The translations under genes were made by a program, and so were the position numbers. Shown in pieces: positions 1 through 64,000 of a stretch of 64,000 nt of DNA; the stretch's first letter is position 1, and the number at the start of each line of letters is the position of its first letter. Under the pieces are notes generated by a model. It ran no database searches and was not told where the DNA came from. It saw only the letters and a program-made list of their open reading frames with translations. This DNA is from Auxenochlorella pyrenoidosa (taxonomy: Eukaryota; Chlorophyta; Trebouxiophyceae; Chlorellales; Chlorellaceae): the NCBI GenBank assembly GCA_001430745.1, contig KQ482061.1:1220589-1284588 (forward strand), given 5' to 3'.

Positions 1-208
1 TTGCTGGCAGCGCATCTGCAGGGGCTTCCAGAACAAGAACACAAAGTGGCCATCCCACCCAAGGCTGCAGCGCACCTTTTGTGACGGGTTCACACGCTTT
101 GCACACTGTCATGAGCTATGCTGTTCTGCTTGTCTGTTGGGCTGCACCTAGAAACAAGCTGCCGAAGCGCCCGATCAAGCTTATTGGCCCTCGCCCGTGT
201 GCTCTGCT

Positions 209-1093
209 TCACGAGATGAAAGGGCGGCCCAGCTCCTGGTTGATGCCCCTCCGCATCTCCTCGTACGTCGCGTAGCCTGCAGGGGGCACACCGCCGCACA
301 CCGCCAGCAGGGCATGTCGAGGGCAGGGGCAAAGGCTTGGGGGTGCATGCCTGGTGCAGGCCATGCTGGGAGCGCAGGCATGTCCGCTCTTCCTGGTCTC
401 TGCCCTGCCCATCTCACACCGCTCCCCCACCTGTGCGCGGCAGCATGTAGTCTGTCCACCGCTGCTGCAGCGCCGCCTTGACCTGAGGGCTGAGCTCCGC
501 CCTGTTGGCGCCCAGCACTCCCTCCCGGACCTGCAGGCGGGAGGGCAAGGGGGCGGGCGTTGGCCGAGGGCGGGGAGTTCAAGAGGGCGATGCGCAAATC
601 TCTAGTATGCAGCCACGCCAAGCCTCCAGCAGCGGTTCATGCCACCTCAGCATGTGGATGGATCGGGCACAGCATCGCATGGCAGATAAGCTGCCTGGCA
701 TCCGGCGCCATCTAGCAACCATCCAAGTCATTCCAAAGGAGCGTCTGCGCTGGGTGCCACGCCCTGCAACCGCCTTTGGTGCGCCACCCGCCTAGCGCTT
801 CACCCCTCTCACACACCTTGCCGGACGAGGCACGAGTCATGCCGGCATGCTCTGGCCGTCCGCACTGCAGGTTCCGTGCCTGCTTTAGTTGGTGCTCATC
901 GTACCTGCCCGAGGACGGGGGGATCAGAACCTCGTCAGCTGCTGCATGTGCTGTATGCGCTAGCGTACCGTAAGCAGCCCCGGCTCCGAGCGGGCAAGTC
1001 GCTGGGCGGCCATGGGACCATCCGCTCCGCCCTTGCTGCCCCGCCGCGCCCAACTAACCTGGGGCAGGGAGCAGCGCGGGCAGCAGGGGAGCG

Positions 1094-1137
<44 letters not shown>

Positions 1138-3280
1138 CCAGCCTGCCTGCCGCACTCACTTTGTGGGGTGCGCCTTCATGAACTCGATGCTGCTCTGCTC
1201 AAGCGCGATGGATTGCCGCTCTGCATGCAGGCAGGTCGCAGCGGGCATGTGGAGGTGCTACGAGGCGTCTGAAAGACGACGCAACTATGTGGCGACCAAT
1301 GATTTCCCAGACTCATCCCTGCTTCCAACGCTGCCCAATGCAGTTGCGATCCCAGCACGCCATTCAGCTGCGCCGCAGGGCCCGGCATGCCGGTCAGCAG
1401 AAACGGCACAATAATCTGAGGAAGAGGGGTCGGGAGGAAGCCAGCAGCCTGCCCAGCTGTGCAGCAAGCAGGCGCAGGTTGCCACCGGCAGCCTCCGCAC
1501 GGAACCCACCCAAACATCAGCAGCTGTGCCCGCCTGCACCGCCAGCCCCACCCCCCACCCGGGTCGTCCAGGCCCAGGAAGCGCGCGATGAGCGCCACCG
1601 CCGCCGCCCGGTCCTGGTGCAGGTCCTCGTAGTGCAGCCACAGCACGCCCGGGTCCCGCCGCCGAGGGTACCAGCTGGCCTGCAGCGGAGACCGGCGCCC
1701 CGCGCTGCTGGCTGAGCAGCCGTGGCGGCGGCGCGCGCACCACGCCGCCTCCCGCCTCCCCAGCCCGCGCCCCCTCCCACCCACCATGTTGCTCCACTGG
1801 CTGGCGTTCTGCAGGGGGCTCTGCGCGTCGCCCCTCCACATGAAGAACTCCAGGATGAACTGGTCCAGGCTGCAGGGGGGGGGGGGGGTATGTGGAGGTT
1901 GGGGTTTGAGGGGGGCAGGCACCGGGAGCAGCGCCCCACCGGGCCCTGCCCACGAGGAAACCTGCTGCTGCCTGCTCCCTCGTGCTAGCGACATGGGCGA
2001 GGGCTGGCAAACGTTGCGTGGGCGCCCACCTGATGTCCCCCGCATCAAAGGCCCAGTCACGCATGAAGTAGAAGAAGGAGGGGCCCGCCTCCATGGGGTC
2101 TGCAGGGGGGGGGCGGGGGGCGGCAGGTGGGGTGGGGGGGCTGTGGGCACCCAGCAGAAGAAGAGCAGGCAAACCGGCGGATGTTCTGTGGGTAGGGCGG
2201 GCAGGTTGGAAAGCAGGCAGCCCAGGGGCACAGCCGCGCCCACCCCGTGGTCTGCCCACCTCGCACAATGTAGATGTGCTTGCCCGCTCCCTTTGGGCAG
2301 TCGGGCTCCCACCTGCGGCCCAAAGCCAACTGGTCACCCTTGTCAGGCATGGGGTCCAGGCCGCAGCATAGCATGCAGGGTGTGCTGCCATGCCTGCAGG
2401 CCATACCGTCAGCCTGTGTCACACCCCATGCCGCAGCAGGCTGCCCAGGGGTTCCGCGCCGGGCAGCCGCCCACCAGTGCGTTTTGAAGACGCGTGGATG
2501 CCAGCGTTGCGGCTGGTCAGGCTCCCCGTAGCCCCCGTCCCAGGCCATCTCCAGGCAGGGGATGGCCTGCAGCGGAAGGCGGCGGGGCTCAGGCTAGCGG
2601 GCCGCGCACGGCGCCCATGCTGGCTCGAGCAGCACACATGCAGTCAGCGCCCAGGTGGCTGCCCCCTGAGGAGGGCGGGAGACCGTCAGGAAGGCAGCCC
2701 CTCGGTTGGCTGCAGGCCTGCTGCCGTACAGCGCATGAGCAGGCCTGCAGTGCCAGGAGTGAGGCTGCAGATGGGGCCCACCAGGTTGATCTCTTCAAAG
2801 TCCATGTCACCGCGAGACCGCAGCGACTGCACGATCTGGCAGACCCACGTCGTGCCGCACCTGCCGGGCTAGGCAGGCAGGCAGGCGGGGGAGCTGGGCA
2901 GCATGCAGGCCGGCACAGCAGGGTGGGCCTGGTTCAGGCAGGGGCGCGGAAGGACGAGGGGACAGGGACACAGGAGTAGAGGCTGGGTGGCTGCTCACTT
3001 GGCCGGCGACACGATCATAACATCATCCGCTTTTGGTTTGAAGTGGTAGCCCTTCCACCGGCCTGGAACCAGGAGTGGGCGAGAGGCATTATGCCCGAGG
3101 GACTGCCATGCCTGCGGCGCCGCTGCCACTGCATAGGTAGTGCCGTTGCAAATGTCGCGGCATGATCGGGCAGTCCCAATTGTTTGAAGTTTATCCATTC
3201 CCACCTTCCTCCGATTCCTGGAGCCTAAGGGCCTCCACCATGCGCTGCACCTCTGGCGACTGCACAACCGGGGCGGCCAT
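209..3280 (-). CDS. PAPS-dependent sulfotransferase (Sulfotransfer_1 type)
   Basis: Multi-exon gene on the minus strand, ATG at 3280, stop at 209. Exons end or start at clear splice sites (3280-3205, 3062-2999, then about 2867 downwards). The joined protein has SPAKCGTTWVCQIVQSLRSR, a variant of the 5'-phosphosulfate loop, split across an intron. Next come DFEEINLV, a PRVFKTHW strand near 2480, KHIYIVR (near 2270) joined to DPMEAGPSFFYFMRDWAFD (near 2080), LWLHYEDLHQDRAAAVALIA then RFLGLDD (near 1600), EQSSIEFMKAHP (near 1200) and DEHQLKQARN (near 880). The C-terminal exons contain RAELSPQVKAALQQRW and YEEMRRGINQELGRPFIS. This is the order of soluble sulfotransferases, which move sulfate from PAPS to a small-molecule hydroxyl or amine. 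No signal peptide is seen, so it is probably cytosolic. The Ser of the usual KSGTTW is Cys here. The substrate cannot be told. Confidence 0.85.
1093..1151. repeat. CCTG tetranucleotide microsatellite
   Basis: About fourteen CCTG units with one interruption, lying in an intron of the sulfotransferase gene, between its 'SSIEFMKAHP' exon and the next downstream exon. Confidence 0.9.
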
Positions 3281-3718
3281 CGCCCTTGCGGACAATCGTA
3301 AATCCCAATTGAGAGTTCTTACGTGACAGAGAAATGCCGAGGGTTCGCAGAAGCCAGCTCTTTGAAATGCGGCGGTCCAGCGTGGCTGCAGGCGAGAATC
3401 GCTTGCGTCCCTCCTTGCAACTACTGTTGAAAGAATAATCAACTTTCATGTAGCCTTCAGGAAGTCGCACACCCCGCCACACTGTGTGCTGCCACCGCGA
3501 GCTGCTACTGCAGGCGTTGCAGCTGCCCAGTACTCTCTTGACATCACGCCAGTCCCTAGGTGAGTATGGACGCATGGCGCCAGCCCACGCAACTGAGCTT
3601 CTCTCTCTTGCCGGAGGTTGCCGCCACCGTTGCCGCCGCCGCCGCCGCCACCACAACCTAACTCTTGCCAGCTGCCTCCGCGCAGCTCGCCCCCAGCTGC
3701 CATCCACAGTTCAGCAGC
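3281..3718. other. divergent promoter region between sulfotransferase and WD40 gene
   Basis: About 440 bases between two start codons that point away from each other. It includes a (CCG)n-like stretch near 3617-3650 upstream of the WD40 start. No gene, TATA box or other defined motif is recognised. Confidence 0.5.
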
Positions 3719-6700
3719 ATGGCTGTCCGGCCGGATGATATGCCCGACTTTGCGGATCCTGAGCATGGCGTGCCGCGGCTGAGCCAGGTGAGCCGCACCT
3801 GGCCTCCCACTGGCCGGCACGTCGCATCGCTTGCTCCTGGTTCCTGCGATACGCATGCTGCCGCACTCTGCAGCGGCACAGCTGAAATGCACGCCACCAC
3901 AAGTACGCTTCGATGCATCACGAACGCAGGCGATGCCGCAGGGGTGGTGCAACCCGACAGCTCTCAACAGCCCCGTCACAACAACCCCCTCTCTGGCCTC
4001 CCTGTGCCGCAGGTGTGGTCGGCAGAGATGGAGGAGGCGGCGGTGTGCATGGCGCTGAGCCCCAAGGAGCAGCTGCTGGCGGTGGGGACCGTGGACGACG
4101 CCATAGCAGGCGCGCCGTGGGCGGCCCCCCACCGGGAGCCTGCTCCCGCCCCAGCCCCGATGCTCCCACTGCTCGGGTGGCTGCTGCATGTCGTGCAGTG
4201 CGTCATCCAGCGCGCGTGCCGGGCCTGCCACCCCTCAAGGGCCACCCCGCTCAAGCGCCAGCCTGGACCGCCCTGTGTGCAGTCCTGGAGGTGGGCGGCG
4301 GCGGCGTGGCTCACACGCTGGCGGGCCACAGCGGCGGCACCAACGGCCTGGCCTTCCTCTCCGGCAACAGCCTGGTCAGCGTGGGGGAGGACGGCGTGGC
4401 GCGGCTGTGGAACGTGGCGCGCGCCACCTGCCTGCATGAGCTGCGAGTGGATGCCGAGGGCGGCGACAGGCGAGTGTGAAGCGGTTGGGGTGGGGCCAGG
4501 ACGGCAGCGCGCCAGCACTCTGCGCTGCCGCCCGAAGCCGCCCAGGGCCGCAGTGCAAGTGGCAGCGTGACCCGGCTTGCCTGGCTGGCAAGGCAGTGGC
4601 ATGGTCCTGCTGCAGTCTGCGCCCAGGCCCCCCACCTCCCCTCCCCCGGCACCCGCCTCGCGCAGGACGCGGCGGGGCCACAGCGTCAACCACCTCACAG
4701 TGGCGCCGGGCGGCAAAGCCTTTGCCTGCGCTGCGGGGTGCCTCGTCACGCTCTTCACGCTGGGTCCCAGCGCGCAGGCGGAGCCCAGCAGGAAGGTGCT
4801 GGGCCCGCTGGAGAGCACGGTGAGGGGCGGGGGCGCGGGGACGCGCGGCGCATGGCACACCTCGTCTTCTCCGCGTGGCACATCGCCATTGCTGTGCACC
4901 AAAGCTGAGGCTGATGGCCCACGGGCTGGCTGCAACAGGCCCGTGGCACAGCAGGCACCCGCTCTGCCCCCGCGTCGCCTCCAGCCGTGCTGTTTGATGC
5001 GCCCCACCTCTTCCTCTCAGGTGGAGAGCCTGCGGTTTGACCGGCACGGCAACCTGCTGGCCACCTACAACGGCGGCGTCAGCTACTGGCGCTTTGACCG
5101 CAGCCAGGAGGAGAAGCAGGAGCTGGCGCTGCCGTACGCGGGGGCCTGCCTCTGCGGCGACGTCACGCCAGGTGGGAGGGCGCTGGCGGCCAGCCAGGGA
5201 GGCAGGGGCGGGGGCAGAGCGGGTGCTGCATGCACACAAGGCTGGCGCTGTGCGGGGCTGGCATGCCACGTGGCGCGATGTGTGGCCCCCACCCTTCCTG
5301 CCGATGTTCCCATGCCCCCTGCACCACTGGCCCCTGCAGGCATGGACTACATCGTGGCTGGCTGCCATGACTCCACAGTCCACATCTATCACTTCAAGAA
5401 GCAGCGGAAGAGCGGCGTGGAGCTGCAGGCAAGGGCCCCGGGCCGTGGCGGCGCGCAGCCGTGGTGTCTGCCATCCTGCTGCACCGGCGCTCCCGCCTAG
5501 GTATGAAGGGCGGCACCGCCGCATATTTTCTTGTGTGTGATGCCCCCCCCCTCCCCCCCTCCCCCCCCCCCGGTTCAGGAGATGACGTGCGGCGGTTACG
5601 ACTCCAAGGTGACGGCGGTGGACTTCAATGCGCGCGGCGACCGCATGGCGTCCTCGGGTGGGGTGGGCGGGTGGGGAGCAGAGGGGCAGAGGAGCAGGGG
5701 GGTGTGGGGTGGGGGCAGCGGCTTTAAGGAAAGGACAGGGCGTGTAAGTGGGTGGGTTTGGGGGCTCCCAGGGGGATGAGAGGTCGGGCGCAGGGAGGCA
5801 GCACGCCTGCGGTGGTGCAAGGCAGGAGCGCGTTTTGCAGAGTTGCTGTGGGGTGCAGTTTGCCGAGGAACTTGTGAGACAACAGCAGGGTGTGCTTGTG
5901 GCTGCCTGCACGTCGCGCCAGCTTATTTCGCCAAGCTGAAGACATCGAACCAAACACCGAGGTGCCAGCAGACACCAGCTTTCGTGCCTGTTCACAGCCG
6001 GAACTGCCCGTCCAAATCCTCCAGGCGGCGACAAGAACACAGTCTGGAACTTCAGCGGCAGCCCCACAGGCACGATGCCGACGCTGGCGGTGGGGCACTT
6101 TGGGCCCATCACCTGCCAGGTGCGCTGTGCCGCGCTGCGCCCGCTCCACAGGGCCCGCCGTGGCACGCGGCTGTTTAACAAGTAATGCTCGTTCTGCTGC
6201 GCACAGGCCTGGCTGCTGTGGTGCCAAGGCGTGGTGGGCGCCATGCCTTTGGCCTGCGGCCACGAACATGGGATGCATTGCTTGTTGTCCACCTTCTGCA
6301 GTTTGCCCACCAAAAAATGGGGAGTCCCATGCCCCATGTGCTGGTCAGCCCCTCGGTCGCTCCTGGGCCTGGCTGGCCGCTGGCAGGCAACATTCGCCAT
6401 GTTGCACGCTCACACTCGAGGCGTGCTGCCTGCTGCCACCCCTGTTGCGCAGGCCTGGCAGCCAGACGCGGTTGGCTGGCTGGCCACTGGCGGCAAGGAC
6501 GGCCGGCTGTTCATTTATGACGTGGACAACGGAGTCCCCATTGGAAAGGGCATGCCGTTCATCTGCCAGCCTGGCGCCGTGGGGGCTGCCGACGGTGGGT
6601 GGGGAGGCCCATGCCCGGGATGGTTCCTGCACGGCAGCTGACACGCGCCCTGCAGGAGACAGCATGCTGATGCTGAGTGTGAATGATGACGGCACATGTA

Positions 6701-7032
6701 CCTGTGTCTGTCCTGCACGTGATTCTAGCTTTGCCTTGCGCTTGCCCGTCACAACTGTTGGTTGGTTGCTGCCCGCTGCCCTCCCTCCAGACGAGGACGA
6801 GGTGACGGCGCTTATCTTCGCGCGGCAAGGCCTGCTCTACTCTGGCCACATCAGCGGCATGGTCCGGAAGTGGGAGCTCCCCACTGCAGGCAGCTCGGAG
6901 GATGAGGAGGAGGAGGAGGAGGAAGAGGAGGAGGAGGCCCCGCAGGCTGTGGACCTGCAGCAGCAGCGGCAGCAGCAGCGGCAGCAAGGACAGCAGCAAG
7001 CTGCGCACGCTGGGGCAGCTGGGCAAAGCTAG
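3719..7032 (+). CDS. WD40-repeat protein of unknown role
   Basis: Starts at ATG 3719 (MAVRPDDMPDFADPEHGVPR) and stops at 7032, with about ten exons. WD/beta-propeller blades read in order: a blade starting VWSAEMEEAAVCMALSPKEQ; GHSGGTNGLAFLSGNSLVSV followed by GEDGVARLWNV (about 4325-4420); GHSVNHLTVAPGGKAFACAA; VESLRFDRHGNLLATYNG; MDYIVAGCHDSTVHIYHFKK; SKVTAVDFNARGDRMASSG; GDKNTVWNFSGS with GHFGPITC; WLATGGKDGRLFIYDVDNG; and a last blade ending GHISGMVRKWELP. The tail is a run of Glu followed by Gln/Arg-rich sequence (6898-7020). Such proteins are scaffolds in larger complexes. I do not recognise a specific orthologue group. No signal peptide or membrane segment is evident. Confidence 0.85.
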
Positions 7033-7435
7033 GCCTGGGCACTAAGGCACTGTGGATGAGGTGCAAATTTTGCTAGTCCCCAGCCCTTGTCAACGCACTC
7101 GCCCTCACTTCCTGTGCACTGTTGGCTGTCCCTGCGTCCCTGGTTGCTCTGCACAGATCAACACGACGCTTGCTATTGTGTTCAAAACCCGTGATTGGCA
7201 GCTTGAGCAGGCGGTTGGAGCAGCAGTAGAGAAGCTGCAGGCACACGTCTCTCGGCCGCTCTTCCTGACGGGTGTCAAGCTGCCAGCCGATCTCAAAGTG
7301 GCATGCACCCTGTTGGCCACCCAAAGTTTCCTGCTGGCTCTCTGAACTGGCACTTTGGCTGATGGAAGGACTGTCCAGCTTGCAGCAAGTTAGCACGAAC
7401 CAAGCAGGGGCATGGGAGGGGGAGGCAGGGGGACG
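7033..7435. other. intergenic region between convergent genes
   Basis: About 400 bases between the WD40 stop and the aldolase stop. An open frame at 7052-7345 (+) has no recognisable domain and is most likely 3' untranslated sequence. No RNA gene seen. Confidence 0.5.
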
Positions 7436-8420
7436 CTAGAGCTCCGCGGCCAGCCGCCGTCGTGTCACCTCCACGCCCAGCGACTGCAGCACGCCGCCCA
7501 CCGCCACGTGCGGCTTGGCAACCCCCACAGTCACTGCCGCCACGGAGGGGTAGCCTCGCAGCAGTTGCGCTGCGATGCGCTCCGCCACAGACTCTATGAG
7601 CTGCGCTGGCGGGCCCTCCACTATGCCCCTGATGTCCCTGCAGGCCCGGGTGGCGCCAGGCAGCGCCGCTCAACGTGATTGTCAGCGAGCAGCTGGGCGG
7701 CCGGCGCTTTGCATGGCACACAGAAAAGGGGAGGCCCGTGTATGGGCACACGGGTGCACACCTGCCGGCCCAGCTGTTGCTCCCCCCTTGAACGTTCATG
7801 TTTCTGCATGTGAGCTGTGAGCTGCGCTCATCCTCTCGTCCTGACCCCCCCTCGTTTCCCCCTTCCCTCCCGCGCGCTCACTCGTAGACCTGCGCATAGT
7901 TTATGGTGTGGCTCAGGTCGTCGCTGCGGCCCGCCTGGCCCAAGTCGGTGAACAGCGTGGCATCCACAACAAACTTCTGGCCCAGCTTGTTCTCCTGGGA
8001 CAGGAAAGTCATGGAGGGGCAGGCATGGATCATGCCATAACCTGCAGCGGCCACGAGGGGGTACCCACCTGCAGGTCTTCCAGGGCGGCAGCTTCAAGTG
8101 CACACAAGCCAGAGTCAGTCTGGCGTTGGCGTGGCCAGGCACGCGCATGCACCAGTGGCGCCCCTGACCTCTGGGAAGACTCCATGGTACCCGTGAAACA
8201 CCAGGCCTCGCAGCAGGATTTTGTCGTGCGCAGCGCCAGCAGCCAGGTCGCTGAGGGCCCGAATCCCGCCTAGGTGTGACGTTGCTGCCGCTGTCGCCGC
8301 CTGTAGGCAGGACAGCGAGCGGCGGCTGTCGGCGACTTTTGGATCGCAACTCGCACTGCAATGGTTACCGACAGCGGCCGCCCGCACCTGGGCCAGGCTG
8401 TGAAGCCGCGCAGCGAGCAT
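7436..8420 (-). CDS. folB: dihydroneopterin aldolase with an N-terminal extension
   Basis: ATG at 8420, stop at 7436, about four exons. The enzyme (7,8-dihydroneopterin to 6-hydroxymethyl-dihydropterin plus glycolaldehyde) acts in folate synthesis. The first exon gives an N-terminal extension of about 65 residues, rich in Ala, Ser and Arg, consistent with an organelle targeting peptide. It then runs into KILLRGLVFHGYHGVFPE, the substrate-pocket segment of FolB. Downstream exons give NKLGQKFVVDATLFTDL, DDLSHTINYAQVYE, IRGIVEGPPAQLIESVAERI and TVGVAKPHVAVGG; the Lys before Pro matches the family catalytic Lys. Plant aldolases of this family are about 120-145 residues, so the core is full length. 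A short exon reading AALEDLQ lies before NKLGQ. It is a monofunctional form, not fused to pyrophosphokinase or dihydropteroate synthase. Confidence 0.87.
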
Positions 8421-8645
8421 TGCTGGTTTTTCACCCCGCTCGCTGAATGAGTCACGGAGCTTTCAGTGAAGTGTTGATTATATGTATAATGCGGTAAGAG
8501 CAAACATGACGCAATCGAGTGTTTGCAGTCAAAGACATGCAGCCTGGATGCAGCCGCTGTGCCGTTGCCGGCCAGCCGGCCAGTTGCTGATGACGCAGGC
8601 CTGCCTGTTCGATGTTGCACATGAAGGCGTCGAACACAAAATTCA

Positions 8646-10714
8646 TCATCTCAGCAGCTCGACCATGGAAGCATCAGTAGCAGCCATGGCTGTGAGAGCG
8701 CTGGCCTGCCGTCGCCGCACCTCAGCCGCCCAGCAGTCTGGTGGCGCATCCTGCTGCTGCCGCCGCTGCTGACTGCCCAGGGCCAGCTTGTGCTTCAGTA
8801 GTGCCTCTATCCACTCTATGGAGGCATCCAGCTCCGACACCAGGGCATCTGCTGCAGTGGAAACCTGCTGTGCATGCTGCAGCGACAGCAGGCTGGGCAC
8901 CAGGGACACCGCCCCTGCAGGTGTGCCCGCTTGCGCCGCCGCCGCTGCCAGGCCCTGCCCCAGCTGCTGCTCCATCACGCTCAGCACCTGTCTACTGCCT
9001 GCTCGCAGCTCCACCTCAGCAAAGCTGCCGCCGTGCTGTGTGACCTGCACCTCTGCTGCCGCACGCGCCGGGCCGCAGCTCTGCTGCGTCGGCGGGCCTG
9101 GGAGCACATACAGCTGCGCCGCCAGATGCTGGCTGCCGCCTGCCTGGCAGGGATCGGGGCTTTCTGCTGTGTTGCCTGCTGGAATGCACCCCAGCTGCTT
9201 TTGCACAATGCGGTGGATGCAGCTCAGATCGAGTCGCTCAGAGGCTGCCGCCAGCGCACGGCGATGCCGCCAGCGCTCCGACAGTGCCGGTTGTGGCAGC
9301 AGCGGGCGGCTGTGGCTCTGCAGCCACTCCTGCCACCGCAGGTGCACCCGCCCAAGCGGCACTGGCGGCAAGGCTGGGGGGGCTGCCCTGGGCGCTGCTG
9401 CTGCTGCTGCTGCACTGCTGCCCACGCTGCGTGTGTCCTCCTGCAGCAAGAAGACGTCCACAGCGGCGTCCCCGGCTGCCTGCTGGCCATGGCCCTGGCC
9501 TAGCAGCCCACTGTCGTGCCCCCCCCGCTGCTGCACCTCCAGTGCAGCGGTGAGCTCCAGCAGAGGTGGCCCATCGGCGGCTGAGCTGCCGATGTCGCCG
9601 CCCTGGCCAACATTGCTGGAATGCAGCAGGGTGCACTGCTGCTGGCTGCACACCAGGCTGCAGTCCCCGCTTGATGCCAGGAGCGTCAGGCTGCTGCAGA
9701 GGCTCCTGTCGCCGCCGCCGCCGCTGGTGCCGCTGCTGCCCCAGCCTGGCTTGCAACCCTGGCGCCGAGCCACGACTGCACGCAGCCGCCACTGGCCCGC
9801 AGCACACTCTGCCTGCAGGCTGCGCACCTCAAAGCCTGCGCCAGCACTGCTGCTACCCAGCCCCTGTGTGCCTGGATGAACGCGCTGCGCGTGCTGCCAC
9901 GAGGCACGGCAGTGCTCCGCCAGCACTGCCTCGCCAGCGGCGACCAATGCCTGCTTCTGGTGCAGCAGGCGGCGCTGCGCCTCCAGCTGCAGGCGGCCCG
10001 TGTCTAGGCGCCTTCGCATGGAGGCCGCTACCTGCAAAAGGGAGGCACGAGCGCGGCTCAGACGCAGCGCAGGGCTGTGCCCAGGTGCTGCATCCGACCT
10101 GAAGCTGCGGGCCATGCTGCTCCCCTGCACCCTGAACCCTTGCGCTGGACGCCGCCTGCTGCTGCCGCTTGGTCTACCATGCCCCACTCGCCTTCAGCAG
10201 GCCCTCGCGTGCCTCCTCATCGTCGGGGGCGGGCGCGGAACCCGGGCCTGGCCCTGCGACCCCTTCGCCCCCGCTGCAGCTCTCTGGTATCATGTCCAGC
10301 TCGTCGGCATCATCCTGCTGCGGCCCATCTGCCTGCGTCTGCGCAGGCTCGGTCGGTGAGCTGGCATCAGCTGTCGGGCGCTGTCGCTGCCGCGGCACCC
10401 CCCTGCTGGCGTGCTGCTGATGCTCGGCTCGGCGTGCGGTTGCCTGATGTACTTCAGCTGCGAACTCCTCTGCCCAGTTACCATCCTGGCTGGCACCACT
10501 TGGCTGGCTGCCCAAGGGCAACGGCGCTGCTTGCGTGCCTTGGCCTGCCCTGCAGCACAGGCGCAGGCGGGCAGGCAGGCACGTTGCACGAGGGAGCTGG
10601 GACCCGAGGCGCGCACTGCAATCGGACGGCGTCAGATCTCCCTGTTCACCTGCGCTTGCTCTCAGCCTGCTGCCCAGCCTGTGCAGGCCTCTTCAAAGCA
10701 AGCCGGCCCCTCAT
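8646..10714 (-). CDS. unrecognised protein with helical segments
   Basis: I do not recognise this gene. The start is inferred: ATG 10714 opens a short basic exon (MRGRLALKRPAQAGQQ...) with a GTGAAC donor ending the exon at 10650. The next exon begins at 10549 after CTGCAG and continues in frame (GNWAEEFAAEVHQATARR, then an acidic Asp/Glu/Pro stretch) to near 10190. After an intron ending near 10030-10110, one long exon runs to the stop at 8646. That exon begins with a likely coiled coil (RLDTGRLQLEAQRRLLHQKQ). Its middle is Gly/Ser/Gln-rich, and it ends in a second helical region (WIEALLKHKLALGSQQ). No signal peptide, membrane span or catalytic motif is visible. It could be a subunit of a cytoskeletal, kinetochore or autophagy complex, but that is only a guess from shape. 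The intron near 10190 is not resolved. Confidence 0.5.
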
Positions 10715-10937
10715 CAGTGGTGCGGGGCTGAAAGGAGCAGTATCAGCTGTCAAGCGGGCCAAAACTGCGATCGACAATGCTTCAATACGACAATAGCGGG
10801 GCTGCTGCAGCCACCGGGCCTCAGCAGGCTTGCCAGTTGTCGACCTCGCCAAACCCTTCAGGAATGCCTTGGCGATCTGCAAAGCATACTCAGTCCACAG
10901 CGGCAACAGACAAACTTTACAGGAGTCGACAGGAGGT

Positions 10938-12161
10938 ATGGCCTCTTTCAGCGAGCAGGAGCTGCAGCAGGCGTGCACCCTGCTTGCAGCAGAGTTTCCT
11001 GACACACCAAGAAGCGTCCTTGAGAGTGTGCTGCGGAAGTGCGAGCTGGAACTGCCAGTGGCACGTCGCAAGCTACTGGAGCTGCAGCCACAGGGGCCGC
11101 CACAGCAGGCCGGCCGCACTCACAGCAGTTCAGCGGTGAGATGGGTGTAGGGGGGGCCTGCAAGCCAGCGGCGAGGGTTGCCCGCCGTTCCCGCTTGCGG
11201 GCTCTGCGCTGCAGAGCGCTGCCTGCCACCCGGCCAGCGCTGGCCAGCCAGGCGAGCTGCTGTTGACGCTATGCATGGAGCTGCCTCCTGGCGTAGGCAG
11301 CAGCAGAGGAAGAGGAGGACAACTGGTTTGACTGGAACAAGGTGTGAGCCCGCGTTCGCCCGCTGCTGCACTGAGCCCCGGCGGCCTTGCATTACGTACC
11401 GACCCCCCCTTCCATTACGGACTGACCCCCCCTTCGATGCTGGTCGCCCGCAGAGTTTGTAACTTGGGTGCAGCCATGCCTGTATGCGCGTCTGACCCCC
11501 ATGAGTTCACGATCGACTTGCCGTGCCAACCTGGCTGCCTGGGCCCGGCCTTCTTGCAGAGCATGCGGGACCTCGGCCTAGAGTCCCTGGGGGCGCAGCT
11601 GTCGCTGCTGGGGCGGCAAGTGGCCAGCAGCCTGAACTCCATTCTCCCGCCAGGCGCGTCCGCCACACCGGCTGCTTCAGCTGATGCGCTGTGGGCAGAG
11701 GGCCGCATGCAAAGGGCGCGTCCGAGGTGCATGCTTCTGCTCCATGTTTGCACATGCTCGGCCGCCAGCTGAAACGGTGCTTGCACGCATGCAGACTTGA
11801 ACCCCTTCGGGTTTGATGAGGAGGAGCTGGAGGAGGAGGCAGCAGCGGCGGCGGCCAGGTGAGCAGACGCGCTGCCGTCTCTGCTCCACTTGCTCCGCGC
11901 CATTCGTGCTAATGTTGAGGCGACAGACTGACACGACACGCCTGCTTGGGCACAAGTCAAGAACCCACACCCTGCTCCGGTATTGGCGTCCGCCGCAGGG
12001 CGGCGGCGGAGGCTGAGCGAGAGAAGCGCAGCACAGCGGTGGGCGCCAGCACGCGGCAGCTGAACGCGCGGCGCGCTGGCGGCGCGCCATCGCCAGGCTC
12101 CTCCCGCCGGCCCACGGAAGAGAAGGAGGAAGATGAGGAGGACTACGACAAGCTCAACTGA
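10938..12161 (+). CDS. CUE/UBA-like domain protein
   Basis: ATG 10938 (AGGAGGT just upstream is incidental in a eukaryote), stop at 12161, five exons. Exon 1 reads SEQELQQACTLLAAEFPD then TPRSVLESVLRKCELELPVA, the three-helix pattern of a CUE or UBA-like ubiquitin-binding domain (residues about 5-45). Later exons give an acidic EEEEDNWFDWNK, then CASDPHEFTIDLPCQPGCLG and FLQSMRDLGLESLGAQLSLL, then NPFGFDEEELEEE. The last exon is charged and ends EEDEEDYDKLN. Total about 240 residues. The name rests on exon 1 only; no catalytic domain is present. It is probably an adaptor that binds ubiquitin, which is inference. Confidence 0.62.
11390..11434. repeat. two direct copies of a 22-bp intronic motif
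   Basis: Copies at 11390-11411 and 11413-11434 share CATTACG...CTGACCCCCCCTT-like sequence with two or three differences. They lie in the second intron of the CUE-like gene. No function is evident. Confidence 0.7.
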
Positions 12162-12890
12162 GCAAGGCGGTGACGCGCTCCGGCAGCCTGGGTGGCTGCA
12201 ACCTGCAGGGCGGCTGCTTCCGGCGATGCTGGAGCCTTCATGGCCGCATCTGCAGCGGTGACAGACCCTGCCCGGCGACGGACGAGGCTGCCGTGCGCGA
12301 CACCCATGCAGGCTGCTTGTGAGGCGCAGGCAGCCTGCCCACCTGTTGTTGACACGCCATGCTCTGCGCCCGCCGACATCTCCAACACTCCAATGGCCGC
12401 GACTCCTCACCTTGCTCCCCTTCCCCACTGCCCTCACTGTCCACACTTGCTTTCTCTCCCCATGCCACTCCTGTTCCTGCCAGCCCTTGCAGACCTCTCT
12501 CCCTGTTTGATTTAATCTCCTTTTCTGAGCAGCCTGCAGCCTTGTATCCCTAGCCCCCACAGCACCCACGCCACCACCTTGTGACCTGCTGCAGCGCTCT
12601 GTATGCTCATCAGCCAGTTGCCGAGTGAATTAAAGCAGTCAGGTCAGAAACGACAGTCAGCAGGTCAGCAGATGAGAGCAGACAGACAAGCAGACACCAC
12701 GCAAAAGCAGCAGGGAGCAGGGGTGGCATGGCAGGGATGGACGGGAGCAAAACCAGGAGGCTGAGCAGAGGCAGGCCCCGCAGGGGCCTTGTGTCGGTGC
12801 ACAGCAGGGAGAGCAGTGCCTGCAGGGGAAATGCGCGCCCGGGCCGCTTTGCGGCGGCCGGGGTGTGCGCCGCAGCGCCCGGGCCCCCCC
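12162..12890. other. intergenic region between convergent genes
   Basis: About 730 bases between the CUE-like stop and the PRP6 stop. Pyrimidine-rich near 12380-12500. No gene or RNA motif recognised; presumed 3' untranslated and spacer DNA. Confidence 0.5.
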
Positions 12891-15800
12891 TCACAGCTCC
12901 CTGTCCAGGTCGGCCACCACCTTTTTGAGCAGCACCTCCTGCTTCTGGTGCGCGTTGGCCGCATCCTTGGCCACGCGCTGCCAGTGCTCGCCGTAGCGCG
13001 GCTCCGCCGCCAGGAAGCGCTTCATCACCGCCTCTTGCTGCTCCGCGCCGCCAAACTGGCTCTCGAACTTGTAGTAGGCCGCCCAGAAGTCGCCCACGTC
13101 TGCAGGCCCGGGGGGGGGGCGGGGGGGGGGCGCAGCGCGAGGGCCGGCTTGGCGGGCGCGCCCGCAGGACTGCCCTGCTGTGCGCCGGAGCTCGCGCCGC
13201 CGTGCTACCAGGCCACCTGCGCGGCATGCCCGCGCCCCGGCAAGCCCGACCCTGGGCCCCAGAACCCCCGGCAGGGGGGGCGCACCGGGGTTGAGCGTGA
13301 CGGCGCGGTTGAACCAGGAGCGCGCCTTGTCCACCTTTCGGTCGGCCCAGAACAGGCCCGCCACCGCGGCCACCACGTGCGGGTCGTCGTTGCACTTTTT
13401 GAGCGCGTCCACTGCAGGGGCGGGGGCGGCAGGGAGGGACGCGTGCCGAGAGTGAGCCGTGGCACACGCTATGGAGGGCTGCCCCATGGCCTGGCAGGCG
13501 GTGAACCTGGGTGACATGCCAGGCTGGCGAGCCCCGTGAGGTCGGACTGGCCCCCTCTGTCGCCGCGATGCCTGCAGCAGCATGGGCAGCCCACCTGATC
13601 TGCTTTTGCGCTGCGGCCGCGGCGCCATGTTGATGCTCTCTGCCCAGAGCACCCCGCTGTCTGGGCAGTCCTGCAGGCAGGGAGCAGGCTTGGCGGGTGG
13701 TCGTGGAATGCCCCAGGGTCTGGCCCAGTGGGGCAAGGAGGGATTGGAGAGGCCAGTGCAGGCACGCCGGGATGCGAGGGCGAGCCCGGCCCAAGCAGGG
13801 CCGGCAGACGCCGCACTGCAAGCATGCCATGCCAGCGCCAGAGGGGAGGCGAGTGGGCTGCGGCGGGCGGGTTGTGGGGAACGCACGAGACAGGGTGCAG
13901 TGCTGCTGCTCATCCACAGGTGCTGGATGAGCTGGGCACCCCCGGCCCAGCAGGGCACCCCATCAAGCCCCCCACCTGCAGCGCCTTGGCCATGAGGGCA
14001 TCCCCCGCCTTGGCGTTCTGCGCCCGCAGCTCCGTCCGCACGGCGGCCAGCCACAGGTGCGGAGTCTTGGGGTTCTTCAGCCGCGCCTGCAGGGGTGCGC
14101 CGCGCTCCACCGTGAATCGACATGTGCGGGGTGCAGGCTTTGTTGTGCACACAGATGGCATGACCCCACGGCTGCAGAGCGAGTGGCTGCCATGGTGGGG
14201 ACCCCACGGTCGAGTTGGGCTGGCCTGAGCGGGCTGGCCTGAGCGGGCGCCCCACCTGCTCAAGCAGCGCGCGCGCCTTGGCCACGTTGCCGGCCCGCTC
14301 CTCGAGCCGCGCCGCCGCCACCCACAGCGGTATCGCGTCCATGCACCGCTTGATCCCCGCCGCGTATGCTAACCGCGCGGCGTCGGTATTGCCTGCGGGG
14401 GCGGGGTGGGGAAACGGTGTGTGTATGTGAGTGTGGGTGGGTGGGAGGATGGGGCCTTCCAGTTGGGTGAGAGTCCCCCCGGGCTCCTGCTGCCTAGGCA
14501 ACCTGGCAGCGCTAGGCACGTGGCACACCGCAAAGGCGCTGCCTCCCTGGGTCGCGGCCCCACCTAGCCGCTCCTCCAGCTGCCCCAGCATGATGTGCAT
14601 CTTCCAAAAGTAGGGGAAGCGCCGGATGCCCTCCTGCAGGGGGGGCCACGCAAGGGGGGCTGGCACGTCGACGGGGAGGGCGCGGCGCAGCGCTGCAGCC
14701 CCGCAGCTGGCAGGGCGGGAGCGTGTCTGGGTGCGGGGGCGCTGCTGGTGCGGGTGTCGACGGCAGGCACGCACGGGGCGCTGCCTCGCAGCGCTGCGCG
14801 CCCCACCTGCAGCAGGCCGCGCTCCGCCGCCGTGTCCCCCGCCTCTCGCTCCACCATTGCGCTCTTCATCCACACACGCGCCGTGCTGGCGGGCTGGTGC
14901 TCCCGCGCCTTGGCCAGGATGAGCCTGCAGGCGGGAGTGGGGGGGCGCCACGGGTGCTTGCACATGCAGGGCGGGCGTGACAGGCGAAGGCGGCAGGTTG
15001 CGTTTGGGCGAGCAGCTGTGCATGCAGCTACTACCGGGTGCGGCCCAGCTCGCTCATCCCGCTCCAGGCTTCAACAAGTTAGACAGAGGAATAATCCAGC
15101 ACACCCCGCGCCGTGGATGTAGCAGCCGAGGGCGCGGGCAGCGGCGCCCACCTGGCGCGATCCAGCTCGCTGTTCTCAAACTCCACCTTGAAGGCGGCCA
15201 GCCAGATCTCCTCGGCGTCGGGGTTGCGGATGAAGGCCTCCTCAAGGATGGACCGCGCACCCGCCACGTCGCCTGCGGGGCAGAGCAGGCAGAGCGCGGG
15301 GCGGGCGAGGCACGTCGGCGGCATGGGCGGGGGTACGGGGCGGGCACCACGCCTTGGGGGCAGGCACTGCGCACCCGTCGTTGGCTGCTCAGGCAGGCAC
15401 CGCGCACGTGCCAGGAGGGATGGCTGGCCGCGGAGCCCACACGCCAGTGCTCCCCCGCGGCAGGTCTGCAGACCTCCTGCGGGCCTCCTCCCCCCACCCC
15501 CCACCCCGCATCCCCCGCACCCGACAGCCACTTCTCCTTGGCAGCCATGAGCCAAAGCACCTCGGCCTGCGGGCAGTACTGCACCGCCTTCCTGAGCAGC
15601 GCGTCCAGGCTCTCCCGGCTGCCGTGCGCCTTCTCAAGCTGCGCGGCGCGCCGCCAGATGGACTTCTTGCCCGGGAAGACAGACAGCGCGTGCGCGTAGA
15701 TGGCGCGGGCCGTCTCGACGCTGCCCCGCCGCATGCACTCCTCTGCTCGGCAGGGTGGGCAGGGGCGGCGCGGGGAGGTGGGCAGCTGCCGGCTTGGGGC

Positions 15801-18800
15801 ACGCGAGCGCCTGCTAAGCAGCAGGCCGAGATAGACCAGTGCGCCTGCAACACCCGCTTGGTTTCTTGTGCAGAGCCGGTGAGGGCCGAGGCTCGTCCTG
15901 CTGCCTGCGCATGGCGTGCGGCTGTCGCCGCGCTCCAGGCCCTGCAGCAGCCCGCCTCTCCCTTGTTCCTTTGCCCACCTGCGTCCGCCATCCACGTGCG
16001 CTTGCGGTCCTGCTCCTCCACCCCGTGCCCCACCACCTCCTTGACAATCGCGCGGCAGGTGGCCACCATCGGCGGCTGGCTCTTCTCACTGCTCTCCGCC
16101 TCCTGCGGGGGCGGGGCGGGCCCCAGGGGGCAGGCAAGGCTGGGTGTGGGCATCCAGTCAAAGCCACCGGCGGCTGTGCCTCGCTTGCTCGGCTCCGCCT
16201 CAGCTGCGCCATGCAGTCAGAGAGCCAGCTACGCTGGCCAGGCAGGCAGCGGGCCACGGATGCCACCCTGATTTTGCTGAGTCGAGCGGCCCCGCGCGTC
16301 GCAGGCACCTGCCCCCACCCACCTTGAGCCACCAGTCTCGGTCGATGACCACCCCGTTGGCTGCCAGGCTCTTGATGCCGCGGGGCACAATCTTCTCGGG
16401 CATGGCGGCCTGGCCGTTGGCCTCCTCAAGCTTCGAGGCTGCGGGGGCGGGAGGTGTGCAGGAGGCTGGGCGCAGTTGGAAGGCGCAGCTGCAAACACAA
16501 GGTTTGCTGGTCACACAGCAGGTCACGTCACTCTGTTACAAGCATCCACGCGGCCTCCCATGCCCCCTCGCCAAACGGCCCTGCCCCAAGGGCCCCTGCC
16601 CGCCCTGCCCCACCCCACCCACCTGTGATCCACACCTCTGCCGAGGTGGGCACCGCCTGCCGCGCCTTGTTCAGCACCTTGCGCGCATTCTCATACGTCT
16701 CCAGCCGCGCCAGCGCCAGCCACAGCTCCACATGCTGCGGGCAGCACTCCACCGCGCGCGACTGCGGCGCCAGGGGTGCCACAACGGGCGCGTGGGGGGC
16801 GGCCCGGCGGCGGCAGGGGCGGCGCCTCGCACCCCAAACCCCTTGCTCGAGGCAGCTGCCCGCTTGGCAACAGGCTGCAAGAGGGCATACACCGCAGGCG
16901 AGGACCGGGCGCGGCGCTGCAGGGGCCAGCCGATACGGACCAGCCCTGGGGGCTCAGCTGGGCCGCGGCCTCACCAGCAGCACGCGGGCGTCGTCCTCCT
17001 CGCTGATCTCCACCACAGCCTTCCACAGCCGCACAGACTGCGGGATGCGCTCCAGGGCTCTGCGGCACGCCAGTGTGGGCGGGCGGGGCGGGCGCAGGCG
17101 ATAAGTGCGCGCGGTGGCGCCTCGGCAGGTGGGCGGCGGCGCAGGCACTGGCTCATCGCAGGGCGCCGCCAGCCCTAGCAGCAGGTGCCGCACAGCAGGG
17201 CGCCGCCAGCCCTAGCAGCAGGTGCCGCACAGCAGGGCGCCGCCAGCCCTAGCAGCAGGTGGCGCACAGCAGGGCCGCACAGTGGCCATGGCGCCGCCCC
17301 GCCTGTGCCGGCTTCGCGACGCGCAGGGTCCTGGAGTACAGCGCCCCGCAGGCGCCCACCTGAGCAGCACGCGCTTCTTGGCGGCGTCTGTCTGCTCCAG
17401 CCGCGCCGCCTGCATCCAGAGCTTGACGCTGTCGGGCAGCGCTGCCACGCCCCGAGCCAGGATGGCCTTTGCGTTCTCGGGGGTCTGCGGGGGTGAGTGC
17501 GCAGCAGCCAGCTTTCAGGTTCGACAGCTGCGGCGGTGCTGAGAGAAAGCAGGGAAAGCCGGGAAGTGCAGGAAGCTGGAGGGATTTGAGGCTTCTGACT
17601 GCGCGTGGCTGGTTGCAAGGAGAGCCGGGCAGGGCCAGTCTCTCGAGCCTGCCCAGCCAGCTGCCAGGCAAGGCCGCGCCGGGCTGCATGAAGAGGGGGC
17701 CGAGCCGCTGCCCACCTGCAGGCGCGCCGCCTCCAGCCACACATCCTCGTTGGAGGGGCACAGCTCGCAGCCCTTCATCATCAGCTCACGCGCCTGCAGG
17801 GCAGGGGGCACACCAGAGGCAGGGTCGCGCGCTGGCGCTGCGCTGCAGGGGCGGGCAGCGCCACGTGCCTCGCGCAGCACGCCCAGCGCACGCTGCGCGC
17901 CGCACCTGCTGCAGCTTGCCCGCCACTTCCTCGAGGCGCGCGGCCGCGATCCAGCCGGGGGCGTGCCGCGGGTTGGTCTGGATGACCGACTTGAGCAGCA
18001 GCCGCGCCTTTTTGATGTCGCTGATCTCGGCATCTGCAGGCAGCCAGGGACGGGTGGGGAGTCAGGCATGAGCCTGAGGAAGCAAGCCAGCGGGCAGGCG
18101 GCACCTATGCATGGGTGCAGGTGGCTGGCACCTCCAACGCTGGTGAAGCTGACAGCAGCAGGCGAGGAGTGCGCGGGCGCCAGGAAGAGGCTGCTCAGCA
18201 AAGGCCCCATGCTTTGGGCAGTGTCCGTCTGCCTGCGCGCGCCGCTCCTGAGTTCCGAAGCCTCGTGATCCAAATTCTGCACCCGCGGGCTAGCTGCCAC
18301 GCAGCCTGGGCGGCGGGCCCGCCCCGGCGCGCACCCGACTTGAGCGTGACGCTCTTCAGGTCTGTGAGGTAGCCCTTGGGGTCCACCACCGTCTGCCCGC
18401 TCACAGAGTCGGAGATCTTGTCCAGCTTGAGCTGCAGGCGGCACGGGCAGCGCAGGCAACGCGCGTCAGCAGGGCGGGCTGCAGGCGCCGCATGTGTCAC
18501 AAGGGCAGGCCACGCGCCCTGCCTGCCCGGACACCGCACCGGCATGCCCCACGCCTGCTGCTGTCGGCCAGGGCGGCTCACCTGCACCACCGTATTACGC
18601 CCCGCGCCGATGGCTGTCAGGTCTGTTGTTGCACCCCCCATGGGCGTGGCCAGGCCCGAGGCATCAATGGCGGTGGCAGTTGCCTCGCGCGCAGCGGCAG
18701 ACGCCAGCAGCGAGTCGGGGACGGGGGTGAAGCGGTCCAGGTGCTTCTGCTTCTTGATGGTGTAGTCGCCAATGTCTGGGATCGACTCCCACTGCAGGCC

Positions 18801-20165
18801 GGCGGCCGGGCCCGCACCAGGGGTGCATCAGAGCTCGAGCGCTGGCCGGGGGAGCCCCGCCTGCTGCAGCGATCAAGCCCACCCTGTCTCCCCTGCACTT
18901 CAAACAAATTCGCTTGCACAACCGCACTCAAGCCACTCCACGAACGCCTCTGCCACGTCGTGCCCTTGGGAGGGCAGTCGGCCAACCCCCCCACCCCCAC
19001 CCCCCAACCCCACCCCCCACCTGCTCCACCGGCACGTCGGCCAGCTTGCGCTTCAGGTCGGCAAACTGCTCCGAGATCTTGGGGTTCTCCGCCCGGAACT
19101 TCTCCAGCTCCTCCTTCAGCTTGGCCTCGCGCTTCTCCTGTGCAGAGCGGGGGCGCGCGCGGGCGGCGGCGCTCGCCCAGAGCTCCATGACCCGGGAGCA
19201 ATACGGACGCGGGCTGTCGGGCTCCCCCCTGCCCCCCGCCCCTCCATCCGCCTCGGTGCCGTCGCGGCACAACGCAGCGCGACAGCCCGTCATGACGCAC
19301 CCGCCCGGCGGCACACCGAGCAGCCCACCCGTCCGGGCCCCCGGCCACCCCGCGCGCGCGCGCACCTTGCGTCGCTCGTCCATGCGGTCCTCGATGTGGT
19401 CCCACACCTCGTCGGCCTCGCGGTCCTCCTCGTCATACACCCCCGTCTGCCCCAGCACGCCCGCGTCGTTGCCCAGGAAGGCGTCGAACTTGGTCTCGTC
19501 GGCGCCCTCGTCGCCCTGCCAGCGGGGCACACGGCGTCAGCGGCCAGGGCTGGCGAGGCGCGGCCCAGGCAGGGAGGGGCGCGGCACAGTCCACAGCAGG
19601 CCTGCCTCCTATGCCCGAGCGGGGGCTGAGGCAGGCACCGCGTTGGACCACAGGCATTGGAGCTGGGCTGCTAGGAGGGATGTGTCAGACTGTAGAGTCC
19701 AATGCCAGGCAACCGCTCAACAGCAGGCAAAAGAAGGGGAACCAGATGAGCAGCGTCGCATGCATTGCCGCCGCTGCTGGCAGCACCGGGCACCTCGTCA
19801 GGCCCCCTTGGGAGCAGCCACACAGCCTGGTGGCCATCCCAGCATCGGCCATGCGCACCAGAGGACCCACCTTGTCTTTGACCGCATCAGGGGCGGGCAT
19901 GGACGGACCAATATCGGACCGGGTTGTGAAACCCGCGGCACCACGGCCCGCACCCGCGACATAGCCGGCGGGCGCCTTGAGCGTATTGAAGTCCACCTTT
20001 ACCCCTGCATCGCCCAAGGATGAATTCGCATCGTTTCACAGGGCAGCCGGGCGCGCCCAGTGGCCTGCACGGCAACACAGTCTCGGCGATGGGGAGGGAT
20101 CGCGAGCAATGTCAACGGAGCGCACCGGGGGGCAGCGGGGTGGGACGAGCCCCCTGCCTCGACAT
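12891..20165 (-). CDS. PRP6: pre-mRNA-processing factor 6 (U4/U6.U5 tri-snRNP)
   Basis: PRP6 (STA1 in Arabidopsis) bridges U5 and U4/U6 snRNPs in the nucleus. The PRP1 N-terminal domain reads [20 protein letters not shown], then [15 protein letters not shown] and [32 protein letters not shown] is followed by HAT/TPR-like repeats, e.g. [80 protein letters not shown] and [20 protein letters not shown]. The protein ends [11 protein letters not shown] at the 12891 stop. About 17-19 exons. The N-terminus needs an upstream exon, since a stop lies in frame just before 20003. I propose ATG 20165, exon 20165-20126 (40 nt, [13 protein letters not shown]), donor GTGCGC, acceptor before 20004, which joins in frame to VKVDFNTLK. 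The body is near certain, the first exon is inference. Confidence 0.96.
17158..17268. repeat. 37-bp tandem repeat, three copies, in a PRP6 intron
   Basis: Copies begin at 17158, 17195 and 17232. The first two are identical and the third differs by one base, with a short partial fourth copy after 17268. Each carries GCAGGGCGCCGCCAGCCC and CAGCAGGT. It lies between the exon ending in AAKKRVLL and the exon starting [10 protein letters not shown]. The CAGCAGGT could create cryptic splice sites. Confidence 0.9.
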
Positions 20166-21291
20166 CCTGACGCCTCCAGTCGCTCGTACGCAGCCAGGGC
20201 CCTTGCTCGCTGCTTCCTGCGCAAAGCAAAGCTGCTAGAGTCGGAGGAAACAGGCAGTGAATATATAAAAGAAACGCAGATGGGCGCCCAAGTGCACTGG
20301 CAGCGAGCGCTCGACCTGTTTTCGCCCGCGCCCGCCTGGCGCCACTCTGCTGCCTCTGCCGCCGTGCTTGCTGCTGTTGCTTTGCTTAAGCCCTGTCATG
20401 TGAGGTATAAAGAAGGCGACTGTAAAACTTCGGATTTTGGACGGAGGCAAAGCTGTTGACATCTAGCAGCCGCCAGCACTTCCGTAGCAAGGGTCTGCGG
20501 AAGCAGTGTCTCGCCTGCTTCCTGTGCCGTGCAGCTGTAAGTCTTGACAAGTCTCTATCCTTTCAGCCGCATACACCGCTGATTCGGCAGGCTGTATGGA
20601 CAGTGTGGCGGGGAATGTGCATGGGTTGCTGGCTGCCTTGTCGTCCACACTCCAGTGGTATCACCTGCCTGGGAAGTTCGGTGATGGGAATTTCAAGCAC
20701 TTGCTGTAAGAGGGTAAGACAGCTTCTTCTGATCGGGGATGGCGCAGTACTGACGCACATCCAGTGCAAAACTATATGTACTGGGCGGGCGCGCCTGCTC
20801 ACCTGCCGCTGTGGTCCACGAAAACCGTCATGGCAACCAGTTTGATGCGAATAGACTAGATGCATCAACCACGATTGTACGAACCATTTCGCCTCTCTCA
20901 AAGCATCGAGCATTGATGACATGCTTGCAGGCATGGCTCTTTGGCGGTGGACACAGAACAACAACCCACGTCGCGCAAAGCAGGCCTGCACAGCCCTGCC
21001 TGCGACCCTTGCCCGGAGATTCTCCCCCGCTCTCAAATGGCGCTGATCAATGTGTGATGGTCCAGCACCCATGCGCTGCTAGAGCCCTCTGCTCGAGCGC
21101 AGGGTCGCACTTCTCGGTCTTTAAAAACTTGCCTGAACTCTCCGTTCTCAACACTCATTATTGTCAGCCGATTGCCGTGGGGTGGGCAGGGGGGAGGCGG
21201 TAACAGGACCGCACAACGAACCGCTTGCCCTCCGCTTGGAGCTTCCGCGGGTGTGTCTCGAGTAGGCAGCATCGTATTGCATCGGAAGGTC
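20166..21291. other. intergenic region upstream of PRP6 and the WW sulfotransferase
   Basis: About 1.1 kb between divergent starts, locally lower in GC. TATA-like strings occur at 20261-20270 (ATATATAAAA) and 20406-20412 (TATAAAG), both on the plus strand. A small plus-strand open segment at about 20594-20708 could be part of a short gene (see findings). No tRNA or known gene recognised. Confidence 0.45.
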
Positions 21292-24200
21292 ATGCGCCCT
21301 GCAGCAACGGCGCTCCTGCTGCTTGCGGCGGTGGCAGCGGCAGCTGCCCTGCGCGCTGCTCCCTCCCGTGAGGGCACGTGCCACCTGCGGCCTGGCAGCT
21401 CGGCGGCGGAGCGGCGCGATCGGCACGCCAAGGAGTGCCCCGCCCTGGTGCACAAGTACATGGAGGCACACACGGCCGACCTGGAGGAGGAGCAGGATGT
21501 CAGCAAGCTCGTCTTCTTCCTGCATGTGCCCCGCACCGGTGAGTCGGCTGCGCTGTGGGGCCTGGAGTGTGCTGGATGGCTGGGCGTCGCTGAAATGGGA
21601 CCCTGCCGCAGCCCTGGCTCCCGCCTTTGGCAGAGCACCAGGCAGGTCACGTGACCCCCCATCCCCAAACCCCCTCCCCCTCGGTGCCGCACCCGTGCAG
21701 CCGGCAAGACGTACGCCAACTGCTTCCTGCGCTCCGCTCTGCCGCCCTCCAAGCGCTGCGCCAAGAGCTACGACGTCGTGCGCCTGAACGTGTCGGCGCC
21801 GGGCTGCCAGGCGCTCATCTCGCACGACGACTTCTCCATCTCGCAGTGGTTCCCCCCCGGCGCCGCCACCATCACCCAGCTGCGCAGGTGGGCACCCCTT
21901 GAACCGCAGGGTGGTCTCCCTCTTCTGGCCGGCGCGTTGCGGGGCCCCTCCCCGTGGCAGTCAGCTCGGCAGCAACGGGCATGCCCCCATGCCTTGCCTG
22001 CCGCTGGGCTGGGTACCCTGTTGGTGCACGTCAAGCAGCTGCGCTCCCTGGTGCGACGGCCCCTTGTTTTCGGTGTTTGCCTCTGCCTGCACCCGGACCG
22101 CCACGGCCAGGTCCATCCAGCCGTGCCCCGCTGCCTGAGGGCCCCCACCGTGCTGCGCCGCCGGCCCCTGCAGGCCCGTGGACCGGCTGCTGAGCGCATA
22201 CGAGTTTGCGGTGGACATTGCCGCCAAGGGTGTGCTGAGCCTGGAGGTGCCCAAGAAGAACCCCAAGCGCAAGAGCGACTTTGTGGGGACGCTGGAGGTG
22301 TGGCCCTGGTCGGTGCTCATACCGTGGTTCAAGCGCGACATGCGCGAGCGGGTGAGGCCGGGGGCCAGGCTGCCTCTGGCAACACCCAACAGCACAGCCG
22401 TCGGGAAGCATGGCTGCAGTGCAGGCTGGCCTGGCTGCGGTGCTTGCGACTGAGTCAGCGCTGAGCGCGCGATTGTGGCTGCCCCGGCTTGCGCCCCAAG
22501 GCAGCTCGCCTGCCCGGTGTGCCACTTGTTCGTGTCGGGCTACAATGCCCTCCCAGGTCACCGCTGCATGCGGCAGCGAGGGCGTACCACCTGCCTTGGC
22601 AGCCCTCGCCGCAGCGCTGCCGCCTTGGCAGATCGCACAGCTGCCCTCTGTGCTGCTGACGCTGCCCACTCACCGCAGATGGACAAGCTGCGCACGGCAG
22701 CGCTCTCCGACCCCACCGCGTGGCGCGACTACCTGTCGCCCGACAACAAGACCTACTACTGGAACGAGGCCAAGAACCAGTCGGGTGGGTGGAGCCGCCC
22801 GGCCTGGCAGAGCCCTCACGACATGCAAGCGCCAGCAGGGCGTCGATCTGCCCATGCATCCCCGATCCGATGCTTTCTTTTGCATCCTTGTTTGTGCGGA
22901 ATCATGCTGGCCTGGCATTCCTGATGTCCATCTCACCGACCCCTCCTCACTCCCAGCCCATGGCTGTCAGGCGCTCAGCGCGGGTGCTCCCCAAGCCTGC
23001 CAGTTGCCGCTGCCCGCACCAGCCATGTAATGTGGTGTGGGTGGCCCAGCAACAGCCCCAGCATCTCACCCCCCCACCCCACCCCCCCTGCAGTGTGGGT
23101 GCTGCCCGACGCCGAGCCGGTGCTGGACCCCTACAACAACAGCCTGGCCATGCCGCTGCACGAGTGGATTGAGCACCCCATTGCCGAGGAGCTGCTGCAC
23201 AACGGCGCCACGCTGCAGGTGCTGGGCCTCACCAACTACTCCTACTGGCCGGTGGGTGGGTGGGGTGGGGGGAGGGGTGGGGGGGGGTGGTNNNNNNNNN
23301 NNNNNNNNNNNNNNNNNNNNNNNNNNNNNNNNNNNNNNNNNNNNNNNNNNNNNNNNNNNNNNNNNNNNNNNNNNNNNNNNNNNNNNNNNNNNNNNNNNNN
23401 NNNNNNNNNNNNNNNNNNNNNNNNNNNNNNNNNNNNNNNNNNNNNNNNNNNNNNNNNNNNNNNNNNNNNNNNNNNNNNNNNNNNNNNNNNNNNNTGCGCC
23501 GACCAATGTGGAGGCCGGGAGGCGTGGGATGGCGCTCAGGGGGCTGCAGGAGTAATGGGACGCAGCCGGTGGCAGGTTGGTGCTGCTGGCTGCGTGCCAC
23601 GCGCTGCATGGCTCAGCCGATTATCCCAGACGACGGCGCAGCTGCACAGCTATACCCAGAGATGCGTGGAGGCGCTGCAGTGCTGCCGGCGCTGGGGTGG
23701 CTCTACAGCCGCTCGCTCACCCGCGTGGCGCGCTGTGCAGGAGGCGCAGGAGCTGCGGCACTGCGTGCGGTCCAGCTGGGTGGCACGCGAGATGCTGCTG
23801 GCGCTGGCCACCAAGCGGCTCAGGCGCATGGCGCACGTGGGGCTGACCGAGCGGCTGGACGAGTCGGTGGTGTCCATGGCGGCAGACCTGGGTGGGTGGG
23901 GCAGGGTGCCAGGGGCTGGCCGGGGCGCTGGGCTTCCATGGCACTGGGCCACGCAGCGGCGTCCATGGCGCTGGCTTGGCAAGAGCAGAGGGCACAGAGA
24001 GGCAGGGCACGCGCACACAACCGGCTCGGTGGGCAGGGAGCTGCGCAACTGGACACGCCTGTGCTTTGCCTGCTCTCACTCCACCCCGTGCCTTGCGCCC
24101 GCCCTGTGTGGAGCTGGAGCAGGGCTCAACTTCAGCGGCCCGGCGTACAAGTACACCAGCGCCTCGGCATTCTCCTACGACGGGGGGGAGGTGAACCAGG

Positions 24201-27200
24201 ATGGTGCGCTGCTGCCGGGCCTCCCGCACTCCGGGCTGCTTGCCCCCGCTGGCTGCCCTGCAACGCTGGTGGGCCTGTCTCCCTATGCGCCGGCAAAGCA
24301 GCCGTGCGTTGCGTGGGCAGCCAAGCCGTGATCTGTGTTGATGCCCCCACTGAACAGGCGCCCACCCGGCCCTGGCTCGACTCCTCCCCACACACGGCTC
24401 TGCCCTCCCGTGCCGCCCCGCCCCCCGCCCCGCAGAGCTCATCACCTACAACGCCACCACCCAGGGCGGCATCAACGTCACGCTGGCGCGCTCCCAGGCC
24501 ACCAAGCGGCTGCTGGAGATCCTGGCGGAGGAGAAGGTGCTGCGCGAGGAGATCGACGTGAGCGCGGCGCCGCGCCGCCCCATCTCCTGCGCTGCAGGCC
24601 GTGCCGACCGGGGGGGTGGCTGCCGACAGCGCCCGGCGCGGTCCCTCGCGTGGCGCGCCCCTCGATCTTGCGCCCATGCCCCTGCTGCCTGTTGCTCTTG
24701 AACAACCTTTGGGCTGCGCGCTTGTGGGGCGCTTTGGGCATGCGGTTTCTTTGCAGGGGTGCTGTGTCAGACTCGGCCAGCCAAAATGCGAGCCAGCAAG
24801 CGTGCTGGAGGTTGCTGATGGCCCCAGCCTCTGCTGCCCCTCCCTGCCCCCAGCTGATGGTGCCCCGCCTGAACAGGCTCGTGGACAAGGAGGCGGCATG
24901 GCTGGCGGAGCAGGAGGAGCTGAAGCAGGCGGCAGAGGCAGAGGGCTCGGCAGCAGCAGAGGAGCAGCAGCAACGTGAGGAGCAGCAGCAGCAGCAGCAG
25001 CAGGAGAACCAGCAGCAGCAGAAGGAGACCGAGCAGCAGCAGGAGCAGCAACAGCAGGAGAACGAGCAGCAGCAGCATGGTGAGCCTGCTGGGCAGCATG
25101 GTGCTGGCAGCGCGGATGCGCCGGCGCCTGGTGAGGGCGAGCACGCTGCCACCGCAGCAGCTACGGCAGCGGATGCGCCGGCGCCTGGTGAGGGCGAGCA
25201 TGCTGAGACTGCAGCAGCTATTGGTGCAGCAGCGGATGCGGCAGGCGCACCTGAGGCAGGAACTGCAGCGGACGCGGCAGCAGGGGGGGAAGCTGGGGCC
25301 ACCGATGCCGCAGACGGCGTCACCGAGGCGGACGTTGCAGCAGACGACGGCGGCGAGCAGCAGCGCGAGGATGGGCAGGCTGGCAGCCACACAGAAGGCA
25401 GCACCCCTGCATACGATGACGGCACGCGGGACCACTATGCAGGGGCTCCAGCCGAAGAGGCCCCTGAGGAGGAGGAGAACAACGAGCCGATTGTCAGCCC
25501 CTGGTCAAAGGTGCGGCGGTGCTGCCACACGCAATGGAGGCAGCAGCCATGAGCGCATGCCCATGTCTGCAGCGTGCCCAAGGCAGATACCAAGCCACCT
25601 GTGCACACTGAACTCCTTCTTTGCGCATGCCTGCTGCGTTTGTCTGCCCATGGCATGATGGGGAAAGGGGATGGCTGGGCTGGGCTCAGCGGCGCCCCGC
25701 CCGTGCCCCTTGCGCCCCTGCCTGCCTGCCTCCACCCCCGCCCCACCCCCGCCCCACTTCACCCCCACCGCAGGAGATTGAGGAGCTGGACGGTGCGGTG
25801 GCAGACAAGCAGGAGCACATGCGGCAGCTGGAGGCGGAGATGGCGTCGCTGCAGCACTCGACGCTCATTGTGTCGGCAGGTGGGGGCCTCGCTTGCGGCG
25901 TGGGCCTTCCACGGCTGCAGAGGGCTGGCAGCAGGCCGGCAGGCCCTGGGCACTGCAGCGCCAGCAGGCATGCGTGCACGGGGGAAGGCAGGCACTGGCA
26001 GAGCTGGTGCAGGCTGGTGCAACGAGCACACCCGCCTGTGTTTGGGAGGCTCTGCTTGTGCCGGCTCCACACCATGCGCAGCGCAGCGCTCCCAGTGTGC
26101 AGTCCCGTCGTCCCCATGCGCAGACGCGGCCACGGGGCGGGCGCGGCAGATCATGCCCGACGACCACTACATGATTGCGGGCGAGACGCTAGGCCAGGCG
26201 TACCGCCGCTGCGCAGATGTGAGCTGCAGGGCCCGGTCCTTATCCCCTGCTGCCCCCGCCTTGACCTGCCCTCCCTGCTCGTCCCTACCGCGCTGCTCTG
26301 CCTCCTGCCCAGCCTGCTGGCCCCGCATGATCAGCGCTGGGCTGCCCTCCCTCTTCGCCCAGCAGGCCGGGCGGGGGCGCAACGAGAAGCGGCGGCCGTA
26401 CAAGCACCTGCGCACGCCGTGGGGCGAGACGTTTCGCTTCTCGCCCGAGGCGCGCGCGCGCATCCCGCACGCCGTGCTCACGCGCATCCACCAGCTGAAT
26501 GCGCTGGATGAGGAGCTGTGGAAGGCGGGGGACGACATCCTGGAGGTGGGGGCGGGGATGCCTGGGCTGTGTGCAAGGGTGGGGAGGAGAAGCGGGCTGG
26601 GGTTGGGCTGGGAGCTGCGGTCATCACACGAGGGCGCCAGAGGAGCTTCGCATGTGGATCTGGTTTTGCGGCGTCTGCCAATCCACCGCTGTGCTGAATG
26701 TTCCTCATTCTTGCCTGACCCTCTGCGCCCGCAGCGCAAGTTGGAGGAGCAGCGCGAGAAGGGCGTGCTGCAGGCGGTGCCGCGCACGCGGCACCCCCCG
26801 CCCGCGCACTCCAGCCATTCCTCCAAGCGGCGGCTGACATCTACCAAGGAGTTTGTGACCAACAAGTACGACTGGCAGGCCAGCAGCTTTGGCAAGCCGG
26901 CAGATGGCGGGGACGTCCTGTACTCGCACCACCCGCCGCCGCCGCCCGAGGACGAGGCGGCGGCGGCGCAGCCCGCGAGTGGCGAGGCGTCTGCCGATGA
27001 CACGCCTGGTGTCCTGGGCGACGGGAGCACGCACGACCAGGCAGGAGCAGAGCAGGCAGCAGGGCAGCATGGTGTTGCAGAGCAGGCGGCAGGGCAGCAT
27101 GGAGAGCAGCAGGCAGTTGAGCAGCAGGCAGCGCCAGGTCAGGCAGCAGTTGAGCAGCAAGATGAGCATGCAGCAGGGCAGCCGGCAGCTCTCGAGGAGG

Positions 27201-27292
27201 CTGCCCTACAGGCAGACGAGCAGCAGGGCAGGCTCGAGGCGGCCACTGGAGAGGTGCAGCTCGGCTCAGCGCCATCTCGAGAGGAGCTGTGA
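21292..27292 (+). CDS. secretory-type sulfotransferase with an internal WW domain and Q/E-rich tail
   Basis: ATG 21292, stop 27292, about fifteen exons, interrupted by unknown bases (23292-23494). It starts with a signal peptide (MRPAATALLLLAAVAAAAAL). The sulfotransferase core follows: KLVFFLHVPRTAGKTYANCF, a 5'-PAPS loop joined across an intron, then NPVDRLLSAYE-like sequence with PVDRLLSAYEFAV near 22180, the 3'-phosphate segment seen in heparan-sulfate 2-O/6-O sulfotransferases. A WW domain is read at about 22710-23105: TAWRDYLSPDNKTYYWNEAK then NQSVWVLP, with two Trp 22 apart, a YYWN core and a final Pro. N-glycosylation sites (NVSAP, NNSL, NYS, NFS, NAT) fit a Golgi lumen protein. The second half has coiled coil, a Gln/Glu run and a Ser/His/Pro-rich end. 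Substrate unknown. It is possible that two genes abut, but frames continue through. Confidence 0.72.
23292..23494. other. assembly gap of 203 unknown bases
   Basis: A run of N directly after a G-rich (GGGTGGGG)n stretch. It falls in an intron or exon of the WW sulfotransferase gene, after NYSYWP. The true size may differ from 203, and a short exon could be hidden. Confidence 0.99.
24963..25077 (+). repeat. CAG-rich codon repeat encoding a Gln/Glu tract
   Basis: Imperfect CAG/GAG codon repeat within the coding sequence of the WW sulfotransferase gene, giving runs of up to seven Gln between Glu and Asn. It is followed by two copies of an APAPGEGEHA-type peptide (about 25117-25210), also a DNA-level repeat. 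Confidence 0.85.
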
Positions 27293-27808
27293 AGCCGCAG
27301 CCCCAATCGTCACATATCTATTGCACTGCTCTTTCATCCAATGGTTTTGCCACGATCGCCTTAGGTAGGCAGCTTACTCCTGGCAGATCACACTGTTGAC
27401 TGCGGATCCTACAAGCGCAGCTGAACAAAGCGTGGCGGCGTGCGCAACGCTGGGTGCATAAAGAGGAGAACAGCGTGTTGATTGGTGGGCATGGACAGCG
27501 GCAGCAGAGATGGTGATGGCACAGGGATAGGTATCAGTACACTGCAGGCACAATGGAGCTGCAGCCAACCTAGGGAAGACCAGAGGCGCCGGTGGCCTGG
27601 TCAAAGGGCATGCCCCACGCATGAACTGCCGAAGCAGCTGCTCAGATGGTACAGAGGGACGGGTCATGGTACAAGGGTCGCAGACTCGCCGCGGTTAACA
27701 GAACATAGCAGAGGGCAGGGGCAGGCGCTCAGCGGTCTGTAGCGTGCCGCCGTGGCAGAAGCCAGCGCCCAGCCCCGGCGCTGCGCTGCCAGGGCCCAGG
27801 GCGGGCGC
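27293..27808. other. intergenic region between convergent genes
   Basis: About 515 bases between two stop codons. No gene, RNA or repeat recognised; presumed 3' untranslated regions. Confidence 0.5.
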
Positions 27809-29731
27809 TCACGTGCGCCGCACGGTGGGGCGGTACAGCGTGGCCTGCTCCAGCTCCGCCCGGCGGCGCTGCAGCTCGGAGATGTCGCCCCGCGCCTTTT
27901 TGCAGCAGGTGTTGATGTAGGACAGGCTGCGGGGGCAGGGGTGGCAAGCAAGGAGGGCGGCGCTGAGCAGGCGTGCGGAAGCAGGTGCAGTGCACGATGG
28001 AGGACAGCCTGCCAAGCAGCAATGCTGGCCGCAGGAGAGCGTTCACTTGCAATCCCACGAGACAGGGAACGCCAGCGAGCGGGGCAGGCCAGCCGCCCCG
28101 GCATCGCGACCTCAACTCACAAAAAGCCAAGCTGACGCCCTACCCAATGCCAAGCTGATGCACTACCCGAAAACCGCTCTCAATTTACAAGTGCAAGTGC
28201 ACACACACCTGCAACCCCACCCCACACGCGCACGCACCTGTCCCACAGCCGATGCAGCGAGTCACGCTCCTCGGCGATGCTGCCACGCCAGAACTCCACA
28301 TCGCGCGCCATGTCTGCCACGCTGGCGCAGGTATCCGGCGTGAGCCGGGGGAAGCGTCGCAGGTCGCCGCCCTGCTGGGCCAGCGCAATCAGCTCCTGCA
28401 GAGGGGGATGGGGCAACGCAAGAGTCAGATGCGCTCAACGAAAATCACGTGATCGTAGCTCCAGCAACGTGTGCAACAGTCTCATGGTGCTGGGTTGCAT
28501 GTGCTCAGTCGTGGACTGCATATCCTGCCCGATGCAGGAGTGCAGGGCGACAGAGGCATGCCGGCGTGACGGCTGGTGCAGGTCATTGGCACCTGACCCC
28601 CCCCCCCACCCCCCCCAGGCAGGCCGCTCGCCTTGCCCAGCTTGCTGTCGGCGTGGGTGCCGCGCTTGCCCGACACCCCCGCCAGCAGGGCGTCCAGGTC
28701 GTGCCGCCTGTGGCTGAGCGTGCGGTCCATCTGGTTGAGTCCCGCCAGCAGCGCCTGCGCGTTCTTCTCCAGCAGGCCTGCCGGGGGGCTGGGGATGCCG
28801 GGGTGTGGGGCAGACCTCGCGAAAGGGGCGCCAACGGCGTGCAGCTGCGGGCATTCATGCGGTGCACGCCACCCCCAACCCGGTTTTGGAAGGTGGCGTG
28901 GCGTGGATGGTGCGTGCATGAGCGCAGCAGTGCGTATTTTGTGTAGGTAGGGCTGGCAGGCAGGCCCAAGTGCCCCTCCCATCCACCCCCCCCAACCCCC
29001 TCTTTCCCCCCCCCCGGGGGTCCCCACCCGCGCTGTCCTCCAGCTCATCCAGGTACCGCGCCTTTGAGCGCAGCTTGTGGGTGGTGCTGGTCAGCAGGCA
29101 GGCTCTGCGCGGGGGGCAGGGAGGCCAGGCTGCTGGATGAGGGGCGAGGCGGGCAGGAGCGCCGTGGACCACCGTGTGTCCAGCTTGTCTTCAGCAAGCA
29201 TTGCCCCTCCGAATCCGCGAAAGCAGCACCGCAGGGCGCACTTGGCGAGGCTTGAGCGCCACTGCGACCATGGCTCCCTGCACCACGCTGGTGTCCAGCC
29301 ACGCACATGTATTTGTCGCGCCAGGACCGAAGCTGCGCAAAGTCCTGCGCCTTCTCCTCGCCAAACTCCTCGACAAAGGCTTGCCTCCATGCCGCCTGGG
29401 CGGCGGCCGCCGCTGCCCGCCATTCCCGACTGACACAGGCCGCTCGGCACAGGTCCGACACCTCCTGCAAAACAAAAAGGTAGGTCAGGTGCGATTGAAC
29501 AGGGCTAATCGACGCCAGGGCCCTATCAAAGCGGGACTTTCGGCGCCAACCCTCGAGAGTGCTGGTTCGCCCGCTGCTACTTGCCAGGTAGGACAGCACA
29601 TGCTCGAGAACATCTAAATGCAGGAAAGCTGGTTGGGAGGGCTCCTCTGCTGGCGGCTTTGAAGGCGCTGCTCGCGCTGGCCTTCCCCTTGGCCTTGGTG
29701 CCATGCCTGCTATCGATATCTTGCCGCTCAT
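27809..29731 (-). CDS. F-box-like protein with coiled-coil C-terminus
   Basis: ATG 29731, stop 27809, about six exons. Exon 1 has a basic/Pro lead (MAPRPRGRPARAAPSKPPAE) and then FLHLDVLEHVLSYLA, joined across a GT-AG intron (donor near 29580, acceptor at about 29467) to EVSDLCRAACVSREWRAAAA and AWRQAFVEEFGEEKAQDF. This is the F-box pattern: a conserved first helix, then a Val-Cys/Ser-x-x-Trp segment. F-box proteins bind SKP1 and recruit substrates to SCF ubiquitin ligases. The rest is helical and charged (KARYLDELEDSA, ALLAGLNQMDRTLSHRRHDL, ARDVEFWRGSIAEERDSLHR, ARGDISELQRRRAELEQ) and probably forms coiled coil; no LRR, WD or Kelch repeat is seen. Its partner is unknown. Confidence 0.7.
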
Positions 29732-29920
29732 TCTCTCGATCTGATCTGCGACCAAGCACGCTCCCGTGCTGAAATGTGAGCTGCTCCGCCTGGCGGCACA
29801 CAGCACCGCCCTCGTGGCTTCCTTGCCCCATCCCACAGCACCATCTGCCAGCTACAATGTGCAGCTGGAATGAATTGCCAGATCTCAGAGAAGTATGAAG
29901 CGCAAGGCAGGGCGCAGCCG

Positions 29921-32145
29921 TCAATCCTGCTTGGCACCCTCCTGCCGCAGGGCCAGCCACGCGTGCAGGGCCGCCTGCTGCCGCCGGTTGAGCCGCACCC
30001 GGGGCCGCTCCGCCTTCATCAGCGCCTCGGCTTCGCTCGCCCCCTGGGCGCGTCCCTCGGCTGCAGGGGTCGCCAAGCAGCACACCATTTTGTGGGCCAG
30101 GGCACGCCTCAGGGTGGGCCTCAAATCAGCCTGCATTCCCTCACCAGGCACACACAGAATTTAGGCGCCACGCCGACAGCAGCTCAGGCACAGCCCCGAG
30201 AGCTCACCAATCAGAATGGCGGCGAGGACGGTGGCGCTGCGCCCATGGCCGTGCGCGCAGTGCACCAGCACGGGCAGCCCAGAGGCGCGCTGGGCCAGCG
30301 CCCACTGCACCCCGGCCTCAATCTGCTGCGGGGTGGGCGCGTGCGTGTCCCACACCTGCGCAGGGCAGAGCGGCGCGGCGTGCGGGCGAAGGCCTGCGAT
30401 TGCCTGCATGTCGAGGCTGGGGCTCACTCCCCATGCCAAGGGGTGTCCAAGCGCAGTTGGGTGCTGCCTGCCTGCAACGAGCCCGACTTCACAGCCCGCC
30501 GCGGTGCTGACGCGCTGGCAGCCATGATGGCAGGCGCTATGCCATGCCAGGCCCCCCCCCCCCCCCTCACCGCCAGGTTGAGGTACGCCGGCGGCTGCAC
30601 CTGCAGCGGCAGCTCACACGTCACGTCCAGCACAGCCGGGTGCACCTGCGCAAGCACACAGGGGCAAGCGGTACCGTGAGGCTGAGCCGTGGGCCGCGCC
30701 GTGGTGGCAGTGGCGGCCATGGGTCAGGGGCCTGAGGGCGTGGGCCGGCCGCGCGCCAGGCGTGCGGCGCCCTTGCCAGCTCCGCCAATAGCCTGCTCGC
30801 GGGCCGCCTGCCCGGGTGTGCAGCGGCACCCTTTGGGCGGCCGCTTGACCTCGCTTCCTTTCCACACCCTCTAGTCCTGCTGGTGATCAGCCTGTGCACC
30901 CGTCCACCAGCCCATGCCGCAACCCTGGTTAGCCCGCCCCCTCACCGTGGGCACCAGCTTCTGCTCGCTGGGCCACGCGCCAATGTAATAGTGCTCAGTG
31001 ATCTGTGGGGCAGCAACAGGCGGGATGGCAGCCGCGCCGTGAGTGCAAGCAGGCCAGCCCCTGGGCACAAGTGCCAGCACCGGTGGATCTGCCTGCTGCC
31101 ACCAGGCGGGGCACCGCCTGGCAGTGCCAAGCACCCCGCCACCAGCACCCGCCCACGTGCCCACCTGGCTGAAGGAGGGCTCTGACGAGAGGCGGCGCTG
31201 CAGGGCCAGCTTGGCACGCAGGCCCACGTGGTAGGGCCACAGCAGGGCAAAGCGCGAGGGGTCAATCGTGCCGTCAGCACGCTGCAGCAGCAGCAGGTAA
31301 AATGCTGTCAGTAAGCATGTGCTGGCACCAGATCAGGGCAGGGCATGGATGTAACAGTGATCACGGCATGCTGCCAAGGATGCGGTGGGGCTGATGCAGC
31401 CATGGTGAGGGGTGGCGCGGGCACCAGGTGAGCAGTCGAAACAAGGAGAGCTGCTGCGCACAAGGAGATCTGCCCAGCAGCAGCCAGCTGGCGCGCTAGG
31501 CAGGCATGCCTCACCACCCCCAAGGCCTGCCCACCTTGCCGAGCAGCCCGGTGGTGTGGCCCGCCAAGCGCTCCGTGGCAGCAGCGGCCACCAGGAAGCC
31601 GGAGCCGGCAACGTGCCACAGCACCACAGACACGGGCAGCGGCAGGCTGTGGCGCAGCACCCAGGCGGCTACGCCCGGCACCGCGGCGATGGCCGCCACC
31701 ACCCCGGAGATGTGCACTGTGCGCAGGGGGTGCACAGCAGGTGGGCTTGGGGCGGCGCAACGACACAACATGGAGCTGGGGCACGAGCTGGGCACGAGGG
31801 CCTGCGGCGGCGGTCACGAGGACGCCAAAGTGCTTGCATGTCGTGCTCCTGCCTGCCTGCTCGGCATCTGCATTCCTCACCTCCCATTAGGGGCTCCAAA
31901 AGACGCACAGCCCAGGAGTTGGGGCTCACCCCAGTGGACAGGCTTCTTTTGCTGGCGCTGGGAGCAGCAGCAAGCGAGGCCAGCGGCGGCCTGACAGCAC
32001 TGCCCGACAGTGCAGAGCGCGTGCCAACCAGAGGCAGCAGGTGTGGCGCAGCAGGGTGCATGGTGGACGGCCGCACGCAGGGCAGCAGAGGCATTCGATG
32101 CGAAGACAGCATTGTTTGATGATCATCGATCATTCCAGATCGCAT
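29921..32145 (-). CDS. dual-specificity protein phosphatase with N-terminal membrane segment
   Basis: Stop at 29921, first ATG at 32145 (further in-frame ATGs at 32133 and 32112). Seven or eight exons. The catalytic exon (about 30357-30205) reads TPQQIEAGVQWALAQRASGL followed by PVLVHCAHGHGRSATVLAAI, the HCxxGxxR(S/T) loop of cysteine phosphatases with all key residues. Upstream exons give ITEHYYIGAWPSEQKLVP and VHPAVLDVTCELPLQ, fitting a DSP fold. The first exon is Ser/Ala/Arg-rich and may be a transit peptide. The second (about 31719-31533) has one or two hydrophobic segments (SGVVAAIAAVPGVAAWVL; PVSVVLWHVAGSGFLVAAAA). A membrane-tethered phosphatase, possibly organellar, acting on protein or lipid phosphate; the substrate is unknown. 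It is head-to-head with MAT1, 69 bases apart. Confidence 0.76.
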
Positions 32146-32214
32146 ACATCTATTTCCCTGCAGCGCCAGTAGCCCAGGTGCTCCAGAGCTTCACACCAGT
32201 GGCGCCCCTGCAGT
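32146..32214. promoter_or_regulatory. short bidirectional intergenic region
   Basis: Only 69 bases separate the proposed first codons of the phosphatase (-) and MAT1 (+), so the promoters and 5' untranslated regions must overlap or lie within the genes. No TATA box is seen. Confidence 0.45.
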
Positions 32215-33302
32215 ATGGAGGCTGCCTTGCGCAGGGAGATACAGATCCGCACGCGGATAGAGTCCATGTGCGTCTTCATTTCCCGTGATCCCATCCAAGC
32301 TGCGTTGTTGGCCGCAGTTGCCGTCGCCGCCACTGCCGACAGCCTGCCACGAGCACCCGGGTGCCATTTCTTTGTCCCGCCCTGCAGCTTCAACAAGAGG
32401 GAGGAGGACTTTCCGAGTCGCGTAGAGTATGACGATTACCTGGAGGAGCGGGAAGACATCAGTGAGTGGCTGGCAGGACGCGAGGCAGCGCCGGAGTGCT
32501 GTGCCCATGCTGCACCAGCCTTCCAAGCAGGCGGCCCACTGGGAAAAACGCATCAACAGCAGCCACCCGCTGCACACACGCACCCAGTGCTCCACCTGCA
32601 ACAACCTTCGCACCCGCCGCCGCGCCCGCTCCGCTGCCCTCGGCGCAGTCTTTAACCTGGTGGAGGGCGACGAGGCCACCAGGAAGGCCGCGGAGGACCG
32701 GGTAGCAGCGTACCGCCGCGCCAACGCCGACTCCATAGTGCGCAACGAGGCGCTGCGCGCCGAGGAGCTGCGGCGGCGCGTGGCGGCAGCCGAGGAGGGC
32801 GCCGGCCAGGCGGGGCTCAGCGGCACGGCGGCGGCCTTTGCAGAGGGCCGGGACGCTGAGCCGCACCAGGGCATGGAGTATACGGCGGCGCTGCCAGAGG
32901 CGGCCGCAGCCGTGCTCGGCACGTGAGCCTGGGCCTGCTCGTGCTTGGGGAGGCGTGGCTGGGGTGCAGTCGTGCGCAGCTGTGTTGAGCAGGTTGCCAT
33001 GTCGTCTCCCTGCCAGCTTGTGTCCAATGCTTGGTTGCACAGCCCTGCGGAAGCCCGCCCGGCCATCTCGCCTGCGTGACCGACAACCCCTCCCACCCTG
33101 TTTGCCTTGCCTTCTCTGCAGCGCCCCCGCGCCCAAGCCGATGGGGGCCGCCGGCGCTGACGGCAACCTGGCAGCAGGCGCAGCAGGGCAGCAGCTATCT
33201 GGGGATGCGTGGCTGGCCATGGCGCTTGCCTCAGGCTGGCGGCAGGACATGCCGAAGCGCAAGGCGCTGGAGCAGGCCTTTGGCTCGGTGCTGGTCTTCT
33301 GA
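32215..33302 (+). CDS. MAT1: CDK-activating kinase assembly factor MAT1 (RING exon not found)
   Basis: MAT1 binds CDK7 and cyclin H and anchors the kinase to TFIIH in the nucleus. The first exon reads MEAALRREIQIRTRI, then after an intron FNKREEDFPSRVEYDDYLEE, a family signature. The next exon (about 32648-32923) reads VFNLVEGDEATRKAAEDRVA and AYRRANADSIVRNEALRAEE, the helical region that wraps CDK7/cyclin H. The last exon ends SGWRQDMPKRKALEQAFGSV then LVF, matching the family's hydrophobic C-terminus. Normal MAT1 has a RING finger before the REIQIRTRI-like segment. No Cys/His pattern of that kind is visible on this strand upstream. Either the RING exon is more distant, is lost, or the start is misjudged. 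ATG 32215 is preceded by CTGCAG, a plausible acceptor, so the gene may begin further left. Confidence 0.83.
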
Positions 33303-34208
33303 GGGCAGTGTGGGCTGCCCTTGGAATGGGTGGCCGTGCACCCATGCCTCGACTGCTGTAAGAGCCTCACCTCTGCGGGCCAGGTCACGCCAGCCCTGCT
33401 TTGCGTACTTTATGAAGCCTGGCTTGACGCAACCCATGCCCTATACACTGTGCCTGACTGTGCCCTCGCTGCCCATGCACGTCATGTCTTCTTGACTACA
33501 AACGACACTTTTCATCCCTTCTTGACCAACTCTGCACTGCCCACACTGTTCTGTGCTGCTGCCCCCCTCCCTTGCTGCTGTTCGGCCACAAGTCTGGTCG
33601 AGGCCACTCCTGAACCATGTAACTGTTCATCTTGCGCCGCGGTTCTGCACCAGCACCGACTGCACGCCGGCAAAGCGGGGAAAGTGACTGGAAGGTGTGC
33701 CGGAATGTGAGCTGGAAGCTGCCCCTGGAATGCGGACAGCCACGTCCTTGTCAAAATGTGGCGGGAACATGGATATAGGAGGAGCAACCTGACTGCTACG
33801 CATTGCGGCGCAGCAAAGGGGAAGTGAAGCGAGAAGGGAGGGCAGAGGGCAGGACAGTTTGCAGTTTCAAAAGGGGGGGTAGGCTGGTGAATGGATGGTT
33901 TTCCGGGATGGTACGACAGGAAAGTGTGAACTATAAAGGATGAGTCTGAATCAAGCAGTGTGGACAGGAGCTTGCGACGTGCTGCGGCTCAGAATATGGC
34001 AAAGCCGTCGTCAAGTAACCGGGCTGGCCATGTGTCAAGGGTGGTTAGGCTGACAAGAGTGAGCATGCGTGGTGGAGCGTCAGGCAAGCAATGCAACAGC
34101 TGCGTGAACGCTTCCCACGGGGCTCCTGCCTGTCAGGGATGGCACCCACGGCTGGCCCAGGGCCGGCCCTTGCTGGCAGGATGCCAGCAAGCCAGTCGGC
34201 GTGCAAGC
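33303..34208. other. intergenic region between convergent genes
   Basis: About 900 bases between the MAT1 stop and the PhoX-like stop. No coding domain, tRNA or repeat recognised. A plus-strand open frame at 33321-33710 has no recognisable features and is taken as non-coding. Confidence 0.5.
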
Positions 34209-37200
34209 TTAGAACCAGCGCTGGCGCAGGCCGCGGGCGGGGCGGCGCAGGGGCGCGGGGGTGCGGTCGGCGCGGTAGAGCGTGACCTTGGGGGTCGAGC
34301 GCGGCTCGTTCTTCTCCTCGTTGGTGATGGAGGGCTCGATGGGGTCGAACTTGAGGGTGGTGGACTTGGCCACGGCTGCAGGGGGGGCAGGTGTTGAGGT
34401 AGGGGTGTGGTGGTCGGGCAGGGTAGGGCAGTGGGACACCAAGCCCTTCATGGTTTGGGGTGGATGGCTGGCAGATGCTGCCGGGATGCCGGGCTAGCCA
34501 CCGTCAACCAAACTGGTTTGGCTCACTCTTCCAGGTGAAGTAGCCCACCCAGCCCTCAGGGCCGGAGCTCTCAGGGTCGGCCACGTGCTCCACATCAGAC
34601 TCGCCATCTGCCGGGGGATGCGCAGGGGGGCGGCGGGTGTGCAGTGTGCAGGATCAATCTGCCGCTGGGGTGCAGCAGCATGGGGTGCAGCAGCCAGCTG
34701 CTGGCGTCGGTGGGAAGGGACCCTTGGCCCTGGCTGCGAACTGGCCGCTGTGCATCCGCAACAAGACCTGGCCGCAAGGTGCGCAGATCCCACCCCACCC
34801 CCCACCCCCACTCACAGGGGTGCTGGATCACGGCCATCAAGTAGGAGGAGCCGCCAATGTTGGGGTACCTGCAGGGGCCGGGCAAGGCAGCCGTAGGCAC
34901 AGGCCATCCAGCTGCAACAGCAGATTGTGCAGCTGGCTGAGGCTGCCCGGCAGGATGAAGGATGCTGCGTCGGGCGTGGCCAGGGCGGGATGTGGCAGCC
35001 CACCAGTAGGCACCCGTGACTTCGGCGCCGTAGGGGGTGGAGAAGATGCGGTCCAGGCTGCCTGCAGGGGGAGGCGCAGGGAGGGGGCAGCTGGTGCTGC
35101 TGTGGGCAGTCACAGTGCCAGGTCGGGCTCGCAAGCAGCCGCACCCAATCTCCACAGCCCTGCCCCTGCCATGTCAAGGCCACGGGCCCAGCGCACCGTT
35201 GGCAAAGTTGTAGCTCCACATCACGTCGTTCTGGTGCTCAGACGTGTCCTGCAGGGGTGGGGTCCCGGCTTGCGCTGAGCCCCACGCAGCCGCATGGGCA
35301 CCACTGCAGCTTGTGCGCGCACCCAGTCTGTCTCATGTTTGAGGGGCTGGGCTGGACACGAGGAAACTCCCCCCTCCCTCTCACCTCGCCCACCACCAGG
35401 GTGTCGAACTCGGGCATGTAGCTGAGGTTGTCGGGGGAGGAGATGGCGTTGACGTCGCAGGTGTTGGCGGGGTTGCAGGTGGGGTCCTCGGGGTCGCACG
35501 GGGCGGCCACCGCACCGCAGAACAGGCCCTGCGCACACGGGAGGGCAGGCGACTTAGCACTGCTGCTCAGTCCGCGCTGGGACGCCAGCTATCCAATGAG
35601 CTGTTGGTGGAGACAGCTGCTGCTCCTGCAGCAGCTGTGTCATGGAGCAATCATGTACCCCATGACAGGCAATTGGCATGACAGGCAAACCCACAGAGGG
35701 ATATGCCAACAGGCAATGACAGCATGCATGGGCTGGGGCTGACCTGCATGCCGGTGGCCGAGTTGGCCGCATCCAGGGGCAGCTTGTACACGCAGCCGCA
35801 GGGGTTGTCTGCGGCAGGGAGGGCAGCAGCGCATGGCGTGGCGTCAGACAGAGTGTTATGGGCCTACGTGCAGCACAGGTGCCTTGGCTTGGTGCTGCCT
35901 GGGCTGCTGCTGACACCGCAGGCACGCTTGCCAACCGCGCAGGCGCAGCACCCAGCCGCCGGTGCAGGCACTGCTGCTGGCGCCTCACAGGGCAGCTTCA
36001 CATCGTTGTTTGTGCCCTTGTCGTAGCTGCACGGCACAGGCAGCAGGGCACGTCGAGGTGCACGTCAGTCCATGGAGCACGGATGAGCGTTCCTGCCCAA
36101 TTTCAGGCAGCGCAACATGCCTCAGCGCCCAAGCTTGCTTCCCCAGCCACCGCAGCCACGCCCTGCTGCCGTGACTGCCTCACGTGGTGGAGGAGGCCCC
36201 CTTCTTCTTGTTGTCCTCCATGCCTGCGAGGGCCATGTGGGGTGGGGTGGCCGAGATTGATGAACGCAAGCTGGCCACTTGGCAGGTCTGGTGCGGCTTG
36301 GTGCAGGCAAAGCTGACCAGGGTTGGTTGCAAGCTGCTGGCGCAAAGCCGCTGGGCAGGCGCGAGGCTGTCCCTGCACCGCTGCACGCTGACGCACCGTA
36401 GCGGATGCTGCTCATAGACGTGTAGAGCATGCTGCGCCTGGGGTCGTACGTGATGCCCTCCCACCTGCAGCACAGCAGGCAGAAGGGCAGTGAGCATGGG
36501 GTGCAGCAGAGCAGTCAAGGAGTTGGCGCTGGTCATGTGGGTTGGTGTCAGGTATTCAAGGCTTAGCAGGCTTCGGCCCCTGCCCTGCCCACCGGGACCC
36601 GCCAGCACACCACCCGTGCCCCCACAGCCGTCGACCCACTTGGAGAACTCAGTGGTGGCGCCCTTGATGCCGGCGTAGCGCCGGGTCTCCAGGAAGGCGG
36701 CGGCGGTGTCCATGCCGGGCTGCAGGGCAGGCGGGCAGGGGGGAGCATGGGTGGGGCAGGAGTGCAGGGCTGCAGGTGCGCCAGACAATCTAGCAAGCGC
36801 CGCAGGATCCGCGGTGTGCTGTCTGGACGTCCGTATGGACGCAACTTTGAACATGCATGTTTGGTCTTCCGGCAGGCGGGGGTGCGGCCAGCGCACCTTG
36901 ACCTTCAGGCACTGCACGGCGCGGCCGCCCTCGTTGACCGAGGAGAAGCCGGTCGGGCACCCGGTGCCGTCGGTGTAGACAGCGGTCTCGAAGATGTCTA
37001 CGATGGAGAGCAGGGATGGGAGAGGCAAGTAGTCGGCAGCAGGCAGCGGTTGCACAAGTGACAAAGCCTGGATGACCCCGGCGCCCTTGAGCAACCCCCA
37101 TGCCGTGATCGGCCCGTATGTCAGCAACGCCCCCGCGCAGTGACAGCTCCCTTGGGCCAGTGCTCAGGCCTCACCAGCAAAGGTGATGTTGTTGGCCATG

Positions 37201-40177
37201 GCGCGCAGGTCCTTGTTGACACCTGAGGGGGGCAGGGGGTGGGATCGGGTTGAGTGGGGCAGGGTGGGCTTCAGCAAGAATGCTGATGGCTTCTGGAACA
37301 CCTTTGAACAGCATTGGTTAGAACACAGGCCTTGGTTAGCAACCAGAGGACTGTTGTGTGCGGCAACACAAGCACGTCACAGATTGGGAGACGCTGGTGG
37401 GGGCGGCACGCAGCTGCCTGCCAGGCCTGGCTTGCAGCCGCGCAGCGGTGTAGCAAGACGAGCACCGGATGCCTCCTGCGGCTGCATGCCATGGCCGCTC
37501 ACCAGTGCCCAGCTTGATCCACTGGATGGTGAAGGTGCCGCCGTTGGTGGCGTCAGTCTGGGTGAACTTGGCGGCCCACAGGGAGCCTGCAGGGCGGCAG
37601 GCGGGTGCATGAGAATGCTCCACTTAGTTGACCTTTTCAAGTGTTGGCAGGCCTCGCATCGGGCGGCATCTGCTGCACCCCATCTGCTGCATACGACTGC
37701 ACGCCTGATGTTACTTGTGCTGCTACTGGCCCCGCCCTGCCCGCCGGCCCCCTCCACCCCCAGATCCCGCCGCCCGCAGCGCCAGGCCCGCTTTCTGCTC
37801 AGGGCCGCTCACCCGCAGACATGTCACCCGGCTTGGTGGCCACAAACTTGTAGAAGCCCACGTTGGTGCCGTCATCGGTCAGGTAGCTGCAGAGGGTGAG
37901 AGACCAGCTCGGGACAGCTCAGAGACGCTGCACACTGCTCCTGTGCAGGACCCAGCAGCCACAGAAGCGTGCCAGCACAAGCTCGCCCTGCCTGCCATCG
38001 CTCAGGCGAGCTGTTCCGCGCATCTGCAGTCTGACGGCAAGACTGCCGCTGCCTGCCCACCTGCTGACCAGCCCCTCAGCCCAGCATGCCTCCTGGCGCA
38101 GATGGCGCCCCTCTCCCCCACTCCGGCACTCACACAGTCTTGCGGTCTGGAAGCACGTAGGCCATCTCAAAGGCGGCGCGCCCCATCGTGTACCACTTGA
38201 ACGAGGCGACGGTGCCTTTGAAGTCAACGCGGGTCTCGTGGATGTGGCCGTCTGCGGGGCGGGAAGGCGCGCAGGCATGGTTTGTTCCCTGTTGTTTGAT
38301 TTGGTGCAGCCATCCGATCCCAGGGCGCCGGCAGTGCTGGCATGCTTGCAGACAGTGGGGATACGTCAGCGCAATCAGCCTGGCGCTGCCCTCCACCGCC
38401 CCCCGCCCGCCCCACTCACACTTGTAGGGGTTGAACTTCTGCTTGATCAAGTCGAAGGTGATATCAGCGGGGTAAACATCCTGCAAAAGGTCCCAAAACC
38501 ACGAAATTAAAGTATTGTTGAGCCTCGCGGGTCCAGAGAAAGTGCGCCGGTCGAGGGAGCTCCTGGACCGGACCAGTTCAGGAGGACCTGACCAGGGGTC
38601 ACCCCAGCTACCTTCCCGGCTGCACATTCTTCATGACACACATCCACAATGTCCTTGTGATTTTAGGACTCAAGATTTGGAGCCTTGGGACAGCTTGTGA
38701 GAGCCGGTTACGGTGACCGTCACCGCCGCTGCAGCGCCCAGCGCAGCGTGGGCGGCACTGCCAGCAGGCACGGCAGCGGCAGTCCAGGCCCAGTCTAGGC
38801 CCAGTCCAGCTGGACTGGAAACCAGTCCAGTGGAGGGTTCCAGCTGGACTAGGCGCTGGACTGAAAAAACTTGTCCGACGCGGCACGATGCCCACCTCAA
38901 CCCTGCAGGTGCTGCCGCCGACGGCATGGCGCCATGCCCGCCCGCTGCACTCGCATGGCCCGCCCCCTGGCCCCCAGCTCACCCAGTAGGCCATGTGGCC
39001 CTCCACCTCGCCGTAGCCGCTGCTGGCGTCCATCTGGGCCTTGAAGCTGGCCAGGTCGGCGGCCTCGGAGAAGGGGCGGGCATCGGGCTCGTACTCCTCG
39101 CCGCCCAGGTGGGAGCCCCAGGGGGTGCGCGAGCCGGCGCACGGGTTCCACAGGCCGCCCAGGGCAGACCAGTCCACGGGCTGCACGGCAGCGGGGTGGG
39201 CCAGCAGTGGGGGTGGCGGCTCCTGGCGGGCAGCGGCTGCAGGTGGCTGCTGTGCAAGGAGGTGCGGGCAAAGCGGCGGCTGCGCCTGGCGGCGGCAAAG
39301 CATCTGCGGCAAAGCGGCAGCAGCGGGCCCCACCTTCATGCTCCGGGGGGTCAGGGTGCCGTCGGGGGACTGGCCCAGCTCCACAACATACTGCGAAGAG
39401 ATGGCAAAGGGACACGGGAAGAACAGGGCTGTGGTTGAAGGCCTACGCGGTTGCCCTGCTGGCAGCAGCTGCAGCTGCAGCGTGCTCAGCAGCTGGATTG
39501 GCCAGCGGCAGCCTCCCGGCAGCCTTACCTGGACACCAGGGGCGGGCGCCTCAAAGTGGGTGATCAGGTACAGCTTGCGCGCGCCAAAGGGACCGGTGGT
39601 CTCGATCAGGGAGGAGAAGTCGGGGCTGTTGGAGATGCGGGGCTCCTCGGTAGGATGCCCTGACTCGTCGACCTCAAACACCGGCAGGCCCGCCTTGTTG
39701 ATGGTCTGGCCAAAGCGCCAGGGGCTCTTGCCAGCAGTGTTGCCGGTGCGCAGGATGGTCTTGTAGGCTGTGGGCAGCAGGGAGAAGAGATGGGGGAGGC
39801 TAGCGGGTTCATCAGATGCTGGCGGGTACGTGCCAGGTGCTGCAACAGTCCCGTGGTAGCTGCCTGAAGGTCCCTCCGGGCGGCGGGCCGATTTGGGCCT
39901 GCAAGGCTTCGCTGCCTCAATCATGCGCTGCGCATGCACAATTGAGGTGCCACGTTGTGGCGCGGGCCTTTGCGAAGCGCGCGATGGCACCGTTGGCCAG
40001 CGCTCCGCGCGCCTTTTCGCACTGGCTGCGTGCTCACAACTCTTATCGACATTTTCCATCTATTATTCATCCCCATGAATGAAGGAACTCACCCAGAGAC
40101 CTCTGCAGCGGCGGCAGAGCGATGGCCTGTACGCCGGCCGCAAGAAGGAGAGCGGCAAGAGCCACCGCGAGCCGCAT
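34209..40177 (-). CDS. secreted PhoX-like alkaline phosphatase (DUF839 family)
   Basis: ATG 40177, stop 34209, about twenty short exons. Exon 1 encodes a signal peptide (MRLAVALAALLLAAGVQAIA) and ends at a GTGAG donor. Later exons in order: RFGQTINKAGLPVFEVDESG, TTGPFGARKLYLITHFEAPA, YVVELGQSPDGTLTPRSMKV, WGSHLGGEEYEPDARPF, VDFKGTVASFKWYTMGRAAF, EMAYVLPDRKTV with LTDDGTNVGFYKFVATKPGD, SLWAAKFTQTDA, KGATTEFSKWEGITYDPRRS-like sequence, DNPCGCVYKLPLD, NLSYMPEFDTLVVGE, NDVMWSYNFANG with RIFSTPYGAEVTGAYW, and NIGGSSYLMAVIQHP. This is the PhoX/DUF839 propeller, a metal-dependent phosphatase that releases phosphate from organic esters outside the cell. Algae induce such enzymes on phosphate starvation; no regulatory element was identified. 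The basic tail ends RRPARGLRQRWF. Confidence 0.84.
38801..38818. repeat. 18-bp perfect palindrome in a PhoX-like gene intron
   Basis: CCAGTCCAGCTGGACTGG is its own reverse complement. Further CAGTCCAG/CTGGACTG copies flank it at 38780-38863, and a similar inverted CTCCTGGACC/GGTCC set lies at 38530-38590. All are within the intron from about 38483 to 38982. Confidence 0.85.
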
Positions 40178-41168
40178 AATGACTGTTGGATTTGCGTCCC
40201 AAGTGCTTGCGGTGCAACGCTATGGGGCGATCTGCGGGATTGTATGCGCGCGGAGCGCATTTTCATGCGCACATGCTCCTGGCGGCATCGAAGGGTGCCG
40301 CTGCCGGAATCAGGGGGTAGCAAGCATCTCATCAAGCACTGGATCCAATATGGATCGGCCCGAGCGACGACTTTATCAGGGCACAGGTGCACATGGATCT
40401 CACAAAGACAGATGCATGGCAGGCAGCTGGCTCCCTGGTGAGCCTGTTGGTGGCGGCGCCGGTACACCTGCCACGCTGCAGCCAGTGCAAGCCATGCTCC
40501 CGCCCAAGCAGTTTCTGACCTTCTCTCGCCTCAGTGTGGCATCTCTGATGCTCACAGATGTGTCTTGCGTGCTTGTGCATCCTAGACGCCCAGCAGCGGC
40601 ATCCGAATCCCGACTCTCTCCGCCCGCCGCTGCTGCCATTCAGAGATGCCCTTCCTGCCCGGTACCTTCATTCCTTCATTCGTCCTACATCAGGACCTGT
40701 TGGCTCCCGCACACAACGCCCCAGCTGGCGTTGGGCGCCTCGGGCTCAGCGGGTGCTGCATTCACAAACGGTATCTCGACTGGGCTCGCGACATGCCCAC
40801 CGTCGAGTTCAAACCCTTCCTTTCAAATCAAATTAGATGACAAGTAATGCAGAGTCTTGACTGTTTTATCATAGGTTCAGGCCCCCATGGAACTCCTATA
40901 GCAGTGCTACAGCATGCAGCTGGCGCTTCCGCTGGATGGCGGGGCACTTGAGCGAAATGCCCCAGGGAGGCTGTCCTTCCCGGGACGACCATCCGAAGAG
41001 TTCGATCTCATTCAAACGTTTTTTCGAACGTCTGGCACGCTATACAGTCGCTTCGCTGCTCTCGGCACTTGACTGGGGTTCTGCGTTGCTCTGTTTTCGC
41101 CCGGAGCTCCAACTGCATCGCAGCATCTTGATCCGCGTTCAGACTTTTATTGTGAAGTGCGTTGGGGC
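40178..41168. other. divergent promoter region between PhoX-like gene and MED25
   Basis: About 990 bases between outward-facing starts, less GC-rich than the coding parts (AT-rich near 40820-40880). No gene, TATA box, tRNA or phosphate-response element is recognised with confidence. Confidence 0.45.
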
Positions 41169-44100
41169 ATGCCCCCCGCCCTGCGCCTGTGCCTGGTGCT
41201 CGAGAGCACCGCCCGTGCGGGAGCGCAGTGGCGTTCAAGGGCAGTGCTGCGGCACCTGATAGAGCCGCTGTTGGCGTTGGCAGAGACCGCGCCGGGTGGC
41301 TGCGAGCTGGCGCTGGTGTGCTTTGGCGCGCACGCACCGCACTCTGCCGCCGCTGTCGAGTCGTGCCTGGGCTGGTGGAGCGGGGCAAGCGCTGCAGAGT
41401 TCCGCACACACCTGCTGGATAGCCTGAGGTTCACCGGCGGAGGCGGCCAACCAGTGGCCCTGGCAGAGGCGCTGTTGGAGGCGGCATCGCTGTTTGCATG
41501 CGCGCCTGGGGGGAGCGGCGCCGGCGCTGGCGGCGCAGCGCCCGCGTGCCAGCAGCACTGCCTGGTCTTCCTGGCGTCAGAGCCGGCGCCCCAGCCGGTG
41601 CCCTGGCCCTTTGCGGGGGACTGCTGCATGGTGAGCCAATGGCTTGGGCTGGGCAGCCTGCAGCGCCGTGGCGGGGACCGACCTGTGCCGGGCAGCCCAG
41701 CCTCTCTCCCGCCTCGCTCTCCCCCCCATGCCTCATGTCGCAGTTCAAGCTGCCTGGCCTGGCCACATCTGCGGAGCTGTTCCACTGTCTGCGGCGGCGG
41801 GGCGTGCTGCTGAGCCTGGCCGGGAGCTCTGCCCTCCTCAGCAGCCAGGCACACCTGTGGCACCTGGCCAACCTGGCATCTGACTCGCCCATCAGGTTTC
41901 TTCCTCTCCAGAACAGCCCGCCCTGCAGCACTGCGGCACTACGACAGAGTTACCATGCTATTTGCGCTTGCACTGCTGCTTGGCGCAGACGTGCTGCTAC
42001 AGCCAAGCGGTGCCTGCCCTCCCTGCCATGGGCACTTTTCTGCATGAGCGCCCACCTTCTCACCCACAACCCTCTGCAGCCTGGAGGCGGCGCGCTGGGA
42101 ACGGCTCAAACGGCAGCATGGGGGCGAGGCCATACAGCAGCAGCTGATGCGGTCGGTTGTGAGTCTGCCAGGGGGCGGCTATGCAGCGCTGCCCTTCTGG
42201 CCGCAGGCGCTCGAGGTGCTGCAGCAGAAGGCCGGCGGCAGGCTGCTGAGTACTGGGATGGCTGCCAGCAGGGGGGCAGGTGCGCGGCAGGCGGGAGGGC
42301 GGGGGCGGGCATGGAGTAGGCGGGCTGCGGCCGGGGCGTAGAGCAGCGGCGTGCGCAGCGGAGGCCGCCGCCAGGAGCGCCTGCTCTTGTTATGGGCCGG
42401 GAAGCGTGGTGTTGCGACATGGTTGCCAGGGACTTATCGCGTGTTGTCACCTGCGCAGGGAGCCTGCCACCGGTCAGTGGCGACAGCCTGGAGCCAGTAG
42501 CAGACGCAGACGAGCCGGCAGCGCAGCAGGCGGGGACGGCAGGCGCGGCGGCTGGACGCCATTCAGCAGCACCAACGGGAGCATCCGGGCCGGGGATGGC
42601 AGGGAATGCCAAGCCCGCAGACATGCCGGCGCCGGCACCGCTGGCAGTGCACGCTGCGACGCCGCCCATTGCTGCGGCAGCACCTGCAGTCCCTACCCCG
42701 CTGGCCGGGATTGTGCCCAGCCCAGAAGGGCCGCCTGTGGTGCAGTGGACGCCGCCGGGAACAGCGGCGGCGCAGCAGGCCACACCGCCGGTGGCCGCCT
42801 CCCCAGGCAGCTTCTGGGAGGTGCTCAACGCCGAGATCCTGAGCCCCGCGGAGGCGGAGCCCTCGGCCGTGCCAGCGCCAGCGGTGCAGACGCCGAGCTC
42901 CACCCCGCACGAGCCGGCGGTGCAGGGCCTGCCGCTGCCGCCGGTGCAGCAGGCGCAGCAGGGGGCGGCGGCGCCGGCGCGGCACGCCATGGCGCACCCG
43001 CCCATGGCGCACGCCGTGCCACTGTCTGGGCAGCATGCACAGCACCCGCACCAGGCCCAGCATGCGGTGCAGCCGCCGCCGCAGCTGCAGCAGCCGCAGG
43101 CGCTGGCGTCCACGGCTGCCGGCGGCATGCTGGGCATGCCGGGCGGCGGCGGCATGGTCAGCGGGGCCCCCTTGTTGGCCGCCACGGCCGCCTCGGCAGC
43201 CAGCCCCCACAGCGGCATGGGGGAGACCCACGGCAGGTACGTCATGGTCCACTCCTGCAGGGTGGTGGTGGACCAGAGGGTCACCCGCTCCGCCACCCTG
43301 CTGCTCGGCATGGGGCAGGTGAGCGGGCGGGGCAGGGCCGCGTGCCACCCAGTGCGGCCATGCCCTGTGGCAGGGGGTTTGTCTGGGGGCTGCCCAGCTC
43401 GGAGCGATGCCTGCCCTTCCTCGGGCACCCACCTAGCATGGTTGCCAGGGCGCAAGCTCAGCAGCAGGCAATGGCGGGCCTCTGTAGCCCCGCTGTGGAT
43501 GCCTTGCCATTCCGCGACCGATTCCTTGCTGCCCGCGCTCGCCTGCCCCCGGGCGCAGGTGTGGGCCATGCAGAGCGAGGCAGCTGCCCTGTCGGGCGTC
43601 AGCTGGCCGCAGGAGCTGCACGTGGTGAAGACACTGGCGCAGCACACGGCCAAGCATGCGCTGGCCAGCAAGCCCGGCTGCAGGAAGACGCGGCTCAGGA
43701 TGTCGTACGCGTCCACAGAGGCAGAGGTGGGCGGGGCGGGGCCCTGGTGCCCGCTGCACGCTCGCGCGCTGCCTGCGGTGTGGGGGTCCAGCCCTGCATG
43801 GCAGCCCTGCAGAGAGCCGCTGCTGGGCTGCTGGCTGCAGAGTGCATTGCTGTGCCCTGGGGTGCCATAGATAGCTCTGGCAGGGCGATGCTTGCCTGCT
43901 GATGCTTGCTGCGGGACGCAAGGCCAGGTCGCGTGTGTCGCCCTGGGCTGCAGCGCCCCCCAGCGGGCCACCTGCGCTGCATCCTCAGTGCCCAGGTTGC
44001 GCATTATGAGACAGCACGCACTGACGCCCCTCACGGCCTCGCCCTCGGTCCTCCCAGCGCAGGCCTTCACAGCCAAGCTGCTGGAGGCCGGCGTTGCTGG

Positions 44101-44212
44101 GGTCGCCAACCTGGGCGGCACCGCGCTGGGCGTGCTCTTCCCGCTGCAGCACCCGCAGGCGCCCCAGATCGTGCTGAACATGATGGTGGTGCCCAGCGCC
44201 AAGGGCGCCTAG
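41169..44212 (+). CDS. MED25: Mediator complex subunit 25 homologue (VWA domain)
   Basis: ATG 41169, stop 44212, about seven exons. The N-terminus (LRLCLVLESTARAG, then ELALVCFGAHAP, LDSLRFTGGGGQPVALAEAL and HCLVFLASEP) follows the von Willebrand A-like domain of MED25, including the F-GGGG motif after the second strand. The next exons read KLPGLATSAELFHCLRRRGV, LAGSSALLSSQAHLWHLANL and an acidic/Ala/Pro linker. A long Pro/Gln/Ala-rich region (about 42470-43180) precedes a folded C-terminal part (GRYVMVHSCRVVVDQRVTRS; SWPQELHVVKTLAQHTAKHA), which could be the activator-binding domain, though less conserved. MED25 is the Mediator tail subunit contacted by transcription activators, in the nucleus. 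The VWA match is by pattern only. Confidence 0.74.
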
Positions 44213-44860
44213 CTGGCCTGCTGCGGCCAGTGCTGTCTGCAGCTCCCAATATAATCCGGGGTTTGGGGCTGAACTGTGTTTTCCAAGTAGGGGGGGCCCG
44301 CGCCAGCACGCGCCCAGCGCCCTTGACCCCGCTTCCACGCACAGGCATGCAACTCCCGAGCCCCCTGCACTTTGCAAGTGTGATGCCAAATCGTGCGCTG
44401 CTCCTCTGTCCCGGTTACCTTCCCCCCACCGGGCTCACGAGTGCTTCCCGTGGCTCAACACTGCGCTGGAATTGAATTTCCTCAGGGCTGCACTGGAATG
44501 AAAGGATTGCTGACCAAACTTTACGAAGGGTGTAGGTGAGGGACCAGGGAGGTCCCCCCTGAGAGTGCACCAACTGGCAAGCAGTCGCCATTATAGGGGA
44601 TTATGACGGTTAGCTGTTCATGCACAACGAGGATGATGAATGTTACACCGTTTATAGGCAGAAGGCGGCTATACCAGGGGAAGCAGGACTGGACACAGCT
44701 GTGATTGGTCGGTGCGGCGCACGGAACATCAATCCCCATGCTGCAGCACGCCGGGCCTACATCATGACGTGGCGGCGGCAGTGGCAGTGCTCATCAGCCG
44801 CCTCTGCCGCTATTCATATGCAATTGGTTCGCGATCTTCTTCTGCTTGCACGGTGGGCAC
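44213..44860. other. intergenic region between MED25 and ZNG1-like gene
   Basis: About 650 bases between co-oriented genes. No feature recognised; it should hold the MED25 3' end and the ZNG1-like promoter. Confidence 0.45.
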
Positions 44861-47509
44861 ATGTCTAGCTCCGACGACGAGCTGCCGCCTGAGGCAGTGC
44901 CTCTGGGTGCGGCTCCGGCCAGCGGGGGAGCGACTGGAGGAGCGGCAGATGATCGTGATGCACATGCAACGAGCGCAAAGGTGCAGGCCATGCCCCTGCC
45001 TGCCACGGTGCTGCAGCCCGCTATGGGCGGCGGCCACCGCTCATAACAACGTGCTTGGCCTCAAGACCTGCAGGCTTGCTCTAGGGCTGCCAACTGTTTC
45101 TGAGGATCTCAACGCACAGACCCGTGTACAGCCAGTGTCGGAATGTGATCTCCCAGTGTCCCAGCATGTCCATGCAGCTGCTCCACGCGCTCCCGTGCCA
45201 GCGCCCCCGCCCATGTGCAGCCGGGCCATGCGGCCCCTCCCACCCCCCCCGCCCCGGTGCCCGTCACCCTCATCACCGGCTACCTGGGCGCGGGCAAGAC
45301 CACGCTGGTCAACTGGGTGCTGACCGCGCGGCACGGCTTCCGCTGCGCCGTGCTGCTCAACGAGATTGCCGACTCTGCCGACATTGAGCGGGCGCTGGTC
45401 AAGGAGCCAGAGGTGCTGAGCTCTTGCCCCCCTGGCCGGCCTTGGGGGCCGCTTGCTGTGGGCACGCCGCCTGCCTGTGGTCCGTCAGGCGCCTCACACC
45501 TTATCCCCCAAGGTCCGTGGTGCTGGCCCCCGCTGAGCATCCTCGCCCCCCCTGGTGCACCAGCAGGGCCAGGAGGCCTCGCCGCTGGCCGAGTGGACGG
45601 AGCTGGAGAACGGCTGCATCTGCTGCTCAGCCAAGAACGACATGGTCAAAGGTGTGCGCGGCAAACGCTGGAGGCTGCAGAGCTTCCAGCATGGGAGGGG
45701 CAGGGGCTTTGCACATCCGTGCGGCTCCAGCCGGCCGGCGCTGCCCGCGGGTCGCACCCAGCAGGCACACCCGCAGCCGCCAAGCGCCGCCCGCGCCGCG
45801 CCCGCCCCCGCAGCCCTGGAGTCTCTGATGCAGCAGCGCGACCGGTTCGATTACGTGCTCATCGAGACAACTGGCCTGGCCAACCCGGGGCCGGTGGCCG
45901 CGGCGCTGTGGACGGACGAGCAGCTGGAGAGCAGGCAAGGGGGAGGGGCGAGTGGTCGGGGGGGGGGGGGGCAGCAGGCGCTGGCAGGGGCTCAGGGCTG
46001 CAGCCACATGGGCAGACAGACAGGTTGCATGCAGGTAAGCAGTGCTTGGTTGACGCATGCAGGGCAGGGGCTCAGAGCAGGGGGCTGGCTGCCAGCGGCG
46101 GCGTGTGGCACACTGACTCCTATGCTCCACTCCCAAACGTGGGCCCCCCCCACCGGCTCTTGGGCCCACCTCGCTCCGCTTGTCTCCCTGCAGCGTGTGC
46201 CTGGACTGCATCGTGACTGTGGTGGATGCCCGGCACATCCGCCGCCAGCTGGCAGACCCCCGCCCCGACGGCGCGGTGAACGAGGCGCAGCAGCAGGTGG
46301 CCTTTGCCGACGTGGTGCTGCTCAACAAGGTGTGTGTGGGGGTGGGGGTGGGGGGGGGGGGGGCGCTGCCGGCATGCCTGGGATGGCGAACCAGTGGATG
46401 GTGTGGGATGAGAAGGCTGGGCCACCCATCGCCTGGCGTCCCCCATGCCAGGACGGTTTGAGCAGGTGGCCGGCCCTGGGACTTTCCCCTGGGACGAGGC
46501 CCGCTGTGCAGCTTTGGCTGGCAGGGCTCTCTGTCAGGCCGGCGTCCCTGCCGCCCTCCCAGCCCAGCTCTGTCCGTGGCCCCTGCCCTCCCTTGCGTGC
46601 AGACCGACCTGGCGAGCGAGGCTGAGCTGGCAGAGGTGGAGGCAGAGATTCGGAGGATCAATGCGGAGGCGGGCATCACGCGCTGCCAGCGCTGCCAGAT
46701 AGACCTCGCCCGCATCCTCAACACCGGCCTGTACTCTGCCAGCACGCAGGCAGCAGCAGGGCGCGAGCCGCCCGCCACCAGCGGCAGCGGCAGTGGGGAG
46801 GGCCAGCATGCAGGGGCATCGGAGGGGGGAGCACCTGCAGGCGCGGGCGAGGCAGGCTGCAGCCCAGAGCAGCAGGCGCAGGTTCAGGGTGAGCAGGAGC
46901 AGCCTGCATGCGGCAGCGACGGCAGCAGAGGGCCCCCCTGCGACGACCCGCAATGCAGCGACCCGCACCACCACCACCACAGCGAGCACAGCAGCGTGCA
47001 CGACGCGCGCATCGGCACGGTGACCATCCACCTGCCGGGCGCACCACTGGACCTCCCCAGCCTGCGCCGCTGGCTGGACACGCTGCTGTGGGAGGGGACG
47101 GCGGATGCGGCAGACCTGTTCCGCATCAAGGGGCTGCTCCACGTGGCCGGCAGCGCGCGCAAGCACATCCTGCAGGGTGGGCGCCACAGCCGCCGCTGCG
47201 GAGGAGCGCTCGCTGGGGGGGGCTTGCACTGTCAAAGGCAGGGTGCGCGTTTCAGCTGCAAGGTGTACCCATCCGCAGTGGCCCAGGCAGGCATTCAACT
47301 CAGTGGGTGCCACCTGCAGCAAAGTAAGTCCACGCTAAGGACCCCCCCCCCCCCCCTTTGCCGCAGGCGTCCACGAAATTTACGACATAGTGGAAGGGCC
47401 AGAGTGGGCAGCTGGCGAGCAGCGCTCCAGCAAGCTCGTCTTCATTGGCCGACGGCTGCGGCGGGGCGCGCTGGCCGCCGACCTGGCTGCATGCCAGGCA
47501 CAGCAGTGA
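44861..47509 (+). CDS. ZNG1: CobW/COG0523 zinc metallochaperone GTPase, ZNG1 type
   Basis: ATG 44861, stop 47509, about eight exons. The P-loop exon reads VPVTLITGYLGAGKTTLVNW (Walker A GAGKTT). It is followed by RCAVLLNEIADSADIERALV, then TELENGCICCSAKND, the GCxCC metal-binding motif of the family. FDYVLIETTGLANPGPVAAA, CLDCIVTVVDARHIRRQLAD and NEAQQQVAFADVVLLNKTDL give the switch and N/TKxD elements. The C-terminal part holds a His cluster (DPHHHHHSEHSSVHD) and the CobW_C segment (RWLDTLLWEGTADAADLFRI; VHEIYDIVEGPEW). ZNG1 uses GTP to deliver zinc to methionine aminopeptidase 1. In that group an N-terminal CPELVP-like motif docks the client; here the matching place reads ELPPEAVPL, without the Cys. 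Confidence 0.9.
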
Positions 47510-48125
47510 GCATGCTGTCACGCATGCTTGTGTCGCCAAACTCCCCTGCCCATCTCCACCAGTTCGCAGCAGAGTCGCTTTTCTATGTAAGGATGCAACG
47601 CGGTCAACAGAGGGAGGTAAGATGGGTGCCGGAGCAGTGCAAACGCATGAAGAGGGAAGGCAGTGCGGGGTTCTGCTTGGCAACGATGGTGCAGACAGCA
47701 GGCTCAGCGGCAAGGAAACATACGGCAGTCACAAGTGGTACGAAACACTATGCGGGTGGCAAGCTTACGGCAGAGGAAGCTTGGTGCGGGGCATGGGCAC
47801 GGAAGGGGCAGAGTGTACAAATGCAGAAGGCGAAAGCTGGCAAAGGATACTTGAAGTGGCTCGCAGGATTTGCGTGGCAGACATCGACAGGTTGAGTTCA
47901 CTTGCGTGAGGTTGCCAGGAAGGCAAGAACCGTGCGAGCAGTGTGGGTGGCAGGCATGTGCGCCGCTGCTGAGCGCATGGGCAACGTGGCGCTGAAGCAG
48001 CAGCCGCAGGGGGAGTGGCGCCCGAGGGGCCAGCATGAGGCTCCTTTGGGCCAGCCATGTGCTTGCTGTTTGCTGAGACGAGGCAGCACCTTGCTAGAAG
48101 CATGCTGCTGCTGCCAAGGGGCGGC
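47510..48125. other. intergenic region between convergent genes
   Basis: About 615 bases between stop codons of the ZNG1-like and acid phosphatase genes. Nothing recognised. Confidence 0.5.
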
Positions 48126-51100
48126 TCACACCGTGCCTGGCAGAGCCGCGGCGGCCTGCATGCCGCTCAGGCGCGCCTGCTCGACCTCTCTCAGCAGGCG
48201 GCGCCGGTAGACGACAAAAGCTGCACCAAACAGGGCAGAGACCGCCACGATGCAGGCCACAAGAATGCCGGCCCACGCGCCGTCGCTGAGGCCGCTGCTG
48301 CCGCTGCCGGAAGAGGCGCCAGCGCTATCGATGGTGAGGCCATTGGCAGCCAGGGTGGCGTTGGCAGCTGCAAGCGTGCGCGACGCCGTCTGCAGCTGGC
48401 ACATCGTCATGCCGGTGTTGGCGCAGGCGTCGCACCACTGGGAGTTGCTCATGGCCAGGGGCTGCACCATCTGGTTGAAGGCATCAAGCGTGCAGGCCCC
48501 CGGGCCTGCCAGGGCCTCGGCGCCATCGCCCGCGGCGGCGCAGGGCAGCGGGATGGGCGTGTAGTTGGCGGCGGGGCCGTCCTGCATGACCAGGCGCACG
48601 GCCAGGCTCTGCGGGATGCCGTCGGTGCCGCTGGCGTGCAGCTCAAACACCATGATGGCTGCCAGGCTGGGGATCTTCCTGCGGGTGGGAGGGGGGGGGG
48701 GGGGGCGGGTTGAGAGGCGGGGCCGCGGCTTGTTCAGGAGTGGCAGGCAGAGCATCCGGGACAGATCGTGTGAGAGTGCTTTGAGCCAGGGCCGCGCTGG
48801 CCAGACCTGCGAGGCCTCCCGCCCAGCCCTCAGCCTGCAGCCCGGGCTGCCAGGCTCGTTTAGTCAACTGCAGCAGCACGATCATGCGCCACAGCCCCAG
48901 GCTGTTGGCGTGGCTCCTTCTTGCACCAACTGCATGCCCCACTCACTTGAACCAAGTGAGGTTGGCGGCGGCGGGCAGCTGGTCCAGCGCAAGGGCCCCA
49001 AGGATGCCCAGCTGCAGGGGAGGCAGGGGGCAGGGAACAGCGGCATGCGGACGTTGAAGCCGCGCAGGCAGAGCGCACCGGCGGCCTGCGCACCCACCCT
49101 CCTGAGGTCCGGCATCCAGGGCAGCAGCCCGCCTGGCAGGCCCGCTGCGCCGCCGCGGCCGCTTGCCCGCCCCCCGGCCAGGCCCCTGCGCTCGCCTGCG
49201 TGTTGTAGTGCGCGGACAGGTGCGCAATCTTGTAGTAGACGGGGTCCACAACGTTGGAGGTGGCCGCCGTGGCCGCTCCCTCCAGGTACGACAGCAGGTC
49301 GCCCAGCAGGGGGCCCGCCAGCAGGTTGCCGGTCAGGGAGGAGCGCATCTTGCTCGTCTCCAGCCAGTAGGCCAGCTGCACAAACGCGCCCGGGAGGGGA
49401 GGCAGATATGCCTGGGGCAGTTGTAACCCGGCAGAATGAGGCGCGCGCAGATGGGCGCAGGGCCGGCTGGGCAGCGCAAGCTGCCTGAAGAAGGCAACCA
49501 CGCCCGCGCCGAGCAAGCTGGGTGGGAACGGGCCTCATAGGCACGACGCAAGGTGGTGCACGCTGCGCGGGCGGGGCTGGCGGGGAGGGCAGGAGGGCGC
49601 TGCGCACGCTGTGCCCCGCCCTGGCCCCCCAACCCACCTCCTGCATCTGCGCAAAGGTTTTGTCGTCCACCTCCGGCATGGGGCTGCCCACCCCGTAGGT
49701 GCGGTACACATTGAAGCCGTCGTACACGTTCCTGGGGCCCGGGGTGCCAGCGGCGGCAGCAGCGGCAGCAGCAGTGAGGGCGGGCAGCACAGTGCGTAGC
49801 AACCCCCCCGCAGCGCAGCATCAAGAGCCTGGCACCCTTCGTGCTCTGCAGCTGTCGCACTGGGCCGGCAAATCGGCACTGCGGCAAACAGCATTCCAGC
49901 CTGTAATGTTACAGGAGAAACAGGCGCGCAGCCGCCACACTGGCAGGTACCCCCTGCCGGCCACTCACCACCAGTTGGTCAGCGATGTGTTGAGGCCGGA
50001 GTCCTTGGCGGCGATGCTGTCCCGCAAAGGCGCCGACTCTGCCTCCTTGGCCTGGAACTCCTCCGACTGGTACCTGCCGGGACGAGGGTGGGGCGGGACG
50101 CAGGGCGCGATGGTGAGCGGGCCGGCATGCAGGCGCAGGAGCTGCTCTGACAGCGGCGAGCGCCCTTCTGGTGAGCTCGACCGGGCAACGAACAAGTGCA
50201 GCCTGGCCGAGAGACAGAAGGATGGGCAGCGCAAGGCATGCCGTGGCGTGGGCCAGATTGAACTGCTTGGCTCAGGAGGCCGGCAGCAGCCAGGGCGCCA
50301 GGTTGATGAGCATGGCGCGGAGCCAGCCCTGATGCGGCGCCCTCCCGCTGCGTGTGGACCCACCAGTCGAGCAGGCGGGCGTCATAGGTGGGGCAGGCGG
50401 TGTAGGCGCGGGTGAGGGTGTTGCCATCCTCGGGCAGGGAGTAGACGGGGACCACCTGCAGGGGCGGGGCGGCGCGGCGCGCTGGCCCAGCTGATTCCCA
50501 GGCGTGCACAGCGGGGGCATGTGCCGCAGCATGGGGACCCGTCTCAGCACACGCCCTGGTGTCAGACTCCGGGCTGTCCAGCACTGCCGCAGCTTGATGC
50601 AGCGCAGCGGGGCAGGCAGGTGAAGTCCTACATGCGCAGGCTCGAGTGCCCCACCGCACCTGCTGTCCGTCTGGCAGGTATTGCGTGTCGGTGGGGGGGT
50701 TGATGGGTGGGAACACCTGCGGCGAGCAGCAGGCGGCGGAGCGGCGGAAGCCCTCAATGACAAGCCGAGGCGCTGCTTCCCTCGCATGCCTTCTGCATCA
50801 GCGCATCTCTGAGCCTACGCAGCTTGGCCGCGCAGGCTGGGCGGCGCGGCGGCGCTCACGGCATCCAGGAAGGAGCGGGCGGTCATGATGGTGCGGTCCA
50901 GGGCGGAGGAGCGGAAGAGGGAGTTGAAGTTGTTCCAGGTGCCGTTGGGCGTGCCCACCACGCCGTACTCGGGGCCTGCAGGAGCGGATGGCGCGTGGCG
51001 GCGGGCCGCTCCCTACTTGACTGCCTGGAGTGCCACGCAAGAGCAACGGCCGGCAGCAGGGAGGGCGCTCACTACGCACAGGGCAGGGCCCGCATTTGTG

Positions 51101-51558
51101 GGCACACACGCTTGCCCTGCGACACAGCACGACCTCCAGCAGGGCGCACCCGGCAGGTTTGCGGCAGCCTTGGTGTCCAGGCAGGTGCTGTCGGCGGAGC
51201 AGGTGGAAGCATTCAGGTAGCGGGCGGCGTAGGCGGCACCCGCCTTCCAGGCCTGCAACTGGCCCTCAGGCAGCAGGGTGGGACCTCCAGCCGCATCCGA
51301 CTCCTGCACTGGACAAGAGGATGCAAAGGGCTCCACTGGTGGGGGGCCGGCTGCCCTGCCCAGCCGGCGAAGTGGTCTTAGGCTAGTGGCAGCGCCGGCC
51401 GCAGCGGCAAGGTCCAGCTGGCCCCTTGCCTTGAGGGTCGCCGTCTTTGGCAGAACATTCCTGGCGCCGTGGCGCTCAATTGAGTACGCCAGCAAGAGGT
51501 CGGCGGCCGCAAGCCTAGCGAGCAGCAGGAGCGCACAAACAACCCTGGTGCCCATCAT
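48126..51558 (-). CDS. membrane-anchored histidine acid phosphatase (clade 2)
   Basis: ATG 51558, stop 48126, about ten exons. A signal peptide (MMGTRVVCALLLLARLAAAD) leads into LLLAYSIERHGARNVLPK, the RHGxR catalytic motif. Later exons: LPEGQLQAWKAGAAYAARYL, NNFNSLFRSSALDRTIMTAR, DTQYLPDGQQVVPVYSLPED, NVYDGFNVYRTYGVGSPMPE, LAYWLETSKMRSSLTGNLLA and KIAHLSAHYNTQ joined to LGILGALALDQLP. The C-terminus has one transmembrane helix (WAGILVACIVAVSALFGAAF) followed by RRRLLRE, giving type I topology with a short cytosolic tail, as in lysosomal acid phosphatases. It likely hydrolyses phosphomonoesters at low pH in vacuole or at the surface. The usual second motif is His-Asp; here it is His-Tyr. One intron (49012-49195) appears to use a GC donor. 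Confidence 0.86.
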
Positions 51559-53308
51559 GGCTTGAACGGCCTGCTGATTGTAGAATTGGAGAAATCAATA
51601 TTGAGGGAAACGAGAGGACGCGCTGCGAAAGCGCCCGTATGTGGGGCCAGGGGCAAGGCTCACTGTGCTCAGCCGGCTCAGGCTTGCGGGGCTGATCCAA
51701 CGCAAGTGTGCGTGCTATATAGTACTGGTGCAGGCAGTTGGCGAGGTTTGAACAAGTGAGTCACTTGAGAGCTGGTGCCAGCTTGGGCGACCGCCCTGCC
51801 CAGCTCTGGCTGCGCCGACAAGCGTGGCGCAGGTTCGGTTCACACTATGCGCCGCTGGCTTTCAGTGGTGCGTTGCAGATACTCATCTGCAGGCCGCCTC
51901 CGCATGGCCCCCGTGCGCTTGCCAAAGGCATCTGTGCACGCAGCAGCAAGCATCCTGCAGTACCCTGTGAGTCGTGACCAGAGCGGCTGCCCAGTGCGCT
52001 GGGGAAATTCTCAGTGCATGGGGTCTGCATACTGTCACTGCGAATTGCAAAGTTTCAAACGAAGCCATTTGTGCTGCAGCTGCCTGAGGGATCTGCTGCA
52101 GGGGTTGCCGAATTGGCGGGCTGCGGATCTTGAGAACAGTCGACCAGCATCTGTGTGCTGCGTCTGAACGCAAGATGATACCAGAAGGCCTGGTGACAGA
52201 AGGGCAAAGGCTTTCAAGTGACACAACAAGCGCTGATGGTTGTAGCATCACACCCACCACCACCTAAGCATCGCTTCAGGTGGCACAGGTGGCTGGGGGA
52301 CGGCAGCTGACCGCCATGTCAGACAGCTGCCAAGCTAAATGGTTCGGTTGCAGCCGCGATACCCAGCTTTCTTTCACTTCACTTGGCGCGATTTGAAACA
52401 ATCCTGGCCTGCAAGTTTAGCGACAGCGCTCGGGACCCAGTCAGCTTCGAGCACTGCAAGCTCCTCGCCAAGCGGCCGGGGAGCTGAGGTGCATACATTC
52501 TATCCTTCTTCAGGTGATCGAAATGCGCTTTGCTACGTGTGAGCCGGAGACAAGCTGTCTGCAGCGCTGCCGCCAAGGCAACGCTCGGAGCGCCGTCGCC
52601 GCTGCGTCGTACCTCTGCCAGCCCTGCCAGCTAAAACGCTGGCAGCTTTCTGTGCAGGGATTTTCACTTTGTGGTGGATGGGAATGCCCAGCCATCACGC
52701 TGGATAGCTTCCAGTCACCAGCGCCCTCCGCTCTCCTTGCAGGCAGGCGCCTGACTGGCCGCTGAGAAGTCAGGGCTGGGCCGGCTTTTGTCAGAGCATT
52801 CGGCCTCACTCTGCAGTCTGAGCCCATTGAAAAGCACGCGCCACGTGCTGCTGCATCTCCACTGGAGTCCACTAGACTTTGCCCAGGTTGGTGTCAATGC
52901 CCTTCTCCCTGCCTATTTTGTTTGGCAGATTGGCAGTGCACGCAGCCCCTGCACTGACAGGCAGCGCCACTTGCACCTAGCTTGACAGGCTCTGGCCCAG
53001 GGACAGCAGGCTCCACGGCCAGGCAGCCCAGGCATCCCAGGCAGATCGCCTTGGAACGCCTCTTTGGGCCTGAACATGCCTTAGGTGCGGCCCCAGCAAC
53101 CAGGGGGCTGCAGGGAACCCCTCTTACGTCACCCTCTGGCAATGCCGCCGTCCAATGCCGGCGCCCGCTGCCAGCTACCTCCGCCGCTCGCCGCCGCTTG
53201 CCGCCTGCCGCGCCTGGCCGCCTGCCCGGTCGCCTGCACCCCTCCACCTCGACCGCCCACCTCATCACACGGTCTCTGTGCCCTCGCCGCCGTCCTGACC
53301 TCGTGCAG
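51559..53308. other. intergenic region between divergent genes
   Basis: About 1.75 kb, the longest stretch here without a recognised gene. A TATATAG string occurs near 51716. Plus-strand open frames (51775-52167, 52514-52765) show no domain. It may contain the ABCG promoter and untranslated exons; the part after 53140 is C-rich and ends CGTGCAG just before the ABCG ATG. Confidence 0.45.
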
Positions 53309-56300
53309 ATGCTGCGCATGGGCAGCACCGACCCGAGCGCCGAGCTGGCGGGGGGCCAGCAGCGGGAGGGCGCCCTGGAGCGCGAGCTGCGCGCGATCAC
53401 CAGCATGAGCAGCACCGAGGAGGAGGATGAGGGGGAGGGCGGCGGCGCGGCGTCGGCGCGCGCGGGGGGCGAGGCGGTGGCCGAGGTGCGGCTGCAGCTA
53501 GGGGGCAGCCGGCTGGACGACCTGGCGCGCATTGACGCACTGCCGGGTGAGCTGCCGCGCAATGGGTTTGATTCCCTTGATAAGGCTGGGAGCAGGGGGG
53601 AGTGAGCAGACAGGCTGCGGTGCCGATGCTGCTGAGGTCTGCGCCGTGCTGCACAACCTGGCCATCCGCCCACTGCCGACTGGGGCTGCAGCTGAGCACC
53701 GCTTGGGTGCAGCACCAGGCTCATGCCCTCTCAAATCCCCCCACCCTAACTCCAACCCCCAACACCCACCCTTGTCTCCCCCCTCTTGCACGCCCTTGCC
53801 CGCAGAGCACCGGCGGGTGACCATGCACATCAACCATGTGTCGGCGCACGTGCCGCTGCTGATGGCGCAGCCCTCGCCGCTGGGCCGGCTGCGCGGCGCG
53901 GTGCTGCGCCGCAAGGTCGGCGGCGAAGGCGGCGGCAAGGGCGGCAAGGCCACGCACCGCCAGGTGCGCCGCCGGGTGGGGCCTGCCACAGGGCGGCAGG
54001 TGCAGGGGCAGAGGTGGAGTGCCGGCGGAGACAGGAGGCATGCTTCGGGCACTGCATCAACCCAAGCGCACTGCTTGCAGGCGGCCTGGCCCCGACCTCA
54101 CCGGCGCCCCTCACCCCGCAGGTGCTGTTTGACATCAGCGGCAGCGTGCGTCCCGGCGAGGTGATGGCGCTCATGGGTGAGGTGGCAGGGGGCCCTGATG
54201 CAGCACGTGTAAGCCGAGTGCAGGGCCCGGCCGGCAGATGGAGGCTGGGAGGCTGGGCCCTACCCCATGCGCTGATGGACACGTGCTGTGGCACAAGACT
54301 AGCTGCATGCATCCAGGCCGCAGGCAGCCCACTCACTGCCGCTATCTGTGCCTGAACTCCAAAGCAGCTTGAGCACAGCAAGGCTGAGCAGTCCATAGTG
54401 GCCCCCGCTCCTGCTCACCCACCCCTGCAGGCCCCAGCGGCAGCGGGAAGACCAGCCTGCTGTCCATCCTGGGGGCGCGCGCGCAAAAGGCGATGCGCGT
54501 GGAGGGCAGCTGCACCTTCAACGGCCAGCCGCTGACCAAGCGCCTCAAGCGGCGCATGGGATATGTGCTGCAGGTGGGGCGGCGCGCCGCGCACCCGGGC
54601 CGCGACCGAGCCAGGCTGCCAGCAGCTGGGCCGCGGGGGATGGCGTCCGGTGCAGCCAGCCTCTGCAGCGTGGCCAAGCGCGCAGCCCTGCACAGACCAT
54701 CACCACCACCACCACCACCACCCGCTGCAGGACGACCTGCTGCACTCGGCGCTGACCGTGTACGAAACCCTGGTGAGCCGCAGGCATGCCCCCGGGGGCA
54801 GGCAGCAGGCGCACCCTGCAGGCGCGGCTGGTGCCCTGTGGCCGGCGCGGGGGCAACAGCAAGCAAAGGCGGTGCATGCTTCCTCCTGCCCCTCCAAACA
54901 GCCAGTCGTGTCGCTGCTGTGCACCCTGCGTGAACCGACCGCTGCGCCTGGCTGCGCGCCTGCTTGTGCCCCGCAGTACTACGCGGCCCTGCTGCGCCTG
55001 CCGCACGAGATGCCGCGCCAGGACAAGCTGGGCCGCATCGAGGTGGTGATCTCCGCCCTGGGCCTGGAGCACTGCCGCGACACCATCATCGGTGGGCGGG
55101 CTGGCTCGAGGCGCTGTGCCTGCATGGCCTTGCCAGACGGCAGGCCGTGGGCCCCTGATCCTTGGGCTGAGGCTGCAGCTGACGAGCTCCGATGGAACCA
55201 CGGGTTGGCCGCGCGACATGTGCTAAAGTGCGACGTGCCGCTGCCGTACCCTGTCTTCTGCCCTGACTGCCCGGCGCCTGTGCCCCCTCCCCGCAGGCGG
55301 GTTCATGCGCAAGGGCATCTCCGGCGGCGAGCGCAAGCGCTGCTCCATCGGCGTGGAGCTGCTGATCGACCCGTCGGTGCTGCTGCTGGTGGGGCACGCT
55401 TTGCCTGCCTGCCTGCTGGGGCGCGCCGTGCCTGCTGCTGGTGCCATGGCGCCTCTGGAGAGGTGGGGGGGCACAAGGGCAGGGCAGTGCACTGGAGTTG
55501 CCCCACCTGCTGCCAGACGCAAGCGCACCACAGTGCCTGCCGCCTGCTGCCTTGCCCGGCTGTGTGCGCCTGCAGGACGAGCCCACCAGCGGCCTGGACG
55601 CCTCCACGTCCATGCACGTGCTCAGCACGCTGCGCCACCTGGCGGGTGAGGGCAGCGTGGTGCAGCCGTGGTGCACCAGCACTGGGTCCGGCCTGGGCGT
55701 AGTCTTGCTGTGGTGGTGGATGCATAGCGCTAGGGTGCAGCAGCCGTGTGTCTGCATGTGTATGTGCCGACCCCCCTCCCGCACTCTCCTCTGGCAGGCG
55801 GTGGGCGCAGCATCATCGCCACCCTGCACCAGCCCTCCTTCCGCCTGTACGAGCAGCTGGACAAGCTCATGCTGCTGAGCCAGGTAGGGAGGGGCGGGCA
55901 GCGCGGCGCTGTGGGCATGCAAGGCAGAGGGAGGCGTAACGAGCTGCCTCACCCGCCTGCCTTCCCACCTGTGCTGTGCCATGCCATGCCGCTGCTTTGC
56001 CTTTTGCTTTGCCTTAAACCAAGCTCGCCGAGGGCATGCCTCCCACCCCCTTGTCCTCCTGCCCACGCTCTTGCCCACCCACCTGGCCCGCCGCCCTCTC
56101 CCGCAGGGCCACCTGCTGTACTATGGCAGCGCCGCCGCCGCCGCCGACTGGTTTGGCGCCCAGGGCTACACGCTGCCCTACCGCGTCTCCCTGCCCGACT
56201 TCCTGCTGGACCTGGCCAACGGCGACGTGGCCACAGACGCCAGGTGGGCGCGCCCGCCAGGCCCAGGGCGCAACAGCTTGGCCCCTGCATGCACGCTGGC

Positions 56301-59300
56301 AAGGGGCTCCGTCGGGGCTGGGGAGCAGCGGCGCACGTGCCTGGTGCAGACCGGCCGGGTGTGCCAACCCCCTGAGGTGCAGCGCCGCGCGCACCGCCCC
56401 GCTGCAGGGATGGCGAGCACACGCGGCTGTTCCTGATTGAGCAGGCCGAGGCATTCCTGGCCAAGCACTCGCTGGATGGCTTCCAGGTGGGAGGGCTGGT
56501 GAAGAAGGGTCAAAACTTGCTTTTCCTGTGGCCCTGGGCTGCTGCGTGGAGGGCTGCTGCTTGCAGACCGCTCCCCCTCCCGCGCTCAGCGTCCTCTGTT
56601 CCGAGGCCTCTGCCGTCCTGCCGGGTGTGCTTGTGGGCATGGCCAACCGTGCTGCCTGCTTCTGCCCAGCGCCGCCCTGCCAGCCTGCCTTCCTCGCCCA
56701 CCACCCCGCAGGGACTGGCCGAGGCAGGCCTGGCGCCCAAGCACCGCGCCATGCCGGCACCGCACGTCGACGATTCGGCGCGCGCCCTGGGCAGCACGCA
56801 CAGCAGCGGCGGCGGCAGCGCGGGACCGGGGTTGGACGGCACTGAAGGTGAGCTGAGCACCCACACCCTTCTTGGTTTTAATGCCGACGGTCTGCCACAG
56901 GAGCATGCAGGGCAGCAGCGCAGGCGCCATCCAGGTGCCACAATGTCTCATGCACGTGCGCCTCTCCCTCCCCTGCCGCCAGGCCACGCGGCGGTGCACC
57001 CTGCAGCCAGCGTGGGCGACCTGCAGGCGGAGCGGCGGTGGGGCGCGCCCTACGGCACCCAGGTGGCGCTGCTCTTCCAGCGCTCTCTCAAGACACGGCG
57101 CTTCGAGGTGGGGGCCTGGTGCAGACATTGAGCTGCGAGGGGAGGGCAAAGGACGGCTGCATGTTCACGGCACGCGGACAGTGCTTCAAGTGCAGCGCTG
57201 CCTGGTGCTGGCCAGCCTGTTCCCCAGTCCAATGTTGCTTTGGCCGCTGCAGAAGGGTCCTCTGCCTAACCCCCCCCCCCACCCCCCACCCCCACCCCAC
57301 CCCCACCACCAACCCCCCCTCCCCACTGCAGTCCATGTCGTCCCAGGACATCGTGCAGTTCCTGGTCATCGCCATTCTGGCGGGCCTGTTCTGGCTGCAG
57401 GCAGGGCATGACTACTCGCTGGTCGGGTGAGGTGACAGCAGTGGCGGCTCCGCATGCGGTGCCCCTGGCAGATCGGGCACCAGCTGCCGGTGCAGCCGCA
57501 CGCAGCAGACGCTGTTGACAGGCAGCACCGTCTACAGAACACTGCGTCATGCCCTTCTCGTGTGCCGCAGGGCGCGCAACATTCTGGGCCTGTGCTTCTT
57601 CCTGGGAGTCTTCCTGAGCTTCAGGTGGGGGCCGGGCCTTCAGCTTACCAGCCCGGCAAGGCGCAACGCTCGTTCCGCGCAGCCGCACTGCCAGCTATGC
57701 TCGTAGTCGATTGATCGTCGGAGCAAGGCTTTGACGCAGCACTCGCAAGCCGTCACTGCCACTGTATGGAACCCGACACCTGGATCCCCGGCCCCTCCCA
57801 CCACCCAACGCCCCCCCGCAGGGCCCTGTTCAACGCCCTGTTCACCTTCCCGGAGGAGTACAAGCACATGCTCAAGGAGCGGGCCAGCGGCATGTACAGG
57901 CGAGGCTCGGGCAGGGCCGGGCCTGGGGTTTCTTTTCACGAAATGCCCTGTTTGGAGCGCTTGTCTCTGCATTGTATGGCGCACGGGTTTTTGCCCTCCA
58001 GTGCCTGCATGCCGCGGCTCCTCTTGCTGACAACTGTGCTGCTTGCGCCCCACGCCTCACGGCCGAGCCTGCCACCCTGCACCTCGCAGGCTGTCGGCCT
58101 TCTTCTTCGCCCGCACGCTCAGCGACCTGCCCATGAGCTTTGCGCTGCCCACGGTGAGGGCGGTGGGGAACACCTGTGATTTCAACGGCAGGCCAGCCAG
58201 CCAGTGCTGGCGGGAGCCCAGCACGCCAGCGCTCACAAGTGTTTGTGGTGAGCTGGCGCCCCCACCTGGCCCCACCCCATGCCCTCCCCGCCGCAGTTCT
58301 TCATCATCATCGTCTACTTTATGGCGGGTGCGTGCCGGGCGGGCGGGTGTTCCCGGTCCAAAAGTCAGCCAGCGAGCCTGCTTGTCAGTCATGCGCAGCT
58401 GCAGTGGGGACTGGTTTACAGAAGCACAGCCTCTTGGCGCGCACCAGCGGCTTGCTCGCGGCCTGCTGCAGCAGGGCAGCCAGGGTCCTGCACCCCCTGC
58501 CCAGGCTCCTGCAGGCTCTCTGCTGCTGTGCCTGGAAGAGCCCCTGCTGGCCCTCCGCCCCACCCCACCCCGCCCCCAACCTCCGCCCGCAGGCATGCGC
58601 TACAACGCGGCCGCCTTCTTCGGCGTTTATGGTACCTGCCTGCTGTCCATCCTGGTGGCCCAGGTGCCCTGGCCAGTCGCCTGCTGGTGCCCGCTGGCCA
58701 GTTTCTGTGCAGGCGGCATGCTGTCAATGCGGCATCACCATCATCCCGCTCCTGGAAGCATGCAGTGCCTGCTGAGACCACGTCAACCAACCCCCTGCCC
58801 CGCAGTCGGTGGGCCTGCTGCTGGGCGTGGCCACCATGAACCCCAAGACGGCGCAGACCATCGCCTCGGTCGTCCTCATGATCATGGTGCGCGCGCGCCT
58901 GCAGCTGGGGGCCCCGGCATGGAGTCGCCGCCAGCTCGTGTGCACGTGTAGGCACCCCGCCCTAGTGGGTGCACCCGGCCAGCGTTGCCAGCAGGCCGAC
59001 GGTTCTTTTCCTCCCCTTGACACTGCAGATGCTCACCGGCGGCTTCTTCGTGACCAACATCCCCATCTGGTGAGTCAGTGGGGAGCATGCCTGCGGCAGG
59101 CACGTCCCCGCAAACCCAGCCAGCAGCATGCCGTGCAGCTGGGTGCAGCGTGGTGTCCGACCATCGCTGGCCGCGTCCTCCCTGCTGCCCCTCCTCCCTG
59201 CAGGATTGGGTGGCTCAAGTACACCAGCTTCATCTTCTACACCCTGCAAATCCTGCTGTTCATCGAGTTTGACGGCGGCGGCCGCCCCGTGTACTCGTGC

Positions 59301-59657
59301 ACCAACCCGGCCTCGGGCGACGTCTGCGCCCAGGTGTCCCCCGACCAGCCGGAGACCAACCCCTCTTGCTCCGCCGTGGGAGAGTGAGTAGCAGGAGACT
59401 GAGTGGGAGGTATACAGGGGTTGCGTTCGATAGGTCCGATAGCCTTGTGGGTGCTGCTTTTGGTGAGTGCCTGCTCGTCTCCCAACACACCCATGCTGGC
59501 CCCTTGTCCCTGCAGCCTGCAGTCGGCGCTGGCGCTGCCGCAGGACCCCGCCAGCCAGGGCGAGGCCTACCGGAACGCCCTCATCCTGCTGGCCATGCTG
59601 GTGGGGCTGCGCGTGCTCACATACATTGTGCTGCGTCGGAAGACGTCCCGCCTGTGA
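53309..59657 (+). CDS. ABCG (white-brown) half-size ABC transporter
   Basis: ATG 53309, stop 59657, more than twenty exons. The N-terminal segment is acidic and Ser/Gly-rich. The ATPase domain then reads ISGSVRPGEVMALMG with PSGSGKTSLLSILGARAQK (Walker A), MGYVLQDDLLHSALTVYETL (Q-loop), MRKGISGGERKRCSIGVELL (signature), SVLLLDEPTSGLDAS (Walker B) and IIATLHQPSFRLYEQLDKLM (H-loop). A linker follows (VSLPDFLLDLANGD), then a Ser/Gly-rich insert and YGTQVALLFQRSLKTRRFE. Membrane segments include VQFLVIAILAGLFWLQAG, NILGLCFFLGVFLSF, FFIIIVYFMAGMRY, TCLLSILVAQSVGLLLGVAT and AYRNALILLAMLVGLRVLTY. Nucleotide-binding domain before membrane domain is the ABCG order; it dimerises to export lipids or other hydrophobic compounds. 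A Cys-containing loop (VYSCTNPASGDVCAQ) sits before the last helix. The start could lie in an earlier exon. Confidence 0.95.
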
Positions 59658-59929
59658 GACGCCCGCTGGGCGGCAGGCACCCACCAGCGAATGGCGGCAC
59701 TGTACATTGAGCGTTTTCTTTGGCCTTCCAGTACATCAGATGTACATGCTGAGTAATGTTCAATGTTGTAATCAAGAGAGCAGTGATCAATCAAGCATTT
59801 TGACACTGCAACCGAGACGCATGCGGTGTCAGACAGCAAAAAGCATGGAGGCACCACTTGCTCTCCGATCATCCTGATTGGACTTCAGCTGTCTTGTCAG
59901 CCTCTGCTCGCATCATTCAGGCAGCCAGA

Positions 59930-61486
59930 ATGGGCCGTCAGGGAAGCCAGAAGAAGGGAGGCAGCCGCTCTCTCTGGGCTGCCCTGCCCACTGACGTGGC
60001 CCTGCTGGTTCTGCAGCACCTGTCTGCTCGTGACAAGAAGGCCCTGGCGCTTGCCTGCAGCACCGGCCAAAGCTGGGTGCAGATGGGCCGCACCAGTTTC
60101 CGTGTGCTCATATCAAGCGTGAAGGAGCTGCAGGCCGCCTCTGATCAGCTGAGCGGCCAGGCTCGCACTCTGCGCATCATCCACACTCGCGCCGATGCCG
60201 CCCCACCACTGCTGCCGCTCCAAGCGCGGCGACTCACACTGCCGCTGGTACGCGCTCATGGGAAGTTCACCTGCTTGGCAGCACTGTAGGTTCAAAGCAA
60301 CCTCCTCCTTTGCTCAGTACGCAGCTACCATTGCAGTGTCCATGTTCAGCTGCTGGGTGCGCAGCCTTGTGTTCAACAAAGGCCACGCCCTTTCACTTTC
60401 TCCCCCTGGTTTACCAGGTGCGAGAGCTGAGTTTGGAGGACATATCAGCCACGGCCCATGCGCTGGCCTACCTTGCCCGCCTGCCGTGCCTCACGTTGCT
60501 GCGGCTTGGCACCTCCTGCCCATCGCTGCGCCTGAACGGCGCTGGGGAGCTGCGAGGCCTGGCAGGCTGTGCGGCGCTGCGGTGCTTGACCGTGGTCAAC
60601 ATCGCCGGCGACCGCGGCTTGGAGGCGCTGACGCAGCTGACCTCGCTGCAGCTGACGCTGCCAGACCACCTGCCCAACCTGGATGCCCTGCCTGCGCACG
60701 TGCTGGACAGCTATGTGTGAGCGGAGCAGGCCGGTGCATGCGAGGAGGGCTGGGCGCGGGGACTGGGTGCTGCCACAGGCATGCAGCCTCGTATGCGGGG
60801 CGTCTTTGACGGCAACGCCGGCACAGCCTCTCCCTGTCTTCTGAGCTCCGCTGCTGCCAGCCATCCACCAGCCGTAGCCTGGGTCCCTGGCTGCAGCTGC
60901 GAGAACTGCGGCCAGCTGCACGAGGAGGACGCCAGCGAGCTGGCCTACGCCCACACCAACTGGGCCGACAAGGTCTGCGTGGGCCCCGCGCTCAGCCAGC
61001 TTGGCGGCCTGCGGCGCCTAACAGTAGGCATCCAGGGCGAGAACGAGCAGGTGGGGGCTGGCACGAATGGGTCAAGAGCCGGGCAGGAAGGGCGGCAGAG
61101 ACGGCAGTTGAGCCTGCACCCACCAAACGCTGCACCCTTGCCTGCATGACCGCCCCTCCCCGGCTTTCCACTCTCGTTTCCCGCCCTCTCCCCCTCTGCA
61201 GATCAACTGCCGCCTGAACAAGCTTGACCTGGGGCCTAGCCCCCGCCTCACCTCGCTCACCTCGCTCGCCCTGCTCAACTGCGCGCTGCCATCCGGCAGC
61301 CCCCTGCTCCAGCACTTTGACGCCCTGCCCGCCCTGCGCCGCCTGGAGGCCCTGTTCGAGGGCTACTCCTATTACATGCCCATGCACCTGAACGGCACCG
61401 ACAAGGCTGGCAGGGAGGTCACGGCCCGGCCTCTGGCTCCCCGGTTGTGGGAGCTGGTTCGTGAGCTCCCGGCGGTAGAAGAGTAG
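59930..61486 (+). CDS. F-box protein with LRR-like C-terminal part
   Basis: ATG 59930, stop 61486, four exons. Exon 1 (to 60246) has SLWAALPTDVALLVLQHLSA and RDKKALALACSTGQSWVQMG, an F-box pattern. Exon 2 (60419 to about 60718) starts VRELSLEDISATAHALAYLA and has leucine spacing like LRRs (CLTLLRLGTSC, GLAGCAALRCLTVVNIAG, ALTQLTSLQLTLPDHLPNLD). A GTGAGC donor inside the apparent stop at 60718-60720 joins in frame to exon 3 (CENCGQLHEEDASELAYAHT then LGGLRRLTVGIQGENEQ). Exon 4 reads LTSLTSLALLNCALPSGSPL and ALRRLEALFEGYSYYMP. It probably acts as a substrate receptor of an SCF ubiquitin ligase, by family. If exon 2 were the last exon the protein would end at DSYV. Confidence 0.66.
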
Positions 61487-61863
61487 GAGGCGTGCTAGCA
61501 GCAGGCCAGCAGCAGCACGTCTGAGCATAGCAACCGTACAGTAGCCTCGATGCAGATGTGGCGCACACTCTTGCCATGACATGAGAGCGGCTGAGGAATT
61601 CGCCCACGCTTACAATGTGCCCTCCATGCCTCTAGCCGCTCGTGCTCTCAGTCCCAGTTTCTGCTTGTAAGTAACAGGATGCGCAGGCCAATGAAGTGCA
61701 CAGGGTGGCAGGCAGCGCCAGGAGAGAGAGTGTAGGAGTACATCGGAAGGTACAAGGGGAGGACACATGGCGCCGGCACCGCCTGGGTGCCATGCGAGCA
61801 GTGGCAGCATGCTCAGCACGTCAACAGAGCAAAGGACCAGCCAGCTGCCACGCAGCGTCGCGC
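61487..61863. other. intergenic region between convergent genes
   Basis: About 375 bases between the F-box/LRR-like stop and the SPB1 stop. Nothing recognised; 3' untranslated regions. Confidence 0.5.
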
Positions 61864-64000
61864 TCAGCGCCGCCGGTTCTTCCCCGGCTTGGGCCCGCTC
61901 TTCTTCACGCCCGGCGCCGGCCGCCCGCCCTTCTTGGCGCGCTTCTTGGCGGCGTCCTGGCCGCGCCGGTCCTTGCGCATGCGCGCGTCCAGCTTGGGCC
62001 CCTTCTTCTCCGCCTTGTACTTCTCGCTGCGCGACCCCTTGCCCTTCTTGCTGCCCTTGCCGGCGCGGGCCTGCGGCAGGGCAGCGACGGTGGGTGGGGG
62101 CGGCCGTTGGAACCTGTGGCCTGCAGGCGCGGGCGACGCACCAGGCGCTGCACGCAGGCATTACCTGCGCCCTCCCTGGGTGCCCAGCCCAGATGCCGTG
62201 CAACCATGCATCCCCCCGCTCCTGGGCTGCCGAGCCAACTGCACCCCGGGTGTATCGGCACTGCAGCCCTGGCTGGGCGCCACCCATCCCCTCACTCCCC
62301 GCCTCTCCTGAGCACCCACCTGAGAATACAGCTTCTCGATCTCCCGCATCTTCTGCTTCATGGGCACGTCCTCCTGGTTGGCCACCGCCTCGGCCTTCTG
62401 CCGCGCCTGCGGGGGCGGGGGAGGGGCAAGCCGGGGAAGGGAAGGGCTGGGAGGGCTGCTTGCAGCGCCAGACAGGGCGCGCTTTCAAGGGAGGGCCAGC
62501 GTTGGGTGGCAAGCTGCAGGCCTGGCGGGGCAAGATGAAGGGGGGGACACATGTGCTGGGCATGCATGCAGCGGCAGCTGCCCCGCCGCCAGCGCCAGCA
62601 TCCCACGGCGGCTGGACCCCCGGCGCACGCCCCGCACCTGCTGCAGCCGCATGCGCAGCCGCTTCTGCTTGCGCGCCTTGGCCTCCACCACCTTCTTCAG
62701 CGGGCGGGCGCCGGCGGAGCGCAGCTCCTCCCGCGCCGCCTGGTACTCCTCGGGGGTGATCTGCGGGGCGCCGCCAGCGCAGCCAGGCAGGCTAGGCGGT
62801 CAGCAAGCTCGCGCCCATCCGGCAACACCCGGCTGGAGCGGCTGTGGCCGCCAACCACCAGGCAAAGGTGGGGGCGGGGAAGGTGCGGCGCGGGGAGGGC
62901 GTGGCGCGGCGCCCCACCTGCGCCTGCGGCCGCATGAACTTGCGCTCATCCTCGTCAAACCACTTGGGCAGGCCTGTGTCGTGGCTGCACAGTGGGGGGA
63001 GGGGGCGCGGGCAGCCGCTCAGCCACGGTGGCTTTTGAAAACCAAAGCATAAACCACGCCGGGCTGACGCATGCGCGAGGCCGGGCGAGTGGCGAGGGGA
63101 GCGACGGGGCTTCATATACCGTCCTAGGGTGATTTCATGCCTGGCGCGGTGGCCCGGCTCAACCATATGCTTGTGAAATCGTAATCACCAGCCCCGCCGT
63201 CCCCCACAGCAAATGCAAGCAGCAGTGGAAGCAAGGGCGGGGCGTGTGTGCAGCAATAGAGGCTTCATGTACCGTCCTAAAAGGGTTTCATGCCTGGCGG
63301 AAGCCCGGCTCAACCATATGCTTGTTATTAGAAATCAGCAGCCTTGCAGCAGGGACATTGAGCGGGTGCAGCGACAACAGCAGGCGTCGCTCAGGGGCAG
63401 GCAGGCAGGCAGCATGCCGCAGTGAAAGCAGCAGAGCAGTACGCACGGAGCACTTCATATACCGTCCTAGGGTGATTTCATGCCTGGCGCAGTGGCCCGG
63501 CTCAACCATATGCTTGTGAAATCGTAATCACTAGTGCTGTGCACTGCTGGCAGGCGCATGTATGCAGCGAGCGCGGGTGCCAGACACGCCGGCAAGCATG
63601 CACGTTTGCAGCAACCAAGCGGGCAGAGGGCAGGGCAGACCGCGAGCGAGCGCAGCGACACGCAGCTTAGCGACCAGCGCCAAGGCACGCAGCACAAGGA
63701 AAACCCCTGCTGTTCTGAGCCTCCGGGCGGGCCCTGCGGGGCGGCTCACAAGGAGTAGCGGTTGTAGGCGGCCTCAATGATGTCGTCCTTGACCTTGCGG
63801 CGCAGCATCTTGCGTGCCAGGGCGCGCACCTCGGCCTGGGGGCGGGTTGCGGGGGAGCAGGGGTAGGGGCGTTCAGGTGGAGGGCAGCGGGGCGAGCTGG
63901 TAGCGGGTGCGGTTTGGCGGCGGGAGGGCCACCGATATGGCCGGACAGGAGGATTGGTAGGCACGCTCAGCACAAGCTGGGCAGCAGGGAGCCCAACTCC
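61864..64000 (-). CDS. SPB1: rRNA 2'-O-methyltransferase SPB1/FTSJ3, C-terminal part, partial at right edge
   Basis: The gene enters from the right; the methyltransferase domain lies outside the window. Exons visible: AEVRALARKMLRRKVKDDII with EAAYNRYSL (ending 63750), TGLPKWFDEDERKFMRPQAQ (starting 62984), ITPEEYQAAREELRSAGARP with LKKVVEAKARKQKRLRMRLQ, ARQKAEAVANQEDVPMKQKM with REIEKLYSQ, and a basic end (ARAGKGSKKGKGSRSEKYKA, DARMRKDRRGQDAAKKRAKK, KSGPKPGKNRRR) with stop at 61864. This matches the Spb1 C-terminal domain, including the 'LPKWF.EDE' and 'RP.KKV.EAKARKK' patterns. In yeast SPB1 methylates a guanosine in the large-subunit rRNA A-loop without a guide RNA and is needed for 60S maturation in the nucleolus. 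The intron 62985-63749 carries three snoRNA-like elements on the same strand. Confidence 0.9.
63105..63196 (-). ncRNA. intronic C/D-box snoRNA, U27 (SNORD27/snR74)-like, copy A
   Basis: 92 nt, sense to SPB1. On the minus strand: terminal stem 5' CGGGGCU (63196-63190), box C GUGAUUA (63188-63182), ACAAGCAUAUG (63174-63164) antisense to the CAUAUGCUUGU near the 5' end of 18S rRNA, one spacer G, box D' UUGA (63162-63159), box C' AUGAAAU (63138-63132), CUAGGACGGUAU (63127-63116) antisense to the AUACCGUCCUAG of 18S rRNA, box D AUGA (63115-63112), and stem 3' AGCCCCG (63111-63105), which pairs perfectly with the 5' stem. By the +5 rule the D' guide targets the second A of CAUAUGC, equivalent to human Am27. 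Confidence 0.83.
63260..63344 (-). ncRNA. intronic C/D-box snoRNA, U27-like, copy B (diverged)
   Basis: 85 nt. Minus strand: stem AGGCU (63344-63340), box C CUGAUUU (63338-63332), the same 11-nt ACAAGCAUAUG guide (63325-63315), box D' UUGA (63313-63310), box C' AUGAAAC (63291-63285), a UAGGACGGUA guide with 10 matches (63279-63270), box D AUGA (63268-63265) and stem AGCCU (63264-63260). The stem differs in sequence from copies A and C but is fully paired. The D-guide is shorter, so this copy may have lost part of the second target. Confidence 0.76.
63449..63538 (-). ncRNA. intronic C/D-box snoRNA, U27-like, copy C
   Basis: 90 nt. Minus strand: stem AGCACU (63538-63533), box C GUGAUUA (63531-63525), ACAAGCAUAUG guide (63517-63507), box D' UUGA (63505-63502), box C' AUGAAAU (63481-63475), CUAGGACGGUAU guide (63470-63459), box D AUGA (63458-63455) and stem AGUGCU (63454-63449). 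It is nearly identical to copy A between the boxes, while the flanking stem is different and still complementary. It is the first of the three to be transcribed. Confidence 0.83.

Follow-up and report, generated by a model that had tools for sequence, protein, structure and literature searches.

A Probable Triplicated, Dual-Guide Box C/D snoRNA Gene within One SPB1 Intron of the Green Alga Auxenochlorella pyrenoidosa

The stretch of DNA analysed here, hereafter the window, comprises 64,000 nucleotides of the Auxenochlorella pyrenoidosa genome. Its minus strand carries the C-terminal part of SPB1, and a single intron of this gene contains three box C/D elements in the sense orientation, designated copies A, B, and C in transcript order. 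The host gene is recognized by a five-exon peptide that matches the Pfam domain PF07780 Spb1_C with an E value of 1.3e-39; this identification covers five exons of the C-terminal domain, the N-terminal exons lying beyond the window's end. Joining the two exons that flank the snoRNA intron yields the peptide NRYS-F-HDTGLPKWF across the spliced junction. The parts of the host gene concerned are as follows.

63750..63835, minus strand: SPB1 exon 5' of the snoRNA intron (Spb1_C domain)
62985..63749, minus strand: SPB1 intron hosting the three snoRNAs, 765 nt, GT..AG
62918..62984, minus strand: SPB1 exon 3' of the snoRNA intron (Spb1_C domain)

Measured from the 5' splice site, copy A begins at a distance of 211 nt, and 120 nt separate the end of copy C from the 3' splice site. 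Ribosome biogenesis genes are common homes of guide RNAs. For instance, 72 of 131 snoRNAs in Ostreococcus are intronic, and 33% of the hosted snoRNAs reside within ribosome biogenesis genes, according to PMC7671301. As regards the host itself, the table of PMC8053127 credits 25S G2923 methylation to 'Spb1 in yeast'.

The original prediction had placed three snoRNAs in this intron. Its coordinates, strand, box order, both guide segments, and all three terminal stems were recovered when the sequence was read again, while it was silent on the off-consensus character of the C and D boxes and on the name of the site addressed by guide 2. The elements and their parts are listed below in transcript order.

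63449..63538, minus strand: snoRNA copy A, 90 nt, first in transcript, terminal stem AGCACU/AGUGCU
63525..63531, minus strand: copy A box C, GUGAUUA
63507..63517, minus strand: copy A guide 1, ACAAGCAUAUG (18S A28 site)
63505-63502, minus strand: copy A box D', UUGA, with one G between guide 1 and D'
63459..63470, minus strand: copy A guide 2, CUAGGACGGUAU (predicted 18S target AUACCGUCCUAG)
63455..63458, minus strand: copy A box D, AUGA
63260..63344, minus strand: snoRNA copy B, 85 nt, middle and most diverged, terminal stem AGGCU/AGCCU
63332..63338, minus strand: copy B box C, CUGAUUU
63315..63325, minus strand: copy B guide 1, ACAAGCAUAUG
63313-63310, minus strand: copy B box D', UUGA
63270..63279, minus strand: copy B guide 2, UAGGACGGUA, followed by a C that is mismatched at D+1
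63265..63268, minus strand: copy B box D, AUGA
63105..63196, minus strand: snoRNA copy C, 92 nt, last in transcript, terminal stem CGGGGCU/AGCCCCG
63182..63188, minus strand: copy C box C, GUGAUUA
63164..63174, minus strand: copy C guide 1, ACAAGCAUAUG
63162-63159, minus strand: copy C box D', UUGA
63139..63158, minus strand: copy C central hairpin between D' and C', 6 pairs, invariant in all three copies
63132..63138, minus strand: copy C box C', AUGAAAU
63116..63127, minus strand: copy C guide 2, CUAGGACGGUAU
63112..63115, minus strand: copy C box D, AUGA

Within the window, exact ACAAGCATATG occurs only at 63517, 63325, and 63174, and exact TAGGACGGTA only at 63469, 63279, and 63126, all on the minus strand.

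Box C/D snoRNAs represent a class of stable RNAs bound by Snu13, Nop56, Nop58, and fibrillarin. In their consensus, position 6 of box C pairs with position 1 of box D as G-C. The consensus boxes are RUGAUGA and CUGA (PMC8413462), and PMC6461891 is in line with the pairing between them. The three elements of the SPB1 intron are off-consensus on both sides of this pair: box C contains UGAUUA in copies A and C or UGAUUU in copy B, box D is AUGA throughout, and the pair is U-A in all three. Judged from their letters, UGAUU and AUGA compensate each other, and the Watson-Crick pair of stem II is predicted to be restored. Such compensation is already known rather than new, since PMC6461891 describes the same change in the cryptophyte nucleomorph RNAs GtNM-R12 to R14, where AUGAUU is accompanied by AUGA with the stem II Watson-Crick pair kept. 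The same source cites work in which the restored pair brought back binding of archaeal L7. The nucleomorph RNAs differ in belonging to a nucleomorph genome, and the comparison covers their boxes. Additionally, AUGA D boxes occur in a small fraction of Dictyostelium snoRNAs (PMC8817022).

By sequence, all three elements combine the parts of a kink-turn, namely a stem, an NRU bulge, the GA/GA pairs, a U.U pair, and a Watson-Crick pair, with a C at the R position of the bulge in copy B. The internal C'/D' motif consists of UUGA and AUGAAA flanking a 6-pair hairpin that is constant among the copies. Its bulge is only 2 nt long in our own reading, and it is therefore not called a regular kink-turn. 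Canonical C'/D' motifs are given for only 2 of 43 yeast snoRNAs in PMC8413462.

The terminal stems had been claimed to covary, and this holds in that both sides are changed in 4 of 6 pairs among the copies, a comparison of three sequences only; in copy B, the outermost of the counted pairs is not formed. When the structure of 15 named pairs is considered as a whole, 97.8% of cells can pair, against 25.6-47.7% with the partner slid, 11 of the 15 pairs being invariant and hence uninformative on covariation among the three sequences. In column shuffles, the observed covariation score was reached by 12 of 500 and the number of further pair types by 122 of 500. The terminal stem is present in the minimum-energy folds of all three single elements, which differ inside. 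As a side observation, in copies A (63474-63523) and C (63131-63180), both on the minus strand, the spacer that follows box C, GAUUUCA, could form 7 bp with the C' region, UGAAAUC; copy B keeps this pairing only in part. This may be a competing fold, which among the minimum-energy folds appeared for copy A alone.

Guide 1 (ACAAGCAUAUG) is invariant, offers 11 pairs, and is followed by a G and then by UUGA, box D', in all three copies. Its expected target in 18S rRNA is presumably CAUAUGCUUGU, around base 28; there, the base five positions upstream of D', a U, would face what we take to be the A of CAUAUGC. Against the expected 18S strings, the duplex amounts to -15.9 to -16.0 kcal/mol. The original prediction had assigned guide 1 to the U27/snR74 arrangement, and this assignment stands in 3/3 copies, with D'+5 opposite the A of CAUAUGC and one base before D' (expected 18S sequence). 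A single base between guide core and D' is also the layout of human U27. Like U27, snR74, and AtU27 (18S Am27/Am28), the copies carry the D' guide ACAAGCAUAUGG together with D', one base from the guide core. Unlike these, they possess a second 18S guide at box D, have UGAUU/AUGA boxes that elicit no Rfam match, and occur as three copies within one SPB1 intron. The A of CAUAUGC is listed as A28 in yeast and Arabidopsis, guided by snR74 or U27.

Guide 2 adjoins box D, and in all three copies its D+5 base would stand opposite the second C of AUACC in the expected 18S sequence. With that sequence, copies A and C form 12 pairs and copy B forms 11, including one G-U in our own reading, and the duplexes reach -20.5 and -17.2 kcal/mol, respectively. 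Copy B is mismatched at D+1 and keeps its pairs from D+2 on. Each element thus far described carries two antisense elements of at least 10 nt directly upstream of D or D' (3/3, against the expected 18S strings), and the guides are invariant or nearly so where spacers and flanks vary among copies. The claim of intronic C/D snoRNAs with two 18S guides is supported by this sequence evidence. A green-algal source agrees with the GUCCUAG form of the 18S stretch, which is that of green plants, and with a nuclear gene that is rich in GC and bears introns.

The site of guide 2 is probably the snR79 site, equivalent to yeast C1007, a number derived from offsets and the expected 18S letters. The assignment is made because the yeast, Neurospora, and Arabidopsis offsets agree with the expected 18S text. 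Moving 33 bases back on that text leads to the A before CG in AAGAACG, which we take to be consistent with Am974. In yeast, the listed 18S sites Am974 (snR54) and Cm1007 (snR79) are 33 apart, the latter being a measured site, and Neurospora has Am971 and Cm1004, likewise 33 apart. The Arabidopsis table of PMC8053127 gives A28, A978, and U1013, with the C1007-equivalent absent from it; an Arabidopsis offset of +4 puts the C at 1011, and U1013 then equals the U of AUACCGU, which is consistent. Numbering varies by source; in PMC3511168, Am975 is the site given for snR54 and SnoR59 in both species.

Identity of guide 2 with the U59/snR54 guide was considered and dropped, since yeast numbering places the A974 site 33 nt upstream of C1007. 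The pairing of guide 2 is confined to AUACCGUCCUAG, and the A974-equivalent falls outside it, provided that guide 2 sits at C1007. U59, snR54, and SnoR59 (Am974 in yeast, Am978 in Arabidopsis) are directed at the same 18S region, but at a different site, which guide 2 leaves uncovered and which in yeast numbering is 33 nt upstream. By our own numbering, a closer likeness is found in snR79 (yeast 18S Cm1007) and Neurospora Nc CD18 (18S Cm1004), whose D guide is directed at the same C; Nc CD18, like the SPB1-intron copies, guides from box D. In yeast and Neurospora this guide belongs to a separate snoRNA, whereas here it is joined to a U27 guide. The Neurospora table, as its columns appear, gives Nc CD18 no plant or human counterpart.

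The elements could also be single-function U27 genes, in which guide 1 alone methylates and guide 2 is a helper pairing or a non-methylating relic. Such a view would accommodate the D+1 mismatch of copy B and the Arabidopsis table of PMC8053127, which is without the C1007-equivalent and has U1013, 2 nt downstream by our own numbering. It is nevertheless quite improbable: the bases of UAGGACGGUA are constant at 10/10 positions next to a variable spacer, guide 2 adjoins box D and covers D+5, and the predicted site, by our own numbering, coincides with a measured Cm in yeast that is also listed for Neurospora. Function of both guides is the preferred reading.

Searches with existing models did not recover the elements. 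The covariance-model check proposed along with the original prediction failed for SNORD27, as Rfam models run over the whole window at gathering score gave no match, including RF00086, and a search at E up to 10 over 62900-63800 gave 6 weak matches, none to a C/D family and none to RF00086. The label 'U27-type' accordingly stands as regards guide and box geometry and finds no counterpart among Rfam C/D families even at E 10. The only snoRNA family among the weak matches, a Trypanosomatid H/ACA family at 63185-63244, was rejected at 14.3 bits against a gathering score of 35. Run over the window with an E limit of 10, a model trained on the three copies found these copies and no others, as expected from its training set.

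Boxes, guides, stems, and intron position are given by the sequence itself, and the exact guide and box strings occur nowhere else in the searchable genome. The guide 1 plus D' string ACAAGCATATGGYTGA has 3 exact matches in the searchable 51.6 Mb, all in the SPB1 intron, and its reversed-pattern control has 0. With one mismatch allowed, the pattern ACAAGCATATGRYTGA gives 5 genome matches, of which the two extra ones are without snoRNA-like context by eye. With at most 1 mismatch allowed, the search for guide 2 plus D returned 3 exact matches, each of them in the SPB1 intron, and one 1-mismatch match elsewhere, again with snoRNA-like context absent by eye; its reversed control yields 3 matches at up to 1 mismatch. 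The guide-string near matches (L052-L054, one mismatch each) were rejected for want of such context by eye. Since some stretches of the genome read N, these counts are lower bounds, and the search would pass over any U27 gene whose string had diverged further. In the viral_contigs collection, 40 stretches match the D' guide string and 3 the D guide string. A C-box-like 6-mer lies within 40 nt upstream in 6 of these 43, three of which look like one sequence, and a script search found the other guide near 0/43. These matches were dropped as relatives and treated as chance, none of the 43 having a second guide. Furthermore, a six-frame genome search for fibrillarin (PF01269), which is expected in any eukaryote, gave 0 matches and no candidates; this search is blind to introns, and introns or N-stretches may hide the gene from it.

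Recurrence of the architecture was assessed by a kink-turn scan for a stem of at least 5 bp, an NRU bulge, GA/GA, U.U, and a Watson-Crick pair joining position 6 of box C to position 1 of box D, a rule written after the elements had been seen and hence a post hoc test. On both strands of the 64-kb window, the scan returned 3 matches, exactly copies A, B, and C. Mononucleotide shuffles within 500-base blocks gave 0 matches in each of 20, and dinucleotide shuffles a mean of 0.06 and a maximum of 1, three being reached in 0/100. When the stem was relaxed to 4 or 3 bp, the window still gave 3, and 3/100 and 6/100 shuffles, respectively, reached 3. A chance origin, with 18S-like strings that are stray fragments of rDNA or match by accident within a GC-rich intron, might be entertained in view of the lack of an Rfam C/D match and the post hoc rule. 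It is extremely unlikely, as one architecture is repeated in three units that no dinucleotide shuffle reproduces, the terminal stems are compensated, and exact guide and box strings are confined to this intron in the searchable genome.

The copies are unequally related. Over the core, which spans boxes C to D, A and C match at 75/76 positions, and copy B agrees with either in 63/79 columns. It could be held that A and C are working genes and that B, which lies between them and has diverged, is a pseudogene in decay, its box C CUGAUUU lacking the 5' purine and the last A, its stem being the shortest (5 bp), and its core standing well apart from the other two. We consider this unlikely because decay should have cost some of the pairs, guides, or stem that are kept. 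Indeed, copy B retains the U6-A1 pair, both GA pairs, the full guide 1, and a compensated stem, as well as guide 2 from D+2 on.

The 60-nt flanks tell less of a common origin. For A and C, their local scores were reached by 67/300 (5') and 147/300 (3') shuffles, for B and C by 105/300 and 135/300, and for A and B by 44/300 and 16/300, the last being borderline; there may be a weak trace of a shared A-B 3' flank. A recent tandem duplication of whole units is not favoured, the A and C cores being 75/76 alike in flanks that are unrelated by the shuffle test. Purifying selection alone also explains the A-C likeness poorly because A and C agree fully in spacers where B departs from them. Recent exchange between the A and C cores, i.e., gene conversion, is the preferred though unproven explanation of these patterns, and the copies may alternatively have arisen by retroposition of mature snoRNAs.

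A second snoRNA family of this genome appears to present the same picture of alike cores in unrelated flanks. Rfam SNORD14 has at least 3 matches in the genome at 54.2-54.8 bits, short of the family cut-off of 64; of 200 candidates from a first look, 99 were scored. The resulting U14 (SNORD14-like) candidates lie on three contigs.

C62:102364-102487: candidate L055
C29:439434-439557: candidate L056
C63:170633-170756: candidate L057

Their cores are identical at 111 to 115 of 115 positions, and their flanks at 8 to 16 of 34 to 37.

Taken together, the locus is best read as a triplicated dual-guide box C/D snoRNA gene in one SPB1 intron that would methylate two 18S riboses, with a probability of roughly 0.87. 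The SPB1 pre-mRNA would be spliced and the excised intron trimmed to three snoRNPs, the terminal stem and C/D kink-turn of each copy recruiting the C/D proteins. Fibrillarin would then methylate 18S A28 via the guide before D', the job of U27/snR74, and the C equivalent to yeast C1007 via the guide before D, the job of snR79. This guide mechanism is established for the box C/D class; for the present elements, we infer that they are transcribed, processed, and bound by proteins, that both riboses are methylated, and that C1007 is the yeast number of the second site. A wider account, to which we would give even odds, is that a green-algal lineage fused the U27 and snR79 guide jobs in one snoRNA, and triplicated it inside an intron of SPB1, which itself encodes an rRNA methyltransferase. 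In this account, a compensated U-A pair has become fixed where the kink-turn formerly had G-C, and exchange between copies, ending at the kink-turn, maintains the similarity of the cores, the flanks and stems drifting with compensation.

Intronic, clustered, and multi-copy snoRNA families are already known in green algae. Chlamydomonas reinhardtii likewise has several clustered snoRNA copies per gene family, according to PMC7671301, and snoRNAs in intronic clusters are the subject of Genetics 2008;179:21-30, by its title. No report of a U27 and snR79 dual guide was found among the papers listed by literature searches on more general terms. If the main reading is correct, 18S methylation is predicted at the fungal Cm1007 site, which is absent from the Arabidopsis table of PMC8053127. 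One host intron would then hold all exact guide 1 plus D' strings of the searchable genome, and the guides for two 18S sites would be tied to the gene of a stand-alone rRNA methyltransferase. The locus would also illustrate how a joint change of the C and D boxes can hide snoRNAs from annotation based on Rfam. Apart from the SPB1 locus, the window contains a 37-nt unit repeated in tandem at 17158-17275, in 3.2 copies with 98% matches.
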